A stretch of DNA of 64,000 nucleotides from Burkholderia cepacia GG4 (GTDB lineage Bacteria; Pseudomonadota; Gammaproteobacteria; Burkholderiales; Burkholderiaceae). The notes beneath the pieces were generated by a model. That model searched no databases. It was not told where the DNA came from and saw only the letters and a program-made list of their open reading frames with translations. The stretch lies in the NCBI RefSeq assembly GCF_000292915.1, contig NC_018514.1, forward strand, positions 1,922,001 through 1,986,000, given 5' to 3'. A program made the translations under genes and the position numbers. Every line of letters starts with the position of its first letter. Within the stretch, counting starts at the first letter, position 1. Of the stretch, positions 1 through 64,000 are shown piece by piece.

Positions 1-300
1 TTCAGCGTCGCGATGCTGCGCAACGCGCTGCCGACGCTGCTGTACGGCGGGCTGCTGTCGGTGGGCGTCGGCTACACGCTGCAGGTCGTCGCGCAGCGCG
101 ACGCGGCGCCCGCGCACGCGGCCGTGATCTTCAGCATGGAAGGCGTATTCGCGGCAATCGCCGGCTGGGCCGCGCTCGGCGAGACGCTGACGCTGCGCGC
201 GCTGGTGGGCTGCGCGCTGATGCTCGCCGGCCTGCTCGCCTGCCAGTTGCTGCCGAACAGCGACGCGCGGAAAAAGGACGAGGACGCGCTGCCGGCGTGA
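1..300 (+). CDS. EamA/DMT-family transporter, C-terminal part
   Basis: This frame is already open at base 1, so the start lies outside the window; about 99 residues remain. They form the last membrane helices of a drug/metabolite-type transporter, with the family's closing pattern: a helix around SVGVGYTLQVVAQ, a loop with HAAVIFSMEGVFAA, then GETLT and a final helix ending LLACQLL. The tail after the last helix is short and charged. Proteins of this family are inner-membrane exporters with ten helices in two EamA repeats. The substrate cannot be told. The call is firm at family level only. Confidence 0.8.
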   Translation, partial: FSVAMLRNALPTLLYGGLLSVGVGYTLQVVAQRDAAPAHAAVIFSMEGVFAAIAGWAALGETLTLRALVGCALMLAGLLACQLLPNSDARKKDEDALPA

Positions 301-313
301 CACGTGCCGTCCC

Positions 314-319
314 TATAAT
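314..319 (+). promoter_or_regulatory. Candidate -10 box upstream of the 368 gene
   Basis: A perfect TATAAT stands about 50 bases before the GTG start at 368 and just after the EamA stop. No good -35 box is visible at the usual distance. It suggests the kinase-like gene has its own promoter. Confidence 0.35.
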
Positions 320-367
320 GGCGGTCCAGATGTTTTTCATGCCAACCGCTTTCGACAGGCCTGCTCC

Positions 368-1147
368 GTGACGTCCATTCCCGTCGATCCCGCCGCCGAC
401 CTGCTGCGCGAACGCGCAGCGCACTATGCCGCCGAGGCGGCGCTGTTCCTGCGCGACCAGGCGCTCTCCACCGCATCGCACGACCTGCGCAGCCCGCTGA
501 ACGCCATGCACAGCTGGGCGTATGTGCTCGAGCGCCAGCTCGCCAGCGCCGACCCGAACCTGCAGCGCGCCCTCGCGGGCATCCGCACGGGGATCGACCA
601 GCAAGTGGCGCTGATCGACGACGTGCTCGACGCGCCACGCGCGGAAACGCGCACGCTCGCGCTCGCGCCGCAGTCGTTCGCGCTGCGCCCGTTGCTCGAC
701 GACGCGCTCGCACTGGTGCGCTTCGCGCTCGCCGACGGGCGGCAGGTGACCATCGACGCGACGCTGCCCGACGGTGAGCCATCGCTGTCGGCCGATCGCG
801 AGCGCCTCGCACAGGCGCTCTGGACGATGCTGACGACGGCCGTCGAAGCCAGTGCCGCCGGCGGCCGCGTGACATTCGTGTGCACGCGCGACGGCGCGCG
901 GTGCGTCGTGCAGGTCGGCTGCGCCGTGAGCGCCGATGCCCTCGTCGATCCGGCGCTGCCGCACGCCTTCGAATCGTTCGCACGCCGCGAGATGCTGCGC
1001 ACGCGCGACGCAAGGCGGGTCGCATGGACGCTTGCCCTGTGCCAGCGCGTCGCGCTCGCACACGGCGGCACCTTCACGCACGATCCGCTCGCCGACGGTG
1101 CCACCGTCGCCCTCACGCTCTCCGTCCCCTGCGAGGCGCCGGTGTAA
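368..1147 (+). CDS. Degenerate soluble histidine kinase-like protein
   Basis: A 259-residue protein with a GTG start. Residues 31-50 hold a clear HisKA H-box with the phospho-acceptor motif SHDLRSPLN (His38). The ATPase half is badly worn. At the N-box the usual asparagines are replaced (MLTTAVEAS, 154-162), no DxGxG motif can be found, and the GLGL loop before the AHGG motif (231-234) is lost. There is no membrane segment or sensor domain and no response regulator beside it. By family knowledge, such a protein should not bind ATP well. It may act as a phosphotransfer or dimerisation partner, or be decaying. Confidence 0.75.
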   Translation: MTSIPVDPAADLLRERAAHYAAEAALFLRDQALSTASHDLRSPLNAMHSWAYVLERQLASADPNLQRALAGIRTGIDQQVALIDDVLDAPRAETRTLALAPQSFALRPLLDDALALVRFALADGRQVTIDATLPDGEPSLSADRERLAQALWTMLTTAVEASAAGGRVTFVCTRDGARCVVQVGCAVSADALVDPALPHAFESFARREMLRTRDARRVAWTLALCQRVALAHGGTFTHDPLADGATVALTLSVPCEAPV

Positions 1148-1167
1148 GCAATCGGCCGCCCGACACA

Positions 1168-1194
1168 TTACATTTTCCTTTCCGGCCCTATACT
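1168..1194 (+). promoter_or_regulatory. Candidate promoter of the CNNM/CorC gene
   Basis: TTACAT and TATACT boxes lie 15 bases apart, ending 30 bases before the TTG start at 1224. The spacing is short for a sigma-70 promoter, so this is tentative. Confidence 0.3.
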
Positions 1195-1223
1195 GATGGG
1201 CCTGTCATGACTGGAGCGATTCT

Positions 1224-2567
1224 TTGTTACAGATCTTCGCGCTCATCGGCGCGTTGTTCCTGGTGGCCCTGAACGGGTTTTTCGTCGCAGCCGAATTCGG
1301 CCTCGTCAAACTGCGCGCGACGCGCGTCAAGACACTTGCCCGCAAGCACGGCCTGCGCGGGCGCATCCTCGCCATCGTGCACGGCCGGCTCGACGCGTAT
1401 CTGTCCGCCTGTCAGCTCGGCATCACGCTCGCGTCGCTCGGCCTCGGCTGGGTCGGCGAGCCGGCGTTCGCGGAACTGATCGGCCCGCTGCTCGACCTGA
1501 TCGGCGTGCAGTCGGAACGCATCGTGCACCTGATCTCGCTCGTGTTCGCGTTCTCGCTGATCTCGTTCCTGCACATCGTGGTCGGCGAACTGGCGCCGAA
1601 ATCGATGGCGATCCGCCAGTCGGAGAAGGTCGGCCTGTGGGTCGCGCTGCCGCTGTACGCGTTCTACTGGGCGATGTATCCGGCGATCTGGGTGCTCAAC
1701 AGCAGCGCCAACGCGGTGCTGAAACTGGCGGGGCTGTCGGCCGACCACGGCGGCGATGCGCACTACTCGACCGACGAACTGAAGCTAATCCTGCGCAGCC
1801 GCCGCAGCACGGCCGGCAACACGGCCCAGCCGGCGCGCGGCACGTACACCAACGACGAATGGAACACGCTCGCGCATTCGCTCGATTTTTCGTCGATGAC
1901 GGTGTCAGACCTGATGCGGCCGGCGCATGAAATGATCGGCCTGCGGCGCGACCTGCCGCTGCCCGACAACATGGAGATCGTCGCGCGGCACCGCTTCAGC
2001 CGCTATCCGCTGTTCGAGGATGCGGCGCGCGAACAGGTGAGCGGGTTGATCCACCTGAAGGACCTGCTGCTCGCGCGGCACGCCGGCGCGGCGCTCACGG
2101 ACCTGTCCGACTACGTGCGTCCGGTGCAGTACGTGAAGCCCGACACGCCGGCGCTGGAGTTGTTCCGCCGCTTCCGCAAGGGCGCGCCGCACTTCGCGCT
2201 GGTCGGCAGCAAGGGCGCGAAGCCGATCGGCTTCCTGACGCTCGACAACCTGCTCGGCGCGCTGGTCGGCCAGATCCACGACGAGTTCCGCCAGGGCGAC
2301 GCCGACTGGAGCCGTCTCGACGACGGCACGCTGATGGGCAAGGGCAGCCTGCCCGTCGTGTCGCTCGAGCAGGCGCTCGGCATCGACATCGACGAAGGGC
2401 GTGCGGAATCGGTCGGCGGCCTGGTGATCCAGGCGTTGAACGATTTGCCGACCGAAGGGCAGCGCGTATCGTTCGACCGCTTCGACGTCGTCGTGAAGAA
2501 GATGAACGGGCCGCGCATCGTGCTGGTGCGCGTCTATCCGAAAATCGCGAAAGAGGCCGACGAATGA
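1224..2567 (+). CDS. CNNM/CorC (HlyC) family membrane protein
   Basis: A 447-residue protein starting with TTG. That start begins the first helix exactly where family members begin (MLQIFALIGALFLVALNGFFV). Residues 1 to about 200 form the CNNM membrane domain, including the conserved GELAPKS. A tandem CBS pair follows at about 215-340 (VSDLMRPAHEM, RYPLFE, LKDLL). The C-terminal CorC_HlyC domain at about 355-440 contains the usual VGGLV segment. Proteins of this family are inner-membrane, nucleotide-sensing magnesium or cobalt efflux proteins, often misnamed hemolysins. The next gene starts 22 bases downstream, so the two are probably co-transcribed. Confidence 0.9.
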   Translation: MLQIFALIGALFLVALNGFFVAAEFGLVKLRATRVKTLARKHGLRGRILAIVHGRLDAYLSACQLGITLASLGLGWVGEPAFAELIGPLLDLIGVQSERIVHLISLVFAFSLISFLHIVVGELAPKSMAIRQSEKVGLWVALPLYAFYWAMYPAIWVLNSSANAVLKLAGLSADHGGDAHYSTDELKLILRSRRSTAGNTAQPARGTYTNDEWNTLAHSLDFSSMTVSDLMRPAHEMIGLRRDLPLPDNMEIVARHRFSRYPLFEDAAREQVSGLIHLKDLLLARHAGAALTDLSDYVRPVQYVKPDTPALELFRRFRKGAPHFALVGSKGAKPIGFLTLDNLLGALVGQIHDEFRQGDADWSRLDDGTLMGKGSLPVVSLEQALGIDIDEGRAESVGGLVIQALNDLPTEGQRVSFDRFDVVVKKMNGPRIVLVRVYPKIAKEADE

Positions 2568-2589
2568 CGGCCTCGGCTCGCCGCACGCG

Positions 2590-3174
2590 ATGAACCCGAC
2601 GCTGCCGCGCTGCTGCGTGATCACACCGGAACCGGCGTCCGCGTCGGCCACCGATTGCCACGTGTTTCTCGAACGGCTGTCGGCCGTGCTCGCGCGCGGC
2701 GAGACGCTCGTGCAGTTGCGCGTGAAGTCGTTCGACACGGCCGCGTTCGCACGGCTGGCCGCCGATGCGCTCGCGCGTTGCGACGCGGCCGGCGCACAGC
2801 TGATGCTCAACGGCCCGATCGATGCCGCCGGCGTGATGCGGCTCGATGGCGCGGGCTGGCACCTCGATGGCGCTGCACTGCGCGCGGTCGCACAACGGCC
2901 GCTACCGGCCACGCGCCGCGTGTCGGCCGCATGCCATGCTGCCGACGATCTTCTGCTGGCCGCGCGCGCGGGCGCGGATTTCGTCACGCTGTCGCCCGTG
3001 TTGCCGACGCTCAGCCACCCCGGCGCGCCGACGCTCGGCTGGGCACGGTTCGCCGAACTGGCCGCATCGGCCGCGATGCCGGTCTATGCACTCGGCGGGA
3101 TGACGCGCGCGCACCTCGACGACGCGCGCCGACACGGCGCACACGGCGTCGCCGGCATTCGCAGCTTCTGGTAG
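2590..3174 (+). CDS. Thiamine-phosphate synthase (ThiE/TenI)-like protein
   Basis: A 194-residue TIM-barrel protein. Recognisable ThiE features are the early VQLRVKSFD strand (where ThiE has QLR.K), the ACHAADDL segment matching the usual S.H...E, DFVTLSPVLPT in place of the DY...GP.F.T strand, and VYALGGM near the C-terminus. The phosphate-binding end is GVAGIRSFW. Family members join the pyrimidine and thiazole phosphates to make thiamine phosphate. This short, divergent form resembles the ThiE-like domain attached to some MutT proteins, so true synthase activity is uncertain. No other thiamine genes are nearby. Confidence 0.75.
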   Translation: MNPTLPRCCVITPEPASASATDCHVFLERLSAVLARGETLVQLRVKSFDTAAFARLAADALARCDAAGAQLMLNGPIDAAGVMRLDGAGWHLDGAALRAVAQRPLPATRRVSAACHAADDLLLAARAGADFVTLSPVLPTLSHPGAPTLGWARFAELAASAAMPVYALGGMTRAHLDDARRHGAHGVAGIRSFW

Positions 3175-3189
3175 GTACGCCGATACGGC

Positions 3190-3207
3190 CGGGCGCACCA
3201 GCGCCCG
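3190..3207. terminator. Hairpin between convergent genes
   Basis: A 7-bp GC stem (CGGGCGC/GCGCCCG) with an ACCA loop lies between the convergent stops at 3174 and 3220. It has no T-run, so it is a weak candidate. Confidence 0.4.
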
Positions 3208-3219
3208 ACCTTCGGCGGG

Positions 3220-4866
3220 TCACGCGTTCAGATCGGGACGCATGGCGCGCCATGCGCCGTCGTCGATCCGACGCACGTCGTGCGTGAGCGCGTACCGGTT
3301 GACGTCGCCCGTCAGCCACGCGACGAGCGAATACGCGGGCAACTCCCCTTCATCGACCCGGTCGCGTGCGCGGGCCGGCGTCTCGAACACGATCCGCCCT
3401 CTCGGCGCATCGAACGGCACCGCTTCCGGCGACAGGTTCAACGCGATGGTCAGCGTCTCGTCGTCGGCGAGCCGCCACGACGCAAGCAGCGCGTCGGCAT
3501 CGCCGTCGCCGCCCGACTTCAGCGTATGCGCGTCCTGCGGCCGGCAATCGGACAGCCGCGGCGCAATCAGCTTCGCACGCACCGCGAGGGCTGACTGCAC
3601 GAAATGCGCACGATCGGCATCGCGCGCAGTTTCGTCGAAGATCAGCGGGATCTGCGGCGTGAGCAGCGACAGCGCGAGCGCGGCGAGGCCGGGCTCCGGC
3701 CCGTGGTCGCTCTCGTGCCATGCGCCGTCGGACAACACCAGCGACGTCAGCGACAGTCCGCCTGCGTCGGGGAATCCGCCTTCGCCCGATGTGGCCGGCT
3801 GGAACGCCGCGCCGGCAGCCGTCAAGGCACGGGCGAGCGTGTGGATCGACTGGTGCGTCGAAATGCCTTCGTGGGCCGTCACGTCGCGCCCCGTCAGGCG
3901 ATGCAGCGCACGTTCGCCGCAACCGTTCCACTGCGCATCGAAGTGGGTGTCGGCCAGATGCACCGGATGGCGTTCGCTGCCGAGCACGAGGTGGATGAAC
4001 CGATCGGCCGGCACGGCCGCGCGCACGCGATCGGCGATCTCGCGCAGCCACGACGTGCCGATCCGGTCGGCCTCGCGCAGCCGCAGCCCGTCGCAGCGGT
4101 ATTCGTCGATCCAGTACAGCGCGTTGTCGCAGAAGAAATCACAGACTTCCGGGTGATCGAGCGCGAGCGGCGGCGCCTGCAGCGGATCGTCGCGCGTATG
4201 GAAGAACGGCGCCGCGTAATGACGCAGCGCGTCGGAGCCGCTGCCGAAGCGCGCGTAATCGAGCTCCAGCAGCACCGCGAGGCCGAAGCCGTGCGCGTCG
4301 TCGATCAGTGCCTTCAGCGCGTCGGGACCGCCTTCGGCCGCGAGCGGCGCGAACGGCAGGCTGTCGTGCGGCGACGCGAGCAACTCCAGCGCGGTCACCC
4401 CGAGACGCGCAAGCTGCGGCAGCCGACGGCGTACGCCGTCGAAGCCGCCCACCGCGTGCGGACGAATCGCATAAAGCGCGATGTCTTCCCACGGACGCCC
4501 GCGCCAGAACGTGTTGCGCCACGTGAACGCGCGCGGATCGACGACCTCGCTCGGGCCGTTGAGCCCGTCGGGTTGCGAACGCGAGGCAGGATCGGGAATC
4601 GACGCGACATCGTCGAGCCGATAGCGGTAACGCGCGCCGGCACCGCATTCGACGAACACTTCGAACCAGTTGGGACCGGCCGCCGTCATCGGGACGAGCG
4701 TCGAGCCGTTGCCGGTATCGAGTTCGAGTTGAACCTGCACGCTGCCCGGCGCCCACACGCGAAAATGCGTGCGCGGCGTCGTACAGAGCGCGCCGCAGGG
4801 CTGCGCGCCGAACGGCAGGCAGTGAATGTAGTGCTGCGCATACGGATCGTGCGGACAATCTGACAT
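3220..4866 (-). CDS. TreZ-like (malto-oligosyltrehalose trehalohydrolase) pseudoenzyme
   Basis: A 548-residue protein. The ATG at 4866 is chosen because GAGGAG precedes it; a longer upstream frame lacks such a site. The fold follows TreZ: an N-terminal beta domain (FRVWAP, 36-41), a barrel, then a DUF3459-type C-terminal domain (IPLIF, 406-410). The glycosidase motifs are all altered. The nucleophile aspartate in the RLDA motif is Arg264 (LRLREADRI), the acid/base glutamate in LVLEN is Gly296 (LVLGSE), the NHD motif is PAT (357-359), and the DVVYNH strand is ELDYAR. It should therefore not cleave glycosides. It may bind glycogen-like chains or serve as a scaffold. Confidence 0.8.
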   Translation of the reverse strand: MSDCPHDPYAQHYIHCLPFGAQPCGALCTTPRTHFRVWAPGSVQVQLELDTGNGSTLVPMTAAGPNWFEVFVECGAGARYRYRLDDVASIPDPASRSQPDGLNGPSEVVDPRAFTWRNTFWRGRPWEDIALYAIRPHAVGGFDGVRRRLPQLARLGVTALELLASPHDSLPFAPLAAEGGPDALKALIDDAHGFGLAVLLELDYARFGSGSDALRHYAAPFFHTRDDPLQAPPLALDHPEVCDFFCDNALYWIDEYRCDGLRLREADRIGTSWLREIADRVRAAVPADRFIHLVLGSERHPVHLADTHFDAQWNGCGERALHRLTGRDVTAHEGISTHQSIHTLARALTAAGAAFQPATSGEGGFPDAGGLSLTSLVLSDGAWHESDHGPEPGLAALALSLLTPQIPLIFDETARDADRAHFVQSALAVRAKLIAPRLSDCRPQDAHTLKSGGDGDADALLASWRLADDETLTIALNLSPEAVPFDAPRGRIVFETPARARDRVDEGELPAYSLVAWLTGDVNRYALTHDVRRIDDGAWRAMRPDLNA

Positions 4867-5172
4867 GATGCGCTCCTCGTGCGTGCCGAGCGGCATGGCC
4901 GCGCGATCGGCGCGGCGCATCGGGCCCGGCATGCGACGGCCAGGCAGGGGGGAAGGAAGAAAAGTATGCGCCGGTTTGGCAAGCATGACGAAGCGAATCC
5001 TCACATTTTTAAATGCGAATCGACCCCGCCAACGTTTGCGCGCGCGGCGCGCCGAGTCGGGTAGTCGGCATACCGGAATGGCCGCTCGCCTTGTTGCGCC
5101 GCCACCCCGCGCTTACGCTCGCTGCGATGCGTGCGGACACGTCGTCCGCGCCCCGAACCCGAGGAACCCGTC

Positions 5173-5886
5173 ATGTCGCTTCCCGCCAGCGCCGCGAAAT
5201 TCGATCCGGCACGCGCGCACGAATACGCCGAACAATCCCGCATCGCGCTCGCCGGCTACGACGCGTGCCACGAACTCGCCGCGTGCATGCTCACGTCGGC
5301 GATCGGCACGGCCGCTGCGCGGATCCTCGTCGCGGGCGCGGGCGGCACGGGCCAGGAGATCTGCGTGGCCGCCGCGCTCGAGCCCGGATGGCGGTTCACG
5401 GCCGTCGATCCGTCGGCGCCGATGCTCGCGCTCGCGCGCGCGAACGTGGAAGCGGCCGGTTTCGGCGCACGCACGGAATTCATCGAGGCCGGTATCGACA
5501 CGCTGCCCGATGCGCCGGCCTTCGACGGCGCGACGCTGATCGGCGTGCTCCATCACGTCCCCGGCGACGCAGCGAAGGCCGCACTGCTGGACGCGATCGC
5601 GCGACGCCTGAAGCCCGGCGCACCGCTCGTGATCGCGGGCAACTATCGCCGCTACGCGGACCACCCTCGCCTGCTCGATGCATGGCAGCAGCGCTGGCGC
5701 ATGAAGGGCGCCACGCCCGATTCCGTGCGTGCGCAGCTCGCGAAGATCCTGCAGGGTGCAGATCCGCCGGCTTCGGAGGAAGCCGTCTTCGCGCTGCTGC
5801 ACGATGCGGGCTTCGATGGACCGCTGCGTTTCTTTTCGAGCCTGTTCTGGGGCGCGTGGATCGCGGTGCGACGCACCGCCGCGTGA
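5173..5886 (+). CDS. Class I SAM-dependent methyltransferase
   Basis: A 237-residue protein; the ATG at 5173 is preceded by GAGGAACC. Motif I is present as LVAGAGGTGQE (about 51-61), followed by the acidic VDPSAPML strand that binds the adenosine ribose, and GVLHHVP as the post-II strand. This is the general Methyltransf_25/12 layout that acts on small molecules. The substrate is unknown. The stop codon TGA is itself the first three bases of the tandem repeat that follows, so changes in repeat number leave the protein untouched. Confidence 0.85.
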   Translation: MSLPASAAKFDPARAHEYAEQSRIALAGYDACHELAACMLTSAIGTAAARILVAGAGGTGQEICVAAALEPGWRFTAVDPSAPMLALARANVEAAGFGARTEFIEAGIDTLPDAPAFDGATLIGVLHHVPGDAAKAALLDAIARRLKPGAPLVIAGNYRRYADHPRLLDAWQQRWRMKGATPDSVRAQLAKILQGADPPASEEAVFALLHDAGFDGPLRFFSSLFWGAWIAVRRTAA

Positions 5887-6011
5887 TGGCGTGATGGCGT
5901 GATGGCGTGGTGGCGTGGTGGCGTGGTGGCGTGGTGGCGTGGTGGCGTGGTGGCGTGGTGACGTGGTGACGTGGTGACGTGGTGACGTGGTGACGTGGTG
6001 GCGTGGTGGCG
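5884..6011 (+). repeat. 8-bp tandem repeat array, 16 copies
   Basis: Sixteen uninterrupted 8-base units run from the methyltransferase stop codon. The order is three TGATGGCG, six TGGTGGCG, five TGGTGACG and two TGGTGGCG. Units are in blocks of identical variants, as expected from stepwise slippage or unequal exchange. The unit length is not a multiple of three and the array lies outside coding sequence, about 130 bases before the GST start. It looks like a variable-number locus. Confidence 0.95.
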
Positions 6012-6104
6012 TGAATCGGCGGGTGACGCGATACGCGCGAGACACCGGGCCCATGCGCGGAAATCGCGTATCCGCCCGACCTGCGCGACGTCATCCGCGC
6101 TCGG

Positions 6105-6110
6105 TATGAT
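6105..6110 (+). promoter_or_regulatory. Candidate -10 box of the GST gene
   Basis: TATGAT lies 30 bases before the ATG at 6140 and just downstream of the tandem repeat, so repeat length could change the spacing to anything bound upstream. No clear -35 box. Confidence 0.3.
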
Positions 6111-6139
6111 GTCGTTGCCGCCCCTCTTCCGGCCTCGAC

Positions 6140-6808
6140 ATGCTGACCGTCCACCACCTGAACAACTCGCGTTCGCAACGCGTGCTCTGGCTGCTCGAAG
6201 AACTGGATGTGCCATACGAGATCGTGCGCTACGAGCGCGATCCGAAGACCATGCTCGCGCCGCCCGCGCTGCGCGCGATCCACCCGCTCGGCAAGTCGCC
6301 CGTCGTCACCGACGACGGCCGCACGATCGCCGAATCGGGCGCGATCATCGAGTACCTGGTCGAACGCTACGGGAGCGGACGTCTCGCGCCGCAGCCCGGC
6401 ACGCCCGAGCGGCACGACTACACGTACTGGCTGCACTACGCGGAAGGATCGGCGATGCCGCCGCTGCTGCTGAAGCTCGTCGCGCTGCGGATCGCACAGG
6501 CGCCGATGCCGTTCTTCGCGCGACCGATCGCGCGCAAGATCGCCGCGACGCTGCAATCGGGCTTCATCGATCCGCAGATCGCGCTGCATCTCGGCTATAT
6601 CGACGACACGCTGAAGCGCACCGGCTGGTTCGTCGGCGACGGCTTCAGCGCGGCCGACATCCAGATGAGCTTTCCGCTCGAAGCCGCGATGGCGCGCGGC
6701 GACGGCGGCACGCATCCGGCGATCGCGCGCTTCCTCCCGGCGATTCACGCGCGGCCCGCCTACCGTCGCGCGCTCGAGCGCGGCGGTCCGTACGAACTCC
6801 TCAAATAA
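6140..6808 (+). CDS. Glutathione S-transferase family protein
   Basis: A 222-residue soluble protein with the N-terminal thioredoxin-like domain (SRSQRVLWLLEELDVPYEI, the cis-proline in GKSPVV, and ESGAIIEYL for binding the glutamyl part of glutathione). An all-helical C-terminal domain follows, with the conserved SAADI motif. Such enzymes conjugate or reduce electrophiles with glutathione. The catalytic residue is likely Ser10 or Ser12 near the first helix. The downstream DUF1345 gene converges with it, 6 bases apart stop to stop. Confidence 0.9.
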   Translation: MLTVHHLNNSRSQRVLWLLEELDVPYEIVRYERDPKTMLAPPALRAIHPLGKSPVVTDDGRTIAESGAIIEYLVERYGSGRLAPQPGTPERHDYTYWLHYAEGSAMPPLLLKLVALRIAQAPMPFFARPIARKIAATLQSGFIDPQIALHLGYIDDTLKRTGWFVGDGFSAADIQMSFPLEAAMARGDGGTHPAIARFLPAIHARPAYRRALERGGPYELLK

Positions 6809-6814
6809 CCCGCG

Positions 6815-7468
6815 TCAGCTCAGCAGCCCTGCCGCGACGTTGATCGACAGCCCGAGCACGGCCATGTTGAAGTAGAACGACAGAATCGACTGAGCAAGCA
6901 CCGCGCGTCGCGCGGCGCGGTTCGCGAGCGACACGTCGGCGGTCTGCGACGCGACTGCGAGCGTGAACGCGAAATACAGGAAATCCCAGTAATCGGGCTC
7001 GGGGTGACTGTCCGGAAAGCGCAGCGCGCGATCGCTGCTCGGCGAGCCGTAATAGAGCCGCGCATAGTGCAACGTGAAGATCGTCGGGATCAGGAACCAT
7101 GCACCGAACAGCGTCGCGCCCGTGATCGCATAATGGCCGAGCCCGACGCGAAAGCCGACGCTCTTTGCGGTGGCGAGCTCGATCGCGATCGCGGCGACGC
7201 TCGCGACCGTCGCGAGGCACACGACGGTCAGCACCGTCGTTGCATTCTCGTCCTCGCGGATCGCGACCTCGCGCACCTTGTGATGATGCGCGGTGACCAT
7301 GCGCACCCACATCAGCACGAGATACAGCCACACCGCGCAATCCCAGCCGATCAGCGCCCGCGCAGCCGCCCTCAGCGGAAGCGGCAGCAATACGGCGCAC
7401 AGCACGCCCGCGACGAATGCGGCGACCATGCGCGGCCGGTTGCGTAAGACCTGCGGATAAAACGTCAT
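6815..7468 (-). CDS. DUF1345 integral membrane protein
   Basis: A 217-residue protein with about five or six membrane helices. It carries the signature of DUF1345: an HHHKVRE loop after the second helix, a long central helix pair, and [21 protein letters not shown] near residue 160. The function of the family is unknown. It is encoded alone, with an apparent start shortly upstream of the divergent phosphoesterase gene. Confidence 0.85.
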
Positions 7469-7604
7469 CGTGTCGTTCCGAAAGCGAATGGAAAGGGTTC
7501 GGCCGGCGCGCGAGCGGCCCGCTGCGCCGCGCCGACGGGTAGCGCCCCGATTATCGCCATTCCTGCATGACGTTGCGATGGGCGCGAGCGCCTAAGATAT
7601 CGAG

Positions 7605-8330
7605 ATGACTCCCTCCCTGTGCCGCCATCCCGCGAACACGGCCGGCCGCGACTTCGTCGTCGGCGATCTGCACGGCTGCGTCGACGTGCTGCGCGCGCTG
7701 CTGCACGACATCGGCTTCGACCCGGCCCGCGACCGGCTGTTCTCGGTCGGCGATCTCGTCGACCGCGGCCCCGCGTCCGAAACCGCGCTCGAACTGCTCG
7801 ACCGCCCGTGGTGCCATGTGGTGCGCGGCAATCACGAAGAGGTGCTGAGCCTCGTGTCGCGCGGCAAGCTGCCGCCCGATGCATGGCGCGGGATCGGTGG
7901 CGACTGGGGCGCCGACCTGCCGCCGGAGCGGTTGCACGCGCATGCGGCGCGCGTCGACGCGCTGCCGCTCGTGCGCGTGGTCGGCGATGGCGCCGCGCGC
8001 TTCAACGTGCTGCATGCGGAATTCTTCGGTGCGGATGCCGAGCTCGATACGGGCAGCTATACGCACGACGTGCGCGAGCGGCTGATCTGGGGGCGCGACC
8101 TGATCCAGGGGCTGGCCGATCCGGCCCGGCAGACCGGCCTGTCGCTGACCTGCACCGGCCACACGCCCGTGCGTGCGCCGCAGCGCATCGGCGCGCAATG
8201 GTTCATCGATACGGGTGCGTTCGCGCCGTCGGGACGCCTGACGATCGTCGAGCCGCGCACGGGCGCTACCTGGTCGCTTGCGCAGGCCGACGCACGCGCC
8301 CGTCATGCGGGCGACCTGCCGCTGCCCTGA
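7605..8330 (+). CDS. Calcineurin-like metallophosphoesterase (PrpA/ApaH-like)
   Basis: A 241-residue protein with the full dinuclear metal motif set of bacterial PPP-type phosphatases: GDLHG (22-26), GDLVDRG (49-55), RGNHE (75-79) and later CTGHTPV and DTGAF. Family members remove phosphate from proteins or split diadenosine tetraphosphate; size and motifs suit PrpA/PrpB-like serine/threonine phosphatases. A TAAGAT box at 7593 lies so close to the ATG that the transcript might have almost no leader. Confidence 0.9.
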   Translation: MTPSLCRHPANTAGRDFVVGDLHGCVDVLRALLHDIGFDPARDRLFSVGDLVDRGPASETALELLDRPWCHVVRGNHEEVLSLVSRGKLPPDAWRGIGGDWGADLPPERLHAHAARVDALPLVRVVGDGAARFNVLHAEFFGADAELDTGSYTHDVRERLIWGRDLIQGLADPARQTGLSLTCTGHTPVRAPQRIGAQWFIDTGAFAPSGRLTIVEPRTGATWSLAQADARARHAGDLPLP

Positions 8331-8382
8331 GGCCATCGAACGTCGATCACCGGCGCCGGCGCGCGTTTGCGTGGACGCCCTG

Positions 8383-9078
8383 CTAGCCGACCTGGTTCAG
8401 TTCGAACACCGCATCGACCGTGGAGCCGTTCCAGTTGTATTCGAGATACGCCGCGTGATGACAGTCGCGCAGCAGGGTCGTGCGGAACGCGGCGAGACAC
8501 TCGCCGCGCAGGTCGCGCACCGACGGGTAGACGATCCCCGCGCCGCCGGCATTGCGCACCGCGCGGCCGAGCGCCTGCCCCGCGCTGTAATCGTGCGAAT
8601 CGAGCAACGTGGGGCTGCGCTGCGGCCACGTGCGCACATCGGTCACGTCACCCTGCGCGACCACCGTGTAGAGCCGCATCTGCTGGCGCATCGGCGGTTC
8701 CTTCGTCGCGGCCAGGAACAGCCCGCTGTGATAGCGCGTTTCGGCGATCGCCGTATCGCGCGTGCGCCCGCAGTAGAACACGCCGTAGCTGCCGTCGGAA
8801 AAGCGGCTGCCCTGCGGATTCAGGTGCGTGAACGCGGCCATGATCGGCCCCCAGCCCTGGCCGTAGCGGCGCTCGGCCGGCGGCACGAGTTCGAGCGTGC
8901 CGACTTCATGGCGGATGCGGTCATTGGTCAGCGATTCGAGCGCGTAGAGCGCATCGAAATCCTCGGCCGATGCGACGCGGTCGAACAGGTTGATGGCCGG
9001 AAAACGGGTGGGAATCACGCGATAGGCAGGTGCCCAGTCGACGACGGTCGTGGGCCAGGGTTGCGTTTCGATCGGCAT
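8383..9078 (-). CDS. RES-domain toxin
   Basis: A 231-residue protein with the RES fold: AYRVIPTRFPAINLFDR at the N-terminus, the GVFYCGRTRDTAIAETRYH block (with the conserved Arg and Glu) and a C-terminal GIVYPSVRD segment. Known RES toxins (MbcT, ParT) destroy NAD+ or modify metabolic enzymes with it. The ATG lies two bases after the stop of the antitoxin gene (TGAGGATG), the antitoxin-first order usual for RES-Xre pairs. The family call is firm; the chemical activity is inferred. Confidence 0.92.
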   Translation of the reverse strand: MPIETQPWPTTVVDWAPAYRVIPTRFPAINLFDRVASAEDFDALYALESLTNDRIRHEVGTLELVPPAERRYGQGWGPIMAAFTHLNPQGSRFSDGSYGVFYCGRTRDTAIAETRYHSGLFLAATKEPPMRQQMRLYTVVAQGDVTDVRTWPQRSPTLLDSHDYSAGQALGRAVRNAGGAGIVYPSVRDLRGECLAAFRTTLLRDCHHAAYLEYNWNGSTVDAVFELNQVG

Positions 9079-9080
9079 CC

Positions 9081-9500
9081 TCACGCCCAGCCACCCCGCA
9101 TCGCGTCGAGGTATTGCCGGACGGCGACCAGGTCGCCGACGTTGCCGGCCAGCATCCGGTCGAGCGCACGCTTGCCGCCGAACGGGGCCGCGTCGTTGGG
9201 CCGCTTGACCCACGCGTCGGCCGCAGCCGGCTGCGGCAGCAGGATCTGCAGTGCCTTGTAGATGCCGAGCAGCAGCGATAGCCGCTCGAGCGTATCGCGC
9301 GGCAGGCGCGCCGATTCGGGCGCCGCCTTCCACTTGAAGAACGTCGAACGGCCGGGCGACCCGAGCAGCACGATCTGTTCGTCGATCGTCAGCTCCCAGT
9401 CGCGCGCGATGTTGAAAAACGCCCGCAGGCCGGCCGCCGACATCTGCGCGACCGAAGCCTGCCGCGGGGCGGAATGCGGATCGAAGGCGGGCTGTGACAT
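9081..9500 (-). CDS. Xre/MbcA/ParS-type antitoxin of the RES toxin
   Basis: A 139-residue protein starting at the ATG at 9500 (MSQPAFDPHS). The N-terminal half is a helix-turn-helix of the Xre-like antitoxin type, with GSPGRSTFFKWK as the recognition region. The C-terminal half is the DUF2384/MbcA toxin-binding domain (LLGIYKALQILL and the WVKRPNDAAPFGG loop). Members neutralise the RES toxin by covering its NAD+ pocket and repress their own promoter. Several TTAGT half-sites lie immediately upstream. Confidence 0.92.
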   Translation of the reverse strand: MSQPAFDPHSAPRQASVAQMSAAGLRAFFNIARDWELTIDEQIVLLGSPGRSTFFKWKAAPESARLPRDTLERLSLLLGIYKALQILLPQPAAADAWVKRPNDAAPFGGKRALDRMLAGNVGDLVAVRQYLDAMRGGWA

Positions 9501-9504
9501 GATC

Positions 9505-9539
9505 GTTAGTCTCAAAACGAATTTACTAACAAGATTAGT
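9505..9539 (-). promoter_or_regulatory. Putative operator of the RES-Xre operon
   Basis: Within 40 bases upstream of the antitoxin ATG there are three TTAGT half-sites. GTTAGT (9505-9510) is inverted against ACTAAC (9525-9530), and ACTAA (9525-9529) against TTAGT (9535-9539). This fits autorepression by the Xre-type antitoxin. No binding data exist here. Confidence 0.6.
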
Positions 9540-9734
9540 CTATTTTCGCATTTTTGCAAGGGTCGACACCCGCAGTCTCCCCGTAACGTCCGGCCGAACG
9601 ATATTTTTTTGTCCATTCTGGACTGCGATTTTATTTTCTGCGTTAATGGTCGTGCTGACAGCGCGCCGGAACGCGGTGCGGGTCTGCAGCAACCGTGTCG
9701 CCCAGAACCGGATAGTCCACGCCAAGGAACCACC

Positions 9735-10517
9735 ATGAAGAGACTGATTGCCGCCGTTTCGATCGCCCTGCTCGCGGTATCTGCAGGCCCCGCCGTCGCG
9801 AAGGACTGGACCACGCTGCGCTTCGGCACCGACGCCAGCTACGCGCCGTTCGAGTCGAAGGCGCCCGACGGCAAGCTCGTCGGCTTCGACATCGACCTCG
9901 GCAACGAGATCTGTGCGCGGCTGAAGGCGAAGTGCGTGTGGCTCGAGAACGATTTCGACGGGATGATCCCGGCGCTGAAGGCGAAGAAGTTCGACGCGGT
10001 GCTGTCGTCGATGTCGATCACGCCGCAGCGCGCGGAGCAGATCGGCTTCACGACGAAGATCTACAACCAGCCGACCCGGCTCGTCGTGAAAAAGGGCTCG
10101 CCGCTGCTGCCGACACCCGAATCGCTGAAGGGCAAGTCGATCGGCGTCGAGCAGGGCACGACGCAGGAAGCGTATGCGAAGGCGTACTGGGCGAAGCAAG
10201 GTGCGAACGTCGTGTCGTACCAGAACCAGGACGGCGTTTATGCGGACCTCACATCGGGCCGCCTCGACGCCGCGCTGCAGGACGAGGTGCAGGCCGCGAT
10301 CGGGTTCCTGAAGTCACCGCGCGGCGCAGGCTACCAGTTCGTCGGGCCCGAGCTCATCGACGATAAGGTGCTCGGCGTCGGTGCCGGCATCGGGCTGCGC
10401 AAGGAAGACACCGACCTGAAGGCGAAGATCGACCGCGCGATCCTCGAGATGGTCAAGGACGGCACCTACAAGCGGCTCGCGTCGAAGTATTTCGACTTCG
10501 ACGTCTACGGCGGCTGA
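9735..10517 (+). CDS. Periplasmic amino-acid-binding protein (Lys/Arg/Orn/His type)
   Basis: A 260-residue protein. Residues 1 to about 22 are a signal peptide with cleavage after AVA. The mature protein opens with LRFGTDASYAPFE and GFDIDLGNEIC, the typical start of HisJ/ArgT-like proteins, and contains DAVLSSMSITP and GVEQGTTQE, the ligand-clamp segments. Such proteins deliver basic amino acids to an inner-membrane ABC permease. No permease or ATPase gene is adjacent, so it is an orphan here and must share a permease encoded elsewhere, or act alone. Confidence 0.9.
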   Translation: MKRLIAAVSIALLAVSAGPAVAKDWTTLRFGTDASYAPFESKAPDGKLVGFDIDLGNEICARLKAKCVWLENDFDGMIPALKAKKFDAVLSSMSITPQRAEQIGFTTKIYNQPTRLVVKKGSPLLPTPESLKGKSIGVEQGTTQEAYAKAYWAKQGANVVSYQNQDGVYADLTSGRLDAALQDEVQAAIGFLKSPRGAGYQFVGPELIDDKVLGVGAGIGLRKEDTDLKAKIDRAILEMVKDGTYKRLASKYFDFDVYGG

Positions 10518-11487
10518 AGCGGCGTCGCGCGCGTACGGGCAAGCTGCCCGCCGCGCGCGGCCCGACCGCCCCTCCCTGAGCGCCGGACGGCGACGTCCCG
10601 CCGCCGTTGGCCGTCGCGCCGGCTTCATCGTCCGTGTCGCGCAGCCCGATGCCGCAGCTCATTCGGATAGCCAACGGTTGCCTCTGCCGGCGACCGCAGG
10701 CGTTCGACGTCAATACGCGAAGACCGGGCGCCGGGGAACCGGCGCCCGAGTGCACATGCCCATGCGGATCGGGTTGGCAAGCAGGAAGGTACCGAGCCGG
10801 CGCGGATGACCGGGAATCAGCCGGATCCGCCTCGCACCAGGCGCGGAGAGATGGCCAGTCGATGCATGCCGGCCGGCGGCAAGACGCGTGGTCGAGCGGC
10901 GATGCGTCGAATCACTGCGATCGCGGCCTGCCGGCCGCGGCGTGTGGCGATCGTTCATTTTTTGTACCCCGTTCTAGGTCTGTTGCTTGTTTCGGCAACC
11001 GGACGACGCCGGTGCTCCGACGATCCGACGACGGCCCGTGCCGGGCGGAACACGGCTGCGTAGCCCGTCCCGCCGTGCATCCCCGTGGACTGCGTCCTGG
11101 TCGGCCCTCGCATGGTTCGCTGCCGAACCGGCCGGACGCGACGTCGTCGACTTTCGCACGTGGATATTCGCAAGGAGCGGGCCAGCTTCGCGCAGGCCCG
11201 TCGGCACAAGGGTTTCGTCGGACCAACCCGCGGCCGGGCCAGGCGGGTCATGCAGGACGTTGCGAAACTGAAACATGCGGCGCGCGGAAGGCTTCTGCCC
11301 TGCCGCGGCAACGCCTTGCGGGACAAGGCGCACCGATGATGCGGAAAATTTTCCCGGCGCGCGCGGCGGGCCGCCGCCCGCGTTTGCCGCACCGGTTTGC
11401 GCGGCCGCCGGCACGAAACGTTTCACGCGCTTTACATGCGCCCGGACGCACACGCACGGGCCGGCAACGCGGCTCCCCGACCGCGGT
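10518..11487. other. Long intergenic stretch without a recognised gene
   Basis: This 970-base region lies between two convergent genes. Open frames exist on both strands, but their translations are arginine- and proline-rich with no family I recognise, so I call none. A perfect 9-bp stem closed by a GGAA tetraloop sits at 10726-10747, and a short AT-richer patch at about 10960-10990. A small RNA or a decayed gene is possible. Confidence 0.5.
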
Positions 11488-12960
11488 TCAGCCGACCCGC
11501 TGGTGGTCCTCGTCACCGGACGGCGCGCCGTCCTTCCCGCCGTTGTCGCCGTTGTTGTCGTGATCGTTGAGCCCGTGCTCGATCATCATCCGGTAGAGCG
11601 TCACGCGCGAGATGCCGAGTTCGGCGGCGGCCTTGTTGATCCGGTGATCGTTGCGCAACAGCGCGTTCTCGATCGCGATGCGCTCGGCGAGCGAGCGCGC
11701 CTGTTCGAGCGTCACGGGCTCCGTTTCACCGGGTGTCTCGAGTCCGAGATCATGCGGCGTCAGCAGCCGGCTCTCGGCCATCACGATCGCGCGGCGCACG
11801 CGATTGATCAGCTCGCGCACATTGCCAGGCCACTCGTAGCGGCGCATCGAGTCGAGCGCGGCCGACGTGAAGCCGCTGATCTTGCGGCCGCTGTCGGCCT
11901 TGTATTTCTGCAGCACGTAATGCGCGAGGATGTCGATATCCTTGCCGCGCGCGCGCAGCGGCGGCTCGTGGATGCGCAGCACGCAGAGCCGGTGATAGAG
12001 GTCCGCGCGGAAGCGTCCGGCTTCGACCGCGCCGTCGAGATCGACGTGGGTCGCCGAGATGATCCGCACGTCGACCGGAAACGACTCCTGCCCGCCGAGC
12101 CGCTCGATCTTCCCTTCCTGCAGGAAGCGCAGCAGGCTCGCCTGGCTTTCGACGGGCATGTCGCCGATTTCGTCGAGAAACAGCGTGCCGCCGTTCGCGG
12201 ACTCGATCCGGCCCACGCGCCGCTGGTTCGCGCCGGTGAACGCGCCGCGCTCATAGCCGAACAGTTCCGACTGCAGCAGATGATGCGGAATCGCACCGCA
12301 GTTGATCGCGACGAACGGCCCCTTGCCGCGCGCCGAGCGCTCGTGGATCGCGAGCGCCGTCAGTTCCTTGCCGGTGCCCGACTCGCCGGAGATGAACACG
12401 CTCGCGTCGGTCTTGGCGACCTTGCGGATCGTGCTGAACAGCTGCTGCATCGCCTCGCAGTTGCCGATCATGCCGTGCTCGCCGATCGACGCCGCATAGG
12501 CCGCGCCGTCGACGCGGTCGAGCGCGGCCATCCCGCGCGCGTGGCCGAGCACGTGCGAAATCCATTCATACGGCAACGGCAGCGTCACGTAGTCGAAGCA
12601 GTAGCTGCGGATCAGCTCGCGCACGGCGACGCCGATCGTGATGCCGGCCTGCGCGACGGAAATCCAGCCGATTGCCGGCTGGCTCAGGCACGCCTTCAGC
12701 GCCGGGTAGTCGCGCGACGTGAAGCCCGTGAAATCGACGAGCCCGGCGGCGACGCCCACGCCGGACGTCATGTTCTGCGCGGCGCCGGCCGTCTTCGCCA
12801 CCGCGATCTCCCAGCCGAGCTCACGCAGTTGCGCCAGCAGCGGCTCGTCCGGCGAGCGCATGATCACGAACAGCTTGCGCCCGGCCTCGGGCGCGGTGAC
12901 GGATACGGGCGGCATCTCGGGCGCCGCCGTCCCCTGTGCGTCGGGTGACCTTGCAACCAT
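11488..12960 (-). CDS. VpsR-type sigma-54-dependent transcriptional activator
   Basis: A 490-residue protein; the ATG at 12960 follows GGGGAACAACG. The N-terminal 150 residues resemble the receiver-like VpsR domain. The central AAA+ domain has Walker A GESGTGKE, the sigma-54 contact loop GAFTGA, Walker B TLFLDEIGD and the arginine-finger segment FRADLYHRL. A Fis-type helix-turn-helix (NKAAAELGISRVTLYRMM) closes it, followed by an acidic Asn/Asp/Gly tail. Relatives in Vibrio (VpsR) and Burkholderia (BerB) bind cyclic di-GMP and turn on exopolysaccharide genes. The cepacian operon starts about 7 kb away, which makes it a candidate target. Confidence 0.85.
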   Translation of the reverse strand: MVARSPDAQGTAAPEMPPVSVTAPEAGRKLFVIMRSPDEPLLAQLRELGWEIAVAKTAGAAQNMTSGVGVAAGLVDFTGFTSRDYPALKACLSQPAIGWISVAQAGITIGVAVRELIRSYCFDYVTLPLPYEWISHVLGHARGMAALDRVDGAAYAASIGEHGMIGNCEAMQQLFSTIRKVAKTDASVFISGESGTGKELTALAIHERSARGKGPFVAINCGAIPHHLLQSELFGYERGAFTGANQRRVGRIESANGGTLFLDEIGDMPVESQASLLRFLQEGKIERLGGQESFPVDVRIISATHVDLDGAVEAGRFRADLYHRLCVLRIHEPPLRARGKDIDILAHYVLQKYKADSGRKISGFTSAALDSMRRYEWPGNVRELINRVRRAIVMAESRLLTPHDLGLETPGETEPVTLEQARSLAERIAIENALLRNDHRINKAAAELGISRVTLYRMMIEHGLNDHDNNGDNGGKDGAPSGDEDHQRVG

Positions 12961-13398
12961 CGTTGTTCCCCGCTTGGCGTTGGTATCGTGCGCCGGCTCG
13001 CCGCCGCATACGACGGACCTCGATCGAACCGACATATTGGCCGTATTTCCGTCCGAATAAAATCCCCCAGCACAATAATCGCTCGTCGGGATCGATCGTT
13101 TCATGAAAGGTATATCGATGCCGCCGATGCGCGGCTAGATGGGTGTTATCCCGGTGGCGCGGGGGCCGAGAAGCGCGGCCGCGCGGGCGCCGAACGCGCG
13201 AAGCCGCGCCGGCGCTGGCGCGCGGCGACGCATGCGAGGCCGCACACCCGGAACCGGCCCGGCGGTATAGGGCGGCGCATGCGGTCGGCACGAGCGGGCA
13301 GCGGCACGCGCAACCGTTTCCGCTTGACGGCAGTCAATCGTCAGATGAAACCGCCTGATGCACGAACGCAACACGTGCCGCGCGGCGCGGCGAATGTG
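12961..13398. other. Intergenic region upstream of the VpsR-like gene
   Basis: No gene is recognised. The part nearest the regulator (12961-13130) is AT-richer and presumably holds its promoter; the remainder is very GC-rich. Confidence 0.5.
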
Positions 13399-14316
13399 TC
13401 AGCGCCCCGCTGCGAGCGGCGCGAGCGCGTTGGCGCGGCCGCGACCGGCCGGCGTGTCGTCGTGTTCGCCATACGCGGCGACGAGCGCGTCGACCCGGGC
13501 GAGATAATGGCGGTTGTCATGGTCCCACGGATGGAAACCGGGCCGCAAAAAGCTCAGCCATTCACGCGCGATGCGCGGAAACAGCCCGCGCCGCGGCCCG
13601 TACAGGAACGCGAGCGTGCGCAGCAGGCCACGCACGTGATGGCCGGCGCCGCGATCGCGCCACAGCAGCGTCACGTGCATCAGGAACACGGTCGGCCAGA
13701 ACGTCAGCGACGTCAGCAGGTACACGCCGACGCGGATCAGGTAGCGACGCAGGCCCGGCTTCATCACGGCGTTCCACACGTCGTAGGACACGGCCTTGTG
13801 TTCGGTTTCCTCGAGTGCGTGCCAGACCCACATCTGCCGGTAGCCTTCGACCGAGCCGTCGAGACGCGTCGGGTCGCGCAGGATCCAGTCCGCGAGCATC
13901 GCCGTGTAATGTTCGGCCGCGACCGTGTGCGCGAGCTGCACCGAATGCGGCAGCTTGCGCTTCATGAAGCCGAGCACCGCCCACACGCGCTGGTCGAGCT
14001 TGCGCGCGGGCAGGCGGTTCGCCTGCAGCAGTTCGTTGTATTCGACATGCTCGCGCGTATGCATCGCCTCCTGGCCGATGAAGCCCAGCACCTGCCGCTT
14101 GAGCACCGGATCGTCGATGCGGTCGCGATAGTTGCGCACCGAATCCATGAAGAAGCGTTCGCCGGCCGGAAACAGCAGCGACAGCGCGTTGAAGAAGTGG
14201 GTCACGTGCGGACCGAGCCGGTGCCAGTCCTTCGCGCGTTCGACCGGCAGGTCGAAACGCAGGTCGCGGCGTACCGGCATCACCTCGGCTGCGGTGGCGG
14301 AAGCGGCTGACTTCAT
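13399..14316 (-). CDS. Predicted metal-dependent hydrolase (COG3687)
   Basis: A 305-residue, largely helical protein of the PF10118/COG3687 family. The conserved core runs from GPHVTHFFNALSLLFPAGERFFM (about 36-58) through FIGQEAMHTREH (about 79-90) to a later HALEETEHKAVSYDVW. The spacing of Glu and Glu-x-x-His motifs on helices suggests a ferritin-like di-metal site. One or two hydrophobic helices (LTSLTFWPTVFLMHVTLL) suggest membrane association. The substrate is not known. It is transcribed divergently from the FKBP gene across a 580-base gap. Confidence 0.85.
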   Translation of the reverse strand: MKSAASATAAEVMPVRRDLRFDLPVERAKDWHRLGPHVTHFFNALSLLFPAGERFFMDSVRNYRDRIDDPVLKRQVLGFIGQEAMHTREHVEYNELLQANRLPARKLDQRVWAVLGFMKRKLPHSVQLAHTVAAEHYTAMLADWILRDPTRLDGSVEGYRQMWVWHALEETEHKAVSYDVWNAVMKPGLRRYLIRVGVYLLTSLTFWPTVFLMHVTLLWRDRGAGHHVRGLLRTLAFLYGPRRGLFPRIAREWLSFLRPGFHPWDHDNRHYLARVDALVAAYGEHDDTPAGRGRANALAPLAAGR

Positions 14317-14896
14317 GGTGGTCGTTCTCCTTGTTTTCGGGCGGCCCGCCAGCCGTGGCGGTCTTGCCGGCTCGGGTCGGCGGGTGCATCACGCACCGCC
14401 GAAACCTTGACATCGATAGCTGTAAAGATAGGCCCCGGCCGGCGCCGCGAGCAAGCCGCGCGGTAGACGCGCGCTTCCAAACGGGGGGCGTTCGGCAGCA
14501 CGGAAAAAACGGCGATCGAACGGCGTCCGGGCGGGCCGCAATTCGAACGCGCTTGCCGGATCGCGACCGCCATGCGGGCGCTGCCCGCGCGGCCTGCAAT
14601 CGGTGTGAAAGCCCCGTGTCACGGGCGTTTCACGGGAAGGCGCGACGGCGCGCGACGCGGCGCGAATCGGCCGGACGGCACCGATTCATACGCGCGCGCC
14701 GTTCACGCGGTGCAACCTCATTGATCCGGTGCGCGAGACATTCAAACGCGCGTTCCATTTGCGTTTCGGGCGAAACGCGTCATCACCGTCGCGACCGACG
14801 CGTGACAGGCGGGCGGCCGGGCCTTCACCGCGTGCGGCGGCCCCGTGCGCGCTCGCCTACAATAGCGGTTTTACTCACCCCTTTTCAGGAGAAGTC
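14317..14896. other. Divergent intergenic region before the FKBP gene
   Basis: No gene is recognised in these 580 bases. A TACAAT box at 14858-14863 lies 34 bases before the FKBP start and AGGAG lies just ahead of the ATG. The rest is GC-rich and featureless to me. Confidence 0.4.
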
Positions 14897-15238
14897 ATGA
14901 CTGTCACCACGACCGCATCGGGCCTCAAAATCGAAGAACTGACCGAAGGCACCGGCGCTGAAGCGCAAGCCGGCAAGACCGTCAGCGTGCACTACACGGG
15001 CTGGCTGACCGATGGTCAGAAATTCGATTCGAGCAAGGACCGCAACGATCCGTTCGCGTTCGTGCTCGGCGGCGGCATGGTCATCAAGGGCTGGGACGAA
15101 GGCGTGCAAGGCATGAAGGTCGGCGGCGTGCGTCGCCTGACGATTCCGCCGCAACTCGGCTACGGCCCGCGCGGTGCAGGCGGCGTGATTCCGCCGAACG
15201 CGACGCTCGTGTTCGAAGTCGAACTGCTCGCCGTCTGA
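14897..15238 (+). CDS. FKBP-type peptidyl-prolyl isomerase, Mip-like
   Basis: A 113-residue single FKBP domain preceded by AGGAGAAGTC. The active-site residues of FKBPs are in place: VHYTGWL, the DSS..RN..F segment, [12 protein letters not shown], and the Tyr in PPQLGYG. There is no signal peptide or dimerisation region, so it is the minimal cytoplasmic form. From memory it is very close to the Mip-like protein BPSS1823 of B. pseudomallei, whose gene also lies beside an exopolysaccharide locus. The AraC gene follows 26 bases later. Confidence 0.95.
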
Positions 15239-15264
15239 CGACGCCGCCAGCCGACGCCCTTCCG

Positions 15265-16032
15265 ATGGACCCCATCCCGTCTCCCGCCATCGCGCTGCGC
15301 CGTTACGACACGTGCGAAGCGTCCGACGTGCACGACTTCCACCAGGTCGTGCTCGGTGTCGATGGCGCGATGGTGATGGCGGTGGACGGCGTCGGCCAGC
15401 GCATCGACCGGCACGCGGCCTGGTTGATCCCGGCCGGCGCGCGCCATGATTACGCCGGCCTCGGCGACAATCGCCAGCTCGTGATCGACCTGCCCGCGGC
15501 ATCGCTCGCGGTGCCGCAGCGGCTGTTCGACAGCGCGCGTGCGGTGTCGATCGAACCGGCGCTGACGTCGCTCGTCGCGCAGGTCGCGGCCGCTGCCGCG
15601 CAATTCGACGGGCCGGCCGGCGACGCACGGCACGCGCACCGTTTCCAGTGGCAAGCCGCCGCGCGTCTGTGCGACGCGCTGCTCGGCGACGCCGGCCTCG
15701 CCGCGTCCGCGGCGGGCCTCGATTTCGCACGCATCGACCGCTGGCTGCGCGCACGGCTCGCGGAGCCGCTGCGCATCGCCGATCTCGCCGCGCACTGCGG
15801 CTACGGGATGCGCCGGTTCCACCAGCTGTTCGTCGACGCGTTCGGCGAAACCCCGCATCGCTACCTGCAGCGGCTGCGGCTCGATGCCGCCGTGGTACTG
15901 CTCGCCGACGGCCGCCATCCGCTCGTCGACATCGCCGGCATGGTCGGCTTCGCCGACCAGAGCACCTTCACGCACGCGTTCACGAAGCGCTTCGGCGTCG
16001 CGCCGGGGCGTTGGCGCGGCGAACGGCACTGA
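15265..16032 (+). CDS. AraC-family transcriptional regulator
   Basis: A 255-residue protein. The N-terminal cupin-like sensing half (VHDFHQVVLGVDG, then HAAWLIPAGARHDYAG) is followed by a complete two-part AraC helix-turn-helix, ending with GFADQSTFTHAFTKRFGVAPGRWR. This resembles regulators of MFS exporters. The DHA2-type exporter starts 178 bases downstream in the same direction, so control of that gene is the simplest inference. Confidence 0.9.
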   Translation: MDPIPSPAIALRRYDTCEASDVHDFHQVVLGVDGAMVMAVDGVGQRIDRHAAWLIPAGARHDYAGLGDNRQLVIDLPAASLAVPQRLFDSARAVSIEPALTSLVAQVAAAAAQFDGPAGDARHAHRFQWQAAARLCDALLGDAGLAASAAGLDFARIDRWLRARLAEPLRIADLAAHCGYGMRRFHQLFVDAFGETPHRYLQRLRLDAAVVLLADGRHPLVDIAGMVGFADQSTFTHAFTKRFGVAPGRWRGERH

Positions 16033-16210
16033 GCGATCCCGCCGCACGATACTCGCCTGCCGGAAAGCAGCGACACGGCTCGACAGGCTGCCCGTTCTCG
16101 CGTGCCGTTTCCGCTCACGATCCCGCCGCATTGCGCGGCATCCGGCGACGGTATCGATACTTCACGCCGCCCTGAACCATCGCCAGTCCGACGCCCCCTA
16201 CGATGCGTAC

Positions 16211-17665
16211 ATGGACACGCCCCGCTCCCCCGCCTTCCCGCCCGCGCTCGTCCGCATCGTCGCGACCGTCAGCGTCGGCTTCGTCGTCACGCAACTCGAC
16301 GTGACCATCGTCAACATCGCGCTCGCGCAGCTGGCCCGCCACCTGCAGTTGCCGGTCGCCGGCCTGCAGTGGGTCGTCGATGCCTATACGCTCGCGTTCG
16401 CGGTGCTGATGCTGTCGGGCGGCGCGCTCGGCGACCGCTTCGGCGCGCGCCGCATGTACGTCGCCGGCCTCGCGCTGTTCGCACTCGCATCGCTCACGTG
16501 CGGTGCCGCCATCACGCCCGCAATGCTGATTGCGGCCCGCGCGCTGCAAGGCGTCGGCGCCGCGGCGATGCTGCCCAATTCGCTCGCGCTGCTCAACGAC
16601 GCCTGCCGGCACGATCCGCACCTGCGTGCACGCGCGGTCGGCTGGTGGACGGCCGCGGGCGCGATCTCAATCGCGGCCGGCCCCGTCGTGGGCGGCCTGC
16701 TCATCGCCGCATGGGGCTGGCGCGGCATCTTTCTCGTGAACCTGCCGCTGTGTGCCGCGGGGCTGGCGGCCGCATTCGCCTGGGTGCCCGCGCGTCGCGC
16801 CGCGCTTGCACCGCACGCACCGGAACCGCCGGCGCGTTCGATGCGCGCGCTCGACCTGCGCGGCCAGTTCATCGCAATCGGAATGCTGACCGCGGTGACC
16901 GGCGCCGTGATCGAGTGGCGTCCGCTTGGCTTCATGCATCCGCTCGTCGCCGGCGGCCTCGCGCTTGCAGCGCTGGCCGCGCTCGCGTTTGTCGCGGTCG
17001 AATCGCGCACGGCGACGCCGATGCTGCCGCTGTCGCTGTTCCGCCACCGCACGTTCAGCGCGGCCGTGGCGTTCGGGATCTGCGTGAACCTCACCTACTA
17101 CGGCACCGTGTTCGTGCTCGCGCTGTACCTGCAGCGGGTGCGCGGCGAATCGGCATGGCAGGCGGGGCTTGCGTTCCTGCCGCTGACGGGCGGCTTCCTG
17201 CTGGCGAATCTCGCGAGCGGACGCGCGGTCGCGCGCCACGGCCCGCGCCCGCCGATGCTCGCCGGCGCACTGGTCGCCGCGCTCGGTTACGGATCGCTGC
17301 ATTTCATCGAAGCGTCGACGCCACTGGCGCTGCTGCTCGTGCCGTTCCTGCTGATTCCGGCCGGCATGGGCTTCGCGGTGCCGGCGATGACGACGGCCGT
17401 GCTCGCGTCGGTCGAGCATGACCGCGCGGGCATCGCATCGGCCGTGCTGAACACCGCACGTCAGGCCGGCGGCGCGATGGGCGTCGCTGCGTTCGGTGCG
17501 CTCGCGGGCGGGGGCGGCGCGTGGCAGACAGTCGAGGGCCTGCACATCGAAACCGGCGTGTCGGTCGGGCTGCTGATCGCGGCCGCGTTGCTCGCGACGC
17601 TGGTCCGGCCGGATGCGCATCGTGGCGCGTCACCCGCGCGGCAGGCGGCCTCGGCAGCCGATTGA
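16211..17665 (+). CDS. MFS drug exporter, DHA2 (14-helix) type
   Basis: A 484-residue membrane protein. Motif D1/C1 features of the drug-proton antiporters are visible: QLDVTIVNIALAQL in helix 1, GGALGDRFGARRMY between helices 2 and 3, and the AAGPVVGGLL antiporter motif in helix 5. About 14 helices are expected, placing it with EmrB/QacA-like exporters in the inner membrane. No EmrA-like adaptor gene is adjacent. The start at 16211 is the first ATG that leaves a normal short N-terminus. Confidence 0.92.
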   Translation: MDTPRSPAFPPALVRIVATVSVGFVVTQLDVTIVNIALAQLARHLQLPVAGLQWVVDAYTLAFAVLMLSGGALGDRFGARRMYVAGLALFALASLTCGAAITPAMLIAARALQGVGAAAMLPNSLALLNDACRHDPHLRARAVGWWTAAGAISIAAGPVVGGLLIAAWGWRGIFLVNLPLCAAGLAAAFAWVPARRAALAPHAPEPPARSMRALDLRGQFIAIGMLTAVTGAVIEWRPLGFMHPLVAGGLALAALAALAFVAVESRTATPMLPLSLFRHRTFSAAVAFGICVNLTYYGTVFVLALYLQRVRGESAWQAGLAFLPLTGGFLLANLASGRAVARHGPRPPMLAGALVAALGYGSLHFIEASTPLALLLVPFLLIPAGMGFAVPAMTTAVLASVEHDRAGIASAVLNTARQAGGAMGVAAFGALAGGGGAWQTVEGLHIETGVSVGLLIAAALLATLVRPDAHRGASPARQAASAAD

Positions 17666-17735
17666 ACGTGTGCGGTCGGCCATCGCCGGGCGCGCGCGGT
17701 CACGCAGGTCCTGGCCGCGCGCGACGACCGAACGC

Positions 17736-18218
17736 TCACCGCCGCGGCGCGCCCGCCTCGTCGCCGACCTTCCGCACGACCGTCTCCCCCGCCTTCAGCG
17801 GCCTGCCGTCGTCGTGCCGCAGCGCGAGCTTGCGGATCGCGCGGCCGGTCTTGCGGTCGACCAGCACCGAATGCGGCTCGCCGCGCCCGAACAGGTTCGC
17901 CTCGCCCCACTGACGCAGCATCACGATGACCGGGAACAGCCCCTCGCCCTTCTTCGTCAACGCGTACTCCTGATACGCGCTGCCGTCCGACGCGGGCACC
18001 ACGTCGAACACGCCGGCGTCCACCAGCATCCGGAGCCGGTCCGACAGGATGTTGCTCGCGACGCCGAGGCTCGCGCGGAAATCGCCGAACCGCCGCACGC
18101 CGTCGAATGCATCGCGCACGATCAGCAACGCCCAGCGATCGCCGACGATATCGGTTGCCCGCGCCACCGGGCACGGCGAATCCGCAAGACTTTTCTGCCT
18201 GGCCATGTTCCTCTCCAC
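17736..18218 (-). CDS. HxlR-family transcriptional regulator
   Basis: A 160-residue winged-helix protein. The family core is clear: CPVARATDIVGDRWALLIVRDAF with the single conserved Cys (about 16), the recognition part RRFGDFRASLGVASNILSDRLR, and the wing ending YALTKKGEGLFPV. HxlR proteins often sense electrophiles or oxidants through that Cys and repress a neighbouring gene. The MFS exporter is divergent, 138 bases away, and the shared region carries a large dyad. An alternative start is the Met at residue 5. Confidence 0.92.
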   Translation of the reverse strand: MERNMARQKSLADSPCPVARATDIVGDRWALLIVRDAFDGVRRFGDFRASLGVASNILSDRLRMLVDAGVFDVVPASDGSAYQEYALTKKGEGLFPVIVMLRQWGEANLFGRGEPHSVLVDRKTGRAIRKLALRHDDGRPLKAGETVVRKVGDEAGAPRR

Positions 18219-18285
18219 TGTCGCGCCGACCGCCTTCGCGGGCCGCCGGCCATCCGTGCGCGGGCCCGCCGCCCGCGCCTCACAG

Positions 18286-18337
18286 GTTGCATTTTAAAAC
18301 TACTTTTCCTACACTCACACTGGTTTCAAATTGCAAC
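18286..18337. promoter_or_regulatory. Paired inverted operator between hxlR-type and MFS genes
   Basis: GTTGCATTTTAAAAC (18286-18300) and the inverted copy of GTTGCAATTTGAAAC (18323-18337) match at 13 of 15 positions and face each other 22 bases apart. The site is AT-rich inside GC-rich DNA and ends 19 bases before the exporter ATG. Binding by the divergent HxlR protein is the natural reading. Confidence 0.65.
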
Positions 18338-18356
18338 TACATGCGTAAGGAAACCC

Positions 18357-19592
18357 ATGGAATCTTCTTGTCGTTCAGGCACCGTCGCGTCGAACGCGAC
18401 ATCGCGTGCCGCGCGCCCGGCCGACGGCGCGCGCGTGTCCACGGCGCTGGTCGCGCTATTGGCCGTCTGCTGTGCGGCGAGCGTCGCGAATGTGTACTAC
18501 GCGCAGCCGCTGCTGGATTCGATCGCACGCGACTTCGGGGTGTCGCAGGCAGCCGTTGGCGGCGTCATCACCGCGACGCAGCTCGGCTGCGCGCTCGCGC
18601 TGCTGTTCGTCGTGCCGCTCGGCGACCTGCTGAACCGCAAGCGCCTGATCACCGTTCAGCTTCTGCTGCTGACGGCGGCCTGCATCGGCGTGGCCGCCGC
18701 GTCGACGCGAATCGCGCTGCTGGCGGGGATGGTCGCGGTCGGGCTGCTCGGCACCGCGATGACGCAAGGGCTGATCGCGTGCTCGGCCGCGCTTGCGGGT
18801 GCCGGCGAGCGCGGCCGCGTGGTCGGCGCGGCACAGGGCGGCGTGGTGATCGGCCTGCTCGCCGCGCGTTCGCTCGCCGGTGTGGTCACGGATGTCGCCG
18901 GCTGGCGTGCGGTCTATCTGGTGTCGGGCGCGCTCGCGCTCGCGATGCTCGTCGCGCTGTCGCGGCTGCTGCCCGCTGCAGATGCACCGCGCGAACGCAT
19001 CGGCTACGCGGCGCTGCTGGGTTCGATGGTGACGCTGCTGCGCAACGAGCGCGTGCTGCGCGTGCGCGGTGCGATCGCGCTGCTGATGTTCGCGGCGTTC
19101 AGCATCTTCTGGAGCGCGCTCGTGCTGCCGCTGAGCGCGCCGCCGCATGCGATGTCGCATACGCAGATCGGCGCATTCGGGCTCGTCGGCGCATTGGGCG
19201 CGGCCGCCGCCGCGCGCGCGGGACGGCTCGCGGATCGCGGGCTCGGCGAGGCGACGACCGGCGCTGCGCTCGCCTTGCTCGCGTTCTCATGGCTGCCGCT
19301 GGCGTTCGGCGGCAGCTCGATCGCGCTGCTGGTGGTGGGTATCGTGCTGCTCGACGTCGGCGGGCAGGCCGTCCATGTCGTGAACCAGAGCATGATCCTC
19401 GGCGCGCGGCCCGATGCACACGCGCGCCTCGTCGGCTGCTACATGCTGTTCTATTCGGTCGGCAGCGGGCTCGGCGCGATTGCGTCGACGATGATGTATG
19501 CGCATGCCGGATGGATAGGCGTCTGCGGGCTCGGCGCGGCGGTCAGCGCGGCCGCGTTCGCCGCATGGATCGGCACGCTCGGGCGTGCGTGA
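18357..19592 (+). CDS. MFS transporter (12-helix, AraJ/YgaY-like)
   Basis: A 411-residue protein with twelve predicted helices. Helix 1 has the CCAASVANVYYAQPLLD pattern and the following loop VPLGDLLNRKRLI (motif A). A hydrophilic 27-residue N-terminus is unusual but follows the only well-placed ATG. The family comprises inner-membrane exporters of sugars, arabinose-like compounds or drugs; the substrate is unknown. Regulation is probably by the divergent HxlR protein. Confidence 0.88.
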   Translation: MESSCRSGTVASNATSRAARPADGARVSTALVALLAVCCAASVANVYYAQPLLDSIARDFGVSQAAVGGVITATQLGCALALLFVVPLGDLLNRKRLITVQLLLLTAACIGVAAASTRIALLAGMVAVGLLGTAMTQGLIACSAALAGAGERGRVVGAAQGGVVIGLLAARSLAGVVTDVAGWRAVYLVSGALALAMLVALSRLLPAADAPRERIGYAALLGSMVTLLRNERVLRVRGAIALLMFAAFSIFWSALVLPLSAPPHAMSHTQIGAFGLVGALGAAAAARAGRLADRGLGEATTGAALALLAFSWLPLAFGGSSIALLVVGIVLLDVGGQAVHVVNQSMILGARPDAHARLVGCYMLFYSVGSGLGAIASTMMYAHAGWIGVCGLGAAVSAAAFAAWIGTLGRA

Positions 19593-19650
19593 TGTGTGTT
19601 GCGTGTTGCGTGTTGAAAACGGCGCGTGCATGACGGCGTGCCCGGTGCCG

Positions 19651-19699
19651 CACGCCGGACGGCAAACAGCCGGCTCGCCCGAAACGGGCGGCCGGCGTG
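19651..19699. terminator. Hairpin between the convergent MFS gene and bceK
   Basis: Outer arms CACGCCGG (19651-19658) and CCGGCGTG (19692-19699) pair perfectly, and an inner CGCCCG-AAA-CGGGCG stem lies at 19676-19690. No T-run follows on either strand. It probably ends transcription from one or both sides. Confidence 0.45.
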
Positions 19700-19756
19700 C
19701 GAACCGGACACATACGCGTGCGCCGGCCCGATTGTCTGGGCGGTGGGTCCGCTCGC

Positions 19757-20923
19757 TTACCCTGCCGCCTGGATCGCCTCTTCGTACACGCCGGCAACGC
19801 GTCGCGCGATCACCGCGTTGTCGAAATGATCGCGTGCATAGCGCTTGCATGCGGCTTCGTCCGGCAATGCGATCGCCCCCGACAGCGCACCGCCGAGCCC
19901 TTCCGCAATCGCATCCGCGCCTGTCGACGGCAGCACGAGATCGTTGGACAGCCCGGCGACCGCCTCCGGCAGCCCACCGACCGGCGTAACCAGAACGGGC
20001 GTGCCGGACGCGAGCGATTCGACCGTGATCAGCCCGAAGCCTTCGAGCGCGACCGTCGGCACGACGCTGACCGTCGCCGCGCGGTACAGCGCCGCGAGAT
20101 GGTTGTCGGGCACGAAGCCGAGCAGCTTCACGTTGTCCTGCAGCCCGGCCTCGTCGATGCGCTGCTGCAGTTCCTCGCCGATCTTGCCCTTGCCGGCGAT
20201 CAGCAGCAGCACGTCCGGGTGACGGTGCTTGACGAGACCGATCGCGTCGATCAGGTCCTCCAGCCCCATGCGCCGAACGAGCCGGCGCACGGCCAGCACG
20301 ATCGGCCGGTCCTGCGGCAACTGCAGCTTGTGCCGGGCCTCGCCCGGCGTGAGCGGCGTGTCGAACTGCGCGGTATCGACGCAGCCGGGAATCACGCGCA
20401 CGCGCGACGGATCGATCCCGTAGCGGTTCGTCAGGATCTGGCCGAACGCCTGCGACAGCACGATCAGGCGCGACGAGCGCGTATAGACGGCCTGCTCGAG
20501 ATAGCGCTTCGCGCGCTGCCCGAGCGACGCGGCGCCCTCGACCTGGCTTTCGTCGGCCCACGGCCCCTGGAAGTGCGACACCTGCGGAATCCCGCGCGTG
20601 ACGTCGAGGCCCGGGAACGTGTACAGCGCGAAGTGCGACGAAATCACGTCCGGCCGCTCGCTGCGGATCTCGTCGCGCAGCGCGCGACGCGCGGCGAGCA
20701 TGCGGCGCGCGAGCGGCTGCGAGGCGGGACCGAAGCCCTGGATCGCACCGCCCGTGTCGTCAGCGACCTTCGGCGAGCCGGCGACCAGCCCGCGCACCTC
20801 GACACCCGCCCCCGGCAGCGCGCCGACGAGCGAGTAGTACATCCGGTCGAGGCCGCCCGCGCGTTCGGGGAACCAGTGCATGCCGATTTGCAACGATTTG
20901 ATCGGCCGGGAAGATTGGGACAT
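19757..20923 (-). CDS. bceK: Cepacian glycosyltransferase BceK (GT4)
   Basis: A 388-residue GT-B fold enzyme. The N-terminal acceptor half begins SLQIGMHWFPERAGGLDR. The C-terminal half has the nucleotide-sugar site of GT4 enzymes: VRRLVRRMGLEDLIDA and the E-x7-E motif EGFGLITVE with SGTPV after it. It adds a sugar to the lipid-linked cepacian repeat on the cytoplasmic face. The ATG shares one base with the bceJ stop (TGATG), so the two are translationally coupled. It is the last gene of the leftward operon. A far longer upstream frame overlaps bceJ and is rejected. Confidence 0.9.
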   Translation of the reverse strand: MSQSSRPIKSLQIGMHWFPERAGGLDRMYYSLVGALPGAGVEVRGLVAGSPKVADDTGGAIQGFGPASQPLARRMLAARRALRDEIRSERPDVISSHFALYTFPGLDVTRGIPQVSHFQGPWADESQVEGAASLGQRAKRYLEQAVYTRSSRLIVLSQAFGQILTNRYGIDPSRVRVIPGCVDTAQFDTPLTPGEARHKLQLPQDRPIVLAVRRLVRRMGLEDLIDAIGLVKHRHPDVLLLIAGKGKIGEELQQRIDEAGLQDNVKLLGFVPDNHLAALYRAATVSVVPTVALEGFGLITVESLASGTPVLVTPVGGLPEAVAGLSNDLVLPSTGADAIAEGLGGALSGAIALPDEAACKRYARDHFDNAVIARRVAGVYEEAIQAAG

Positions 20924-22107
20924 CACGACTGCTCCTGCGTGACTGCATGCTCGACCCGCTCGAAGGCGGACGGCTGCGTGGGTTGGCCGATGCGCCGGTA
21001 GAGCGCGACGTACTGGGCACCCATGTGGGCCCAGCCGAAACGGGTCATCAGTTCGCGGGCCGCGTCGCCCATCGCGCGGCAGGTGTCGCGCGATGCCGCG
21101 AGCGAGCCGATCGCCTGCGCGAGCGCGGCCGGATCGTCCGGATCCTCCAGCACGATCCCGCAGTCGCGCGTGATGATTTCCGCGCCGCCGGCGGTGCGGG
21201 CGGTGACGACCGGCAGCCCGGCCGCCATCGCTTCCAGCAGCGACAGGCTCATCGCTTCGTAGCGCGACGGAAACACGTACGCGTCGACCGAGCGCATCAG
21301 CGTCGGCATGTTTTTCACGAGCCCGAGGAAATGCACGCGCGACGCGATGCCGAGCGCGCGCGCCTCGTCCGGATACGGACTGCCGGGCAGATAGCCGGCC
21401 ACCGCGAGGTGGACGTTCGCCGGCAGCTTGGTCAGCGCCTTCAGCACGGTGCCGAGGTTCTTGCGCGGCGTGCGCAGATCGCCGACGAACAGCAGCAGGA
21501 ACGCGTCGTCCGGCAGCTTGAACGCCGCGCGATCGGCCTGCGCGCCCGCGAATGCGCTGCCGTCGACACCGTTGTAGATCACGCTGATCTTGCGGCTGTC
21601 GATGCCGAGCCCGGCGATCTCGTCGGCCACCTTCTGCGACACGCCCGTGATCGCGCGCGAGCGCCGGTAGGCCCAGCGTTCCAGCGCGGTGTTCACGCGC
21701 GTATAGACGTACTGGTAGGCCGACCACAGCCCCTTCGTCAGGCCGAACGGGTAGTACGGGCTCTTGAACCAGCCGCCGTGCACGAAGTGCGCGGTATTCA
21801 CGTCGGCGCGAATCCACGAGATGAAGCCGTTCACGTGCAGCACGTCGTACTCGCTGCGATGCGCGCGCAGCCACCACGCGCTCTTCAGCGCGAACACCTG
21901 CTGCTTGACAAGATTCGACGGCCAGAAACGCCCGACCTTCACCGGCACCCAGCGCACGCGTGGGTCGGCCAGCAGCTCGGGCGCGACATGCGATGCGACC
22001 AGCGTGACTTGATAGTTTTCGGCCAGCGCCGCGCGTGCGATTTCGTAATTGACGCGGCCCTGCCCGTCGTTATGACGCACGACATGCGTGACGATCGCGA
22101 TTCTCAA
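20923..22107 (-). CDS. bceJ: Cepacian glycosyltransferase BceJ (GT4)
   Basis: A 394-residue protein if translation starts at TTG 22107, which lies inside the bceI stop (CATTGA) and follows GGGGAGGCGACC. The preceding open frame is a shadow of bceI. The sequence starts LRIAIVTHVVRHNDGQGRVNYEIA and contains the GT4 signature SRYEAMSLSLLEAMAAGLPVV. It is a retaining transferase for the cepacian repeat unit. Overlaps with both neighbours show tight coupling. Confidence 0.9.
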   Translation of the reverse strand: MRIAIVTHVVRHNDGQGRVNYEIARAALAENYQVTLVASHVAPELLADPRVRWVPVKVGRFWPSNLVKQQVFALKSAWWLRAHRSEYDVLHVNGFISWIRADVNTAHFVHGGWFKSPYYPFGLTKGLWSAYQYVYTRVNTALERWAYRRSRAITGVSQKVADEIAGLGIDSRKISVIYNGVDGSAFAGAQADRAAFKLPDDAFLLLFVGDLRTPRKNLGTVLKALTKLPANVHLAVAGYLPGSPYPDEARALGIASRVHFLGLVKNMPTLMRSVDAYVFPSRYEAMSLSLLEAMAAGLPVVTARTAGGAEIITRDCGIVLEDPDDPAALAQAIGSLAASRDTCRAMGDAARELMTRFGWAHMGAQYVALYRRIGQPTQPSAFERVEHAVTQEQS

Positions 22108-23570
22108 TGGTCGCCTCCCCGTGAACGCGCGGCGGCCAGAAGGCGCTGCGCCTTCTGCCATTGCGCCGCGGATAGTATTGAAAAAATGGCAGTGAACAGC
22201 AGCAGGCCGCCGGTGCCGATCAGCGAGTTCGTGAACACGAGCATCGCGAACACCGACAGGCACAGGCTCAGGCACGCGCCGACGAACTTGTCCTTGCGCA
22301 ACTTGAACGCCGCGCGCAGCGTGCGGGCGAGCAGCATCACGACGCCGGCGAGGTACAGCAGCGTGCCGGGCCAGCCGAGCACGAACGGCACGTTCATCAC
22401 GCCGCTGTCGAAGCTGCCGTACTTGCCGAGCTCGCCGCTGTCGCTCGACAGCTTCGTGGATGCGCCGGTCGCCCCCATCCCTTCGCCGGCGACGTCGGTG
22501 AACGCCGTTTGCGCGAAGGTCGCGTAGAACTTGTTGCGGTCGTCATAGCTGCGGTCGTCCTTCAGGTTCGTGATCGACTGAAGACGCTGGCCGAGCCGGT
22601 CGGCCACCGGCCCGACGGTCAGGAGCGGCACGCACAGGCCGACCAGCACGACACCGCTGATCAGGATCCGCATCCGCACGCGGTTGCTCGACTGCACGAG
22701 CTGGATCGCGAGCGCGATCACCCAGCCGCCCCAGGTCGAACGCACGAGACACAGCGCGAACGAGACGAAGCCGGCGGCACCCGCGAACCAGCGGATCTTC
22801 TGCGGCGCCGCGAACACGAACACCAGCGCGCCCATGATCGCGAACGCGAACGGCCCCGACGAGTTCATCGTGCTGAATACCCGAACGCCGTACGGCACCG
22901 GCTCGCCCTGCGAACCCATGTCCGAACCGATCATCCACAGCACGTCCCATTGCGGCATCACGAAGTACTGCACGACCCCGTACAAGCCCATCACGAGCAT
23001 GCCCCACATGAACGTGGACAGCAGTACGTCGCGGTACTCGGGATAGTCGCGCGAGTTGACCATGATGTGAAAGCCGATCAGCACCGGGTACACCCAGTTC
23101 GCGAGGTCGTAGGTCGCGGCCATCACGCCGCTCGACACGATCCCGACGAGATACGCGTACGTCAGCCCGAACAGCATCAGCAGCACGGGAATCCCGCGCC
23201 GCTGGGCGAGCACGCGGTAATGCCTGAGCAGCCCGAACCCGGCGATCATCGTCACCGCGAGCGGCGCAACCTGGATCAGGCTCGTCGGCGTGAATGCGCC
23301 CTTCGACCAGTCGGCGAGACGCCGTACTTCCGGGCTCAGGAACCACACCCACCACATGAAGCCGACGTAGCGCGCCGGGCTCTTGAAATACAGCCAGATG
23401 CCGACCGCGATGGCCAGCACCGGAAACGCGAGCGTCAGCACCTTGCCCTGGTGAATGGCGATCAGCGCGGCGGTAAACGTCCACAGCCCGGCCTGCCCGA
23501 CCCAGTGCTTCGGCTCGGGCAACCAGCTGCGGTTGCGCGACGGTGCGCGTTCGGCGGCAATCGTACTCAT
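22104..23570 (-). CDS. bceI: Cepacian repeat-unit polymerase BceI (Wzy-like)
   Basis: A 488-residue membrane protein with about 11-12 helices and a large periplasmic loop at about 330-390 (from SITNLKDDRSYDDR to SDSGELGKYGS), as in O-antigen ligase/polymerase proteins. It would join lipid-linked repeat units in the periplasm. The operon position, 10 bases after bceH, agrees with the bce-I locus as published. Confidence 0.9.
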   Translation of the reverse strand: MSTIAAERAPSRNRSWLPEPKHWVGQAGLWTFTAALIAIHQGKVLTLAFPVLAIAVGIWLYFKSPARYVGFMWWVWFLSPEVRRLADWSKGAFTPTSLIQVAPLAVTMIAGFGLLRHYRVLAQRRGIPVLLMLFGLTYAYLVGIVSSGVMAATYDLANWVYPVLIGFHIMVNSRDYPEYRDVLLSTFMWGMLVMGLYGVVQYFVMPQWDVLWMIGSDMGSQGEPVPYGVRVFSTMNSSGPFAFAIMGALVFVFAAPQKIRWFAGAAGFVSFALCLVRSTWGGWVIALAIQLVQSSNRVRMRILISGVVLVGLCVPLLTVGPVADRLGQRLQSITNLKDDRSYDDRNKFYATFAQTAFTDVAGEGMGATGASTKLSSDSGELGKYGSFDSGVMNVPFVLGWPGTLLYLAGVVMLLARTLRAAFKLRKDKFVGACLSLCLSVFAMLVFTNSLIGTGGLLLFTAIFSILSAAQWQKAQRLLAAARSRGGDH

Positions 23571-23580
23571 CGATCTGCGC

Positions 23581-24717
23581 TCACCGTGACGACGGGCGTG
23601 AATCCGCGAGCGGCATTGCCAGGCCCGCGGCCGCCGGCGTGCGACGCCGGCGCAGCATGTCGCGCGTGATCCGCACGTGCTGCTCGGCGAACGCCTGCGT
23701 GGTCAGATCGCGGTCGCGCAGGCACGCGGCGGCAGCCCGCGCGCAGTCGAGCGCCACGCCCGGATCGGCCACGAAACGATCGGCGGCCTGACGCATCGCC
23801 TGCGCGTCGAACGCCGGCACATACGCAGCCGTGTCGTGCGGGAAGTAGTCGCTGAGCCCGCCCACGTCGGACACGATCATCGGCTTGCCGACCGCCGCCG
23901 CCTCGAGCATCACGGTGATGCCCGATGCGTGGAAGTTCGGCCGCAGCGGCACGACGATCACGTCGGCCCACGCATACAGCTCGTGCTGCTTCGCGAGCCC
24001 CGAGGCCGAGCCGATCTTCACGTTCGGCGCATGCCACTCGCGCGGCACGCGGCGCCGCGTCGCGAGCCGCACGTCGTAGCGCTCGTCGCCGCCGAACGCG
24101 GCGAGGAACGTGCGCCAGTCGCGGTCGCGGTCGTTGCCGATCGCCGCGATCCGCAGCGGCCGGTTCGGCTGCCATTGCTGCGGCTCGACCAGCGGGAAAT
24201 CCTGCGTGTTCAGCCCGTAGTACACGAACTCCGCGTCGCGTCCGAGGTAGCGGCGGCACAGCTCGGCGTTGTCGCGGGCGAGCGTCGTCAGTGCATCGGC
24301 GCGCGCGAGCAGCTTGCGGTACAGCCAGCGGCGCGGGCCGCCGAAGGTATTCCACTTGTCGAACAACCACACGCTCTGCGCGAGCAGCAGCGGGCGCTTG
24401 CCCTGTGCGCCGGCGAGCTTCAGGATCAGCGCGGCGGCAAGGTGCTCCTGCTCGGTGTGCGTCCAGATCACGTCGGTGCCCAGCAGCGCGGCGCGATTGC
24501 GCCAGGCGTGCACGACGTCGAAGCCGAGCGCCGCCTTCAGCGCACGGCGCGCGAGGCTCGCGACACGGCTCTCGCGGCGGTCCTGCGAATAGGTCAGCCG
24601 GAATTCGTCGGATTCGGCGTGGTGATAGCCGTACAGGCAGCCGATGTTCTCGCCTTTCCGGTAGGTACGCGGATCGGCGCCGTAAAACAGATGGACGTGA
24701 ACTTTCGTTGAAGTCAT
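23581..24717 (-). CDS. bceH: Cepacian glycosyltransferase BceH
   Basis: A 378-residue GT-B enzyme. The first half begins KVHVHLFYGADPRTY. The second half holds the donor site in a GT4-like form: LYAWADVIVVPLRPNFHASGITVMLEAAAVGKPMIVSD. It adds one sugar of the cepacian unit; which linkage cannot be read from the sequence. Spacing to bceG is 43 bases and to bceI 10 bases. Confidence 0.88.
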   Translation of the reverse strand: MTSTKVHVHLFYGADPRTYRKGENIGCLYGYHHAESDEFRLTYSQDRRESRVASLARRALKAALGFDVVHAWRNRAALLGTDVIWTHTEQEHLAAALILKLAGAQGKRPLLLAQSVWLFDKWNTFGGPRRWLYRKLLARADALTTLARDNAELCRRYLGRDAEFVYYGLNTQDFPLVEPQQWQPNRPLRIAAIGNDRDRDWRTFLAAFGGDERYDVRLATRRRVPREWHAPNVKIGSASGLAKQHELYAWADVIVVPLRPNFHASGITVMLEAAAVGKPMIVSDVGGLSDYFPHDTAAYVPAFDAQAMRQAADRFVADPGVALDCARAAAACLRDRDLTTQAFAEQHVRITRDMLRRRRTPAAAGLAMPLADSRPSSR

Positions 24718-24760
24718 GCGAGCCCTCCGAGGGTAGCCGCGCGTGGTGCGCGCAGCCCGT

Positions 24761-25720
24761 TCAAGACGTCACCGGCGGCATCGCCGCACGGTGGGGGGCA
24801 AGGTTCGCGCGGCGCGCATCGCGTGCGCCACGACGCACCGCGCGCCAGTGCTCGCGCACGCGCTCGCGCTGCGCGGTACGCAGCGACAGCAGCACGTGCG
24901 CGAAGCCCGGATAGACGCGCGTGCCGACCAGCGTCCACCACCACCACGCGATCTCGCGCCGCACCAGCGGCAGATGCTCGCGCAGGATCAGGTGCAGGTT
25001 GTACGCGCCGTTGCTGATCGCATTCAGCGACGCGGCATCGCGCCGGTCGTCGTCGAAGCGCTCGGCCGGAAAATGATCGACCGCGATCGCCGGGTCGTAG
25101 ACGAGCTTCCAGCCCTCGCGCTGCACATGCATGCTGAACCCCATGTCGTTGTGTACCTGCGCGCCGGCGCCACGCAGCCGCGTGTCGAAGCGCAGCCGTT
25201 CGATCGCGGCGCGGCGGTAGCTCATGTTCGCGCCTTTCAGCATGTCGACTTCGCGCGCGCCGCCGACGCCGAGATGATGGTTGCCGATGATCCTGCCGGA
25301 CAGCGTGAGCTGGCCGACGAGCTCGCGCGATTCGTCGAGCACGCGGCCTTTCTCGTGCACCCAGTCGCGGCCGCCGACCGCACCGACGCGCGGATCGGCC
25401 AGGAACACGGCTTCGACGCGCGCGAGCCAGTCGGCATGCGGCGCCGCGTCGTCGTCGGTGATCGCGACGATGTCGCCGCTCGCCGAGTCGAGCCCCATGT
25501 TCAACGCGGCGACCTGCCCCGGTACGTCGACCGGCACGATGCGCAGCGGCAGCGTGCCGCCGACCGCCGGATCGGCGAGGCGCTCGTGGGTGGCATCGTC
25601 CTCCGGGCGCGCGACGACGATCACCTCGTCGGGCAGCCGCTGCTGGCGCTGCAGCGCCAGCAGGCAGCGCGCGAGGTCGGCGGGACGCCGGTAGGTCGGA
25701 ACGAGCACGGAAATCTTCAT
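24761..25720 (-). CDS. bceG: Cepacian glycosyltransferase BceG (GT2)
   Basis: A 319-residue GT-A enzyme starting at ATG 25720 (MKISVLVPTYRRP); the open frame extends further but this is the normal family start. The donor-binding motif is AITDDDAAP and the acceptor side contains the NMSYRRAAIERLRFDTRLRG block typical of GT2. It is an inverting transferase working on the lipid-linked cepacian precursor at the membrane. A charged C-terminal tail of about 40 residues follows the catalytic core. Confidence 0.9.
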   Translation of the reverse strand: MKISVLVPTYRRPADLARCLLALQRQQRLPDEVIVVARPEDDATHERLADPAVGGTLPLRIVPVDVPGQVAALNMGLDSASGDIVAITDDDAAPHADWLARVEAVFLADPRVGAVGGRDWVHEKGRVLDESRELVGQLTLSGRIIGNHHLGVGGAREVDMLKGANMSYRRAAIERLRFDTRLRGAGAQVHNDMGFSMHVQREGWKLVYDPAIAVDHFPAERFDDDRRDAASLNAISNGAYNLHLILREHLPLVRREIAWWWWTLVGTRVYPGFAHVLLSLRTAQRERVREHWRAVRRGARDARRANLAPHRAAMPPVTS

Positions 25721-25782
25721 CGATGGTTCTCCAGTCGGCCGGGCGGGCGCGGCTCGCGCCCGCCCGGTTTCGTGCAATGCGG

Positions 25783-28008
25783 TCAAGCGCTCAGGTATTC
25801 GTGGACGGCCGCATAGCCGCGGCCGTAGCCGCGCGCCTTGGGCGGCACGCCGTTGAAGATTCCACCTTCCAGGTCGACGCCCGCGGTGCGCAGGCGCTTG
25901 ATCGCGTCGGCGATCTCGGCTTCGGTATGCATGCCCGAGCGCAGCACCATGAAGGTCGCGCCAGCCATGCGCCCGACGATGGTCGCGTCGGTCACCGCCA
26001 GCACCGGCGGCGAATCGATCAGCACGACGTCGTAGCGCTTGCCGAGCCCTTCGAGGTATTGCGGCAGGCGCGTCGACATCAGCAGCTCCGAGGGGTTCGG
26101 CGGGCGCGTGCCGGCCGAGATGAACGACAGGCCCTGCACCGGCGTCTCGCGGATCGCGTCCTCGAGCGGCGACTGGTCGCTCAGCAGCTCGGACAGGCCG
26201 GGCTGCGCGGTGAGGCCGAAGTAGCGGTCGAGCATCCCGCGGCGCATGTCGGCGTCGATCAGCAGCACGCGCTTGCCGGAATGGGCGAGCAGCACGGCGA
26301 GGTTGACCGTCAGGAAGCTCTTGCCGATGCCCGGGGTCGGGCCGGTCAGCACGATCACGCGGTTCTTCGCGTCCATCATCGCGAACTGCATCGCGGTGCG
26401 CAGGCTGCGCATGCTTTCGACGCTCAGGTCCTTCGGGCGCAGGCTCGCGAGGATCGGCCGCGCGCGGCCGCCGCCCTTCTCGGCCACGGCGTCGAGCTTC
26501 ACCTGCTCGGCGCTTTGCGGCACCAGCCCGTACAGCGGCAGGTTGAACGTGCGCTCGACGCGATCCGGATCCTCGATGCCCTGGAACAGGTTGCGGCGCA
26601 GGAACACGACGCCGGTGCCGAGGATCATGCCGAGGAACACCGCGGCCGACAGGATCAGCACCTTCTTCGGCTTGACCGGGTCGCCCGGGCGCAGCGCCGA
26701 ATCGACCAGGTGGATGTTGCCGCCCGTGCCGGCCTTCTGCACCGACAGTTCCTGCACGCGGTTCAGCAGCAGCACGTAGATGTCTTCGGCAACCTTCGCG
26801 TCACGCTGGAGCTGCACGGCCTTCACTTCGGTCGCCGGCAGGCTGCGGAAGCGGTTGCTGAACTTGTCCTTCTCGCCCTGCAGTTCCGCGAGCTGCTGCT
26901 TCGCGGCGATCACCATCGGGTGCGAATCGGTGAAGCGCTGCGCGAGCGACGCGAGCTGCAGGCGCTGCGCGGCGATCTGCTGTTCGTACTGCACGCTGCC
27001 CTCGAGGTAGACCTTCGCCTCGTCGCTCGCGTTGATCGAGCCGGACGTGCGCTGATACTGCGTCAGCGCCGCTTCCGCGCGTTCGAGGTCGGCCTTCAGG
27101 CGCGGCTCCTCGCCCTTCAGGAAGTCGAGCATCTTGGTCGCTTCGGCCTGCTTCGCGATCACGTGCTGGTTCAGGTACGACTGTGCGAGCGCGTTCGCGA
27201 TCGCGGCGGTCTGGTCCGGGTCCTTGCCTTCGAGCGAGATCTGGACGACGCCCGTCTGCTTGCCCTGCTCCGTCACCTGGATGCCCGCCTGGAAGCCGGC
27301 GATCGCATCGAGATCGTTGTAGCGGACCACCGTAAACTGCGTGCCCGGACGCGCGACGAGCTTCTTCACGAGCATCGTCACGCCGCCGCTCTGCTCCGAT
27401 TCGCCGACGTGGCCCGACAGCAGGCGGCTGCCGTTCTGGTCGACGAGCGTGTAGGTGTCGTTCGGGCCGGCCGTCAGCGTCATCTTCTTGCCCTCGAGCG
27501 CGGGCACGACGTTGATCGTGTCGATGTCGGCGATTTCACCGCCCCATGCGTACGACTTCAGGCCGAGCCAGGCGCGCGACGGCTCGCCGGGCGTCGCGAC
27601 GCGTGCGGCCAGGCTGCCGAGCAGCGGCATCGTCTTCGGCACGACCGAGAAGTTCAGCTTGAACTGCTCGACGACCGGCGCGACGACACCGCGGCTCTTG
27701 ATGATCTCGATTTCCGCATCGGTCGGCGCCTGCTGCGGACCGCTGTTGATCATCGCGCCCGTCTGCGTCTGCGTGAGCGCCTGCGACGTGTTGTCGTTGC
27801 CCTCGACCCGCACGTGCACGTCGGCCTGGTAGACCGGCTTCGCGATGAAGCAGTAGAGGCCGGCGAGTGCGATGACGGTCACCGCGATGCCGAGCAACAG
27901 CCAGATGTCGTCCATGATCACCTGGAGCAGCTGGCCGAGGACGACGTCCTCTTCCTCGGTTTTCGCGGTCAGATCCGCGTAGGAGTGTTTCGCTTGCGTG
28001 TTCACCAT
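25783..28008 (-). CDS. bceF: Tyrosine autokinase / chain-length regulator BceF
   Basis: A 741-residue BY-kinase. The N-terminal Wzz domain has membrane helices near residues 32-54 (VIMDDIWLLLGIAVTVIALAG) and about 445-465 (ILSAAVFLGMILGTGVVF), with a long periplasmic coiled-coil loop between them. The cytoplasmic kinase part has Walker A GPTPGIGKS, Walker A' LLIDADMR and Walker B VVLIDSPP. The tyrosine cluster is the C-terminal YGRGYAAVHEY. It controls cepacian polymer length and export, and is the likely substrate of BceD. Confidence 0.95.
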   Translation of the reverse strand: MVNTQAKHSYADLTAKTEEEDVVLGQLLQVIMDDIWLLLGIAVTVIALAGLYCFIAKPVYQADVHVRVEGNDNTSQALTQTQTGAMINSGPQQAPTDAEIEIIKSRGVVAPVVEQFKLNFSVVPKTMPLLGSLAARVATPGEPSRAWLGLKSYAWGGEIADIDTINVVPALEGKKMTLTAGPNDTYTLVDQNGSRLLSGHVGESEQSGGVTMLVKKLVARPGTQFTVVRYNDLDAIAGFQAGIQVTEQGKQTGVVQISLEGKDPDQTAAIANALAQSYLNQHVIAKQAEATKMLDFLKGEEPRLKADLERAEAALTQYQRTSGSINASDEAKVYLEGSVQYEQQIAAQRLQLASLAQRFTDSHPMVIAAKQQLAELQGEKDKFSNRFRSLPATEVKAVQLQRDAKVAEDIYVLLLNRVQELSVQKAGTGGNIHLVDSALRPGDPVKPKKVLILSAAVFLGMILGTGVVFLRRNLFQGIEDPDRVERTFNLPLYGLVPQSAEQVKLDAVAEKGGGRARPILASLRPKDLSVESMRSLRTAMQFAMMDAKNRVIVLTGPTPGIGKSFLTVNLAVLLAHSGKRVLLIDADMRRGMLDRYFGLTAQPGLSELLSDQSPLEDAIRETPVQGLSFISAGTRPPNPSELLMSTRLPQYLEGLGKRYDVVLIDSPPVLAVTDATIVGRMAGATFMVLRSGMHTEAEIADAIKRLRTAGVDLEGGIFNGVPPKARGYGRGYAAVHEYLSA

Positions 28009-28058
28009 TCGTTCCCGCTTGAGTGGTGCCGGGGCGGACGCGCCGCCCCGGCGGGCTA

Positions 28059-29237
28059 TCAGCGCGTGATTTGACGCATGAAGAAGATCGTCTGGATCGT
28101 CGGCAACACCTGCTGCAGCACACGGTTGAACTGCACCGAGCTGGCCGTGCTGACGTAGACGACGTCGAGCGGCTGAAGCGGGAAGCGGCTCGACAGCATC
28201 AGCGCATCCGGCTGCGTCATGTCGAGACGGAACACTTCCGGCTTCGTCGGGTTGTCATGCATCCCGCGCATCACGTAGATCTTGCGCGGGTTCGCATCGG
28301 TGTCGAGGATGCCGCCGCCGGACGTCAGCGCATCGGCGAGGGTCAGCTTGCCCTTGAGCATCGGCACGGTGACCGGCGTCTTGACCTCGCCCATGATGAA
28401 CACGCGGCTGTCGCTGCGGTCCGGCACGTTGATGATGTCGCCCGGCTGCAGCATCACGTTCTGCTTCACTTCGCCGCGATCGAGCACGCCGTTCGCGTCG
28501 AGCGTGTAGAGCTTGCCTTCGCGCGTCAGGCGCACGCGCTGCAGGTCGGCCTCGTTGGTCGAGCCGCCCGAGCGCGAGATCGCGTCGACGAGCGTCAGCG
28601 GCACGTCGCTCACCGCGAGCGGGCCCGGCTGCTTCACCTCGCCCGTCACCTGCACCTTCTGGCTGCGGAATGACAGCACGCGCACGTCGAGCTGCGGATT
28701 CTTCACGTAGCGCGACAGGGTGGACGCCATCTGTTCACGGATCTGTGCAACCGTCTTGCCCGCCACACGGATGCGGCCGACGAACGGGAAGAAGATCGTG
28801 CCGTCGGCGGCCACGGTCTGGCCGTACGGATCGGCCTGGCCCGGCAGCGCGGTCGTATACGGTTGCTGCAGCGCGCCGGCGACCGACTGCGTCGTGTTGC
28901 CGCCGCTCGAGAACGACTGGCCCTGCGGCGTCGTCAGCTCGGGGTGGTCCCACACCGTGACACCGAGGATGTCCTGCGGGCCGACGCGGTAGACGTACTG
29001 CGACGGATCGGTGTAGCGGCCGGGCGGCAGCGGGTGCTCGACCTGCTGCTTCTGCAACTGATCCATCACAAGCTTGGCGTCGATGTAATGAACCGGATAG
29101 GTTTCGGGCTGACCTTGCCGGCCTTCGTCCTTCAGGTTCGACGAGTCGAGATAGTTGCCGGGCGCGGTCGCGCAGGCCGACAGGAATGTCGTCAACGCGA
29201 CGGCGAGCGCCAGCGGGCGCATGGGACGTTTCAGCAT
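28059..29237 (-). CDS. bceE: Outer-membrane polysaccharide export lipoprotein BceE (Wza-like)
   Basis: A 392-residue protein from ATG 29237; an in-frame ATG at 29252 adds five residues and another at 29222 removes five. The signal peptide ends in the lipobox LSAC. The mature part has the Poly_export domain (YRVGPQDILGVTVWDHPEL) and SLBB repeats (VTGEVKQPGPLAV, FIMGEVKTPVTVPM). It forms the outer-membrane channel for cepacian. The start overlaps the end of bceD, which couples their translation. Confidence 0.93.
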   Translation of the reverse strand: MLKRPMRPLALAVALTTFLSACATAPGNYLDSSNLKDEGRQGQPETYPVHYIDAKLVMDQLQKQQVEHPLPPGRYTDPSQYVYRVGPQDILGVTVWDHPELTTPQGQSFSSGGNTTQSVAGALQQPYTTALPGQADPYGQTVAADGTIFFPFVGRIRVAGKTVAQIREQMASTLSRYVKNPQLDVRVLSFRSQKVQVTGEVKQPGPLAVSDVPLTLVDAISRSGGSTNEADLQRVRLTREGKLYTLDANGVLDRGEVKQNVMLQPGDIINVPDRSDSRVFIMGEVKTPVTVPMLKGKLTLADALTSGGGILDTDANPRKIYVMRGMHDNPTKPEVFRLDMTQPDALMLSSRFPLQPLDVVYVSTASSVQFNRVLQQVLPTIQTIFFMRQITR

Positions 29238-29674
29238 AGTTTTTGCAGCCATCCTTGAACCAGACGTTCGATCAGTGAGTAGCTCTCGCGATAGTCGGCC
29301 ACGGGGCCGCCATGCGGATCAGCGATCTCGGCGTCCTCCCACTTGCCCAGCAGGTGGACCTTGCCGCGCGCGAACGGATCGACCGATTCGACGGCCTTGA
29401 TCTGTTCGCGCTCGCTGACGAGAATCAGGTCGGCGTCGCGCACGATCCGGCGCGACAGCCGCCGCGAGCGGTGGGGCGTCGCATCGACGCCGCGCTCGGC
29501 GAGCAGTTGCCGCATCACCGGATCGATGCCGTCGCCGTCGTTCGCACGAACGCCGGCGGAGTGGAACGTCACGCGCGGGCCGCCGCGCGACGCCGCGTGC
29601 GACTTGAACAGCATTTCCGCCGCCGGGCTGCGGCAGACGTTCGCGTGACAGACGATCAGGATGTTCCGGAACAT
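29231..29674 (-). CDS. bceD: Low-molecular-weight protein-tyrosine phosphatase BceD
   Basis: A 147-residue enzyme. The P-loop near the N-terminus is CHANVCRSP (C-x5-R, Cys9 and Arg15), differing from the usual C.GN.CRSP in having His-Ala after the Cys. The general-acid Asp is in the DPHGG loop. It removes phosphate from BceF tyrosines, the cycle needed for polymer assembly. It lies between bceC and bceE and overlaps the latter. Confidence 0.93.
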   Translation of the reverse strand: MFRNILIVCHANVCRSPAAEMLFKSHAASRGGPRVTFHSAGVRANDGDGIDPVMRQLLAERGVDATPHRSRRLSRRIVRDADLILVSEREQIKAVESVDPFARGKVHLLGKWEDAEIADPHGGPVADYRESYSLIERLVQGWLQKLC

Positions 29675-29714
29675 GGCTTCTCGAATCGGGTTACGGGTAA
29701 CGGTGACGCGCGGG

Positions 29715-31127
29715 TTACGCGTTGGCGCGCACGGCGCCCGGCACGCGGGCGGCGACGGCCTGGCGCGAGCCAGGGCGACCGATCGGGTGGTATTCGATGC
29801 CCTGCTCGCTCATCGTCTCCGGCTCGTACAGGTTGCGGCCGTCGAAGATCACCGGCGACTTCCACTGCCGGCCGAGCGCGACGAAATCGGGGCTCTTGAA
29901 TGCCTTCCATTCGGTGACGATCACCAGCGCGTCGGCATCGCGCGCGGCCTGCGCCTCGTCGTCGACGAAGCTGAGGCGCTCGAGCCAGCTCGGGTGATTC
30001 GCGAGATCGAGCGCGAGCACGCGGCGCGCTTCCTGCTGCGCGACCGGGTCGTACGCCGCGATGCGCGCGCCGCGCGACAGCAGTTCGGCGATCAGCTCGC
30101 GGCTCGGCGCTTCACGCATGTCGTCGGTATTCGGCTTGAACGCGAGACCCCAGATGCCGAACGTGCGGCCCGTCAGGTCCTCGCCGAAGCGCGCGATGAT
30201 CTTGTCGGCCAGCACGCGCTTCTGGTTCGCGTTGACTGCCGACACGGCCTGCAGGATCTGCAGCGCCTGGCCGTGCTCGTCGGCGGTGCGGATCAGCGCC
30301 TCGACGTCCTTCGGGAAGCACGAACCGCCGTAGCCGCAGCCGGCATACAGGAAGTGATAGCCGATGCGCGGATCGGAGCCGATCCCGCGGCGCACGGCCT
30401 CGATATCCGCGCCGAAGCGATCGGCCAGGTTCGCGAGCTCGTTCATGAACGAGATGCGCGTCGCGAGCATCGCGTTCGCCGCATACTTCGTGAATTCGGC
30501 CGAGCGCACGTCCATGTACAGCGTGCGTTCGTGATTGCGGTTGAACGGCGCGTAGAGCTTCTTCATCAGTTCGCGCGCGCGCTCGCCGGGGACGTCGTCG
30601 TCGCAGCCGATCACGATGCGGTCCGGCCGCGTGAAATCGTCGACCGCCGCGCCTTCCTTCAGGAATTCCGGATTCGACACGACCGAGAACATCTGGTCGG
30701 CGCCGCGCTTCGCGAGTTCCTCGGCCACCGCCGCGCGCACGCGCTCGGCCGTGCCGACCGGCACCGTCGACTTGTCGACGATCACCTTGAAGCCCTTCAT
30801 GTAGCGGCCGATGTTGCGGGCCGCCGCGAGCACGTATTGCAGGTCGGCGGAGCCGTCCTCGTCGGGCGGCGTGCCGACCGCGATGAACTGCACGTCGCCG
30901 TGCGCGACCGCGGCCTCGATGTCGGTCGAGAAGCGCAGACGGCCCGCCGCGCGGTTGCGCGCGATCACTTCCTTGAGGCCCGGCTCGTGGATCGGCACGC
31001 CGCCGTTGTTCAGGACGTCGATCTTTGCCTGGTCGACGTCGAGACAGAACACGTCGTGCCCGATGTCGGCGAGACAAGCGCCGGTGACAAGACCTACGTA
31101 ACCGCTGCCGATGATAGTCAGATTCAT
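29715..31127 (-). CDS. bceC: UDP-glucose 6-dehydrogenase BceC
   Basis: A 470-residue cytoplasmic enzyme. The N-terminal NAD+ site is [15 protein letters not shown]; the catalytic Cys sits in [12 protein letters not shown] (Cys about 262); the C-terminal UDP-binding domain has [16 protein letters not shown]. It oxidises UDP-glucose twice to UDP-glucuronate, the acidic sugar of cepacian. The gene is separated from bceB by a 160-base gap with two dyads, wider than elsewhere in the operon. Confidence 0.96.
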
Positions 31128-31241
31128 GATGTGTCGGACCTCTTGACTAGTGATTCGAAATTCGTAAAAACCGGAGTGACTGCGCGGCGCGGCGTCTCAA
31201 GAAAACAGCGGGCCACCCCACGTTCCCCGCCCCGCATGAAG

Positions 31242-31269
31242 TCCCCTTGGGGGATGCCCCGTCGGGGGC
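31242..31269. repeat. Two adjacent short dyads between bceB and bceC
   Basis: TCCCC-TTG-GGGGA (31242-31254, with an extra G) is followed at once by GCCCC-GTCG-GGGGC (31256-31269). They lie in the only sizeable gap inside the bceB-K transcript. They could slow or process the transcript, or be a dispersed extragenic element. Confidence 0.5.
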
Positions 31270-31287
31270 CTGGCGCACCGCGACAGG

Positions 31288-32661
31288 CTAGTAAGCGTTG
31301 CTGCCGGCGAAGCCTTTCCAGAGAGTCAGCACGACGATCTTGATGTCGAGCCAGAACGACCAGTTCTGCATGTAGTACAGATCGAGCTTCACGCGTCCCA
31401 TCATCTTCTCGATCTGGTCGGTCTCGCCGCGAAAGCCGTTGATCTGCGCCCACCCGGTGATGCCCGGCTTGATCCGGTAGCGGAACATGTAGCCCTTCAC
31501 CAGATCCTTGTAGATGTCGTCGTGCGCGAGCGCATGAGGCCGCGGGCCGACGACCGACATCTCGCCCTTCAGCACGTTGATGAACTGCGGCAGTTCATCG
31601 AGGCTCGTGCGGCGCAGAAAGCGGCCGACCGGCGTCACGCGCGTGTCGTTCTTGGTCGCCTGCGTGACGTGCCCGGCCGCTTCCTGATGCACCTTCATCG
31701 AGCGGAACTTGTAGATCTCGAACTCGTGCCCGTCGATGCCCTTGCGCTTCTGGCGGAAGAACACCGGCCCGCGCGACGTGAACTTGATCAGGCATGCGAT
31801 CAGCAGCATCAGCGGCGCAAGCATCGTGAGCGCTGCGAGCGCGAACAGCCGGTCGAACACGAACTTCGGCAGGATCCGCACATCGGTGATCGGCGACGCT
31901 GCGAGGTTGATCGCCGGCACGCCGAGCAGCTCGACCACTTCCTGGTTGAAGAACGACAGCGTGCGCACGTCCGGAATGAAGCGGATATTCACGAAGTCGT
32001 GGCGGAACACCGTCACGATCTGGTGAATCCGGCGCTCTTCCGTGATCGGCAGCGTGAGCCACAGTTCACTGATTGCCCGGCTGCGCACCAGCCACACCAG
32101 CGATTCGAACTGCCGCTCGATGCGCACGTCGTCGAGCGCGACTTCGCCCGGCACGTCGCTTTCGTCGTACACGCATACCGGCTTGAAGCCCGCTTCCGGG
32201 CGCGCCCGCATCTGCGCGATCAGCCGCCGCGCCGCCGGCGTACCGCCGACGATCGCCACTGCCTTCAGGTTGTAGCCGCCACGACGCAGTTGTCGCAGCA
32301 CGACGTGCACGCAGGCCTTCGAGCCGACGAGCAGCACCATCGTCACGAGCGCCCAGTAACCCAGCCACAGCCGCGACAGGTCGCCCGACTGGTGAAAGCT
32401 GAAGCTCATCAGGATGCCCGCGAGCTCGACCACGAGCCACGCGAACGCGACGCGGCCCACCAGCCCGACGAGACGCTTGCCGCGCCACGACTGGTAAATG
32501 CCGATGGCCGGAAAGAACACGACGACGAGCAGGCAGTCGAACAACACCGTCGTGCGCTGCAGGTCGTTGAGCCAGATGCTGCCGCCGTGCAGCGCGGCGG
32601 CGATCAGCGCCCCCATCACGACCATCGCGATATCGATGACTCTCGCCAGCACGCTCAACAT
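31288..32661 (-). CDS. bceB: Undecaprenyl-phosphate glucosyl-1-phosphate transferase BceB
   Basis: A 457-residue protein from ATG 32661, which has GAGGAAGC six bases ahead; the frame stays open a further 60 bases upstream with no good ribosome site. The N-terminal half has four or five membrane helices and a CoA-binding-like Rossmann segment ([17 protein letters not shown]). The C-terminal PHPT domain has [33 protein letters not shown] and [14 protein letters not shown]. It starts the repeat unit by moving glucose-1-phosphate to undecaprenyl phosphate. Confidence 0.94.
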
Positions 32662-33100
32662 GTCTGCTTCCTCTTTGAACAGGCGTTTGCCGAACAGCTC
32701 CTTGCGCAGCCCGTGCCGCACATTCGATTCAAACGTTGCATGACGCTATTGAAGCGGTAAGAAAATCCGCCCTCAAGTGCACAAGTATTTCGAAAAATAA
32801 TCGGAAATTCTTGCCGCGATATTCCAGAATTAAATCGGCACGTTTTCCCGAATCGACCGTGAATCGGGAAGTTTTCGGAAACTTTACGGATTCCGCCAAC
32901 CCTTTACGGGATGGAGCTCCATGGCGATCCGCCGAATTATTTTTTATTTTTTTATTTGCATCCGCTGCTATCGCGGAAAATTTTCCCGGATACGAATTCA
33001 ACAAACGTGCCCAACAAATATCGGCCAATGAGCCCGGTTTTATTGTCGATTTACTTCATGCTACAAACAGGCACTGACTTCAATCGAGGAGAGTGTCACC
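32662..33100. promoter_or_regulatory. Divergent bceB/bceA promoter region
   Basis: An AT-rich stretch between the two divergent cepacian units. It holds three dyads: TTCCCGA/TCGGGAA (32845-32851 and 32864-32870), AAGTTT-TCGG-AAACTT (32869-32884), and the perfect palindrome GGAAAATTTTCC (32975-32986). A T-rich tract lies at 32939-32957. No confident sigma-70 or sigma-54 core promoter could be assigned. GAGGAG precedes the bceA ATG. Confidence 0.6.
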
Positions 33101-34627
33101 ATGAATGCTCCGGCCGTGGTAGCCGATACCCGCCCTTCTTCTTCCGCCGCAACCGACGCCGGCACGCGCGTCGCGGTGCAGCCGGTGATCCTTGCCGGCG
33201 GTTCAGGCACACGTCTGTGGCCGATGTCGCGCGAACACTATCCGAAACAGCTGATCGGCCTGCTCGGCGATCTTTCGCTGCTGCAATCCACCGCGCTGCG
33301 GCTCGACGGTCTTGCGACCGGCCATCCGCTGAACGACGACGTGCTGATCGTGTGCGGTGAGGATCACCGCTTCACGACCGCGGAACAATTGCGCCTGACG
33401 GGCAAGCGCGCAGCGATCATGCTCGAGCCGCTCGGCCGCGACACCGCGCCCGCGCTGACGCTGGCCGCGCTGCGGATCGTCGCCGGCGGCGGCGATGCCG
33501 TGATGACCGTGATGCCGGCCGACCACGCGGTAGCCGACCTGCCGCGCTTTCACGCGGCCGTCGCGGCCGGCGTGCAGTGCGCGGCCCAGGGCAAGATCGC
33601 GACGATGGGCATCGTGCCGGGCCGTGCCGAAACGGGCTACGGCTACATCCGCGTCGGCGCGCCGCTCGGCGATGCCGCGACCGGCAACCTCGACGTGCGC
33701 CGCCTCGACCGCTTCGTCGAGAAGCCGCATCTCGAACTCGCGCAGCAGTACGTCGCATCCGGCGAATACTGGTGGAACAGCGGCATCTTCATCGTGCGCG
33801 CATCGGTGTGGCTGAACGCGATCCGCCAGCTCGAACCCGAGATCTACACCGCCTGCGCGCAGGCTGTCGCACAGGGCAAGGAAGATGGCGACTTCTTCCG
33901 CGTCGATCGCGACGCATTCGCCGCTTCGCCGTCGAACTCGATCGACTACGCGGTGATGGAACCGCTCGCGAGCCTGCCGCAGCTGTGCGAAAGCGTCGTC
34001 GTGCCGCTCGACGCCGGTTGGTCGGACGTCGGCTCGTGGGACGCGATCTGGCAGATCCTGCCGAAGGACGATGCCGAGAACGTCGGCCGCGGCCACGTGC
34101 TGTTCGAAAACGCCGAATCGACTTTCGCGCATTCGGAAAGCCGGCTCGTCGCGTGCGTCGGCACGCAGAATCTCGTCGTGGTCGAAACGCCTGACGCCGT
34201 GCTCGTCGCCGACAAATCCCGCGTGCAGGACGTGAAGAAAATCGTCGGCCGCATCAAGGCCCAGCGCGGCGCGGAAGCGACCGATCACCGCAAGGTCCAT
34301 CGTCCGTGGGGCCATTACGACTCGGTCGACATGGGTGAGCGCTTCCAGGTGAAACGCATCGTCGTGAAGCCAGGCGCGCGACTGTCGCTGCAGATGCATC
34401 ATCACCGCGCCGAACACTGGATCGTCGTGCGCGGCACCGCGCGCATCACGCGCGGCGATGAAACGTTCCTGCTGTCCGAAAACGAATCGACGTACATCCC
34501 GCTCGGCGTATCGCACCGTCTCGAGAACCCGGGCAAGATGCCGCTCGAACTGATCGAAGTGCAGTCGGGTGCGTATCTCGGCGAGGACGACATCGTCCGC
34601 TTCGACGATACCTACGGACGCGAATGA
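33101..34627 (+). CDS. bceA: Mannose-1-P guanylyltransferase / mannose-6-P isomerase BceA
   Basis: A 508-residue bifunctional enzyme. The N-terminal nucleotidyltransferase has ILAGGSGTRLWPMSREHYPKQ (about 30-50) and FVEKPH. The C-terminal cupin isomerase has RPWGHYD, LSLQMHHHRAEHWIVV with the zinc ligands, and YIPLGVSHRLENPG. It makes GDP-mannose, also the source of GDP-rhamnose for cepacian. It is transcribed away from the rest of the cluster and ends before a strong terminator. Confidence 0.95.
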   Translation: MNAPAVVADTRPSSSAATDAGTRVAVQPVILAGGSGTRLWPMSREHYPKQLIGLLGDLSLLQSTALRLDGLATGHPLNDDVLIVCGEDHRFTTAEQLRLTGKRAAIMLEPLGRDTAPALTLAALRIVAGGGDAVMTVMPADHAVADLPRFHAAVAAGVQCAAQGKIATMGIVPGRAETGYGYIRVGAPLGDAATGNLDVRRLDRFVEKPHLELAQQYVASGEYWWNSGIFIVRASVWLNAIRQLEPEIYTACAQAVAQGKEDGDFFRVDRDAFAASPSNSIDYAVMEPLASLPQLCESVVVPLDAGWSDVGSWDAIWQILPKDDAENVGRGHVLFENAESTFAHSESRLVACVGTQNLVVVETPDAVLVADKSRVQDVKKIVGRIKAQRGAEATDHRKVHRPWGHYDSVDMGERFQVKRIVVKPGARLSLQMHHHRAEHWIVVRGTARITRGDETFLLSENESTYIPLGVSHRLENPGKMPLELIEVQSGAYLGEDDIVRFDDTYGRE

Positions 34628-34691
34628 CGCAATGCCTGCCAGGCGCGCCGTCTCGACGGTGCGCCCGGCATCACGGGCATGCGGAGGCAAA

Positions 34692-34733
34692 AAAACGCGC
34701 GGGCGCCGTGACACACGACGGCCCGCGCGTTTT
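34692..34733. terminator. Bidirectional Rho-independent terminator after bceA
   Basis: AAAACGCGCGGGC (34692-34704) pairs perfectly with GCCCGCGCGTTTT (34721-34733), and inner GCCGT/ACGGC bases extend the stem. A-tract and T-tract flanks serve both strands. It separates bceA from the convergent gene ending at 34748. Confidence 0.9.
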
Positions 34734-34747
34734 CGTTGGGACGACGA

Positions 34748-35695
34748 TCAACCTACGCGGTACGCGTACTCGCGGCGATCCGACTGAACCGGGTCATTGC
34801 GGCTCTCGGTCAGCACGCCGGCGCGACGCTCCGCGATGAAACGCTTGATGTCCGACTCCGCACGCGCCAGCGCGGACAAGCCGGCCAGCACCTCGCTTTG
34901 CGGCGCACGCACCGGCTCGTCGCTCGCGCCATGGCGGTCGATCCACTGACGTGCCCAGTCGAGCGCGTACTGCTCCGCTTCTTCCGCGTCGGTGAAGCGC
35001 GGACCGATCAGGCCCGAGCGCTCGACGCGCCGGTCGTCCTGCATGATCTCGGCCCACGCGCGAAACATCAGGTTCTGCACCGGCTGCGCGCTGCCGTAGA
35101 CCGTATAGCCGCGATATTCGTCGACTTGCGGTTCGGCCGATCCGAAGCTCGCGGCAGACGGACGCCCATGGCGCAGCCCCGCTGGCTGCGCGCCGGGCAC
35201 GGCGAACGACGCACCGGACGACTCGTCCGTGTCGACGCTCGACATCGGCGCCAGCGTCGCGCCCTCGCCCCCGCCATGCCAAACGTTTGCCTGGGCGACC
35301 GGCAATTGCCACGATTCGGGGTTCTGCCAGAACACGCCGCGCAGACGGTCATTGTCGGGCACGGACTCGGCACGGCACACCGGCGCCACCGGCACGGGCG
35401 GCGGCGGAACGTACGCGAACGTGCGCCCGCTGAACTGGGTCAGCACGTCGATCATCTGCAGCAGCGTGCCGTTCGCCAGCCACTCTTCGTAGCGGCGACG
35501 GCACGTTGGCCCGGACGGATAGCGTCCGGGCAGTTTGGACCACGCTTCACCGGTCGTCAGGATCCAGAGAACCGCATTGGCAACAACGCGCGGTTCGGCT
35601 CGCGGACGGCCTCGACGGTTCAGCCGGATCGGTTCATCGGCGATCAGCGTTGAAAGACGAAACCACTCTTCATCGTTAAGCTCATCGAAGAACAT
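34748..35695 (-). CDS. IS5-type transposase N-terminal domain fused to a novel C-terminal region
   Basis: A 315-residue protein starting at ATG 35695, seven bases after GGAGAG. Residues 1-90 match the DUF4096 helix-turn-helix found at the front of IS5-type transposases (LNDEEWFRLSTLI, NRRGRPRAEPRVVANAVLWIL, TGEAWSKLPGRYP, RRYEEWL). No DDE catalytic domain follows. Instead come a proline linker (YVPPPPVPVAPV), a stretch with RLRGVFWQNPESWQL (118-131), and a compact block YRGYTVYGSAQ...FRAWAEIM...FTDAEEAEQYALDW (194-247) that I do not recognise. No terminal inverted repeats are seen. It looks like a domesticated DNA-binding protein, perhaps a regulator of the adjacent cepacian genes. Confidence 0.8.
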   Translation of the reverse strand: MFFDELNDEEWFRLSTLIADEPIRLNRRGRPRAEPRVVANAVLWILTTGEAWSKLPGRYPSGPTCRRRYEEWLANGTLLQMIDVLTQFSGRTFAYVPPPPVPVAPVCRAESVPDNDRLRGVFWQNPESWQLPVAQANVWHGGGEGATLAPMSSVDTDESSGASFAVPGAQPAGLRHGRPSAASFGSAEPQVDEYRGYTVYGSAQPVQNLMFRAWAEIMQDDRRVERSGLIGPRFTDAEEAEQYALDWARQWIDRHGASDEPVRAPQSEVLAGLSALARAESDIKRFIAERRAGVLTESRNDPVQSDRREYAYRVG

Positions 35696-36025
35696 AGTAG
35701 ATCTCTCCACACAGCCAGGCCGGGGCTGCGATTGTCGGCGCCGCCGTCACGCATCGCGTCACGGGGCGGCCCGGTTGCACATTATGGTTATCCGCTTGTT
35801 GTGCATGCCGATGCAGCACCGCACTTTCACGGTGCCGCCATTCCCGGCAATGGCGCACAAATCACGGTCTCACTCCAATGTGGGAATTTTTGTGCACGAA
35901 GCATACCATCCTCAGGGTTTATCTCAATATGACAATGACTTAATGTTACGCACTGAAACATCCTGCCATGGATGCGCAATGTATTTACGCTTGAATTTTT
36001 TTACGCGATCGTGATGCCCGGCGCT

Positions 36026-36052
36026 GGGAAGGCCCGCCTGGCGGGGCTTCCC
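36026..36052. repeat. Long near-perfect hairpin
   Basis: GGGAAGGCCCGCC and GGCGGGGCTTCCC pair at 12 of 13 positions with a single base between the arms. There is no T-run in terminator position. The right arm plus two bases recurs exactly at 44052-44066. Confidence 0.7.
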
Positions 36053-36135
36053 GGAGTGCACCGCATATCCGACTGAAGGGCTTCTGAAGGCATTCCGACC
36101 CTCCCCGGCAACAATCCCGAGAATGGCTTCCTAAA

Positions 36136-36188
36136 ATCGGTAAATCAGGGGAAATTTGGTAACAAGATATTCACGGATCGGTAAATCA
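36136..36188. repeat. 12-bp direct repeat, copies 41 bp apart
   Basis: ATCGGTAAATCA occurs at 36136-36147 and again exactly at 36177-36188. The offset of 41 bases is close to four helical turns, so a protein bound to both would lie on one face of the DNA. Confidence 0.7.
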
Positions 36189-36452
36189 TTCAAATTCGGC
36201 ACAACCGAATTATCTCCATGCACAATCTTTTTATTGTTCCTCTGCGGGTGATGAAAGCAAACTGACGTGCAGTGCACATTGTTTCCCGGCATGCAAGCGC
36301 TGATGGGTTTGTTACATCCTCGCGGTGCGCGGCCGGCACGGCGCGCCCGCGCCGCCCGGACGGCCTGGTTTCGGGTCGGACCCGCACCTCAGGCGTGCCG
36401 CGTGCACCCGGCGTGCGATGCGAACCGCGGCATGGGCGACGTGCGGCCCGCC

Positions 36453-37034
36453 TCAGCGCAGATCGCCGGCCAGCGACGCGGCTACGTCCGCCGCCACGCG
36501 CTGCGGCGGCAGCGCATAGGCCGGATGGTCGCAGCCGATCGACAGCGCCGCGCCATCCTTGAGCGCCGCGCGCATCGGCCCGCTCAATTCGAAGCGCACG
36601 AAGTGCACGGCCGAGGTCTTCTCCGCGTTGTCGCGGTCGAGATCCTCGTCGGCGATCGCATAGACGTCCGGATGCCCGTCGACCCGCAGGTACACGCGAT
36701 CCTCCACGCCGATCAATCGCGCGAGCGCGGCCCGCCGTTCGGCCTCGTGCTCGTACTCGATCTGCAGCGTCGCCTTCAGGTTGGTGCCGTCGGGCACGAG
36801 TGGCAGATAGGCCTCCAGCTCGCCCTCGATGCCCGCCTCGTCGAAGATCTTCTCGATGTGGAGCATCTCCTGGATCTGGTAGCGGATCGTGGTCTCGTCC
36901 TCGAACAGGAAGCGCAGATGGTTGCCGAGCGCCACCGCGCGGCGGCGCTTGTACGCGACGAGCCGTGTATGTTCGGTCGTGCGGATCTTGGCGTACGCTT
37001 CGAGGGTCAGCAGCGAGTCGCGGGTCAGCGTCAT
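36453..37034 (-). CDS. DUF3501 family protein
   Basis: A 193-residue soluble protein starting at ATG 37034 (MTLTRDSLLTLEAYAKIR). The family hallmarks are FLFEDETTIRYQIQEMLHIEKIF near residue 45-65 and the later HFVRFEL segment. Function is unknown, but the gene is regularly found with rubrerythrin and an Fe-S oxidoreductase, exactly as here. It is the last gene of this three-gene leftward group, 44 bases after the Fe-S gene. Confidence 0.9.
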   Translation of the reverse strand: MTLTRDSLLTLEAYAKIRTTEHTRLVAYKRRRAVALGNHLRFLFEDETTIRYQIQEMLHIEKIFDEAGIEGELEAYLPLVPDGTNLKATLQIEYEHEAERRAALARLIGVEDRVYLRVDGHPDVYAIADEDLDRDNAEKTSAVHFVRFELSGPMRAALKDGAALSIGCDHPAYALPPQRVAADVAASLAGDLR

Positions 37035-37078
37035 GGGATGTCCTCGGATGTCGTCGATGTGTTCGGGGCGCGGCCGGT

Positions 37079-38416
37079 TCAGATGCCGTACGCGCGACGC
37101 AGCAGCGTCAGCGGATGCGCAAGCGGCGCGGCGGGCAACCCCTTCTCGTCGATGCCCTGCACGATGTGATGGCCGGCGAGCGCGCAGTCCGACGACACGA
37201 AATCCGGCTTCGGCTCCGCCATCGCCTTGAACACGGGCGCGCCGATCCGCATCGCGTCCGCATGGAACCCCTTCTTCACGCCAAACGTGCCCGCGTGCCC
37301 CGAACAGCGCTCGACGACGTTCACGCGCGTATCGGGCACGAGCGACAGCGCGTCGGCCGTCTTGCGGCCGATGTTCTGCACGCGCGCGTGGCACGGCACG
37401 TGATACGACACCGTGCCGAGGCCGTTCTTGAAATCGGTCTTCAACAAGCCATCGCGATGCCGCGCGATCACGTATTCGAACGGATCCCAGAAGGCATCGG
37501 CCACCGCGCGCACGGCGTCGTCGCCGGGGAACATCAGCGGCAGCTCGCTCTTGTACATCAGCACGCAGCTCGGGATCGCGCCGATCAGCGCATAGCCTTC
37601 GCGCGCATAGCGCTCCAGCACCGGCATGTTGACGGCCTTCTTCGCGGCGACGCCCGCGAGGTTGCCCTGCTCGAGCAGCGGCATCCCGCAGCACGCTTCG
37701 CGCGTGACGAGCTCGTACGGGATCTCATTGTGCGCGAGGATCGCAAGCAGGTCGTGGCCGATGCCCGGCTCGTTGAAATTCACGTAGCAGGTCGCATAGA
37801 TCGCGACCTTGCCGGGCGTGCGTTCGCCGTCGCGTACCGGCGGGCCGTCCGAGCGCTTCGCCGCGCGCCGGAACTTGCGCGGCGCGAACTCCGGCAGCCA
37901 TGCGTTGCGATCGACACCCAGTACCGCTTCGAGCGCGTGACGCGCGGGCGGCGTGCGGTTCACCGCGTTCACCGTCTGCGTGACGATCGGGATGCCCGCG
38001 AAATGGCCGAGCGCATCGGTATTCGACAGCACCTTGTCGCGCAGCGGCGCTTCGCCGCGCTGATAGCGCGCGGCCTTCGCGCGCAGCATCAGGTGCGGGA
38101 AGTCGACGTTCCAGGCATGCGGCGGCACGTACGGACACTTCGTCATGTAGCAGAGGTCGCACAGGTAGCACTGGTCGACGACCTTGCCGAACGCATCCTT
38201 CGGCACTTCCTCGATGTCGCCCATCGGCGTGTCGTCGACGAGATCGAACAGCGCGGGAAACGCGCCGCACAGCGACACGCACCGCCGGCACCCGGCGCAG
38301 ATGTCGAACACGCGCGTCATTTCCGCGTCGATCGCCGCCTGGTCGTAGAACGTATCGGACTGCCAGTCGAGCGGATGCCGGGTCGGGGCTTCGAGACTGC
38401 CTTCCTTGTGGGGCAT
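37079..38416 (-). CDS. (Fe-S)-binding heterodisulfide-reductase-like oxidoreductase
   Basis: A 445-residue protein starting at ATG 38416. Two [4Fe-4S] motifs lie near the N-terminus: Cys40, 43, 46, 50 and Cys83, 86, 89, 94. Two CCG-type domains follow, with ATCYVNFNEPG...ACCGMPLLEQGN and YHVPCHARVQNIGRK...CSGHAGTFG. This is the HdrD/GlpC layout, lacking a flavin domain. It probably passes electrons to the neighbouring rubrerythrin for peroxide reduction, an inference from gene order. Confidence 0.9.
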   Translation of the reverse strand: MPHKEGSLEAPTRHPLDWQSDTFYDQAAIDAEMTRVFDICAGCRRCVSLCGAFPALFDLVDDTPMGDIEEVPKDAFGKVVDQCYLCDLCYMTKCPYVPPHAWNVDFPHLMLRAKAARYQRGEAPLRDKVLSNTDALGHFAGIPIVTQTVNAVNRTPPARHALEAVLGVDRNAWLPEFAPRKFRRAAKRSDGPPVRDGERTPGKVAIYATCYVNFNEPGIGHDLLAILAHNEIPYELVTREACCGMPLLEQGNLAGVAAKKAVNMPVLERYAREGYALIGAIPSCVLMYKSELPLMFPGDDAVRAVADAFWDPFEYVIARHRDGLLKTDFKNGLGTVSYHVPCHARVQNIGRKTADALSLVPDTRVNVVERCSGHAGTFGVKKGFHADAMRIGAPVFKAMAEPKPDFVSSDCALAGHHIVQGIDEKGLPAAPLAHPLTLLRRAYGI

Positions 38417-38538
38417 GGGGCGCTCCAGCGTGGCGCGCATGCGCGCGGGCACGCCGCCCGCGCGATGCGGGCAGCGATCAGCGAACGGCCTGCCGCGCGA
38501 AACGCCCGGCCGGGCCGTGCGGCCTTGCGGGGGCCGCG

Positions 38539-38961
38539 TCAGTCGACCAGTGCGTCCAGCGCCTTCGTATAGCGGTTCGCGTGGCTGCGCTCGGCCTTCG
38601 CGAGCGTCTCGAACCAGTTCGCGATTTCGTCGAAGCCTTCGTCGCGCGCCGTCTTCGCCATGCCCGGATACATGTCGGTGTATTCGTGCGTTTCGCCGGC
38701 AATCGCCGATTCGAGGTTCAGCCGCGACGACCCGAACGGCAAGCCCGTCGCCGGATCGCCGACGGCTTCGAGGTATTCGAGGTGACCGTGCGCATGGCCC
38801 GTTTCGCCTTCGGCAGTCGAGCGGAACAGCGCGGCGACGTCGTTCTGGCCTTCGACGTCAGCCTTCGAAGCGAAATACAGATAGCGCCGGTTCGCTTGCG
38901 ATTCGCCCGCGAATGCGAACTTCAGATTCTCTTCGGTCTTGCTGCCCTTGAGTTGAGCCAT
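38539..38961 (-). CDS. Rubrerythrin (di-iron domain only)
   Basis: A 140-residue ferritin-like protein. The di-iron ligands are in [37 protein letters not shown] and [11 protein letters not shown]. The usual C-terminal rubredoxin domain is absent, so electrons must come from another protein, plausibly the Fe-S oxidoreductase encoded 122 bases downstream. It reduces peroxide in the cytoplasm. It is the first gene of the group. Confidence 0.95.
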
Positions 38962-39246
38962 TTGCGCCTCCGTTCGAGTCGGCGCGGCCGCGTGTGAAGC
39001 CGGGCCGAGGATATATGTGGGGAACGATGCGTTTGCCGGACGCGCACGCATCGTGCTCTTTAATCTAGGCGCTGGCGTTCGCATCCCCCAATAGGCTTTT
39101 TCAATCCGCGCGATAGCGGCGGGCGGGAACGGGTTCGCGGGTTCGCGGGCTGGACGAACGGTGGCATGGCTGCGTTGCGCGGAACGTTCAGCGCTCACCG
39201 TTCGGCGCCACGCGCGGCTGGCTCGCGCCGCACGCCCGCGCCGGCG

Positions 39247-40515
39247 TCACGCATCCGTCGCCCGCTTGAGCAGCAATTCCCTTTCGCGTTCGTTACGGGT
39301 CAATTCCGCCGCGCGCCGGAATTCGGCCTTCGCCTCGTCAGCACGGCCGAGCTTCGCGAGCAGGTCGCCGCGTACGCTCGGCAGCCAGTGATAGCGCGCC
39401 AGCGCGGGATCATCGCGCAGCTCATCGACGAGCTCGAGCGCGGCGGCCGGCCCAAACGCCATGCCCACCGCCACCGCGCGGTTCAGTTCGACGACCGGCG
39501 ACGGCGCGACTTCGGCGAGCGCGTCATACAGCGCGACGATCTGCGCCCAGTCGGTGTCCGACGCGTGCCGCGCACGCGCATGGCAGGCCGCCAGCGCGGC
39601 CTGCAGCGCATACGGCCCGCGCACGCCGCCGAGCTGCGTCGCCCGCTCGAGCGCCGCGAGGCCGCGCCGGATCAGCAGCGGATCCCAGCGGCTGCGGTCC
39701 TGGTCGAGCAGCAGCACGGGGCGCCCCTGCGCATCGGTACGCGCATGCATGCGCGACGCCTGCAACTCCATCAACGCGACGAGCCCGAGCACTTCGCTTT
39801 CGTCCGGCGCGAGCCCGGCCAGCACACGGCCGAGGCGCAGCGCCTCGTCGCACAGCGCCGGGCGCGTCCAGTCGTCGCCCGCGGTCGCCGCATGGCCTTC
39901 GTTGAAGATCAGGTAGATCACTTCGAGCACCGACGCGAGCCGCGCGGGCCGCGCATCGATGGCCGGCACCTCGAACGGCACGCGCGCCGCCGTGAGCGTG
40001 CGCTTCGCGCGCACGATGCGCTGCGCGATGGTCGGCTCCGGCGCGAGGAACGCCCGCGCGATCTCGCCCGTGGTCAGCCCGCCGAGCAGCCGCAGGGTCA
40101 GCGCGACGCGCGCATCGGTCGACAGCACCGGATGGCACGACGTGAAGATCAGCCGCAGCAGGTCGTCGCCGATGTCGTCGTCGCGTGCCTCGGCGAGCGC
40201 ATCCACGATGTCGGGAACGACATGCGCTTCGAGCGCGTCCATTTCATGACCGAGCTGGTCGCGCTTGGCCGCATGCAGCGACTCCTGCCGGACCCGGTCG
40301 AGCGCGCGACGCTTCACGGCAGTCATCAGCCACGCGGCCGGGTTGTCCGGCACGCCGTCGACGGGCCAGTGCTCGAGCGCGGCGACGAGCGTGTCCTGCG
40401 CAAGCTCCTCGGCCACGCCGACGTCGCGCACCACGCGCGCGGCGCGCGCGATGATCTTCGGTGCCTCGATGCGCCAGACGGCCTCGATCGCACGATGAGT
40501 CGCCTCGCGCGTCAC
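39247..40515 (-). CDS. ECF RNA polymerase sigma factor (ECF42 type)
   Basis: A 422-residue sigma factor starting at GTG 40515, which overlaps the VOC stop by four bases (GTGA). Region 2 (VGVAEELAQDTLVAALEHWP, NPAAWLMTAVKRRALD) and region 4 (LRLLGGLTTGEIARAFLAPEPTIAQRIVRAK) are followed by a long C-terminal helical extension with TPR-like repeats. That is the hallmark of ECF42, a group linked genetically to DGPF/YciI proteins, as here. No anti-sigma gene is present; the extension is thought to control activity. Confidence 0.92.
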   Translation of the reverse strand: MTREATHRAIEAVWRIEAPKIIARAARVVRDVGVAEELAQDTLVAALEHWPVDGVPDNPAAWLMTAVKRRALDRVRQESLHAAKRDQLGHEMDALEAHVVPDIVDALAEARDDDIGDDLLRLIFTSCHPVLSTDARVALTLRLLGGLTTGEIARAFLAPEPTIAQRIVRAKRTLTAARVPFEVPAIDARPARLASVLEVIYLIFNEGHAATAGDDWTRPALCDEALRLGRVLAGLAPDESEVLGLVALMELQASRMHARTDAQGRPVLLLDQDRSRWDPLLIRRGLAALERATQLGGVRGPYALQAALAACHARARHASDTDWAQIVALYDALAEVAPSPVVELNRAVAVGMAFGPAAALELVDELRDDPALARYHWLPSVRGDLLAKLGRADEAKAEFRRAAELTRNERERELLLKRATDA

Positions 40516-40928
40516 GACGCCGGCCCCTGCGTGGCGGCTTGCTGCTCCACGCATATCAGCCCCCATTCGTGGCCGTCCGGGTCGGCAAAATCATGGCTGT
40601 ACATGCCCGGATACACCTGTGGCTGACGCGGCACGGTGCCGCCGGCCGCGCGCGCTTTCGCGACGACCGAGTCGACCTCGGCACGGCTGTCGCACGACAG
40701 GCACGGCAGCACCTGCACGTGCGTCGCCGGTTCGACCACGGTCTTGCCGGTGAAGGTCTGGAAGAACGGCCGTTCGAGCAGCATCGCGAAAATGGCGTCG
40801 CTGATCCGGATGCAGGCGCGCTGCCCCGTCGTGTAGGCCGGCACGACCTCGTAGCCGAGCCCGACGTAGAACGCCTTCGCGCGCGGCAGGTCGGCCACGG
40901 GCAGGTTGACGAAGATCATCTGGTGCAT
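40512..40928 (-). CDS. VOC/glyoxalase-fold protein
   Basis: A 138-residue protein with two beta-alpha-beta-beta-beta modules: MIFVNLPVADLPRAKAFYVGLGYE at the start and the closing SHDFADPDGHEWGLI. Metal-ligand positions are partly kept (His near the start, Glu in HEW). These are small dioxygenase, glyoxalase or antibiotic-binding proteins; the role is not determined. It overlaps the sigma factor gene and follows the YciI gene by 25 bases. Confidence 0.9.
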   Translation of the reverse strand: MHQMIFVNLPVADLPRAKAFYVGLGYEVVPAYTTGQRACIRISDAIFAMLLERPFFQTFTGKTVVEPATHVQVLPCLSCDSRAEVDSVVAKARAAGGTVPRQPQVYPGMYSHDFADPDGHEWGLICVEQQAATQGPAS

Positions 40929-40953
40929 GAGGTCGCCCCCGGTGACGGCGGGC

Positions 40954-41376
40954 TCAGCCGGCGTGGCCGCGCCCGACGTTGAGTTCGCGAAACCGTTCGA
41001 CCGCGTCGCTGGGCGTCAGGTCGTCCAGCTCGAACAGCGGACGCACCTCGATCTCGCAGTCCATCTCCGCGCCGAACGGTGCGGGGAACCGCCGCGTCCA
41101 TTCGAGTGCCTCGTCGCGCGAGCGCACCTGGATCAGCGTGTAGCCGGCAATCAGTTCCTTGGTTTCCGCGAACGGGCCATCGACCACCGTGCCCTTGCCG
41201 CCCGTGTACCGCACGCGCCAGCCGCGCGCGCTCGGCCGCAGGCCGTTCGCGTCGAGCAGCACGCCGGCCTTGGCCAGTTCCTCGTGATAGACCGTCATCG
41301 CCTCGACCAGCCGGTTGTCCGGCAATGCATCGGATTCGCTGACGGCGTTCGCACGGATCATGATCATGAATCGCAT
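40954..41376 (-). CDS. YciI (DGPF) family protein, first copy
   Basis: A 140-residue protein with the family's VDGPFAETKELIAGY motif and the ferredoxin-like fold (MRFMIMIRAN opening strand). An unusual point is a C-terminal segment, LFELDDLTPSDAVERF, found in the longer COG3795 form. Such proteins are genetic partners of ECF42 sigma factors; the reaction, if any, is unknown. Confidence 0.92.
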   Translation of the reverse strand: MRFMIMIRANAVSESDALPDNRLVEAMTVYHEELAKAGVLLDANGLRPSARGWRVRYTGGKGTVVDGPFAETKELIAGYTLIQVRSRDEALEWTRRFPAPFGAEMDCEIEVRPLFELDDLTPSDAVERFRELNVGRGHAG

Positions 41377-41501
41377 TGCTCACTCCTTGTCGTCGGTGGA
41401 AAGGGGCATCCGTTCATCGGCGCCTTATCCGGACGACGGGCGGCAGACTACCGGATCGACGCGCGGCGCAGAGAATCAGGGTAAATACCTATAATCCGCA
41501 T

Positions 41502-41855
41502 TCACAGGAAGCACGGGCCGAGCGCGCGTACCTCGACCGTGCACCATTGCGCGGCCGGGCACTGGCGCGCGATCTCGATCGCTTCGTCGCGCGTGTCGAC
41601 GTCGACGATGAAGAAGCCGCCGACCATCTCCTTCGCCTCGGCGAACGGGCCGTCTACGAGGCGCGTCTCGCCGTCGCGCACCTGCACGCGCGTCGCGCGT
41701 TCGGAGCGCTCCAGCGACTCGACGCCGCGCAGCACGCCGCGCGCTTTCAGCGTCTCGGCGAAATCGACCATCCGCGCGTAAAGCGCCTGCCCGCCTTCGA
41801 GCGTGCGTTCGGCGCGCTGGCCGGTCGGTTCGACAATCAACAGCATGTAGGACAT
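41502..41855 (-). CDS. YciI (DGPF) family protein, second copy
   Basis: A 117-residue protein starting at ATG 41855 (MSYMLLIVEP). It carries VDGPFAEAKEMVGGFFIVDV, closely matching the gene downstream, so the two are divergent duplicates in one operon. It appears to be the first gene of the YciI-YciI-VOC-sigma unit, separated from the next by 125 bases. Confidence 0.92.
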   Translation of the reverse strand: MSYMLLIVEPTGQRAERTLEGGQALYARMVDFAETLKARGVLRGVESLERSERATRVQVRDGETRLVDGPFAEAKEMVGGFFIVDVDTRDEAIEIARQCPAAQWCTVEVRALGPCFL

Positions 41856-42062
41856 GGAACTCTCCGGTGAGGGCCGTGCGCGGCAGCGTCGCAAGCGTCG
41901 GCCGGAATGACGCGTCAGGTGCGAAGCGTAACAGCCCCGGCCGGTCGTGCCGTCATCGTTGGCCATCCGGCACTGGCCGAACGGCCATTTCGATCGCAGC
42001 GCGCGATTTTGCCGTCAAGATGCTTTCCCGAACCTTCGGATTTTCTTCCTGTGGACCGTTCC

Positions 42063-43865
42063 ATGTCACGCCTGCTGCCGCACCTGGCCTTCGCCGCATC
42101 GCTTGCCTTTCCCGTCACGCCTGTCGCCGCCGCACTGCCGGTCAGTGTGCACTGCGGCGGCGCAACCCTGCCGATCGCCGACATCCGGCACCCGGGCGGC
42201 ACGTCGCCGCTGGCCGGGCAGACCACGTCGATCGAAGCGGTCGTCACCGCGGCATTCGGCGGCCCCGACGGCTTCGGCGGCTTCTTCGTCCAGCAGGCGG
42301 ACGCGCAGCGGCGGCAGCGGCCGGGCGTCCCGGAAGGCCTGTTCGTCTACGCCCCGCACGCACACGCGAGCGCCGGTGATCTCGTGCACATCACGGGCAG
42401 GATCGAGCAGAAGTACGGCCGGACGCAGCTCGCGCTGTCGGGGCACGTGGCCGTCTGCGCGCGCGGCCAGACGGTCACGCCGGCAGAGCTCGTACTGCCG
42501 GTCGCCAGCGAGTCCGTGTTCGCCGCGCATGAAGGCATGCGCGTGCGGTTTCCGCAAACGCTGACGGTCAGCGATACCTCCGCACTCGGCCACTACGGCA
42601 GCGTCGCGCTCAGCCACGGCCGGTCGTACGTGCCGACTCATGTGGTCCCCCCGGCCGAGGCCGCTGCGCAGGCGGCGGCCAATGCGCGCAACCGCATCGT
42701 GCTCGACGACGGTTCGAGTCGCGTGAACCCCGCGATCGTCCGCTATCCGCCACCCGCGCTCGGCGCCGCCAACACGCTACGCGCGGGCTACACGGTACGC
42801 GGCGTCGACGGCGTGCTCGAGCAGCGCTACGGCTCGTGGCGAGTGCAGCCCGTGGCGACCGCGGCGCCGGTCTTTGAGGCCGCGTCGAATCCCCGCGCCG
42901 ATGCGCCGGCACGCCATGCGCGGGCCGACGTGCGGGTCGTATCGTTCAACGTATTCAACTATTTCAACGGCGACGGCAGCGGCGGCGGCTTCGACGATCC
43001 GGCCAACCGCGGCGCGAAGACACCCGCCGCATTCGCGCGGCAGGAAACGAAGATCGTCGCCGCGCTGCGTGCGCTGCGCGCCGACGTGATCGGCCTGATG
43101 GAGATCGCGAACAACGGCCATGGCCCAACCAGCGCCGTGCAACGGCTCGCGGCCCGGCTCGGCGGCGGCTGGCGCGCGGTCGACCCCGGCACCGCGCGGC
43201 TCGGCCGCGACGCGATCGCGGTCGCGCTGCTGTATGACAGCCGGACGATCGAGCCCGTCGGGCGCGCGGCGACCGTCGCGCTCGAGGGTCCGAACCGCCC
43301 GCCGCTCGCGCAGACGTTTCGTCGCATCGGCGGCACCCGCGCGTTCACGGTCGCGGTCAACCATCTGAAATCGAAGAACTGCCCGCGCGCGACCGGCCCG
43401 GATCTCGACCAGTCGGATGGCCAGGGCTGCTGGAACGCGACGCGCACGCGCGCGGCCGAACGCGTCGCCGCGTGGCTCGCCACGTCGCCGACCGGCGCCG
43501 CGGCCGATGGCGTGCTGCTGATCGGCGACCTGAACAGCTACGCGAACGAGGATCCGCTGCGCGCGCTCGCGTCGCGCGGCTACGCGAACCTCATCGCCCG
43601 CTTCCTCGGCCATGCCGGGTACAGCTACGTGTTTCGCGGCGAAGCGGGCAACCTCGACCACGCACTCGCGACGTCGCCGCTCGCCGCGCGCGTGAAGGCG
43701 GTGCATGTGTGGCACATCAACGCCGACGAGCCGGTTGCCCTGCAATCCGTGCCCGATTACAAAACCGCGGCGCAACGGGCAGCGTATTACGCACCCGACG
43801 CATATCGTTCGTCGGATCACGATCCGCTCGTCATCGACCTTGCGCTGGCGGAAGACGGCTCATGA
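42063..43865 (+). CDS. Secreted ExeM/NucH-family nuclease
   Basis: A 600-residue protein with a signal peptide ending VAAA. An OB-fold-like domain spans about 35-150, and an endonuclease/exonuclease/phosphatase domain about 290-590. The latter has VVSFNVFNYFNG, DVIGLMEIANNG, VNHLKSKNC, LIGDLNSY, and the catalytic SSDHDP at the end. Relatives are extracellular DNases, often linked to biofilm DNA. An in-frame GTG at 42051 could add four residues; neither start has a good ribosome site. Confidence 0.9.
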   Translation: MSRLLPHLAFAASLAFPVTPVAAALPVSVHCGGATLPIADIRHPGGTSPLAGQTTSIEAVVTAAFGGPDGFGGFFVQQADAQRRQRPGVPEGLFVYAPHAHASAGDLVHITGRIEQKYGRTQLALSGHVAVCARGQTVTPAELVLPVASESVFAAHEGMRVRFPQTLTVSDTSALGHYGSVALSHGRSYVPTHVVPPAEAAAQAAANARNRIVLDDGSSRVNPAIVRYPPPALGAANTLRAGYTVRGVDGVLEQRYGSWRVQPVATAAPVFEAASNPRADAPARHARADVRVVSFNVFNYFNGDGSGGGFDDPANRGAKTPAAFARQETKIVAALRALRADVIGLMEIANNGHGPTSAVQRLAARLGGGWRAVDPGTARLGRDAIAVALLYDSRTIEPVGRAATVALEGPNRPPLAQTFRRIGGTRAFTVAVNHLKSKNCPRATGPDLDQSDGQGCWNATRTRAAERVAAWLATSPTGAAADGVLLIGDLNSYANEDPLRALASRGYANLIARFLGHAGYSYVFRGEAGNLDHALATSPLAARVKAVHVWHINADEPVALQSVPDYKTAAQRAAYYAPDAYRSSDHDPLVIDLALAEDGS

Positions 43866-44191
43866 GCCGCTGCGGGCACAAACCCTGCTCCACGAAGCAC
43901 TGCGATTGGTGCAATTGCATCAACACCCCGCGTGCAACGGCACTATTTACCTGACGGCCCGGGCGACGCCATATTTACCGGACATTCGCTTCATGCAATT
44001 GCCCGCCCCGCTTCATCGCGAATTTTTTTCAATGGCCGTGTGGCCCCGTGCGGCGGGGCTTCCCGGGAAGCCTGCCGACGAATTGAAAATTTGTCTCGAA
44101 ACTCAATTGGATGATGTGAATCACACTGGATGCTGGGATTCGTCTTATCTTCAAATTGGCCTGTAAATCAAATCGAAGGAGGATAAACACC
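43866..44191. promoter_or_regulatory. AT-rich region before the DUF883 gene
   Basis: A 326-base gap. It contains a T-run (44022-44029), the 15-base motif also found at 36040 forming a hairpin (44052-44076), and an 11-base palindrome TGTGAATCACA (44115-44125). GAAGGAGG stands just ahead of the ATG at 44192. No gene is seen. Confidence 0.5.
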
Positions 44192-44578
44192 ATGGCGCTC
44201 ACCGACTCGATCGAACACAAGCTGGATCGCGGCCTGTCCGACATCCGTCGCACCGGCCGGCGCGTGGGACGCACGACGCGCTCCGCGGTCCGCGATCTGC
44301 ATGCGGACGTCACCGACGATCTGCGCGGGCTGGTCGACGAACTCGAAGATCTGCTGAAGAACGATGGCGACGGCGATATCGCCGCGCTGCGCAAGCGCGT
44401 GCAGTCGCGGCTCGACGAAGCCCGCAGCACGCTCGACCACGCGTCGGGCACTGCGACCGCCCGGCTGCGCGATTCGGCCGAACGCGTATCGCAAGCCGTG
44501 CACGACAACCCGTGGCAGACCGCCGGCGTCGTAGCGGGCCTCGCGTTCGCCGTGGGCCTGCTCCTTGCCCGCCGTTGA
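44192..44578 (+). CDS. DUF883 (ElaB/YqjD-type) membrane-anchored protein
   Basis: A 128-residue protein. Residues 1-100 are a long, charged, helical and probably coiled-coil segment; the C-terminus is one membrane helix (AGVVAGLAFAVGLLLARR) with the terminal double arginine typical of this family. The E. coli members bind ribosomes at the inner membrane in stationary phase. The upstream ribosome site is very strong. The lipoprotein gene follows by 64 bases. Confidence 0.9.
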   Translation: MALTDSIEHKLDRGLSDIRRTGRRVGRTTRSAVRDLHADVTDDLRGLVDELEDLLKNDGDGDIAALRKRVQSRLDEARSTLDHASGTATARLRDSAERVSQAVHDNPWQTAGVVAGLAFAVGLLLARR

Positions 44579-44642
44579 CCGGGGCTGCCCGCACCACCGC
44601 CCGCCCCGCCCGTCCTCAATCCGACAACGAAGGAGAATCGCC

Positions 44643-45227
44643 ATGCAAAAGTCCCTCGCACTGAAAGCAGCCGCCGCCGTCATGCTCGGCAGCCTCGCGC
44701 TCGCCGGCTGCACCACCACGCCCGACAAACCGGACAATGCAGCGGCCAGCGCGTCGAAGCGACAGTCGATCGACGCGAGCGTGAATGCGACGCTGTCGCG
44801 CCTCTATTCGACGGTCCCGGGTTCGCGCGAACTCGTCGCGAAATCGCGCGGCGTGCTGGTATTCCCGACCGTGCTGCAGGCCGGCTTCATCGTCGGCGGC
44901 CAGTCCGGCAACGGCGCGCTGCGCGTCGGCGGCAGCACCGTCGGCTACTACAACACGTCGTCGCTGTCGGTCGGCCTGCAGGCCGGCGCGCAATCGAAAG
45001 CGATCGTGTTCCTGTTCATGACGCAGGATGCGCTCGACTCGTTCCGCAAGTCCGACGGCTGGGCGGCCGGCGCAGACGCGTCGGTCGCGGTCGTGAAGGT
45101 CGGCGCGAACGGCGCGCTCGACACCACGACGGCCACCGCGCCGGTCGAGGTGCTGATCCTGACCAACGCGGGCCTGATGGGCGACCTGTCGGTGAACGGC
45201 ACCAAGGTCTCCAAGCTCAACATCTGA
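44643..45227 (+). CDS. YSC84-type (BPSL1445-like) lipoprotein
   Basis: A 194-residue protein with a signal peptide and lipobox LAGC at residues 21-24. The mature part is the Ysc84/SYLF-like domain, starting with a helix before SRELVAKSRGVLVFP and including VGYYNTSSLSVGLQAGAQSKAIVFLFMT. It is an envelope lipoprotein; related proteins in Burkholderia are immunogenic, and lipid binding is suggested for the domain. A strong terminator follows. Confidence 0.9.
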   Translation: MQKSLALKAAAAVMLGSLALAGCTTTPDKPDNAAASASKRQSIDASVNATLSRLYSTVPGSRELVAKSRGVLVFPTVLQAGFIVGGQSGNGALRVGGSTVGYYNTSSLSVGLQAGAQSKAIVFLFMTQDALDSFRKSDGWAAGADASVAVVKVGANGALDTTTATAPVEVLILTNAGLMGDLSVNGTKVSKLNI

Positions 45228-45263
45228 CGATCCTGCGCGGCATCGTCGCGTCCGCCCCCCGGC

Positions 45264-45290
45264 AACGCCGCGGCCCCGCCGCGGCGTTTT
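45264..45290 (+). terminator. Rho-independent terminator after the lipoprotein gene
   Basis: AACGCCGCGGC (45264-45274), loop CCC, GCCGCGGCGTT (45278-45288) followed by TT. The stem is perfect with 11 pairs. Confidence 0.85.
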
Positions 45291-45312
45291 CGCGTGCGCC
45301 GCGTGCAGCGGC

Positions 45313-45318
45313 TATGAT
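45313..45318 (+). promoter_or_regulatory. Candidate -10 box for the AI-2E-type permease gene
   Basis: TATGAT lies after the terminator and 140 bases before the ATG at 45458. No clear -35 box; low certainty. Confidence 0.25.
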
Positions 45319-45457
45319 GGCGGCACCTTTGCGGGCATACTGCCCATCGGGCCGCCCCTGCGGCGCGCGGCGCCGCGAACCCGTGACGTTCGCGAGCCGA
45401 TCGCGCCCGAGGCAACGAGATTCAATCAAACCAGGCATCAATCTGCGCGAATCATCC

Positions 45458-46510
45458 ATGGATAGCGGACACGATCACCAAAAATTCTTCTATTTCCTGC
45501 TGTTCGCGGTCACCGTCGGACTGTGCTGGATTCTCGCGCCATTCTCCGGTGCCGTCTTCTGGGGCACCATTCTCGCCATCCTGTTCCAGCCCGTGCAGCG
45601 CTGGCTCGCCGCACGCTTCGGCAAGCGGCGCAATCTGGCCGCGCTCGTGACGATGTCGCTCATCATCCTGATCGTGATCCTGCCGCTCGTGTTCGTCATG
45701 GCGACGCTCGTGCAGGAAATCGCATACGTGTACCAGGAACTGAAGAGCGCGCAGCCGAATTATTCGCAGTACTTCCACGACATCATTCACGCGCTGCCGA
45801 CGTCGATCCAGAACCTGCTGCAGAAATACGGGCTGACCAACATCCCGGGCATCCAGAAGAAACTGACCGACGGCGCCGCGCAGATCAGCCAGTTCGCCGC
45901 GGCGCAGGCGCTCAGCATCGGCCAGAACACGTTCCAGTTCGTCGTCAGCTTCGGCGTGATGCTGTACATGGTGTTCTTCCTGCTGCGCGACGGCGGCGAG
46001 ATCGGCCGCCGCGTGCGCCGCGCGATGCCGCTCGACGAAGAGCACAAGAACCTGCTGCTGGCGAAGTTCACGACGGTCGTGCGTGCGACCGTGAAGGGCA
46101 ACATCGCGGTCGCGCTCGTGCAGGGCGCGCTCGGCGGCCTGATCTTCTGGATCCTCGGGATCGAGGGCGTCGTGCTGTGGGGCGCGCTGATGGCGTTCCT
46201 GTCGCTGCTGCCGGCGATCGGTGCAAGCCTCGTGTGGATACCCGCCGCGCTCTACTTCCTCGCGATCGGCGCGGTCTGGAAATGCGTGATCCTCGTCGCG
46301 TTCTGCGTCGGCGTGATCGGCCTCGTCGACAACCTGCTGCGCCCGATCCTCGTCGGCAAGGACACGAAGATGCCCGACTGGGTCGTGCTGATCTCGACAC
46401 TCGGCGGGATGGCGCTGTTCGGCATCAACGGCTTCGTGATCGGGCCGCTCGTCGCCGCGCTGTTCATGGCGAGCTGGGACATCTACGCTCGCTCCGAACA
46501 GGGCGAATGA
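45458..46510 (+). CDS. AI-2E family transporter (YdiK/PerM-like)
   Basis: A 350-residue inner-membrane protein with about eight helices. The family core is present: ILAPFSGAVFWGTILAILFQPV near the N-terminus, a soluble helical region at about 90-170, then GALGGLIFWILGIEGVVLWGALMAFLSLLPAIGASLVW and DNLLRPILVGKDTKMPDWVVLISTLGG. Family members are putative exporters or proton antiporters; the name does not prove autoinducer transport. The chosen start is the only ATG that begins at the family's first helix. Confidence 0.92.
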   Translation: MDSGHDHQKFFYFLLFAVTVGLCWILAPFSGAVFWGTILAILFQPVQRWLAARFGKRRNLAALVTMSLIILIVILPLVFVMATLVQEIAYVYQELKSAQPNYSQYFHDIIHALPTSIQNLLQKYGLTNIPGIQKKLTDGAAQISQFAAAQALSIGQNTFQFVVSFGVMLYMVFFLLRDGGEIGRRVRRAMPLDEEHKNLLLAKFTTVVRATVKGNIAVALVQGALGGLIFWILGIEGVVLWGALMAFLSLLPAIGASLVWIPAALYFLAIGAVWKCVILVAFCVGVIGLVDNLLRPILVGKDTKMPDWVVLISTLGGMALFGINGFVIGPLVAALFMASWDIYARSEQGE

Positions 46511-46519
46511 CGCGGCGCG

Positions 46520-47023
46520 TCACGGATGACGAATTCTGATCACGACGGGCGCCACGGCGCCCGTCGTCATTTCCGGCACTGCCACCGTCATCACGCCGCC
46601 ATACGGGCCGACACGATGCGCACGATCCGGGTCCAGCGGCACGCTGCGATCGTCGCGCGCATCGCGCCATGTCGCACGAACCTCCGCCTCCGCGGTCCGC
46701 GCAAGCGGCTGGCCGTCCAGCCCCACGAGCGCCACATGCGCGCCGGCCAAGTGCCGGCCATGCGCATCGAACCGGAGCGTCGCCGCCGTCGCGCTGGCTG
46801 ACGCGTCGATCGACGGCGCATCGAATGTCACGTCGTACAGATCGACGAGTGCGCCGGTGAATCGCATGACGCCACCTGCATTCGCCTGCCCAGCCACGCC
46901 GGCGCCCGACATCGCGCACGCGATGCCGATCCCCATTGCGACGATCCTCAGCCGGTTGCCAACGCGTCGCATCGTTCGATCGCACACCACCGCCGATGCT
47001 TCCTGCCCAGCTTTCATTCGCAT
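46520..47023 (-). CDS. Small exported protein, weakly fimbrial-subunit-like
   Basis: A 167-residue protein starting at ATG 47023 after GGGAGG. It has a long N-terminus, then a signal sequence (LRIVAMGIGIACAMSGAGVAG) with cleavage near GQANA. The mature part opens GGVMRFTGALVDLYDV, similar to the first strand of type 1 fimbrial subunits, but lacks their cysteine pair and typical final donor strand. No chaperone or usher is nearby. It may be a beta-sandwich envelope protein; the assignment is uncertain. Confidence 0.6.
   Translation of the reverse strand: MRMKAGQEASAVVCDRTMRRVGNRLRIVAMGIGIACAMSGAGVAGQANAGGVMRFTGALVDLYDVTFDAPSIDASASATAATLRFDAHGRHLAGAHVALVGLDGQPLARTAEAEVRATWRDARDDRSVPLDPDRAHRVGPYGGVMTVAVPEMTTGAVAPVVIRIRHP
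46542..46567 (+). terminator. Hairpin after the AI-2E-type gene
   Basis: ACGACGGGCGCC and GGCGCCCGTCGT form a 12-pair dyad with a two-base centre, then CATTT. It lies within the 3' end of the convergent gene. Confidence 0.4.
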
Positions 47024-47053
47024 GTTTCGCCTCCCTTCTCGCCGCGCAAATAA

Positions 47054-47089
47054 AAACGGCGGCGTGACGCACATGTCACGCCGCCGTTT
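47054..47089 (-). terminator. Rho-independent terminator after the 47189 gene
   Basis: AAACGGCGGCGTGAC and GTCACGCCGCCGTTT pair perfectly over 15 bases around a 6-base loop. On the minus strand the hairpin is followed by a T-run. It ends the leftward transcript from 48205. Confidence 0.9.
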
Positions 47090-47188
47090 GCTGGCGATTA
47101 CTTTAAGGAGAGCGGCCGGAACAATATATGGGACAAGTCCTAAATCGATGTCCGCCTGTTCGAACTCAAGGCGCGCGAACGCTGCCGC

Positions 47189-48205
47189 TCACGCATCCGG
47201 ATCGACGCGCAGCACGAGCTTGCCGCGATGGTCGCCGTCGAACAGGCGATTCAGCACGTCGGGGGCGTTTTCAAGCCCGTCGGCGACCGTTTCCTCGGCT
47301 TTGAGCCGGCCGTCGCGCAGCCATCCGGCAAGCGTCTGCACCGCTTCGCGGCTCTTGCGATAGTCGAGGATGAGGAAGCCGCGCATCGTGATCCGCTTCG
47401 AGATCAGCACGCCGACGTCGTCCGCCGCGCGCCCGCTGTTGTAGTTCGAGATCACGCCGCACAGCGCGACGCGCCCGCCGATCACCATGCGCGACAGCAC
47501 CGCGCGCATCACTTCGCCGCCGACGTTCTCGAAGTTCACGTGCACGCCGTCCGGCGTCGCCGCCTTCAGCTGCTGACGGAAATCGTCGGCCTTGTAGTCG
47601 ACCGCCGCGTCGAAGCCGAGCGTCTCGGTCAGGTAGCGGCACTTGTCCGCGCCGCCCGCGATGCCCACCACCCGCGCGCCGTGGATCTTGCCGATCTGGC
47701 CGGCGATCGAGCCGACCGACCCGGCCGCCGCCGACACGACGAGCGTCTCGCCGGGCTGCACCGGCGCGATGTCGGTCAGCCCGTAGTACGCGGTCAGGCC
47801 GCTCATCCCGCACGCGCCGAGCAGCGTCGGCAGCGGCAGGCCCGACTGCGCAGGCAACTTCACGAGCTGCGCAGCCTGGTCGGCCGGTACGACCGCGTAA
47901 TCCTGCCAGCCGACGAGCCCCTGCACGAGATCGCCCGGCGCGAACCCCGCATGACGCGACGCGATCACGCGCCCGATGCCGAGCGCGCGCATCACCTCAC
48001 CGATCGCGACGGGCGGCAGGTATTGCGGCACGTCGCTCATCCACACGCGGTTGGTCGGGTCCATCGACAGATACAGCACGCGCACGAGCACTTCGCCGTC
48101 GGCGAGCGCCGGCACGGGCGTTTCGACGAGCGAAAAGTGTTCACGACCGACCCGCCCTTCCGGGCGGGTCTTCAGCAGCAGCTGGCGGTTCACGGGTGTC
48201 GACAC
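47189..48205 (-). CDS. NADP-dependent oxidoreductase, CurA/YncB (MDR) type
   Basis: A 338-residue enzyme of the zinc-free medium-chain reductase group. It opens with NRQLLLKTRPEGRVG..HFSLVE, has YLSMDPTNRVWM, GACGMSGLTAYYGL, and the NADP-binding loop VSAAAGSVGSIAGQIGKI. Relatives reduce 2-alkenals, curcumin or leukotriene-like enones. The SDR gene lies 34 bases upstream in the same direction, so the two are probably co-transcribed and act on related carbonyl substrates. Confidence 0.93.
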   Translation of the reverse strand: MSTPVNRQLLLKTRPEGRVGREHFSLVETPVPALADGEVLVRVLYLSMDPTNRVWMSDVPQYLPPVAIGEVMRALGIGRVIASRHAGFAPGDLVQGLVGWQDYAVVPADQAAQLVKLPAQSGLPLPTLLGACGMSGLTAYYGLTDIAPVQPGETLVVSAAAGSVGSIAGQIGKIHGARVVGIAGGADKCRYLTETLGFDAAVDYKADDFRQQLKAATPDGVHVNFENVGGEVMRAVLSRMVIGGRVALCGVISNYNSGRAADDVGVLISKRITMRGFLILDYRKSREAVQTLAGWLRDGRLKAEETVADGLENAPDVLNRLFDGDHRGKLVLRVDPDA

Positions 48206-48239
48206 GATGTTCTCCTCCGGTTGTAGTTGTCGATGCGCG

Positions 48240-49028
48240 TCAGACCGCGCACATGCCGCCGTCGATCACGAGTTCGGCGGCGGTCACGAAGCGGCTTTCG
48301 TCGGATGCCAGATAAACGGCCGCATGCGCGACGTCGTCCGGGTCGCCGAGCCGGCGCAGCGGAATGCCGCGCGCGAGCTTGCGCGTCGCATCGCGTTCGC
48401 CGAGCGACTGGAACAGCGGCTCGACGATTCCCGTGCGGATGAACGCCGGGTGAATCGAGTTGCAGCGCACGTCGAGTTCGCGGCGCGCGCAGTCGATCGC
48501 GACCGACTTCGTCAGCGACGCGACCGCGGCCTTCGACGCGTTGTACGCGGTGAAATCCGGCTCGACCTTGAACGCGGCCACCGACGAGATATTGATGATC
48601 GACGCCGGGCGGCTCGCGCCCAGGTACGGCAGCGCATGCTTGCAGCCGAGCACGATGCTCTCGACGTTGATCGCCATCACGCGGCGCCACTCGTCGATCT
48701 CGATCTGCGCGGGCGCGCCGATCGACCCGACACCCGCGTTGTTGACGAGCACCGACAGCGCACCCATCGCTTCGTTCGCCTGCGCGAGCAGCGCCTGCCA
48801 GCGCGCTTCGTCGCGCACGTCCTGCGTGGCCGCGAACGCGACCGGTGCCGCCTGTCCGGCATTGAGTTCGTGCGCGAACGCGTCGAGCACGGCCGCGTCG
48901 GCGATGTCGGTCAGGAACACGCGCGCGCCCTGCTCGACCATCCGGCGCGCGATCGCGCGGCCGAGGCCGCCGGCGGCGCCCGTGATATATGCGCACTTGC
49001 CTGCGAGGCGCGGGGAAACGACTGTCAT
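48240..49028 (-). CDS. Short-chain dehydrogenase/reductase
   Basis: A 262-residue enzyme from ATG 49028. Motifs of classical SDRs are complete: [10 protein letters not shown] for the nucleotide, DVRDE, NNAGVG, the catalytic Ser in NISSV and YNASK, and C-terminal [18 protein letters not shown]. The acidic residue after strand two (LTDIAD) favours NAD+. It is the first gene of a two-gene unit with the CurA-like enzyme. A longer upstream frame without supporting features is not used. Confidence 0.93.
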
Positions 49029-49462
49029 GGAACCTGCTCCTATCGTGAATCGTCGTTGCGGACCGGTGCCGCGATGGCGGTTGCCGCATGCCGGCCGCCG
49101 CGGAGTTTGCGCGAGTATAGCGAGCCGGCGCACCGCGCCGGACCAATCGGGCCGGCGACTGCTGCCGGACCCGATCGAACGAGCGCCAGCGTACGCGAAT
49201 GCCGCCAATCGATGAAATGAATATTCGTAATGCCCGGTCATAGACTCAGCTGATGACCTTCGCATCCGCGGTTGACGAAGCGACGCGGCACGGCACGGCC
49301 GATCCCGTGGATCAAGCCTGCTGCGTATCGATTCGACCAAGGCCGGGCGCCGGCGCATGCCGGGGACGGGAAACAACCGGACTGACGCACGCCATGGCCG
49401 CCGTGCGACGACCGCATGCTCAAGCGGGGCGCCGGGGCGCCGACGCCCCGGGCGCGCAATCG
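49029..49462. other. Intergenic region without recognised genes
   Basis: The 434 bases hold the promoter side of the SDR gene, with an AT-richer patch at about 49210-49240, and the tail region of the PAP2 gene. I see no coding, repeat or hairpin signal worth naming. Confidence 0.4.
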
Positions 49463-50050
49463 TCAGAATCCGTCGCCGGACCCGCGCACGAACGCGCAGA
49501 ACTGCGGGGAATGCGTGTCGATCATCTGCTGGAACGGCGCGCGATGCCCGTATGCGATGCCGGACACGAGAAGCAGGCAGACGGCCGCGATGCGCGGCGA
49601 GAACGCGCGCTTGCGGGCGCGGTCGTACGCGTGCAGGAACACCAGCGCGACCAGCGCGCCGAGCAGCCAGCCGACGACGACTTCCGGAGTCGTGTGCGAA
49701 TGGTCGAACACCCGCGCGACGGCCGTCACCGCGCCGACGGCGAGACCGGCCGCCACGCCCGGCGCCTTCCCCGGGCGGAATGCCTGCCACAGCATCGACA
49801 GCGTGACCGTCCACACGGACGTCGACAGCATCGTATGGCCGCTGATCACGCGAAAATCGAACTGCGGGATCTCGACGCCGCAGCCCGCGTAGAGGATCTT
49901 GGTGGCCCCGACCAGGCTCATGCCGGCCGCGAGCAGCACGATCCAGCGCACCGCGAGCCGCCAGTTGGACAGCGCGAGCCAGACCGCGCACGTCAGTGCG
50001 ACCGGCAGGGTCAGCGCGGCATCGCCGATGTTGCTGATTTCACTCCACAT
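49463..50050 (-). CDS. PAP2-family phosphatase-like membrane protein
   Basis: A 195-residue protein with five or six helices. The central PAP2 motif SGHT (72-75) is intact. The third motif reads [12 protein letters not shown], with the catalytic His present but Glu where Asp is usual, and the first K-x6-RP motif is not recognisable. Classical members dephosphorylate lipid phosphates such as undecaprenyl pyrophosphate at the periplasmic side. Activity of this variant is uncertain. Confidence 0.8.
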
Positions 50051-50131
50051 AACGGACTTCGAACGGCTAGCGAAAGGCCGCAGTTTAACGCAAGCGCGCC
50101 ACGGGCCCGTTTCAGCCTGTGACAGGCTGTA

Positions 50132-51448
50132 TCAGCCCGCGACACCCGTGATCAGCAGCAGGTTCGTGCCGGTGATGGCGGCGAACAGCGTCCACGCGGC
50201 CAGCTGCATCCTGCGGCCGATCGCGTGCTCGCCCATCATGTTGCGATCGCTGACCGACCGGATCAGCGGCCACATCGCGAACGGCAGCTGCAGGCTCAGC
50301 AGCACCTGGCTCCAGACGAGCAGTTGCCCGACCGAGCCTTCGCCGAGCCACAGCACGCCGATCAGCGCCGGCACCAGCGCCAGCCCGCGCGTGATCAGCC
50401 GGCGCTGGTAGCACGGGATCTTCGTGTGCAGGAAGCCGTCCATGATCACCTGGCCGGCGATCGTGCCGGTCAGCGTCGAGCTTTGCCCCGACGCGAGCAG
50501 CGCGATCCCGAACAGCAGCGCGGCCGCGCCGCCGGCGATCGGCGTGATCAGCCGGTACGCCTGTTCGATGTCGGTGACGTTGTGCTGGCCGGTCGCATGG
50601 AACGCGGCCCCCGCGACGACCAGGATCGCCGCATTGACGAGCATCGCGACGAACAGCGACACGCAGGTATCGATGCGCACCAGCGCGAGCGTGTCGCGGA
50701 CCATGCCGCGCGCGCCGCCGACGACCTGCCGCGTCTGCACGACCGACGAATGCAGATACAGGTTGTGCGGCATGATCGTCGCGCCGACGATGCCGAGCGC
50801 GAGCACGATCGCGTCCTTGCGGTCATGGCCCGGATCGCCCGGCATGAGCCCCTTCGCGACCGCGTGCCAGTCGGGCGGCGTGATCGCGACCTGCGCGACG
50901 AAGCAGAACGCCATCGTCGCGATCAGCCCGAGCACGATCGCCTCGATCTGCCGGACGCCCTTGCCCTGCAGCCCGAGGACGATCACCGTGTCGAGCGCGG
51001 TCAGCACGATCCCCCACGCGAGCGGCACGCCGAGCAGCAGCTTGAACGCGAGCGCGCAGCCGAGCACTTCGGCGATGTCGCACGCGATGATCGACACCTC
51101 GGCGGTGACCCACTGCACGACGCGGCCGAAGCGGCCATAACGGTCGTAGCTGGCCTGCGCGAGATCCTTGCCCGCGACGAGGCCGAGCCGCGCGGCGAGC
51201 ATTTGCAGGAAGATCGCGGCGAGGCTCGAGAACGCGACGACCCACAGCAGCGAATAGCCGAATTGCGAGCCCGCCTGGATGTCGGTGGCCCAGTTGCCGG
51301 GATCCATATAGCCGATCGCGACCAGCAGGCCCGGGCCGAAGAAGCGCTTGAGCTTCAGCCAGCGCGACGCGCCGGCGTCGATCCTGATGCTGCCCTTTAC
51401 TTCCGACGGGCAGAAGGGGGCGGTGGCGGTGGTGGGGAGCAGGGGCAT
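50132..51448 (-). CDS. mntH: Nramp-family divalent metal transporter MntH
   Basis: A 438-residue, 11-helix protein. The metal-site motif of helix 1 is YMDPGNWATD (DPGN), helix 6 has GATIMPHNLYLHS (MPH), and the GQSSTLTGTIAGQVIMDGF transport signature lies at about 330-350. It imports manganese (or iron) with protons across the inner membrane. The ATG at 51448 lies inside the end of the AraC-type gene (52-base overlap), suggesting coupled expression. No clear Mn- or Fur-box is visible just upstream. Confidence 0.95.
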   Translation of the reverse strand: MPLLPTTATAPFCPSEVKGSIRIDAGASRWLKLKRFFGPGLLVAIGYMDPGNWATDIQAGSQFGYSLLWVVAFSSLAAIFLQMLAARLGLVAGKDLAQASYDRYGRFGRVVQWVTAEVSIIACDIAEVLGCALAFKLLLGVPLAWGIVLTALDTVIVLGLQGKGVRQIEAIVLGLIATMAFCFVAQVAITPPDWHAVAKGLMPGDPGHDRKDAIVLALGIVGATIMPHNLYLHSSVVQTRQVVGGARGMVRDTLALVRIDTCVSLFVAMLVNAAILVVAGAAFHATGQHNVTDIEQAYRLITPIAGGAAALLFGIALLASGQSSTLTGTIAGQVIMDGFLHTKIPCYQRRLITRGLALVPALIGVLWLGEGSVGQLLVWSQVLLSLQLPFAMWPLIRSVSDRNMMGEHAIGRRMQLAAWTLFAAITGTNLLLITGVAG

Positions 51449-52512
51449 GGAAACCGGGGATCGTGATCGCGACACGGTGATTTTACGGTCATCCGTCCCA
51501 TTTTCTCCCGTGCCTCGGTGCGCACGCCCCGGCTGGCCCGCTCGCCGTCGGCTTTCGCCGGCCGCGGCGCGGCCTGCGGATCGGGCGACCCCGCGCCGTT
51601 CGTCAGGATCCGCTCGCGCTCGGCGACGCGAAATTCGGTCGGCGACATCAGCAGGCGCTGCCGAAACAGCTTCGCCAGACGCTCGCCGCTGCCGAAGCCC
51701 GTGCGCCGCGCGACCTTGTCGGCCGGCAGCGTCGTGTGGATCAGCATGTGGCAGGCGCGCTCGAGCCGCACGTGCTGCACGAACTCGGTCGGCGTCACGC
51801 CGATTTCCTTCTTGAAGCGCCGCAGGAAATTGCGCTCGCTCATCGCGGCCGTCTGCGCGGCCTCGGCGATCGAGATCCGGTTCGCGCTCTGCGCGCGCAA
51901 CCGCTGCGCCGACATCCGGATCGACGGGCTCGCGCTCAGTTCGCGGAACGCCCACATCGACTGTGCATAGCGTTGCTCGACCGGCCGCAGCAGGTTGCTG
52001 GCGATCTCCTGCGCGGCGCTGTCGCCGAGATCGGCGCGGAACATGTCGAGCACGGCAGCGAACACGTCCGCTTCGGCGGCCTGCAATTCGACCGTTACCG
52101 CCGCGCGGCGTGCGCGATCCGGGCGCGCGTGATTCGCGTCCGATGGCCGCTGCGATGCCGCGAGCGCCGACAGGTCCATCGCATCGACGATCCAGCGCGC
52201 ATGCCGGCGGATGTCGCCCAAGCGGCGCCGCAACGCATCGTTCCAGTTGATCGATGCGCGCTCACCGTGAAGATGAAAGAACGCGAGTGCACGATGGCTG
52301 TGCTCGTCGCCGAGCGGATCGGCGGCGATCTGGACACCGGACGACGACTGCAGCAATCCCCCACTTTCGGATACGTACTTCAGCTGGTAATCGGCACTGA
52401 ACGCGTGCAGGCGATTCGCCAGGTTGAAGGCCTCGCCGAGACGCGCGGCCTGGGCCAAAGAAAACCCCGTACTCAAATAGATAACGACCCACCTTTGATC
52501 TGCTGCTTCCAC
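51397..52512 (-). CDS. GlxA-like AraC-family regulator with extended proline-rich tail
   Basis: A 371-residue protein. Residues 1-180 resemble the DJ-1/PfpI-like sensor of GlxA regulators. The AraC DNA-binding domain spans about 195-295 (SIAEAAQTAAMSERNFLRRFKKEIG, then GFGSGERLAKLFRQRLLMSPTEFR). About 75 residues of low-complexity, charged sequence follow, ending in SPPPPPPPSARRK, much of it read from the bases that also encode the start of MntH. Such a tail is not usual. It is transcribed with mntH and could regulate it. Confidence 0.88.
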   Translation of the reverse strand: MEAADQRWVVIYLSTGFSLAQAARLGEAFNLANRLHAFSADYQLKYVSESGGLLQSSSGVQIAADPLGDEHSHRALAFFHLHGERASINWNDALRRRLGDIRRHARWIVDAMDLSALAASQRPSDANHARPDRARRAAVTVELQAAEADVFAAVLDMFRADLGDSAAQEIASNLLRPVEQRYAQSMWAFRELSASPSIRMSAQRLRAQSANRISIAEAAQTAAMSERNFLRRFKKEIGVTPTEFVQHVRLERACHMLIHTTLPADKVARRTGFGSGERLAKLFRQRLLMSPTEFRVAERERILTNGAGSPDPQAAPRPAKADGERASRGVRTEAREKMGRMTVKSPCRDHDPRFPCPCSPPPPPPPSARRK

Positions 52513-52955
52513 TAGCCAAGCCCCCGGACTGTTTCGAATTCTTTTAATACCGTCGAACTGTCAGGCTTATATTTGGTTTGAACACGTGCGACAGGACGGC
52601 TATCTCGAAATATGAAGCGACGGCATCTTAGCCGAACGGGTAACGCCTTTGGGCGAAATGGCCGACAGTGACAGCATGATGGCGGATTTCTACAGGCTGT
52701 CGCCGCCCGATGGCGGGGGTCTCGCGGAAATCCGCATGCCGATGTGGCCGGCTCGCCTCACATGCAGGCGCTTCCGCGTATCGGGACGAACGTCGTCGAC
52801 GTGCATCGAATGGCATCGATCGTCCCGCACGTACGCGGCCCTCACGGCATGGTCGGCACGCGCGGCAACGCCGGCGCAAGCGAACGCATGCACGCGCGTT
52901 CCGTTGTCTGCGCATCCTTTAGAATCGCACCACGCCCACCCCGCCGACTTCGTCC
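52513..52955. promoter_or_regulatory. Divergent region between AraC- and LysR-type genes
   Basis: The 443 bases contain an AT-rich patch next to the AraC start (52530-52620), probably its promoter, and a TAGAAT box at 52920-52925, 30 bases before the LysR GTG start. No gene is recognised. Confidence 0.4.
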
Positions 52956-53876
52956 GTGCCCGCCGATCATCGTCTCGACCTGAATCTGTTCCGCGTGCTC
53001 GACGCCGTCTACGTGCACGGCGGCATCGGCGCGGCCGCCCGCGCGCTGCACCTGACGCAGCCTGCCGTCACGCACGCGCTGAACCGCTTGCGCGCGCATT
53101 TCGACGATCCGCTGTTCGTGCGCCAGGGCAACCGCGTCGTGCCGACCGAACGCACGCGCGCGATCATCGCGGACGTGCAGCTTCACCTCGCCGGCCTGCA
53201 ACGCACCGCCCGCGACCCGTCGGCGTTCGATCCCGCCACGCTCGACCTGAGCATCGCGGTCGGCATTCGCGACGTGCTCGAATCGATCGCGCTGCCGCAG
53301 GTCGTCGCCGCGTTCGCCGACGAAGCGCCGGGCCTGCGCTTCGTGAGCCGGCGCGTCGCGGTGCACGACATCGAGCGCGAACTCGCGTCGGGCAATCTCG
53401 ATCTGGCCGTCGATCGACGCGTACAAACCGGCCCGCGCATCGCGACCGAACACCTGCTCGACGATTCGCTCGTCGTCGCGATGCGGCTCGATCATCCGCT
53501 GGCGGGCAGTCCGCTTCGACGCAGTGACTATTTCGCCGCGCGGCATATCGCCGTGTCGGCGCTCGGCGAACCACAGTCGCTCGATGTCCTGCTCGGCAAC
53601 GACGGGCGCTTCCGGCACATCCAGCTCGTCTGCCAGCATTACTTCGCCGCGTGCGAGATCGCCGCGGCGGGCGACCTGCTGCTCACGCTGCCGCGCACGT
53701 ATGCGCTGCGAATGGCCGCGCTGCTGCCGATCGCGGTGCAGCCGCTGCCGCTGCGGCTCAAGCCGTTTCCGCTGCTCGCGTACTGGCACGAATCGCGCGA
53801 GACCGATCGGGCGCACCAGTGGGTGCGCGAACGCGTCGCCGCGCTCGTGCGGCGCAGTGCCGGCGTCGCCGTCTGA
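52956..53876 (+). CDS. LysR-family transcriptional regulator
   Basis: A 306-residue protein with a GTG start. The winged HTH is clear (LDLNLFRVLDAVYVHGGIGAAARALHLTQPAVTHALNRLR), and the effector domain starts near residue 90. The pattern RLRAHFDDPLFVRQG is typical of the NodD/NahR-like branch. The OsmC gene starts 118 bases downstream on the same strand; control of it or of a divergent gene is unproven. Confidence 0.93.
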   Translation: MPADHRLDLNLFRVLDAVYVHGGIGAAARALHLTQPAVTHALNRLRAHFDDPLFVRQGNRVVPTERTRAIIADVQLHLAGLQRTARDPSAFDPATLDLSIAVGIRDVLESIALPQVVAAFADEAPGLRFVSRRVAVHDIERELASGNLDLAVDRRVQTGPRIATEHLLDDSLVVAMRLDHPLAGSPLRRSDYFAARHIAVSALGEPQSLDVLLGNDGRFRHIQLVCQHYFAACEIAAAGDLLLTLPRTYALRMAALLPIAVQPLPLRLKPFPLLAYWHESRETDRAHQWVRERVAALVRRSAGVAV

Positions 53877-53994
53877 TCCGGTCGAGCGTCGTCGACGCTC
53901 ATTGGGCCCGCGATTTCCGTCGAGACGGTATGCTGACGGCTCGAACGCCGCGCATCGTCGCGGCCCCCTCTTTCCCGCTTACCGGAGACTCGCC

Positions 53995-54396
53995 ATGTCG
54001 CTCATCCACGCTGCCGCCACCCTCGCCGCCGACGCGCCGAACTACGTCGTCCAGCTGCAGGCCGGCACGCACGCGCTGACCGGCGACGAAGCACCGCGCG
54101 AAGGCGGACAGGGCCTCGGCCCGGCCCCGTTCGACTTCGTGCTCGCCGGCCTCGCGCAATGCACGGCCGCGACGCTGCGCATGTACATGCAGCGCAAGAC
54201 GTGGCCGGCCGTGCGCATCGACGTGCGCACCGAGCTGCATGCCGATCGCGAAGGGCAGCAATACGTGCGTCGCGTCGTGACGCTCGACGGCCCGCTCGAC
54301 GACGCGCAGCGCCAGCGTCTCGCGGAAATCTGCGAAAAGACGCCAGTCACGCAGTTCATCAAGCGCGGCACGCGCATCGAAACGACGTTGAACTGA
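53995..54396 (+). CDS. OsmC-family peroxide-reducing protein
   Basis: A 133-residue protein with the OsmC fold. The peroxidatic Cys is in AGLAQCTAATLRMYM (about 58) and the second conserved Cys in EICEKTPVTQFI (about 117). Such enzymes reduce organic hydroperoxides with lipoylated proteins as donor. Next to the DyP peroxidase gene, it suggests an oxidant-defence patch. Confidence 0.93.
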   Translation: MSLIHAAATLAADAPNYVVQLQAGTHALTGDEAPREGGQGLGPAPFDFVLAGLAQCTAATLRMYMQRKTWPAVRIDVRTELHADREGQQYVRRVVTLDGPLDDAQRQRLAEICEKTPVTQFIKRGTRIETTLN

Positions 54397-54466
54397 CGGA
54401 TGGCGTGCGGCGCACGCGGGGCGGGACGCGCACCGCGCCGCGTGCGATCGACCGCCTGAAAAGCAA

Positions 54467-54503
54467 AACGGGCGGGCCGCGCGTCATGCGCGGCCCGCCC
54501 GTT
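54467..54503. terminator. Terminator between OsmC and DyP genes
   Basis: AACGGGCGGGCCGCGC and GCGCGGCCCGCCCGTT form a perfect 16-pair stem with loop GTCAT. On the minus strand it is followed by TTTTGCTTTT, so it mainly ends the DyP transcript; it may also stop OsmC transcription. Confidence 0.9.
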
Positions 54504-54522
54504 CGCCGCTATCGTCCGGCGC

Positions 54523-55404
54523 TTACAGCCCGAGCGCGGAGAGATCCAGCTTGCCGTCCTTCACCGGCGGGCACCAGAAATACGCGCCCGTCAGCGGCCG
54601 CGTGAAGCGGAACAGGCCATCGACGATGCCGTCGTCCGCCCCGCTCATCCGGCGCATCTGCACGTCGAACGCACGGAACGAGCAGCCGAACGCGACGAAG
54701 TAGAGCCCCGCGCGGCGTGCATCGGACCACGGCGACGAACGGCGCAGCATGAATGCCTCCGGCTCGAAGCTTTCCTGCGCGGTGCGCTTCACGTGCGCGA
54801 ACTCCGGTGCGTCGTCGAGCTCCTCGTTGTCCGAGCGGCGACGGCCGATGATGTGATCCATGTCGCCCGACGCGATGCGCTCCATCTGGTCGAAGTCGTG
54901 CAGCCATTGCTGAACCGCGACGAAGCTCGAGCCGTCGAGCCCCGCGCCCTGCCCCGTGACGATCGCCGCGGCCGCCGCGTCGTCGCCGGTCGGGTTTTCG
55001 GTGCCGTCCTCGTAACCGGACAGGTCGCGATCGGTCGAATAGCGGAACCCGTCGACCGCATCCTGCAGCGCGAACGCCGGTGCCAACGCGCGCTCGATCG
55101 CCCGCGCGCGCAGCACGATTTCGCCGCGATCGTCGCCGCGCAGCCAGATCCACACGTCGGCCGGCGTCACCGGCAGCGCGCGGTCGTTCACCGCGAACGC
55201 CGGGTATTCGGTGAGGCCCGGAACCGGGCGCCCGAGGTGCGCGGCCAGCGCCTGGCCAAAACCGGCGACCGTGTCGTGGCCGTCGACGAGCTCGCGCAAT
55301 GCCGTCAGCGCCGCCGCGACATTGCCGTCGCTCGACATCTTGAAAGTGAGGTATCGGGCCGCCGTGTCGATCGGAGCCAGGATGCCTTGCTGAACGTCGC
55401 TCAT
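54523..55404 (-). CDS. DyP-type heme peroxidase
   Basis: A 293-residue protein from ATG 55404. The family's catalytic motif is GYEDGTENP (GxxDG) at about 140-148, and the proximal heme His is in FAHVKRTAQES. The length and lack of a signal peptide fit the cytoplasmic P/B-type (YfeX-like) group. It uses peroxide to oxidise dyes or porphyrin-like substrates. It converges with OsmC. Confidence 0.94.
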   Translation of the reverse strand: MSDVQQGILAPIDTAARYLTFKMSSDGNVAAALTALRELVDGHDTVAGFGQALAAHLGRPVPGLTEYPAFAVNDRALPVTPADVWIWLRGDDRGEIVLRARAIERALAPAFALQDAVDGFRYSTDRDLSGYEDGTENPTGDDAAAAAIVTGQGAGLDGSSFVAVQQWLHDFDQMERIASGDMDHIIGRRRSDNEELDDAPEFAHVKRTAQESFEPEAFMLRRSSPWSDARRAGLYFVAFGCSFRAFDVQMRRMSGADDGIVDGLFRFTRPLTGAYFWCPPVKDGKLDLSALGL

Positions 55405-55586
55405 CGTTTCCTCAGGAATGTATCGTGGTGTATCGGCGGGGCCGCAGCGGCCGGCGCGCAACGCCGCAGTGTAATCGATGCGGCCCGTCACCCCGTGCGG
55501 CACCGCACCGCGGAACGCGCACGAAAGAAGGGCCGAAACCCTTAATACTAACCGTATCGACGCAGCAACGCCGTATTCGTCAGACG

Positions 55587-55616
55587 TTGCGGCGCGTCCG
55601 GCTCTGCTGATAAAAT
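55587..55616 (+). promoter_or_regulatory. Candidate sigma-70 promoter of the ABC exporter gene
   Basis: TTGCGG (55587-55592) and TAAAAT (55611-55616) are 18 bases apart. A start near 55623 would give a leader of about 270 bases that includes the short frame at 55669. Confidence 0.45.
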
Positions 55617-55668
55617 CCCTACACGTCTTTTCGGCGTCCTTTCAACCGTTCACTTCAGGGAGGTGCAG

Positions 55669-55719
55669 ATGTTCCGAATGCCAGCAACCTTCCCGAACGT
55701 GGTCCCACGACGCGGCTGA
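55669..55719 (+). CDS. Possible leader peptide upstream of the ABC exporter
   Basis: A 16-residue frame, MFRMPATFPNVVPRRG, is preceded at ideal distance by the strong ribosome site GGGAGGTGCAG. It lies about 50 bases after a plausible promoter and 173 bases before the exporter start. The end contains Pro-Arg-Arg-Gly. Leader peptides in such places often act by stalling ribosomes; here this is inference from position alone. Confidence 0.4.
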   Translation: MFRMPATFPNVVPRRG

Positions 55720-55892
55720 TCCAGCCCGTCGTCCGCGCCGGCTCCCGGGTTCTCCGATAACCCGCCAGTCCGCGCGTATTTCCCGACAGCCCGTTTCGTT
55801 TCGCCGCGCATCGTCCGTGCGGCCCGGCTGTTGCGTTTTCGACGTTCTCCGAACCGGAAAGTCCCGTCGCGCGATGCGCCGGGCAACGATAC

Positions 55893-57770
55893 ATGACCAG
55901 AAAAACCACCCATCTGGGCGGCCAGGCATTCCAGGCCGTCTTCGGCTTCACTTTCCGCTACTGGCGCAAGCAGCCGGTGCGCATCGCGACGATCGCGGGG
56001 CTGGCGCTGCTCGCCGCGCTTGCCGACGTGCTCACGCCGCTGTTCGCCGGGCGCCTCGTCGATGCGCTGTCGACCGGCCTGACCGACCGCGCCGCCGCGT
56101 GGCATTCGGCCGTCACCGCATTCGGCACGCTGGCCGTGCTCGGCATCGGCGCGACGCTGCTGCGGCAAGGCGTCTATCTGAACATCATCACGCTCACGCT
56201 GAAGATGATGAGCGAGATCGCCGCCGCGTCGTTCCATCGCGTGCAGCGCTTCTCGACCGACTGGCACGCGAACAGCTTCGCGGGTTCGACCGTGCGCAAG
56301 ATCACGCGCGGGATCTGGGCGCTCGACCTGCTGAACGACACGGTGCTGATCGCCCTGCTGCCGTCGGTCACGATGCTGGTCGGCGCGACCGTGCTGCTCG
56401 GCACGCACTGGCCGGTGATGGGGCTCGTCGTCGGCGCGGGCTCGCTGCTGTACATCTCGGTGACGGTCGCCGTGTCGCTCGGCATCGTCGCGCCGGCCGC
56501 GCGGCTCGGCAACCTGTGGGACACGCGGATGGGCGGCGCGCTCGCGGACGCGGTGAGCTGCAACGCGGTCGTCAAGGCGTTCGGCGCGGAAACGCGCGAG
56601 GAAGCGCGGCTCGCGCGCGTGATCGGCAAGTGGCGTCAGCGCACGCGCCGCACGTGGGTGCGCGGCACATTCAACGGCGGGTTGCAGGGCGCGATGCTCG
56701 TCGCGATGCAGGCGGCGATGATCGGCGTCGCGTTGCGGCTGTGGGTGAACAATGAAGCGAGCGTCGGCGACATTGCGTTCTCGCTGACGATGTTCTTCAT
56801 GCTGCAGGGCTACCTGCGCGACGTCGGCATGCACATCCGCAACCTGCAGCGTTCGGTCAACGACATGGAAGAACTCGTCGCGCTCGAGCGCCAGCCGCTC
56901 GGCATCGACGATCGCCCCGACGCGCCGGCGATCCGGATCGGCCAAGGCGAGATCCGTTTCGAGCACGTGACGTTCCGCTACGGCAACCATCCGGTACCGT
57001 TGTACGACGACTTCTCGATGCGCATCGCGCCCGGCGAACGCGTGGGCCTCGTCGGCCATTCCGGGTCGGGCAAGACGACGTTCATCAAGCTGATCCAGCG
57101 CCTGTACGACGTCTCGGGCGGCCGCATCACGATCGACGGCCAGGACATCGCGCAGGTGCAGCAGGATTCGCTGCGCAGCCAGATCGCGATCGTCCAGCAG
57201 GAGCCCGTGCTGTTCCACCGCACGCTTGCGGAGAACATCGCGTATGCGCGTCCGGACGCGAGCCGCGCCGACATCGAGCGCGCCGCGCGTCTCGCCAGCG
57301 CACACGACTTCATCGTCGCGCTGCCGGACGGCTATGACACGCTCGTCGGCGAACGCGGGATCAAGCTGTCGGGCGGCGAACGCCAGCGCGTCGCGATCGC
57401 GCGCGCGTTCCTCGCCGATGCGCCGATCCTGATCCTCGACGAAGCGACGTCGAGCCTCGACAGCGAAAGCGAGGTGCTGATCCAGCAGGCGATGGAACGG
57501 CTGATGATCGGCCGCACGACGCTCGTGGTCGCGCACCGGCTGTCGACGGTGCGTGCGCTCGACCGTCTGCTCGTGCTCGATCGCGGCAAGGTGATCGAGC
57601 AAGGCAGTCACGACGCGCTGATTCGCGTCGACGGCGGGATCTATCGCCGCTTGTTCGAGCGGCAGGCGCTGGAGCTGGCAAAGGGCTTGATCGATTCGCC
57701 GCGGCCCATGGCGGACGATGATGCCGGGCCGCTGGAGGAACCGGCGGAGTCTGATGCAGGCAGGTCGTGA
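55893..57770 (+). CDS. ABC exporter, fused membrane and ATPase domains
   Basis: A 625-residue half-transporter. Six membrane helices fill about 1-320. The ATPase part has the A-loop Tyr in FRYGNHP, Walker A GHSGSGKTT, the Q-loop in AIVQQEP, signature LSGGERQRVA, Walker B ILILDEATSSLD and the H-loop VAHRLS. It would work as a dimer, exporting lipid, peptide or drug. The C-terminal tail after about 595 is acidic and low in complexity. No partner gene is adjacent. Confidence 0.93.
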   Translation: MTRKTTHLGGQAFQAVFGFTFRYWRKQPVRIATIAGLALLAALADVLTPLFAGRLVDALSTGLTDRAAAWHSAVTAFGTLAVLGIGATLLRQGVYLNIITLTLKMMSEIAAASFHRVQRFSTDWHANSFAGSTVRKITRGIWALDLLNDTVLIALLPSVTMLVGATVLLGTHWPVMGLVVGAGSLLYISVTVAVSLGIVAPAARLGNLWDTRMGGALADAVSCNAVVKAFGAETREEARLARVIGKWRQRTRRTWVRGTFNGGLQGAMLVAMQAAMIGVALRLWVNNEASVGDIAFSLTMFFMLQGYLRDVGMHIRNLQRSVNDMEELVALERQPLGIDDRPDAPAIRIGQGEIRFEHVTFRYGNHPVPLYDDFSMRIAPGERVGLVGHSGSGKTTFIKLIQRLYDVSGGRITIDGQDIAQVQQDSLRSQIAIVQQEPVLFHRTLAENIAYARPDASRADIERAARLASAHDFIVALPDGYDTLVGERGIKLSGGERQRVAIARAFLADAPILILDEATSSLDSESEVLIQQAMERLMIGRTTLVVAHRLSTVRALDRLLVLDRGKVIEQGSHDALIRVDGGIYRRLFERQALELAKGLIDSPRPMADDDAGPLEEPAESDAGRS

Positions 57771-57829
57771 GGTGGCCCGGTGAGGCGGTTTCGATCGCCG
57801 GGCCAGGTCGGCGATCGGGATCGGGTCGA

Positions 57830-57857
57830 GGCCGTGCTGATGCACGGCCTTTTTTTG
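57830..57857 (+). terminator. Rho-independent terminator of the ABC exporter gene
   Basis: GGCCGTGC (57830-57837), loop TGAT, GCACGGCC (57842-57849), then a T-run. Classic form. Confidence 0.92.
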
Positions 57858-58145
57858 GTTCGTCTCGGCCGCTCCCGCCCGGGGCCGAATGAACCAGCAT
57901 CGAACCGCATCGCGCCGCGCCCCGCTCCCGCTCCGTTCGATGAACCCGAACACACTGTTCGACGTGCCTGTGCTACCCACGTCAACGTGGCTGGCCTAAG
58001 CTACCCGAGCCCGCTCCCGACGTCGCAGCATCCGCATCCCGGTACACGCATGCTTGCGCGTCGCAGGCACCGTGTCCGCAACCGTCGACTCCGGCACTGC
58101 CGCGCCTCCCGCCGGCCAGGTGAATTCAATCGCGATCGCAACCGG
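57858..58145. other. Region between terminator and LysR gene
   Basis: About 290 bases with no clear gene. It presumably carries the promoter of the LysR gene at 58146, but I cannot place one. Confidence 0.35.
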
Positions 58146-59126
58146 ATGCCGCACATGCCCGATAGCACTCACCCGCCGCTGGTCGCTGCCCGGCTTTCAC
58201 GCACCGTCTCCCCGACGCTCGGCTACGATCTCAACGACCTCTACTATTTCGTGCAAGTCGTCGATTACGGCGGATTCGCACCGGCCGGGCGCGAACTGCG
58301 CCTGCCGAAATCGCGGCTGAGCCGGCGCATCGCCATGCTGGAACAGCAGCTGGGCGTCAAGCTCATCCACCGCTCCACCCGCTCGTTCGCGATGACGGAA
58401 TACGGCCGTGCGTACTATGCGCGCTGCAAGACCATGCTCGCGAGAGTCGACGCTGCGCAAGCGGTGATCGAATCCGCCCATACGCAACCGTGCGGAACCG
58501 TTCGACTGTCGTGCCCCGTCGCCCTGCTCCATGCTCACGTGGGCACGATCCTGACCGCCTTCGCGGCCCGCTATCCCGACATCAACATCGAACTGGTCGC
58601 GATGAACCGCCGTACCAACGTCATCAGGGAACGGCTGGACCTCGCGCTCCACTCCGATCCGGAGCCGTGGATTGCCCAGGACCTCGTGGCCCGCACGCTG
58701 GGGCATTCCCCGCAGTGCCTGGTCGCGGCGGCCACGCTGTGCGAACGGCTGGGCCAGCCGCGCAATCCGTGCGAACTCCGGTCGTGGCCGAGCCTCGCCT
58801 TTGGCCTGCCGGCGCCCGATCACGTGTGGTCGCTCACTGCGCCCGACGGCACGCTGGTGGCGGTGCGCCATGCGCCGCGCTTCGTCACGACCGATTTGCT
58901 GACCCTGCGCAAGGCGGCCGTCGCCGGTCTCGGCGTCGCCCAGCTACCGGCCGCGATGGTGCGTGACCAGCTGGACGACGGCACGCTCAAGCGGATCCTG
59001 CCGCGCTGGTCGCCGCGTCGCGACGTGATTCACGCCGTGTTCTCGACGAGAAAGGGCATCCCGCCCGCGGTCCGACTGCTGATCGATTTCATCGCGCAAC
59101 GCTTCGAGGCGCTGCAGGATACCTGA
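58146..59126 (+). CDS. LysR-family regulator, paralogue 1
   Basis: A 326-residue protein; ATG 58146 or 58155 could start it. The HTH begins DLNDLYYFVQVVDYGGFAPAGREL and continues KSRLSRRIAMLEQQLGVKLI. The effector domain has VRLSCPVALLHAHVG. It closely resembles the convergent LysR gene that ends 36 bases away, so the two are a duplicated pair of the CrgA-like branch. Targets are unknown. Confidence 0.92.
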   Translation: MPHMPDSTHPPLVAARLSRTVSPTLGYDLNDLYYFVQVVDYGGFAPAGRELRLPKSRLSRRIAMLEQQLGVKLIHRSTRSFAMTEYGRAYYARCKTMLARVDAAQAVIESAHTQPCGTVRLSCPVALLHAHVGTILTAFAARYPDINIELVAMNRRTNVIRERLDLALHSDPEPWIAQDLVARTLGHSPQCLVAAATLCERLGQPRNPCELRSWPSLAFGLPAPDHVWSLTAPDGTLVAVRHAPRFVTTDLLTLRKAAVAGLGVAQLPAAMVRDQLDDGTLKRILPRWSPRRDVIHAVFSTRKGIPPAVRLLIDFIAQRFEALQDT

Positions 59127-59133
59127 CCGCAAG

Positions 59134-59153
59134 CGACCGCCACGCGGCGGTCG
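59134..59153. terminator. Hairpin between convergent LysR genes
   Basis: CGACCGCC-ACGC-GGCGGTCG, an 8-pair stem exactly between two facing stops. No T-run. Confidence 0.45.
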
Positions 59154-59161
59154 ATAACCGG

Positions 59162-60085
59162 TCAGGATTCCTCAATGCGCGCAAACTCGTCGGCCAGGAA
59201 ATCCAGCAGTGCGCGCACCGACGGCAGCAGGCCTCGGCGGGACGGGAATACCGCGTGGACGATCCCGCCTTTCGGCAACCAGTCGGGCAATACCCGGATC
59301 AACGCGCCGCGGTGCAGTTCGTCGCTCACCATCATCACCGGCAGCTGAACGACGCCTGCCCCCGCCACGGCAGCCTCACGCAACGCAATCATGTCGTCCG
59401 TCACGAACCGCGGCGTGTGACGCACCGTCGCCCGAGCGTCATCGGGGCCGTCGAGGTGCCAGACATGCTGCGGTTGCGGCGGCCCGAAATCGAGGCTGGG
59501 CCACTCGGACAGTTCGGCCGGCGCCGCGATCGCATGCTGCTGCACGAGGGTCGGACTCGCGACCAGGCACCAGGTGCGCGCGCCAAGCACACGCATCACG
59601 AGATCGCTGTCCTTCAGCGGCGGCGGACGCACGCGAATGGCGATGTCGATCCCTTCACCGATCACGTCGACGACCCGGTTGGTCGCCTCGAGATGCACGG
59701 TGACGCGCGGGTTGCGCGCCATGAATTCCCCCAGCATCGCGCCGATCCGGGCGTGCAGCATCGCGACCGGGCAGGTCAGCCGAACCACGCCCTGCGGTTC
59801 CGCGCGCATCTGCTCGATCGCCTCCTGCGCCGCCTCCGCCTCGACGAGCATCGCCTTGCAGTGGTTGTAGTAATGCTGGCCGATCTCGGTGACCGAAAAC
59901 TGGCGAGTGGAGCGCTGCACGAGCCGCACGCCGAGATGCTGCTCGAGTGTCGCGATCCGTCGGCTCAAGGTGGATTTCGGCACGCCGAGCACCCGGCTGG
60001 CCGGCGCGAAACCCTTGTGGTCAACCACCTGCGCGAAAAAATAGAGATCGTTGAGGTCCTGCATCGGCGCGCTCGATCGTTCCAT
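59162..60085 (-). CDS. LysR-family regulator, paralogue 2
   Basis: A 307-residue protein. The HTH reads DLNDLYFFAQVVDHKGFAPASRVL and KSTLSRRIATLEQHLGVRLV, nearly the same as its convergent neighbour, and the end (GGIVHAVFPSRRGLLPSVRALLDF) also matches. It is divergent from a third LysR gene 207 bases away. The cluster of three suggests duplication around the oxidase locus. Confidence 0.93.
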   Translation of the reverse strand: MERSSAPMQDLNDLYFFAQVVDHKGFAPASRVLGVPKSTLSRRIATLEQHLGVRLVQRSTRQFSVTEIGQHYYNHCKAMLVEAEAAQEAIEQMRAEPQGVVRLTCPVAMLHARIGAMLGEFMARNPRVTVHLEATNRVVDVIGEGIDIAIRVRPPPLKDSDLVMRVLGARTWCLVASPTLVQQHAIAAPAELSEWPSLDFGPPQPQHVWHLDGPDDARATVRHTPRFVTDDMIALREAAVAGAGVVQLPVMMVSDELHRGALIRVLPDWLPKGGIVHAVFPSRRGLLPSVRALLDFLADEFARIEES

Positions 60086-60292
60086 AAATGAGACGCTGAG
60101 GATAACTCGCGCAGTCTACCGACGCAAAACCGCTTCCTCTACGCTTCGGTCATGCGGTCACCACGCAATCGACCGGTTGAACCGCCCCGGCCGCGCGCCC
60201 CGATGTCGCCCGGTCCGGCCAGGCTCGCGCCAGGCCGAATCGCGGTGAAAGACCGCATCTGTTCCACGTCCGATGACCACCCAGATCGCCTC

Positions 60293-61255
60293 ATGAAATC
60301 GCTGAACCATGACGACATCCAAGCTTTCCTGCTCGCCGTCGAGCGGCACAGCATTTCCGAGTCCGCACGCCGGCTGGGGTTGTCGAAATCCGTCGTCAGC
60401 AAACGTATCAGCGACCTGGAGCGCACGCTCGGCGTCCAGTTGTTGACGCGCTCCACGCGCAACGTCACGCCGACCGAATCCGGACTGACGTTCTACCGCA
60501 CCGCATCGGAAGCGATCCGCCAGCTCGTCGACGTCGCCGAAGCGATGGCCGAGCAATCGCACGGATTGTGCGGCGAATTGCGCATCACGTCGCCGGTGAG
60601 CCTGACACGGCTCTGGCTCGGGGCCGCGATCACGCAATTCGCCGCCGCCCATCCGCAATTGCGCGTCACGCTCGAGACCGACGATCGCATCGTCAACCTC
60701 GGTGCCGAGCGGTTCGATGTCGCGATCCGCTCCGCGCGGCTTTCCGACAGCACGCTGGTCGCCCGCCGCATCGCCGCCTGCGAACGTGTGGTCGTATGCA
60801 GCCCGGACTATCTCGCCACGCACGGCGCACCGGAGTCGATCGACCGGCTGCTCGAACACAAGTGCCTGAACTACAGCCATGCTGTGCCGTCCGCCACCTG
60901 GTCCTTCGTCCCGCCGGCCGGCATCGGCAAGCCGCGGACGATCAGCCCCGCAAGCGCTTTCCTGTCCAACAACGTCGAGACGCTGCGCGACGCGGCGACA
61001 CAAGGTATCGGCATCGCGATGCTGCCGCGCTACATCGCGGACGAAAGCCTGCGCGACGGCCGGCTCGTGCGCGTGCTCGGGGCGGAAACGCCCCAGGACG
61101 AGATCATCCATGCCGTTTACCCGCGCAGCCCGTTCGCGAATCGCAAGCTCAGACTGTTCATCGAGCATGTCCGTATCGCTTTGCTCGATCCGCTGTGGCC
61201 GGGTATCGACGGCCAGGACCAGCCTGTCGATGCGCTCACCGAAGATGTGCTGTGA
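60293..61255 (+). CDS. LysR-family regulator upstream of the cio genes
   Basis: A 320-residue protein from ATG 60293; an upstream open stretch is not used because the HTH begins directly after this Met (LNHDDIQAFLLAVERHSISESARRLGLSKSVVSKRISDLE). The effector half has LRITSPVSLTRLWLG and GIGIAMLPRYIADE. It is of the CrgA/DsdC-like branch but less close to the pair above. The oxidase genes start 362 bases downstream on the same strand. Confidence 0.93.
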   Translation: MKSLNHDDIQAFLLAVERHSISESARRLGLSKSVVSKRISDLERTLGVQLLTRSTRNVTPTESGLTFYRTASEAIRQLVDVAEAMAEQSHGLCGELRITSPVSLTRLWLGAAITQFAAAHPQLRVTLETDDRIVNLGAERFDVAIRSARLSDSTLVARRIAACERVVVCSPDYLATHGAPESIDRLLEHKCLNYSHAVPSATWSFVPPAGIGKPRTISPASAFLSNNVETLRDAATQGIGIAMLPRYIADESLRDGRLVRVLGAETPQDEIIHAVYPRSPFANRKLRLFIEHVRIALLDPLWPGIDGQDQPVDALTEDVL

Positions 61256-61305
61256 CCTCCGCCACGTCAGCCGACCCGGCACGGCGTCGATTGAGCGAGT
61301 CGAAA

Positions 61306-61335
61306 CGATTGGCAATCGATGCATGCCCAATCGAT
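61306..61335 (+). promoter_or_regulatory. Dyad and direct repeat upstream of the small gene and cioA
   Basis: CGATT-GGC-AATCG (61306-61318) is a perfect dyad; CAATCGAT is repeated at 61313-61320 and 61328-61335. They lie 55-84 bases before the small membrane-protein gene and could bind a regulator of the oxidase operon. Confidence 0.4.
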
Positions 61336-61389
61336 CAGTTATCCCTATCGACTCGATGGCGTCATCCCAACCGGAATCCGCACCCGACC

Positions 61390-61572
61390 ATGTCCATCAT
61401 GAACGTTCTTTCATTCGCGGCGAAGGCCACCGGCGTACTCGCGTTCGCGGCTGCCATCGCCGCAACCGAAATGGCCCTGATCAAGATCTTCTCGGACGAG
61501 GTCGGCTATCTCGTGCTGGTCGCGTTCATCGCACTCGCGATCGTCGCCTGGCGCCGTACGGAAACCGACTGA
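61390..61572 (+). CDS. Small two-helix membrane protein preceding cioAB
   Basis: A 60-residue protein, MSIMNVLSFAAKATG..., with two hydrophobic stretches (GVLAFAAAIAATEMALIKIF and GYLVLVAFIALAIVAW) joined by a short SDEV loop and ending RRTETD. Third-position GC bias suits real coding. It starts 135 bases after the LysR stop and ends 44 bases before cioA. It does not resemble CydX. An accessory subunit of the oxidase is the attractive inference; another small membrane protein is possible. Confidence 0.6.
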   Translation: MSIMNVLSFAAKATGVLAFAAAIAATEMALIKIFSDEVGYLVLVAFIALAIVAWRRTETD

Positions 61573-61616
61573 GCACCGCCAATCGCCATGCTGATTCACA
61601 TCAAACGAGGTCGTAG

Positions 61617-63020
61617 ATGGATACCGTGATGCTGGCTCGCATCCAGTTCGGATTGACCGTCACCTTTCACATCATCTTTCCGACCATGTCGATCGGCCTC
61701 GCGACCTTCCTCGCCATCGTCGAAGGATTGTGGCTCAAGACACGCGACCCGCTCTATCTGAAGATCTACCGATTCTGGCTGATCATTTTCTCGCTCGGAT
61801 TCGGCGTCGGCGTCGTCAGCGGCATCGTGCTGTCGTTTGAATTCGGCACCAATTTTTCCGGATTCGCACGGCTGGCCGGCCCCGTGATCGGCCCGCTGAT
61901 CGCGCTCGAGGTGCTCACCGCGTTCTTTCTCGAAGCCGGATTCCTCGGCATCATGCTGTTCGGCATGACGCGTGTCGGCCCGAAGCTGCACTTCTTCGCG
62001 ACCACCATGGTCGCCGTCGGCACGACGATCTCCGCGTCATGGATTCTCGCCGCCAATTCGTGGATGCATACGCCCGACGGCGTGACCTTCGATGCCACCG
62101 CCCACGCATTCCACGTCGTCGACCGCTGGCGCGTCATCTTCAACCCGTCGTACCTGGTCCGGCTGCCGCACATGCTGCTCGCCGCCTACCTGTCGGCTTC
62201 GTTCTTCATCGCAGGCGTGGGCGCGTGCTATTTGCTCCGACGCACGCATGTCGCATTCGCGAAACGCACGCTGTCGATGGGGCTCGGCTTCGCCAGCATC
62301 GCGATCGCGCTGCAGCTGCCGCTGGGTGATTCGGTCGGCTTTCGCATGTTCGACTACCAGCCCGCGAAGTTCCAGGCCATGGAGGGCTACTGGCAACCGA
62401 CGAAAAGCGCACCCTATCTTCTGTTCATTACGCCGCATCAGCAGCAGACACGAAACGGAACACAGGTCGGCATCCCCTATCTCGGCAGCCTGATCGTCAC
62501 GCGCTCGATCCACGGCACGGTTCCCGGGCTGAGCGCGACGCCGGCCGCGAACCGGCCACCGATGGCGCCGGTGTTCTATGCGTTCCGGGTCATGTTCCTG
62601 CTCGGCCTGCTGATGTTCGCCATTGCGTCGATCAGCCTGTGGCTTCGCTTCAGGGGCACGCTGTTCTCGACCCGATGGTTCCTGCAGGTCGTCCGGACGA
62701 TGATGCCGGTCGGCTTCATCGCGACGATCGCAGGCTGGTACACATCGGAAATCGGCCGTCAGCCGTGGGTCGTGTACGGCTATTTGCGTACCGCGGACGC
62801 CGTGTCGCGCGTCCCGGCCCCGCATATCCTGTTCTCGACCGTGCTGTTTGCCGTCACCTATGCGCTGTTCCTGGCCGCGTTCGTTGGCATCACCGCACGC
62901 GTGATACGGCGCGGCCCGGACGCGGCCGCTCACGCGTCGCCGTACGCCGCTTCGCTCAAGCCCGTCCTGATGCCCGACGCCGCCGCTGCCGCCGACACCC
63001 GGGCCGGAGAAAAATCGTGA
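61617..63020 (+). CDS. cioA: Cyanide-insensitive bd-type quinol oxidase subunit I
   Basis: A 467-residue membrane protein after GAGGTCGTAG. Heme ligands are visible: His18 in VTFHIIFPT, a His in VRLPHMLLAAYL, and a Met in RTMMPVGFIAT. The quinol-loop residues are kept in AKFQAMEGYW, and GRQPW is near the C-terminus. The quinol loop is short, which together with the length marks the CIO rather than E. coli cytochrome bd-I form. It reduces oxygen to water at the inner membrane. Confidence 0.95.
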   Translation: MDTVMLARIQFGLTVTFHIIFPTMSIGLATFLAIVEGLWLKTRDPLYLKIYRFWLIIFSLGFGVGVVSGIVLSFEFGTNFSGFARLAGPVIGPLIALEVLTAFFLEAGFLGIMLFGMTRVGPKLHFFATTMVAVGTTISASWILAANSWMHTPDGVTFDATAHAFHVVDRWRVIFNPSYLVRLPHMLLAAYLSASFFIAGVGACYLLRRTHVAFAKRTLSMGLGFASIAIALQLPLGDSVGFRMFDYQPAKFQAMEGYWQPTKSAPYLLFITPHQQQTRNGTQVGIPYLGSLIVTRSIHGTVPGLSATPAANRPPMAPVFYAFRVMFLLGLLMFAIASISLWLRFRGTLFSTRWFLQVVRTMMPVGFIATIAGWYTSEIGRQPWVVYGYLRTADAVSRVPAPHILFSTVLFAVTYALFLAAFVGITARVIRRGPDAAAHASPYAASLKPVLMPDAAAAADTRAGEKS

Positions 63021-64000
63021 ATACCGCCCTCAGCCACGTATGCATCCTCATCGCGATCTTTGCGATCGTGATGTACGTACTGCTGGACGGCTTCGACCTG
63101 GGTGTCGGCATCCTGCTGCTGTCCTCGCGACACGGACCGGAACGCGACGCGCTGGTCGACAGCATCGCGCCCGTCTGGGACGGTAACGAAACGTGGCTGA
63201 TTCTGGCCGCGATCGTATTGTTCGGCGCATTTCCACTCGCCTATTCGATCCTCGTACCGGCGTTCTATCTGCCGTTCATGGTGATTCTGGTGTCGCTCGC
63301 GTTTCGCGGTGTGGCGATCGAGTTCCGGGTGCATACGCCGTTTCCGCGCTTCTGGGACGGCGCGTTCAGTATCGGGTCGACGCTCGCCGCATTCGCGCAG
63401 GGTCTGGTTGCGGGTGCGCTGCTGTCCGGGGACATCGCCGTGGCAGACGGGCGATTTTCCGGCAGCACGCTGGACGTGTTCACCGGCTTCAACGTGCTGA
63501 CCGGCCTGACCGCCATTGCGGCGTATGCCAGCCTGGGCGCCGCATGGCTCCGCTGGAAGACCCGCGCGGCGCTGCAGCACGCCCGGCTGCCCACGTTGCG
63601 CATTGCGATGCTCGCGTTCCTGCTGCTCGCCATCGCCTCCTGCTGCGCGGCCGGAACGCTGCCGGCCGTGGCCGCCATGTGGCATGCCCGTCCCGCCCTC
63701 ATGGGCATGCTCGGTACGCTCGGCGCCGGACTGTGGATCGCTGCCTTCCGTGCGTCGTACACGGCGTCGGACCTGCGCCCCCTGCTTTGCAACCTGGCGG
63801 CCGTCGCCATGCTGCTGATCGGCTTGATCGCGATCCTCTGGCCTTACGTGGTGCCGTTCAGTCTCGCATTCGGCGCTGCCGCGGCGGAACCCGGAAGCCA
63901 GCTCATGGTGGCCGCCGGCGCGCTGGTCATCCTGCCCGTGATCCTCGGCTACAACGCATTCGCCTACTGGGTATTCCGCGGCAAGGTCGACGCGCCCGGA
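63017..64000 (+). CDS. cioB: Cyanide-insensitive bd-type quinol oxidase subunit II, cut by the window end
   Basis: The GTG start at 63017 overlaps the cioA stop by four bases (GTGA); the frame is open to the last base, giving 328 residues of an expected ~335-380. The family opening VMYVLLDGFDLGVGILL and VWDGNETWLILAAIVLFGAFPLAYS is unmistakable, and several helices follow. It binds no heme but stabilises subunit I. Confidence 0.95.
   Translation, partial: MNTALSHVCILIAIFAIVMYVLLDGFDLGVGILLLSSRHGPERDALVDSIAPVWDGNETWLILAAIVLFGAFPLAYSILVPAFYLPFMVILVSLAFRGVAIEFRVHTPFPRFWDGAFSIGSTLAAFAQGLVAGALLSGDIAVADGRFSGSTLDVFTGFNVLTGLTAIAAYASLGAAWLRWKTRAALQHARLPTLRIAMLAFLLLAIASCCAAGTLPAVAAMWHARPALMGMLGTLGAGLWIAAFRASYTASDLRPLLCNLAAVAMLLIGLIAILWPYVVPFSLAFGAAAAEPGSQLMVAAGALVILPVILGYNAFAYWVFRGKVDAPG

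Follow-up and report, generated by a model that had tools for sequence, protein, structure and literature searches.

A transposase-derived gene retained beside bceA in Burkholderia and its possible role as a cepacian-linked DNA-binding regulator

At the edge of the cepacian locus of Burkholderia cepacia GG4, a gene with a transposase-type N-terminal domain faces bceA. Is it the debris of a mobile element or a gene kept by the host and, if kept, what might it do? Control of the bce genes is described as 'not yet fully understood' in the accessible text of PMC8231446. For Bphy_1055, a 'transposase A-like' gene upstream of the first bce gene, the available excerpt of PMC7378592 suggests that it takes part in the acquisition or transfer of the cluster. 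We regard a domesticated DNA-binding regulator tied to, or co-expressed with, cepacian as the best explanation, at a probability of about 0.55. The gene and its surroundings were analysed in a stretch of 64,000 nucleotides (the window), as follows.

34748..35695, minus strand: the gene, encoding a 315-residue DUF4096 / linker / CV_2116-like protein (open reading frame and domain searches)
33101..34627, plus strand: bceA, GDP-mannose pyrophosphorylase / mannose-6-phosphate isomerase, the convergent neighbour (open reading frame; bce name from papers)
31288..32721, minus strand: bceB-like priming glycosyltransferase, divergent from bceA (name from papers and gene order)
34692-34704/34721-34733, no strand: terminator-like 13-nt perfect stem in the gene/bceA spacer (repeat and terminator scans)

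Translation starts at an ATG (35695-35693, minus strand) and yields 315 residues. On the 5' side a gap of about 750 bp is followed by DUF3501-type, GlpC-like and rubrerythrin genes, named from their ORF sequences. The gene had been credited with a proper ribosome site and an AT-rich upstream region of its own, and both are present: TGGAGAG lies at 35703-35709, and GC content is 46-55% across 35800-36299, the middle of the upstream gap, versus 59-71% in windows within the gene. It had also been said to face bceA across a bidirectional terminator. The convergent arrangement and the 13-nt stem in the spacer stand, but the terminator scan scored the stem (34692..34733) on the minus strand only.

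Domain composition and tests against a mobile element

The protein divides into four segments.

35453..35680, minus strand: DUF4096 transposase N-terminal domain, residues 6-81, a predicted helical DNA-binding domain (Pfam E 3.4e-18; predicted model; pN/pS)
35306..35347, minus strand: linker peptide, residues 117-130, RLRGVFWQNPESWQ region (53-species alignment; common to a 133-residue paralogue)
35129..35305, minus strand: disordered, fast-evolving linker, residues 131-189 (pLDDT; pN/pS 0.636)
34922..35128, minus strand: CV_2116/DUF6566-like domain, residues 190-258, five strands and one helix (profile and predicted model)

The assignment of the first 90 or so residues to DUF4096 is confirmed by a Pfam match scoring 66.1 bits against a cut-off of 34.3, and the IS5 model NF033580 is matched only at positions 4-83 of its 258. 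The structure model of residues 1-95 has a mean pLDDT of 88; comparison of the DUF4096 part with the PDB returned no useful match. Its arginine-rich helix is conserved in sequence comparison. Judged from this domain, the gene product is likely to bind DNA.

The remainder had been described as a linker followed by a compact block without a name, and it resolves into a disordered linker (pLDDT below 50 over residues 106-184 of the predicted model) and a small domain. Profile searches give that domain a weak name: DUF6566 matches residues 190-259 with 24.5 bits in the protein search and 27.6 bits in the genome scan (cut-off 26.7), and the CV_2116_dom profile reaches 13.6 bits against a cut-off of 58. 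The best structural match of the C-terminal model among those listed is CV_2116 (2KON), so the five-strand, one-helix block does not model as the worn DDE domain that had been considered as an alternative. CV_2116 is a prophage protein of unknown function (PMC3397530, as far as its accessible text goes). The possible likeness to CV_2116 and Pfam DUF6566 lies in predicted fold and a weak sequence match; CV_2116 stands alone as 82 residues (same text), whereas residues 190-258 sit behind DUF4096 and a linker.

The catalytic domain had been judged to be gone, and no DDE domain was found in the gene product by Pfam and NCBIfam searches up to E 1; the same Pfam scan recovered the DDE domain of a genuine IS of this genome. 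That element (L111:928-1842) has a perfect 20-nt inverted repeat and separate DUF4096 and DDE open reading frames; it is of the IS5 type and lies in or beside a larger open reading frame. The claim that terminal repeats are missing held in part. Imperfect inverted pairs lie on either side of the gene, and in this genome the best of them (14 of 15 nt, 34661-34675/36010-36024) scores higher than each of 15 shuffles. The best flanking pairs in the four relatives tested match at 11-13 of 15 nt, within shuffle range, and the pair is therefore not a kept feature. A control IS elsewhere is present in 12 equal-scoring copies in one genome, and the cepacian-side gene occupies one fixed site. The gene thus shares residues 6-81 with the N-terminal domain of DUF4096-bearing IS5-family transposases, which we take to be of the IS402/IS427 type, but differs from them in having no DDE domain, no kept terminal repeats, a fixed locus and an extra C-terminal domain.

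Spread, synteny with bceA and selection

The long protein is present in 64 of 65 genomes of the genus. The remaining one, G040, matches only a short paralogue, and in G050 the gene lies in two pieces on two contigs. bceA has a full match in 61 of the genus genomes and a partial match in G023, and the gene is convergent with it in 62 of 65, namely all those with a full or partial bceA match. Sixty-one of these 62 loci were read as DNA and G050 was judged from coordinates; the set of fetched loci omits G050 and G040. Beyond the genus we sampled 258 family genomes, of which 52, among the matches listed, carry bceA above 750 bits, a limit chosen post hoc (G070, of genus g7, falls just below at 741 bits and is without the long gene). 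In all 52, again among the matches listed, the gene is convergent with bceA on the same contig. These pairs were recomputed from coordinates, with 21 to 1288 bp between the matched stretches, or 3175 bp in G250. The gene is therefore genus-wide and found beyond the genus, rather than confined to one strain, and the synteny asked about in the original prediction extends across Burkholderia and its relatives.

Co-occurrence was tallied from the matches listed, scoring the best 7 gene and best 5 bceA candidates per genome; DUF4096 relatives in genus g11 were not counted as orthologues. Genomes with both genes, neither, or the gene only number, among the matches listed, 11/29/0 in g10, 34/4/0 in g20, 3/0/0 in g13 and 4/0/7 in g25, counts that are not independent trials because presence is shared by descent.

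The g25 genomes bring in a different explanation, in which the protein is a host factor with its main targets elsewhere, kept here by chromosomal order and merely co-expressed with the cepacian genes. Seven of them have the gene and, among the matches listed, no bceA match above 750 bits. Two of the seven were read as DNA (L094 and L095): neither has a bceA or bceB match within 12-13 kb, both keep the promoter core described below, and L094 retains the same upstream neighbours plus a UDP-glucose dehydrogenase gene. Two further genomes, G038 and G042, have an intact gene beside a bceA remnant of 51-109 residues. Because nine genomes (the seven and these two, among the matches listed) retain the gene without an intact bceA, its role would not be only in cepacian. 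Against main targets elsewhere stand g10 and g20, in whose 78 listed genomes 45 have both genes, 33 have neither and none has only one. We consider such a factor somewhat unlikely.

In loci L092 and L093 bceA is reduced to remnants of 51-109 residues, the gene and the bceB-like gene remain, and the GG of the promoter core is lost.

Relatives had also been regarded as a place where frameshifts might appear. Each of the 80 loci fetched, that of Burkholderia cepacia GG4 included, has an open frame, which encodes 276-418 residues (L088 begins in undetermined bases). This is beyond chance. The proposed comparison of synonymous and non-synonymous change points the same way, with strong purifying selection on both domains. 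Over the 1378 pairs of 53 species, which are not independent, pN/pS is 0.059 in DUF4096 and 0.142 in the C-terminal domain (190-257); residues 117-130 give 0.000 and the linker (131-189) 0.636. The yardstick, bceA, stands at 0.193 (52 sequences). L076, which lacks a usable bceA-bceB spacer, was excluded from the spacer alignment (52 of 53 used) and from the bceA value. Residues 117-130 carry no nonsynonymous difference at all among the 53 species. The homologue alignment (A1) comprised P0001 and 61 of the best 120 of 542 homologues.

The pattern of constraint bears on the idea that the product is a protein-interaction factor and not a DNA binder, for example an anti-activator acting through the CV_2116-like domain and the linker peptide. 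DUF4096 is more constrained than the C-terminal domain, and its arginine-rich helix is kept; we hold this reading to be improbable.

In a tree of 34 N-terminal domains the bce-linked proteins cluster, with the 133-residue paralogue adjacent; support is weak (82/86 and 81/74), branches are long and IS elements supply just two of the rows. The groups match genus codes; alone, the tree does not prove a single domestication event. Spread, open frames and near-universal synteny with bceA support well the earlier view of a retained gene, and on sequence grounds its domestication by the host is close to certain. TnpB-derived repressors (TldR) and RAYTs are other domesticated bacterial transposon proteins and were likewise retained for host use. 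They derive from other transposon families, whereas here a DDE-type transposase appears to have retained only its N-terminal domain, fused to another domain.

These results also bear on the reading suggested for Bphy_1055 in the excerpt of PMC7378592, that such a gene is what is left of an IS by which the cepacian cluster was carried from strain to strain. The transposase annotation, the position at the cluster edge and the flanking 14/15 pair of this genome fit it. It is opposed by the missing DDE domain, by flanking pairs no better than shuffles in the four relatives, by strong purifying selection, and by a single fixed site with tree groups that follow genus codes. The published idea is not supported and is largely contradicted, and we find it hardly credible for this gene.

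Promoter region and published regulation

The region upstream of the gene contains the following elements.

35865..35941, minus strand: most conserved promoter/leader stretch (53-species alignment)
35893..35908, minus strand: promoter core TGGTATGCTTCGTGCA, extended -10 (TGnTATnnT), kept in 80 of 80 loci
35696..35892, minus strand: leader of about 190 nt with conserved words, a short stem-loop (35710-35730) and the ribosome site (sequence scans)
35890..35897, plus strand: TTGTGCAC, candidate operator in the gene's promoter, one of several TTGTGC words at 35799-36225
32777..32784, minus strand: TTGTGCAC in the bceA-bceB divergent spacer, the only other exact copy in the window (word search)

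Conservation among 53 species is 91-99% in the bins from -275 to -126 and 96-97% in the last 50 bases before the start. The core TGGTATGCTTCGTGCA is unique in the genome within one mismatch of TGGTATGCTTCNTGCA. Its extended -10 is invariant across the loci, and TTGAGA lies 16 bp upstream in this genome. Sigma54 was our first reading of the core. Scored in that way it matches 9 of 12 consensus positions, a value reached by 6.1% of shuffles. Of the 80 loci, 75 carry both the sigma54-type GG and the GC, although the pattern behind these 75 matches itself required GG and GC, so that constancy within them is uninformative. GC is broken in L052, L078 and L081 and GG in L092 and L093, and all five keep TGnTATnnT. 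With 5 of 80 loci losing GG or GC and 80 of 80 keeping the extended -10, the latter appears the better reading for the cepacian-side gene. A search for NtrC boxes upstream in 15 of the 80 loci, by consensus and with single-base shuffles as control, gave best boxes no better than the shuffles. The leader (35696-35892) has two well-paired stems, with covariation not above control.

Published data concern BCAM0853, which we take as the orthologue from its place beside BCAM0854 (bceA) and from the papers' descriptions, not from sequence comparison. It is listed as NtrC/sigma54-dependent, with a log2 value of -4.1 (PMC5491218, available excerpt). Annotated as 'Transposase', it is higher in the wild type than in an rpfF (BDSF) mutant, 3.1-fold by RNA-seq and 10-fold by proteomics, with complementation ratios of 0.8 and 0.7 (PMC3502180, available excerpt). 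Its detection by proteomics in the same excerpt means that the protein is made. The published sigma54 dependence may be indirect, because the core keeps the extended -10 in all 80 loci and loses a sigma54 dinucleotide in five. Our search of the open-licence literature, with subscription papers mostly outside its scope, found no functional study of the gene or of BCAM0853.

Possible target sites were sought among repeated words. In 19 of the 80 loci taken together, no 6-mers are more frequent over the 600 bp upstream than TGCACA and GCACAA. Among these 19, some lineages are clearly enriched in TTGTGC and others show no enrichment: the word is missing upstream in L087, L090 and L101, and it occurs in the bceA-bceB spacer of 7 of the 17 loci that have this spacer. 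The 6.47-Mb genome contains 107 copies of TTGTGCAC, two of them in the window. The TTGTGC words also resemble half of an NtrC box. We treat them as candidate operators only, a lead suggested by word counts.

The same words bear on whether the protein could be a trans-acting repressor of related IS5-type elements that occupies IS ends. DUF4096 does occur in genuine IS transposases as well, including one encoded in this genome. The identity to that IS over the DUF4096 region is 28-31%, however, TTGTGC words are absent from the ends of L111 and from the shared ends of the 12-copy relative, and co-occurrence with bceA would be left unexplained. This makes an IS repressor very improbable.

A cepacian-linked DNA-binding regulator could have arisen and may act as follows. 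An ancestor of Burkholderia and its sister genera would have retained the DUF4096 DNA-binding part of an IS5-family transposase but not its DDE nuclease, and fused that part to a small CV_2116/DUF6566-like domain by way of a flexible linker that contains a fixed peptide. At the border of the cepacian locus the gene occupies a constant position, and according to published data it is expressed jointly with the cepacian genes under NtrC/sigma54 and BDSF quorum sensing, directly or indirectly. The product most likely binds DNA through DUF4096, may use the FWxNPESW peptide, the C-terminal domain or both to meet a partner protein, and probably adjusts two promoters, its own and that of bceA-bceB, with target sites and direction of control inferred. 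Control of bce is plausible, and the suggestion in the original prediction of a regulator of exopolysaccharide or of itself is a plausible guess. Were it a true bce regulator, the protein would offer a direct handle on mucoidy in important opportunists and plant symbionts, and would clearly exemplify, in bacteria, a DDE-type transposase that became a regulator by losing its nuclease.

DUF4096 paralogues and a possible regulator family

Four DUF4096 genes score above the cut-off in this genome: the IS, the cepacian-side gene, one of a 150-residue type and a 133-residue protein.

G000:C1:2109887-2110285 (L113:1483-1884), on the other large contig: 133-residue DUF4096 paralogue (profile scan)

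The 133-residue paralogue is 54-55% identical to the gene over about 131-136 residues and has the same DRLRGxFWxNPESW peptide. It differs in having no C-terminal domain, far stronger constraint and a clearer sigma54 promoter. Copies are 95-100% identical in 63 of 65 genus genomes; the exceptions are G012, whose 97% match spans residues 21-133, and G057, which has no close copy in an assembly of 82% completeness. Its promoter TGGCACGCTTCGTGCA matches sigma54 at 11 of 12 positions in this genome, a score reached in 0.05% of 2000 shuffles, and the spacer varies among the seven copies compared. Matches at E <= 1e-20 occur in 79 of 150 family genomes; identity of the best copies reaches 82-95% in several other genera and 56% in g11. 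An order-wide sample queried with this protein gave matches in 3 of 200 genomes at E <= 1e-15, the sole one from outside the family carrying the 12-copy IS.

By its sequence conservation the 133-residue protein looks like a core regulator behind a transposase-type domain name, which suggests that core regulators can hide behind such names. We tentatively propose a Burkholderiaceae regulator family built from transposase N-terminal domains, in which a near-invariant 133-residue core member with a sigma54-type promoter and a cepacian-linked member dependent on NtrC/sigma54 and quorum sensing might share the docking peptide DRLRGxFWxNPESW and its partner, and might connect nitrogen and quorum signals to exopolysaccharide.

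Further DUF4096 proteins were seen in passing. The third, DUF4096-only protein of this genome has about 150 residues (L112:1342-1800; G000:C1:2082515-2082745) and lies some 27 kb from the 133-residue gene; similar matches occur in other genus genomes. In g11 (for example G141, G179 and G192) DUF4096 relatives match at E 1e-36 to 1e-39, with open frames of 148 to 369 residues where listed; they comprise the N-terminal domain and peptide region and are about 56% identical to the 133-residue protein. A second relative with both DUF4096 and the C-terminal domain, 284-312 residues long, lies away from bceA in G300:C40, G243:C13, G076:C22, G289:C61, G112:C2:2277521 and G044:C74.
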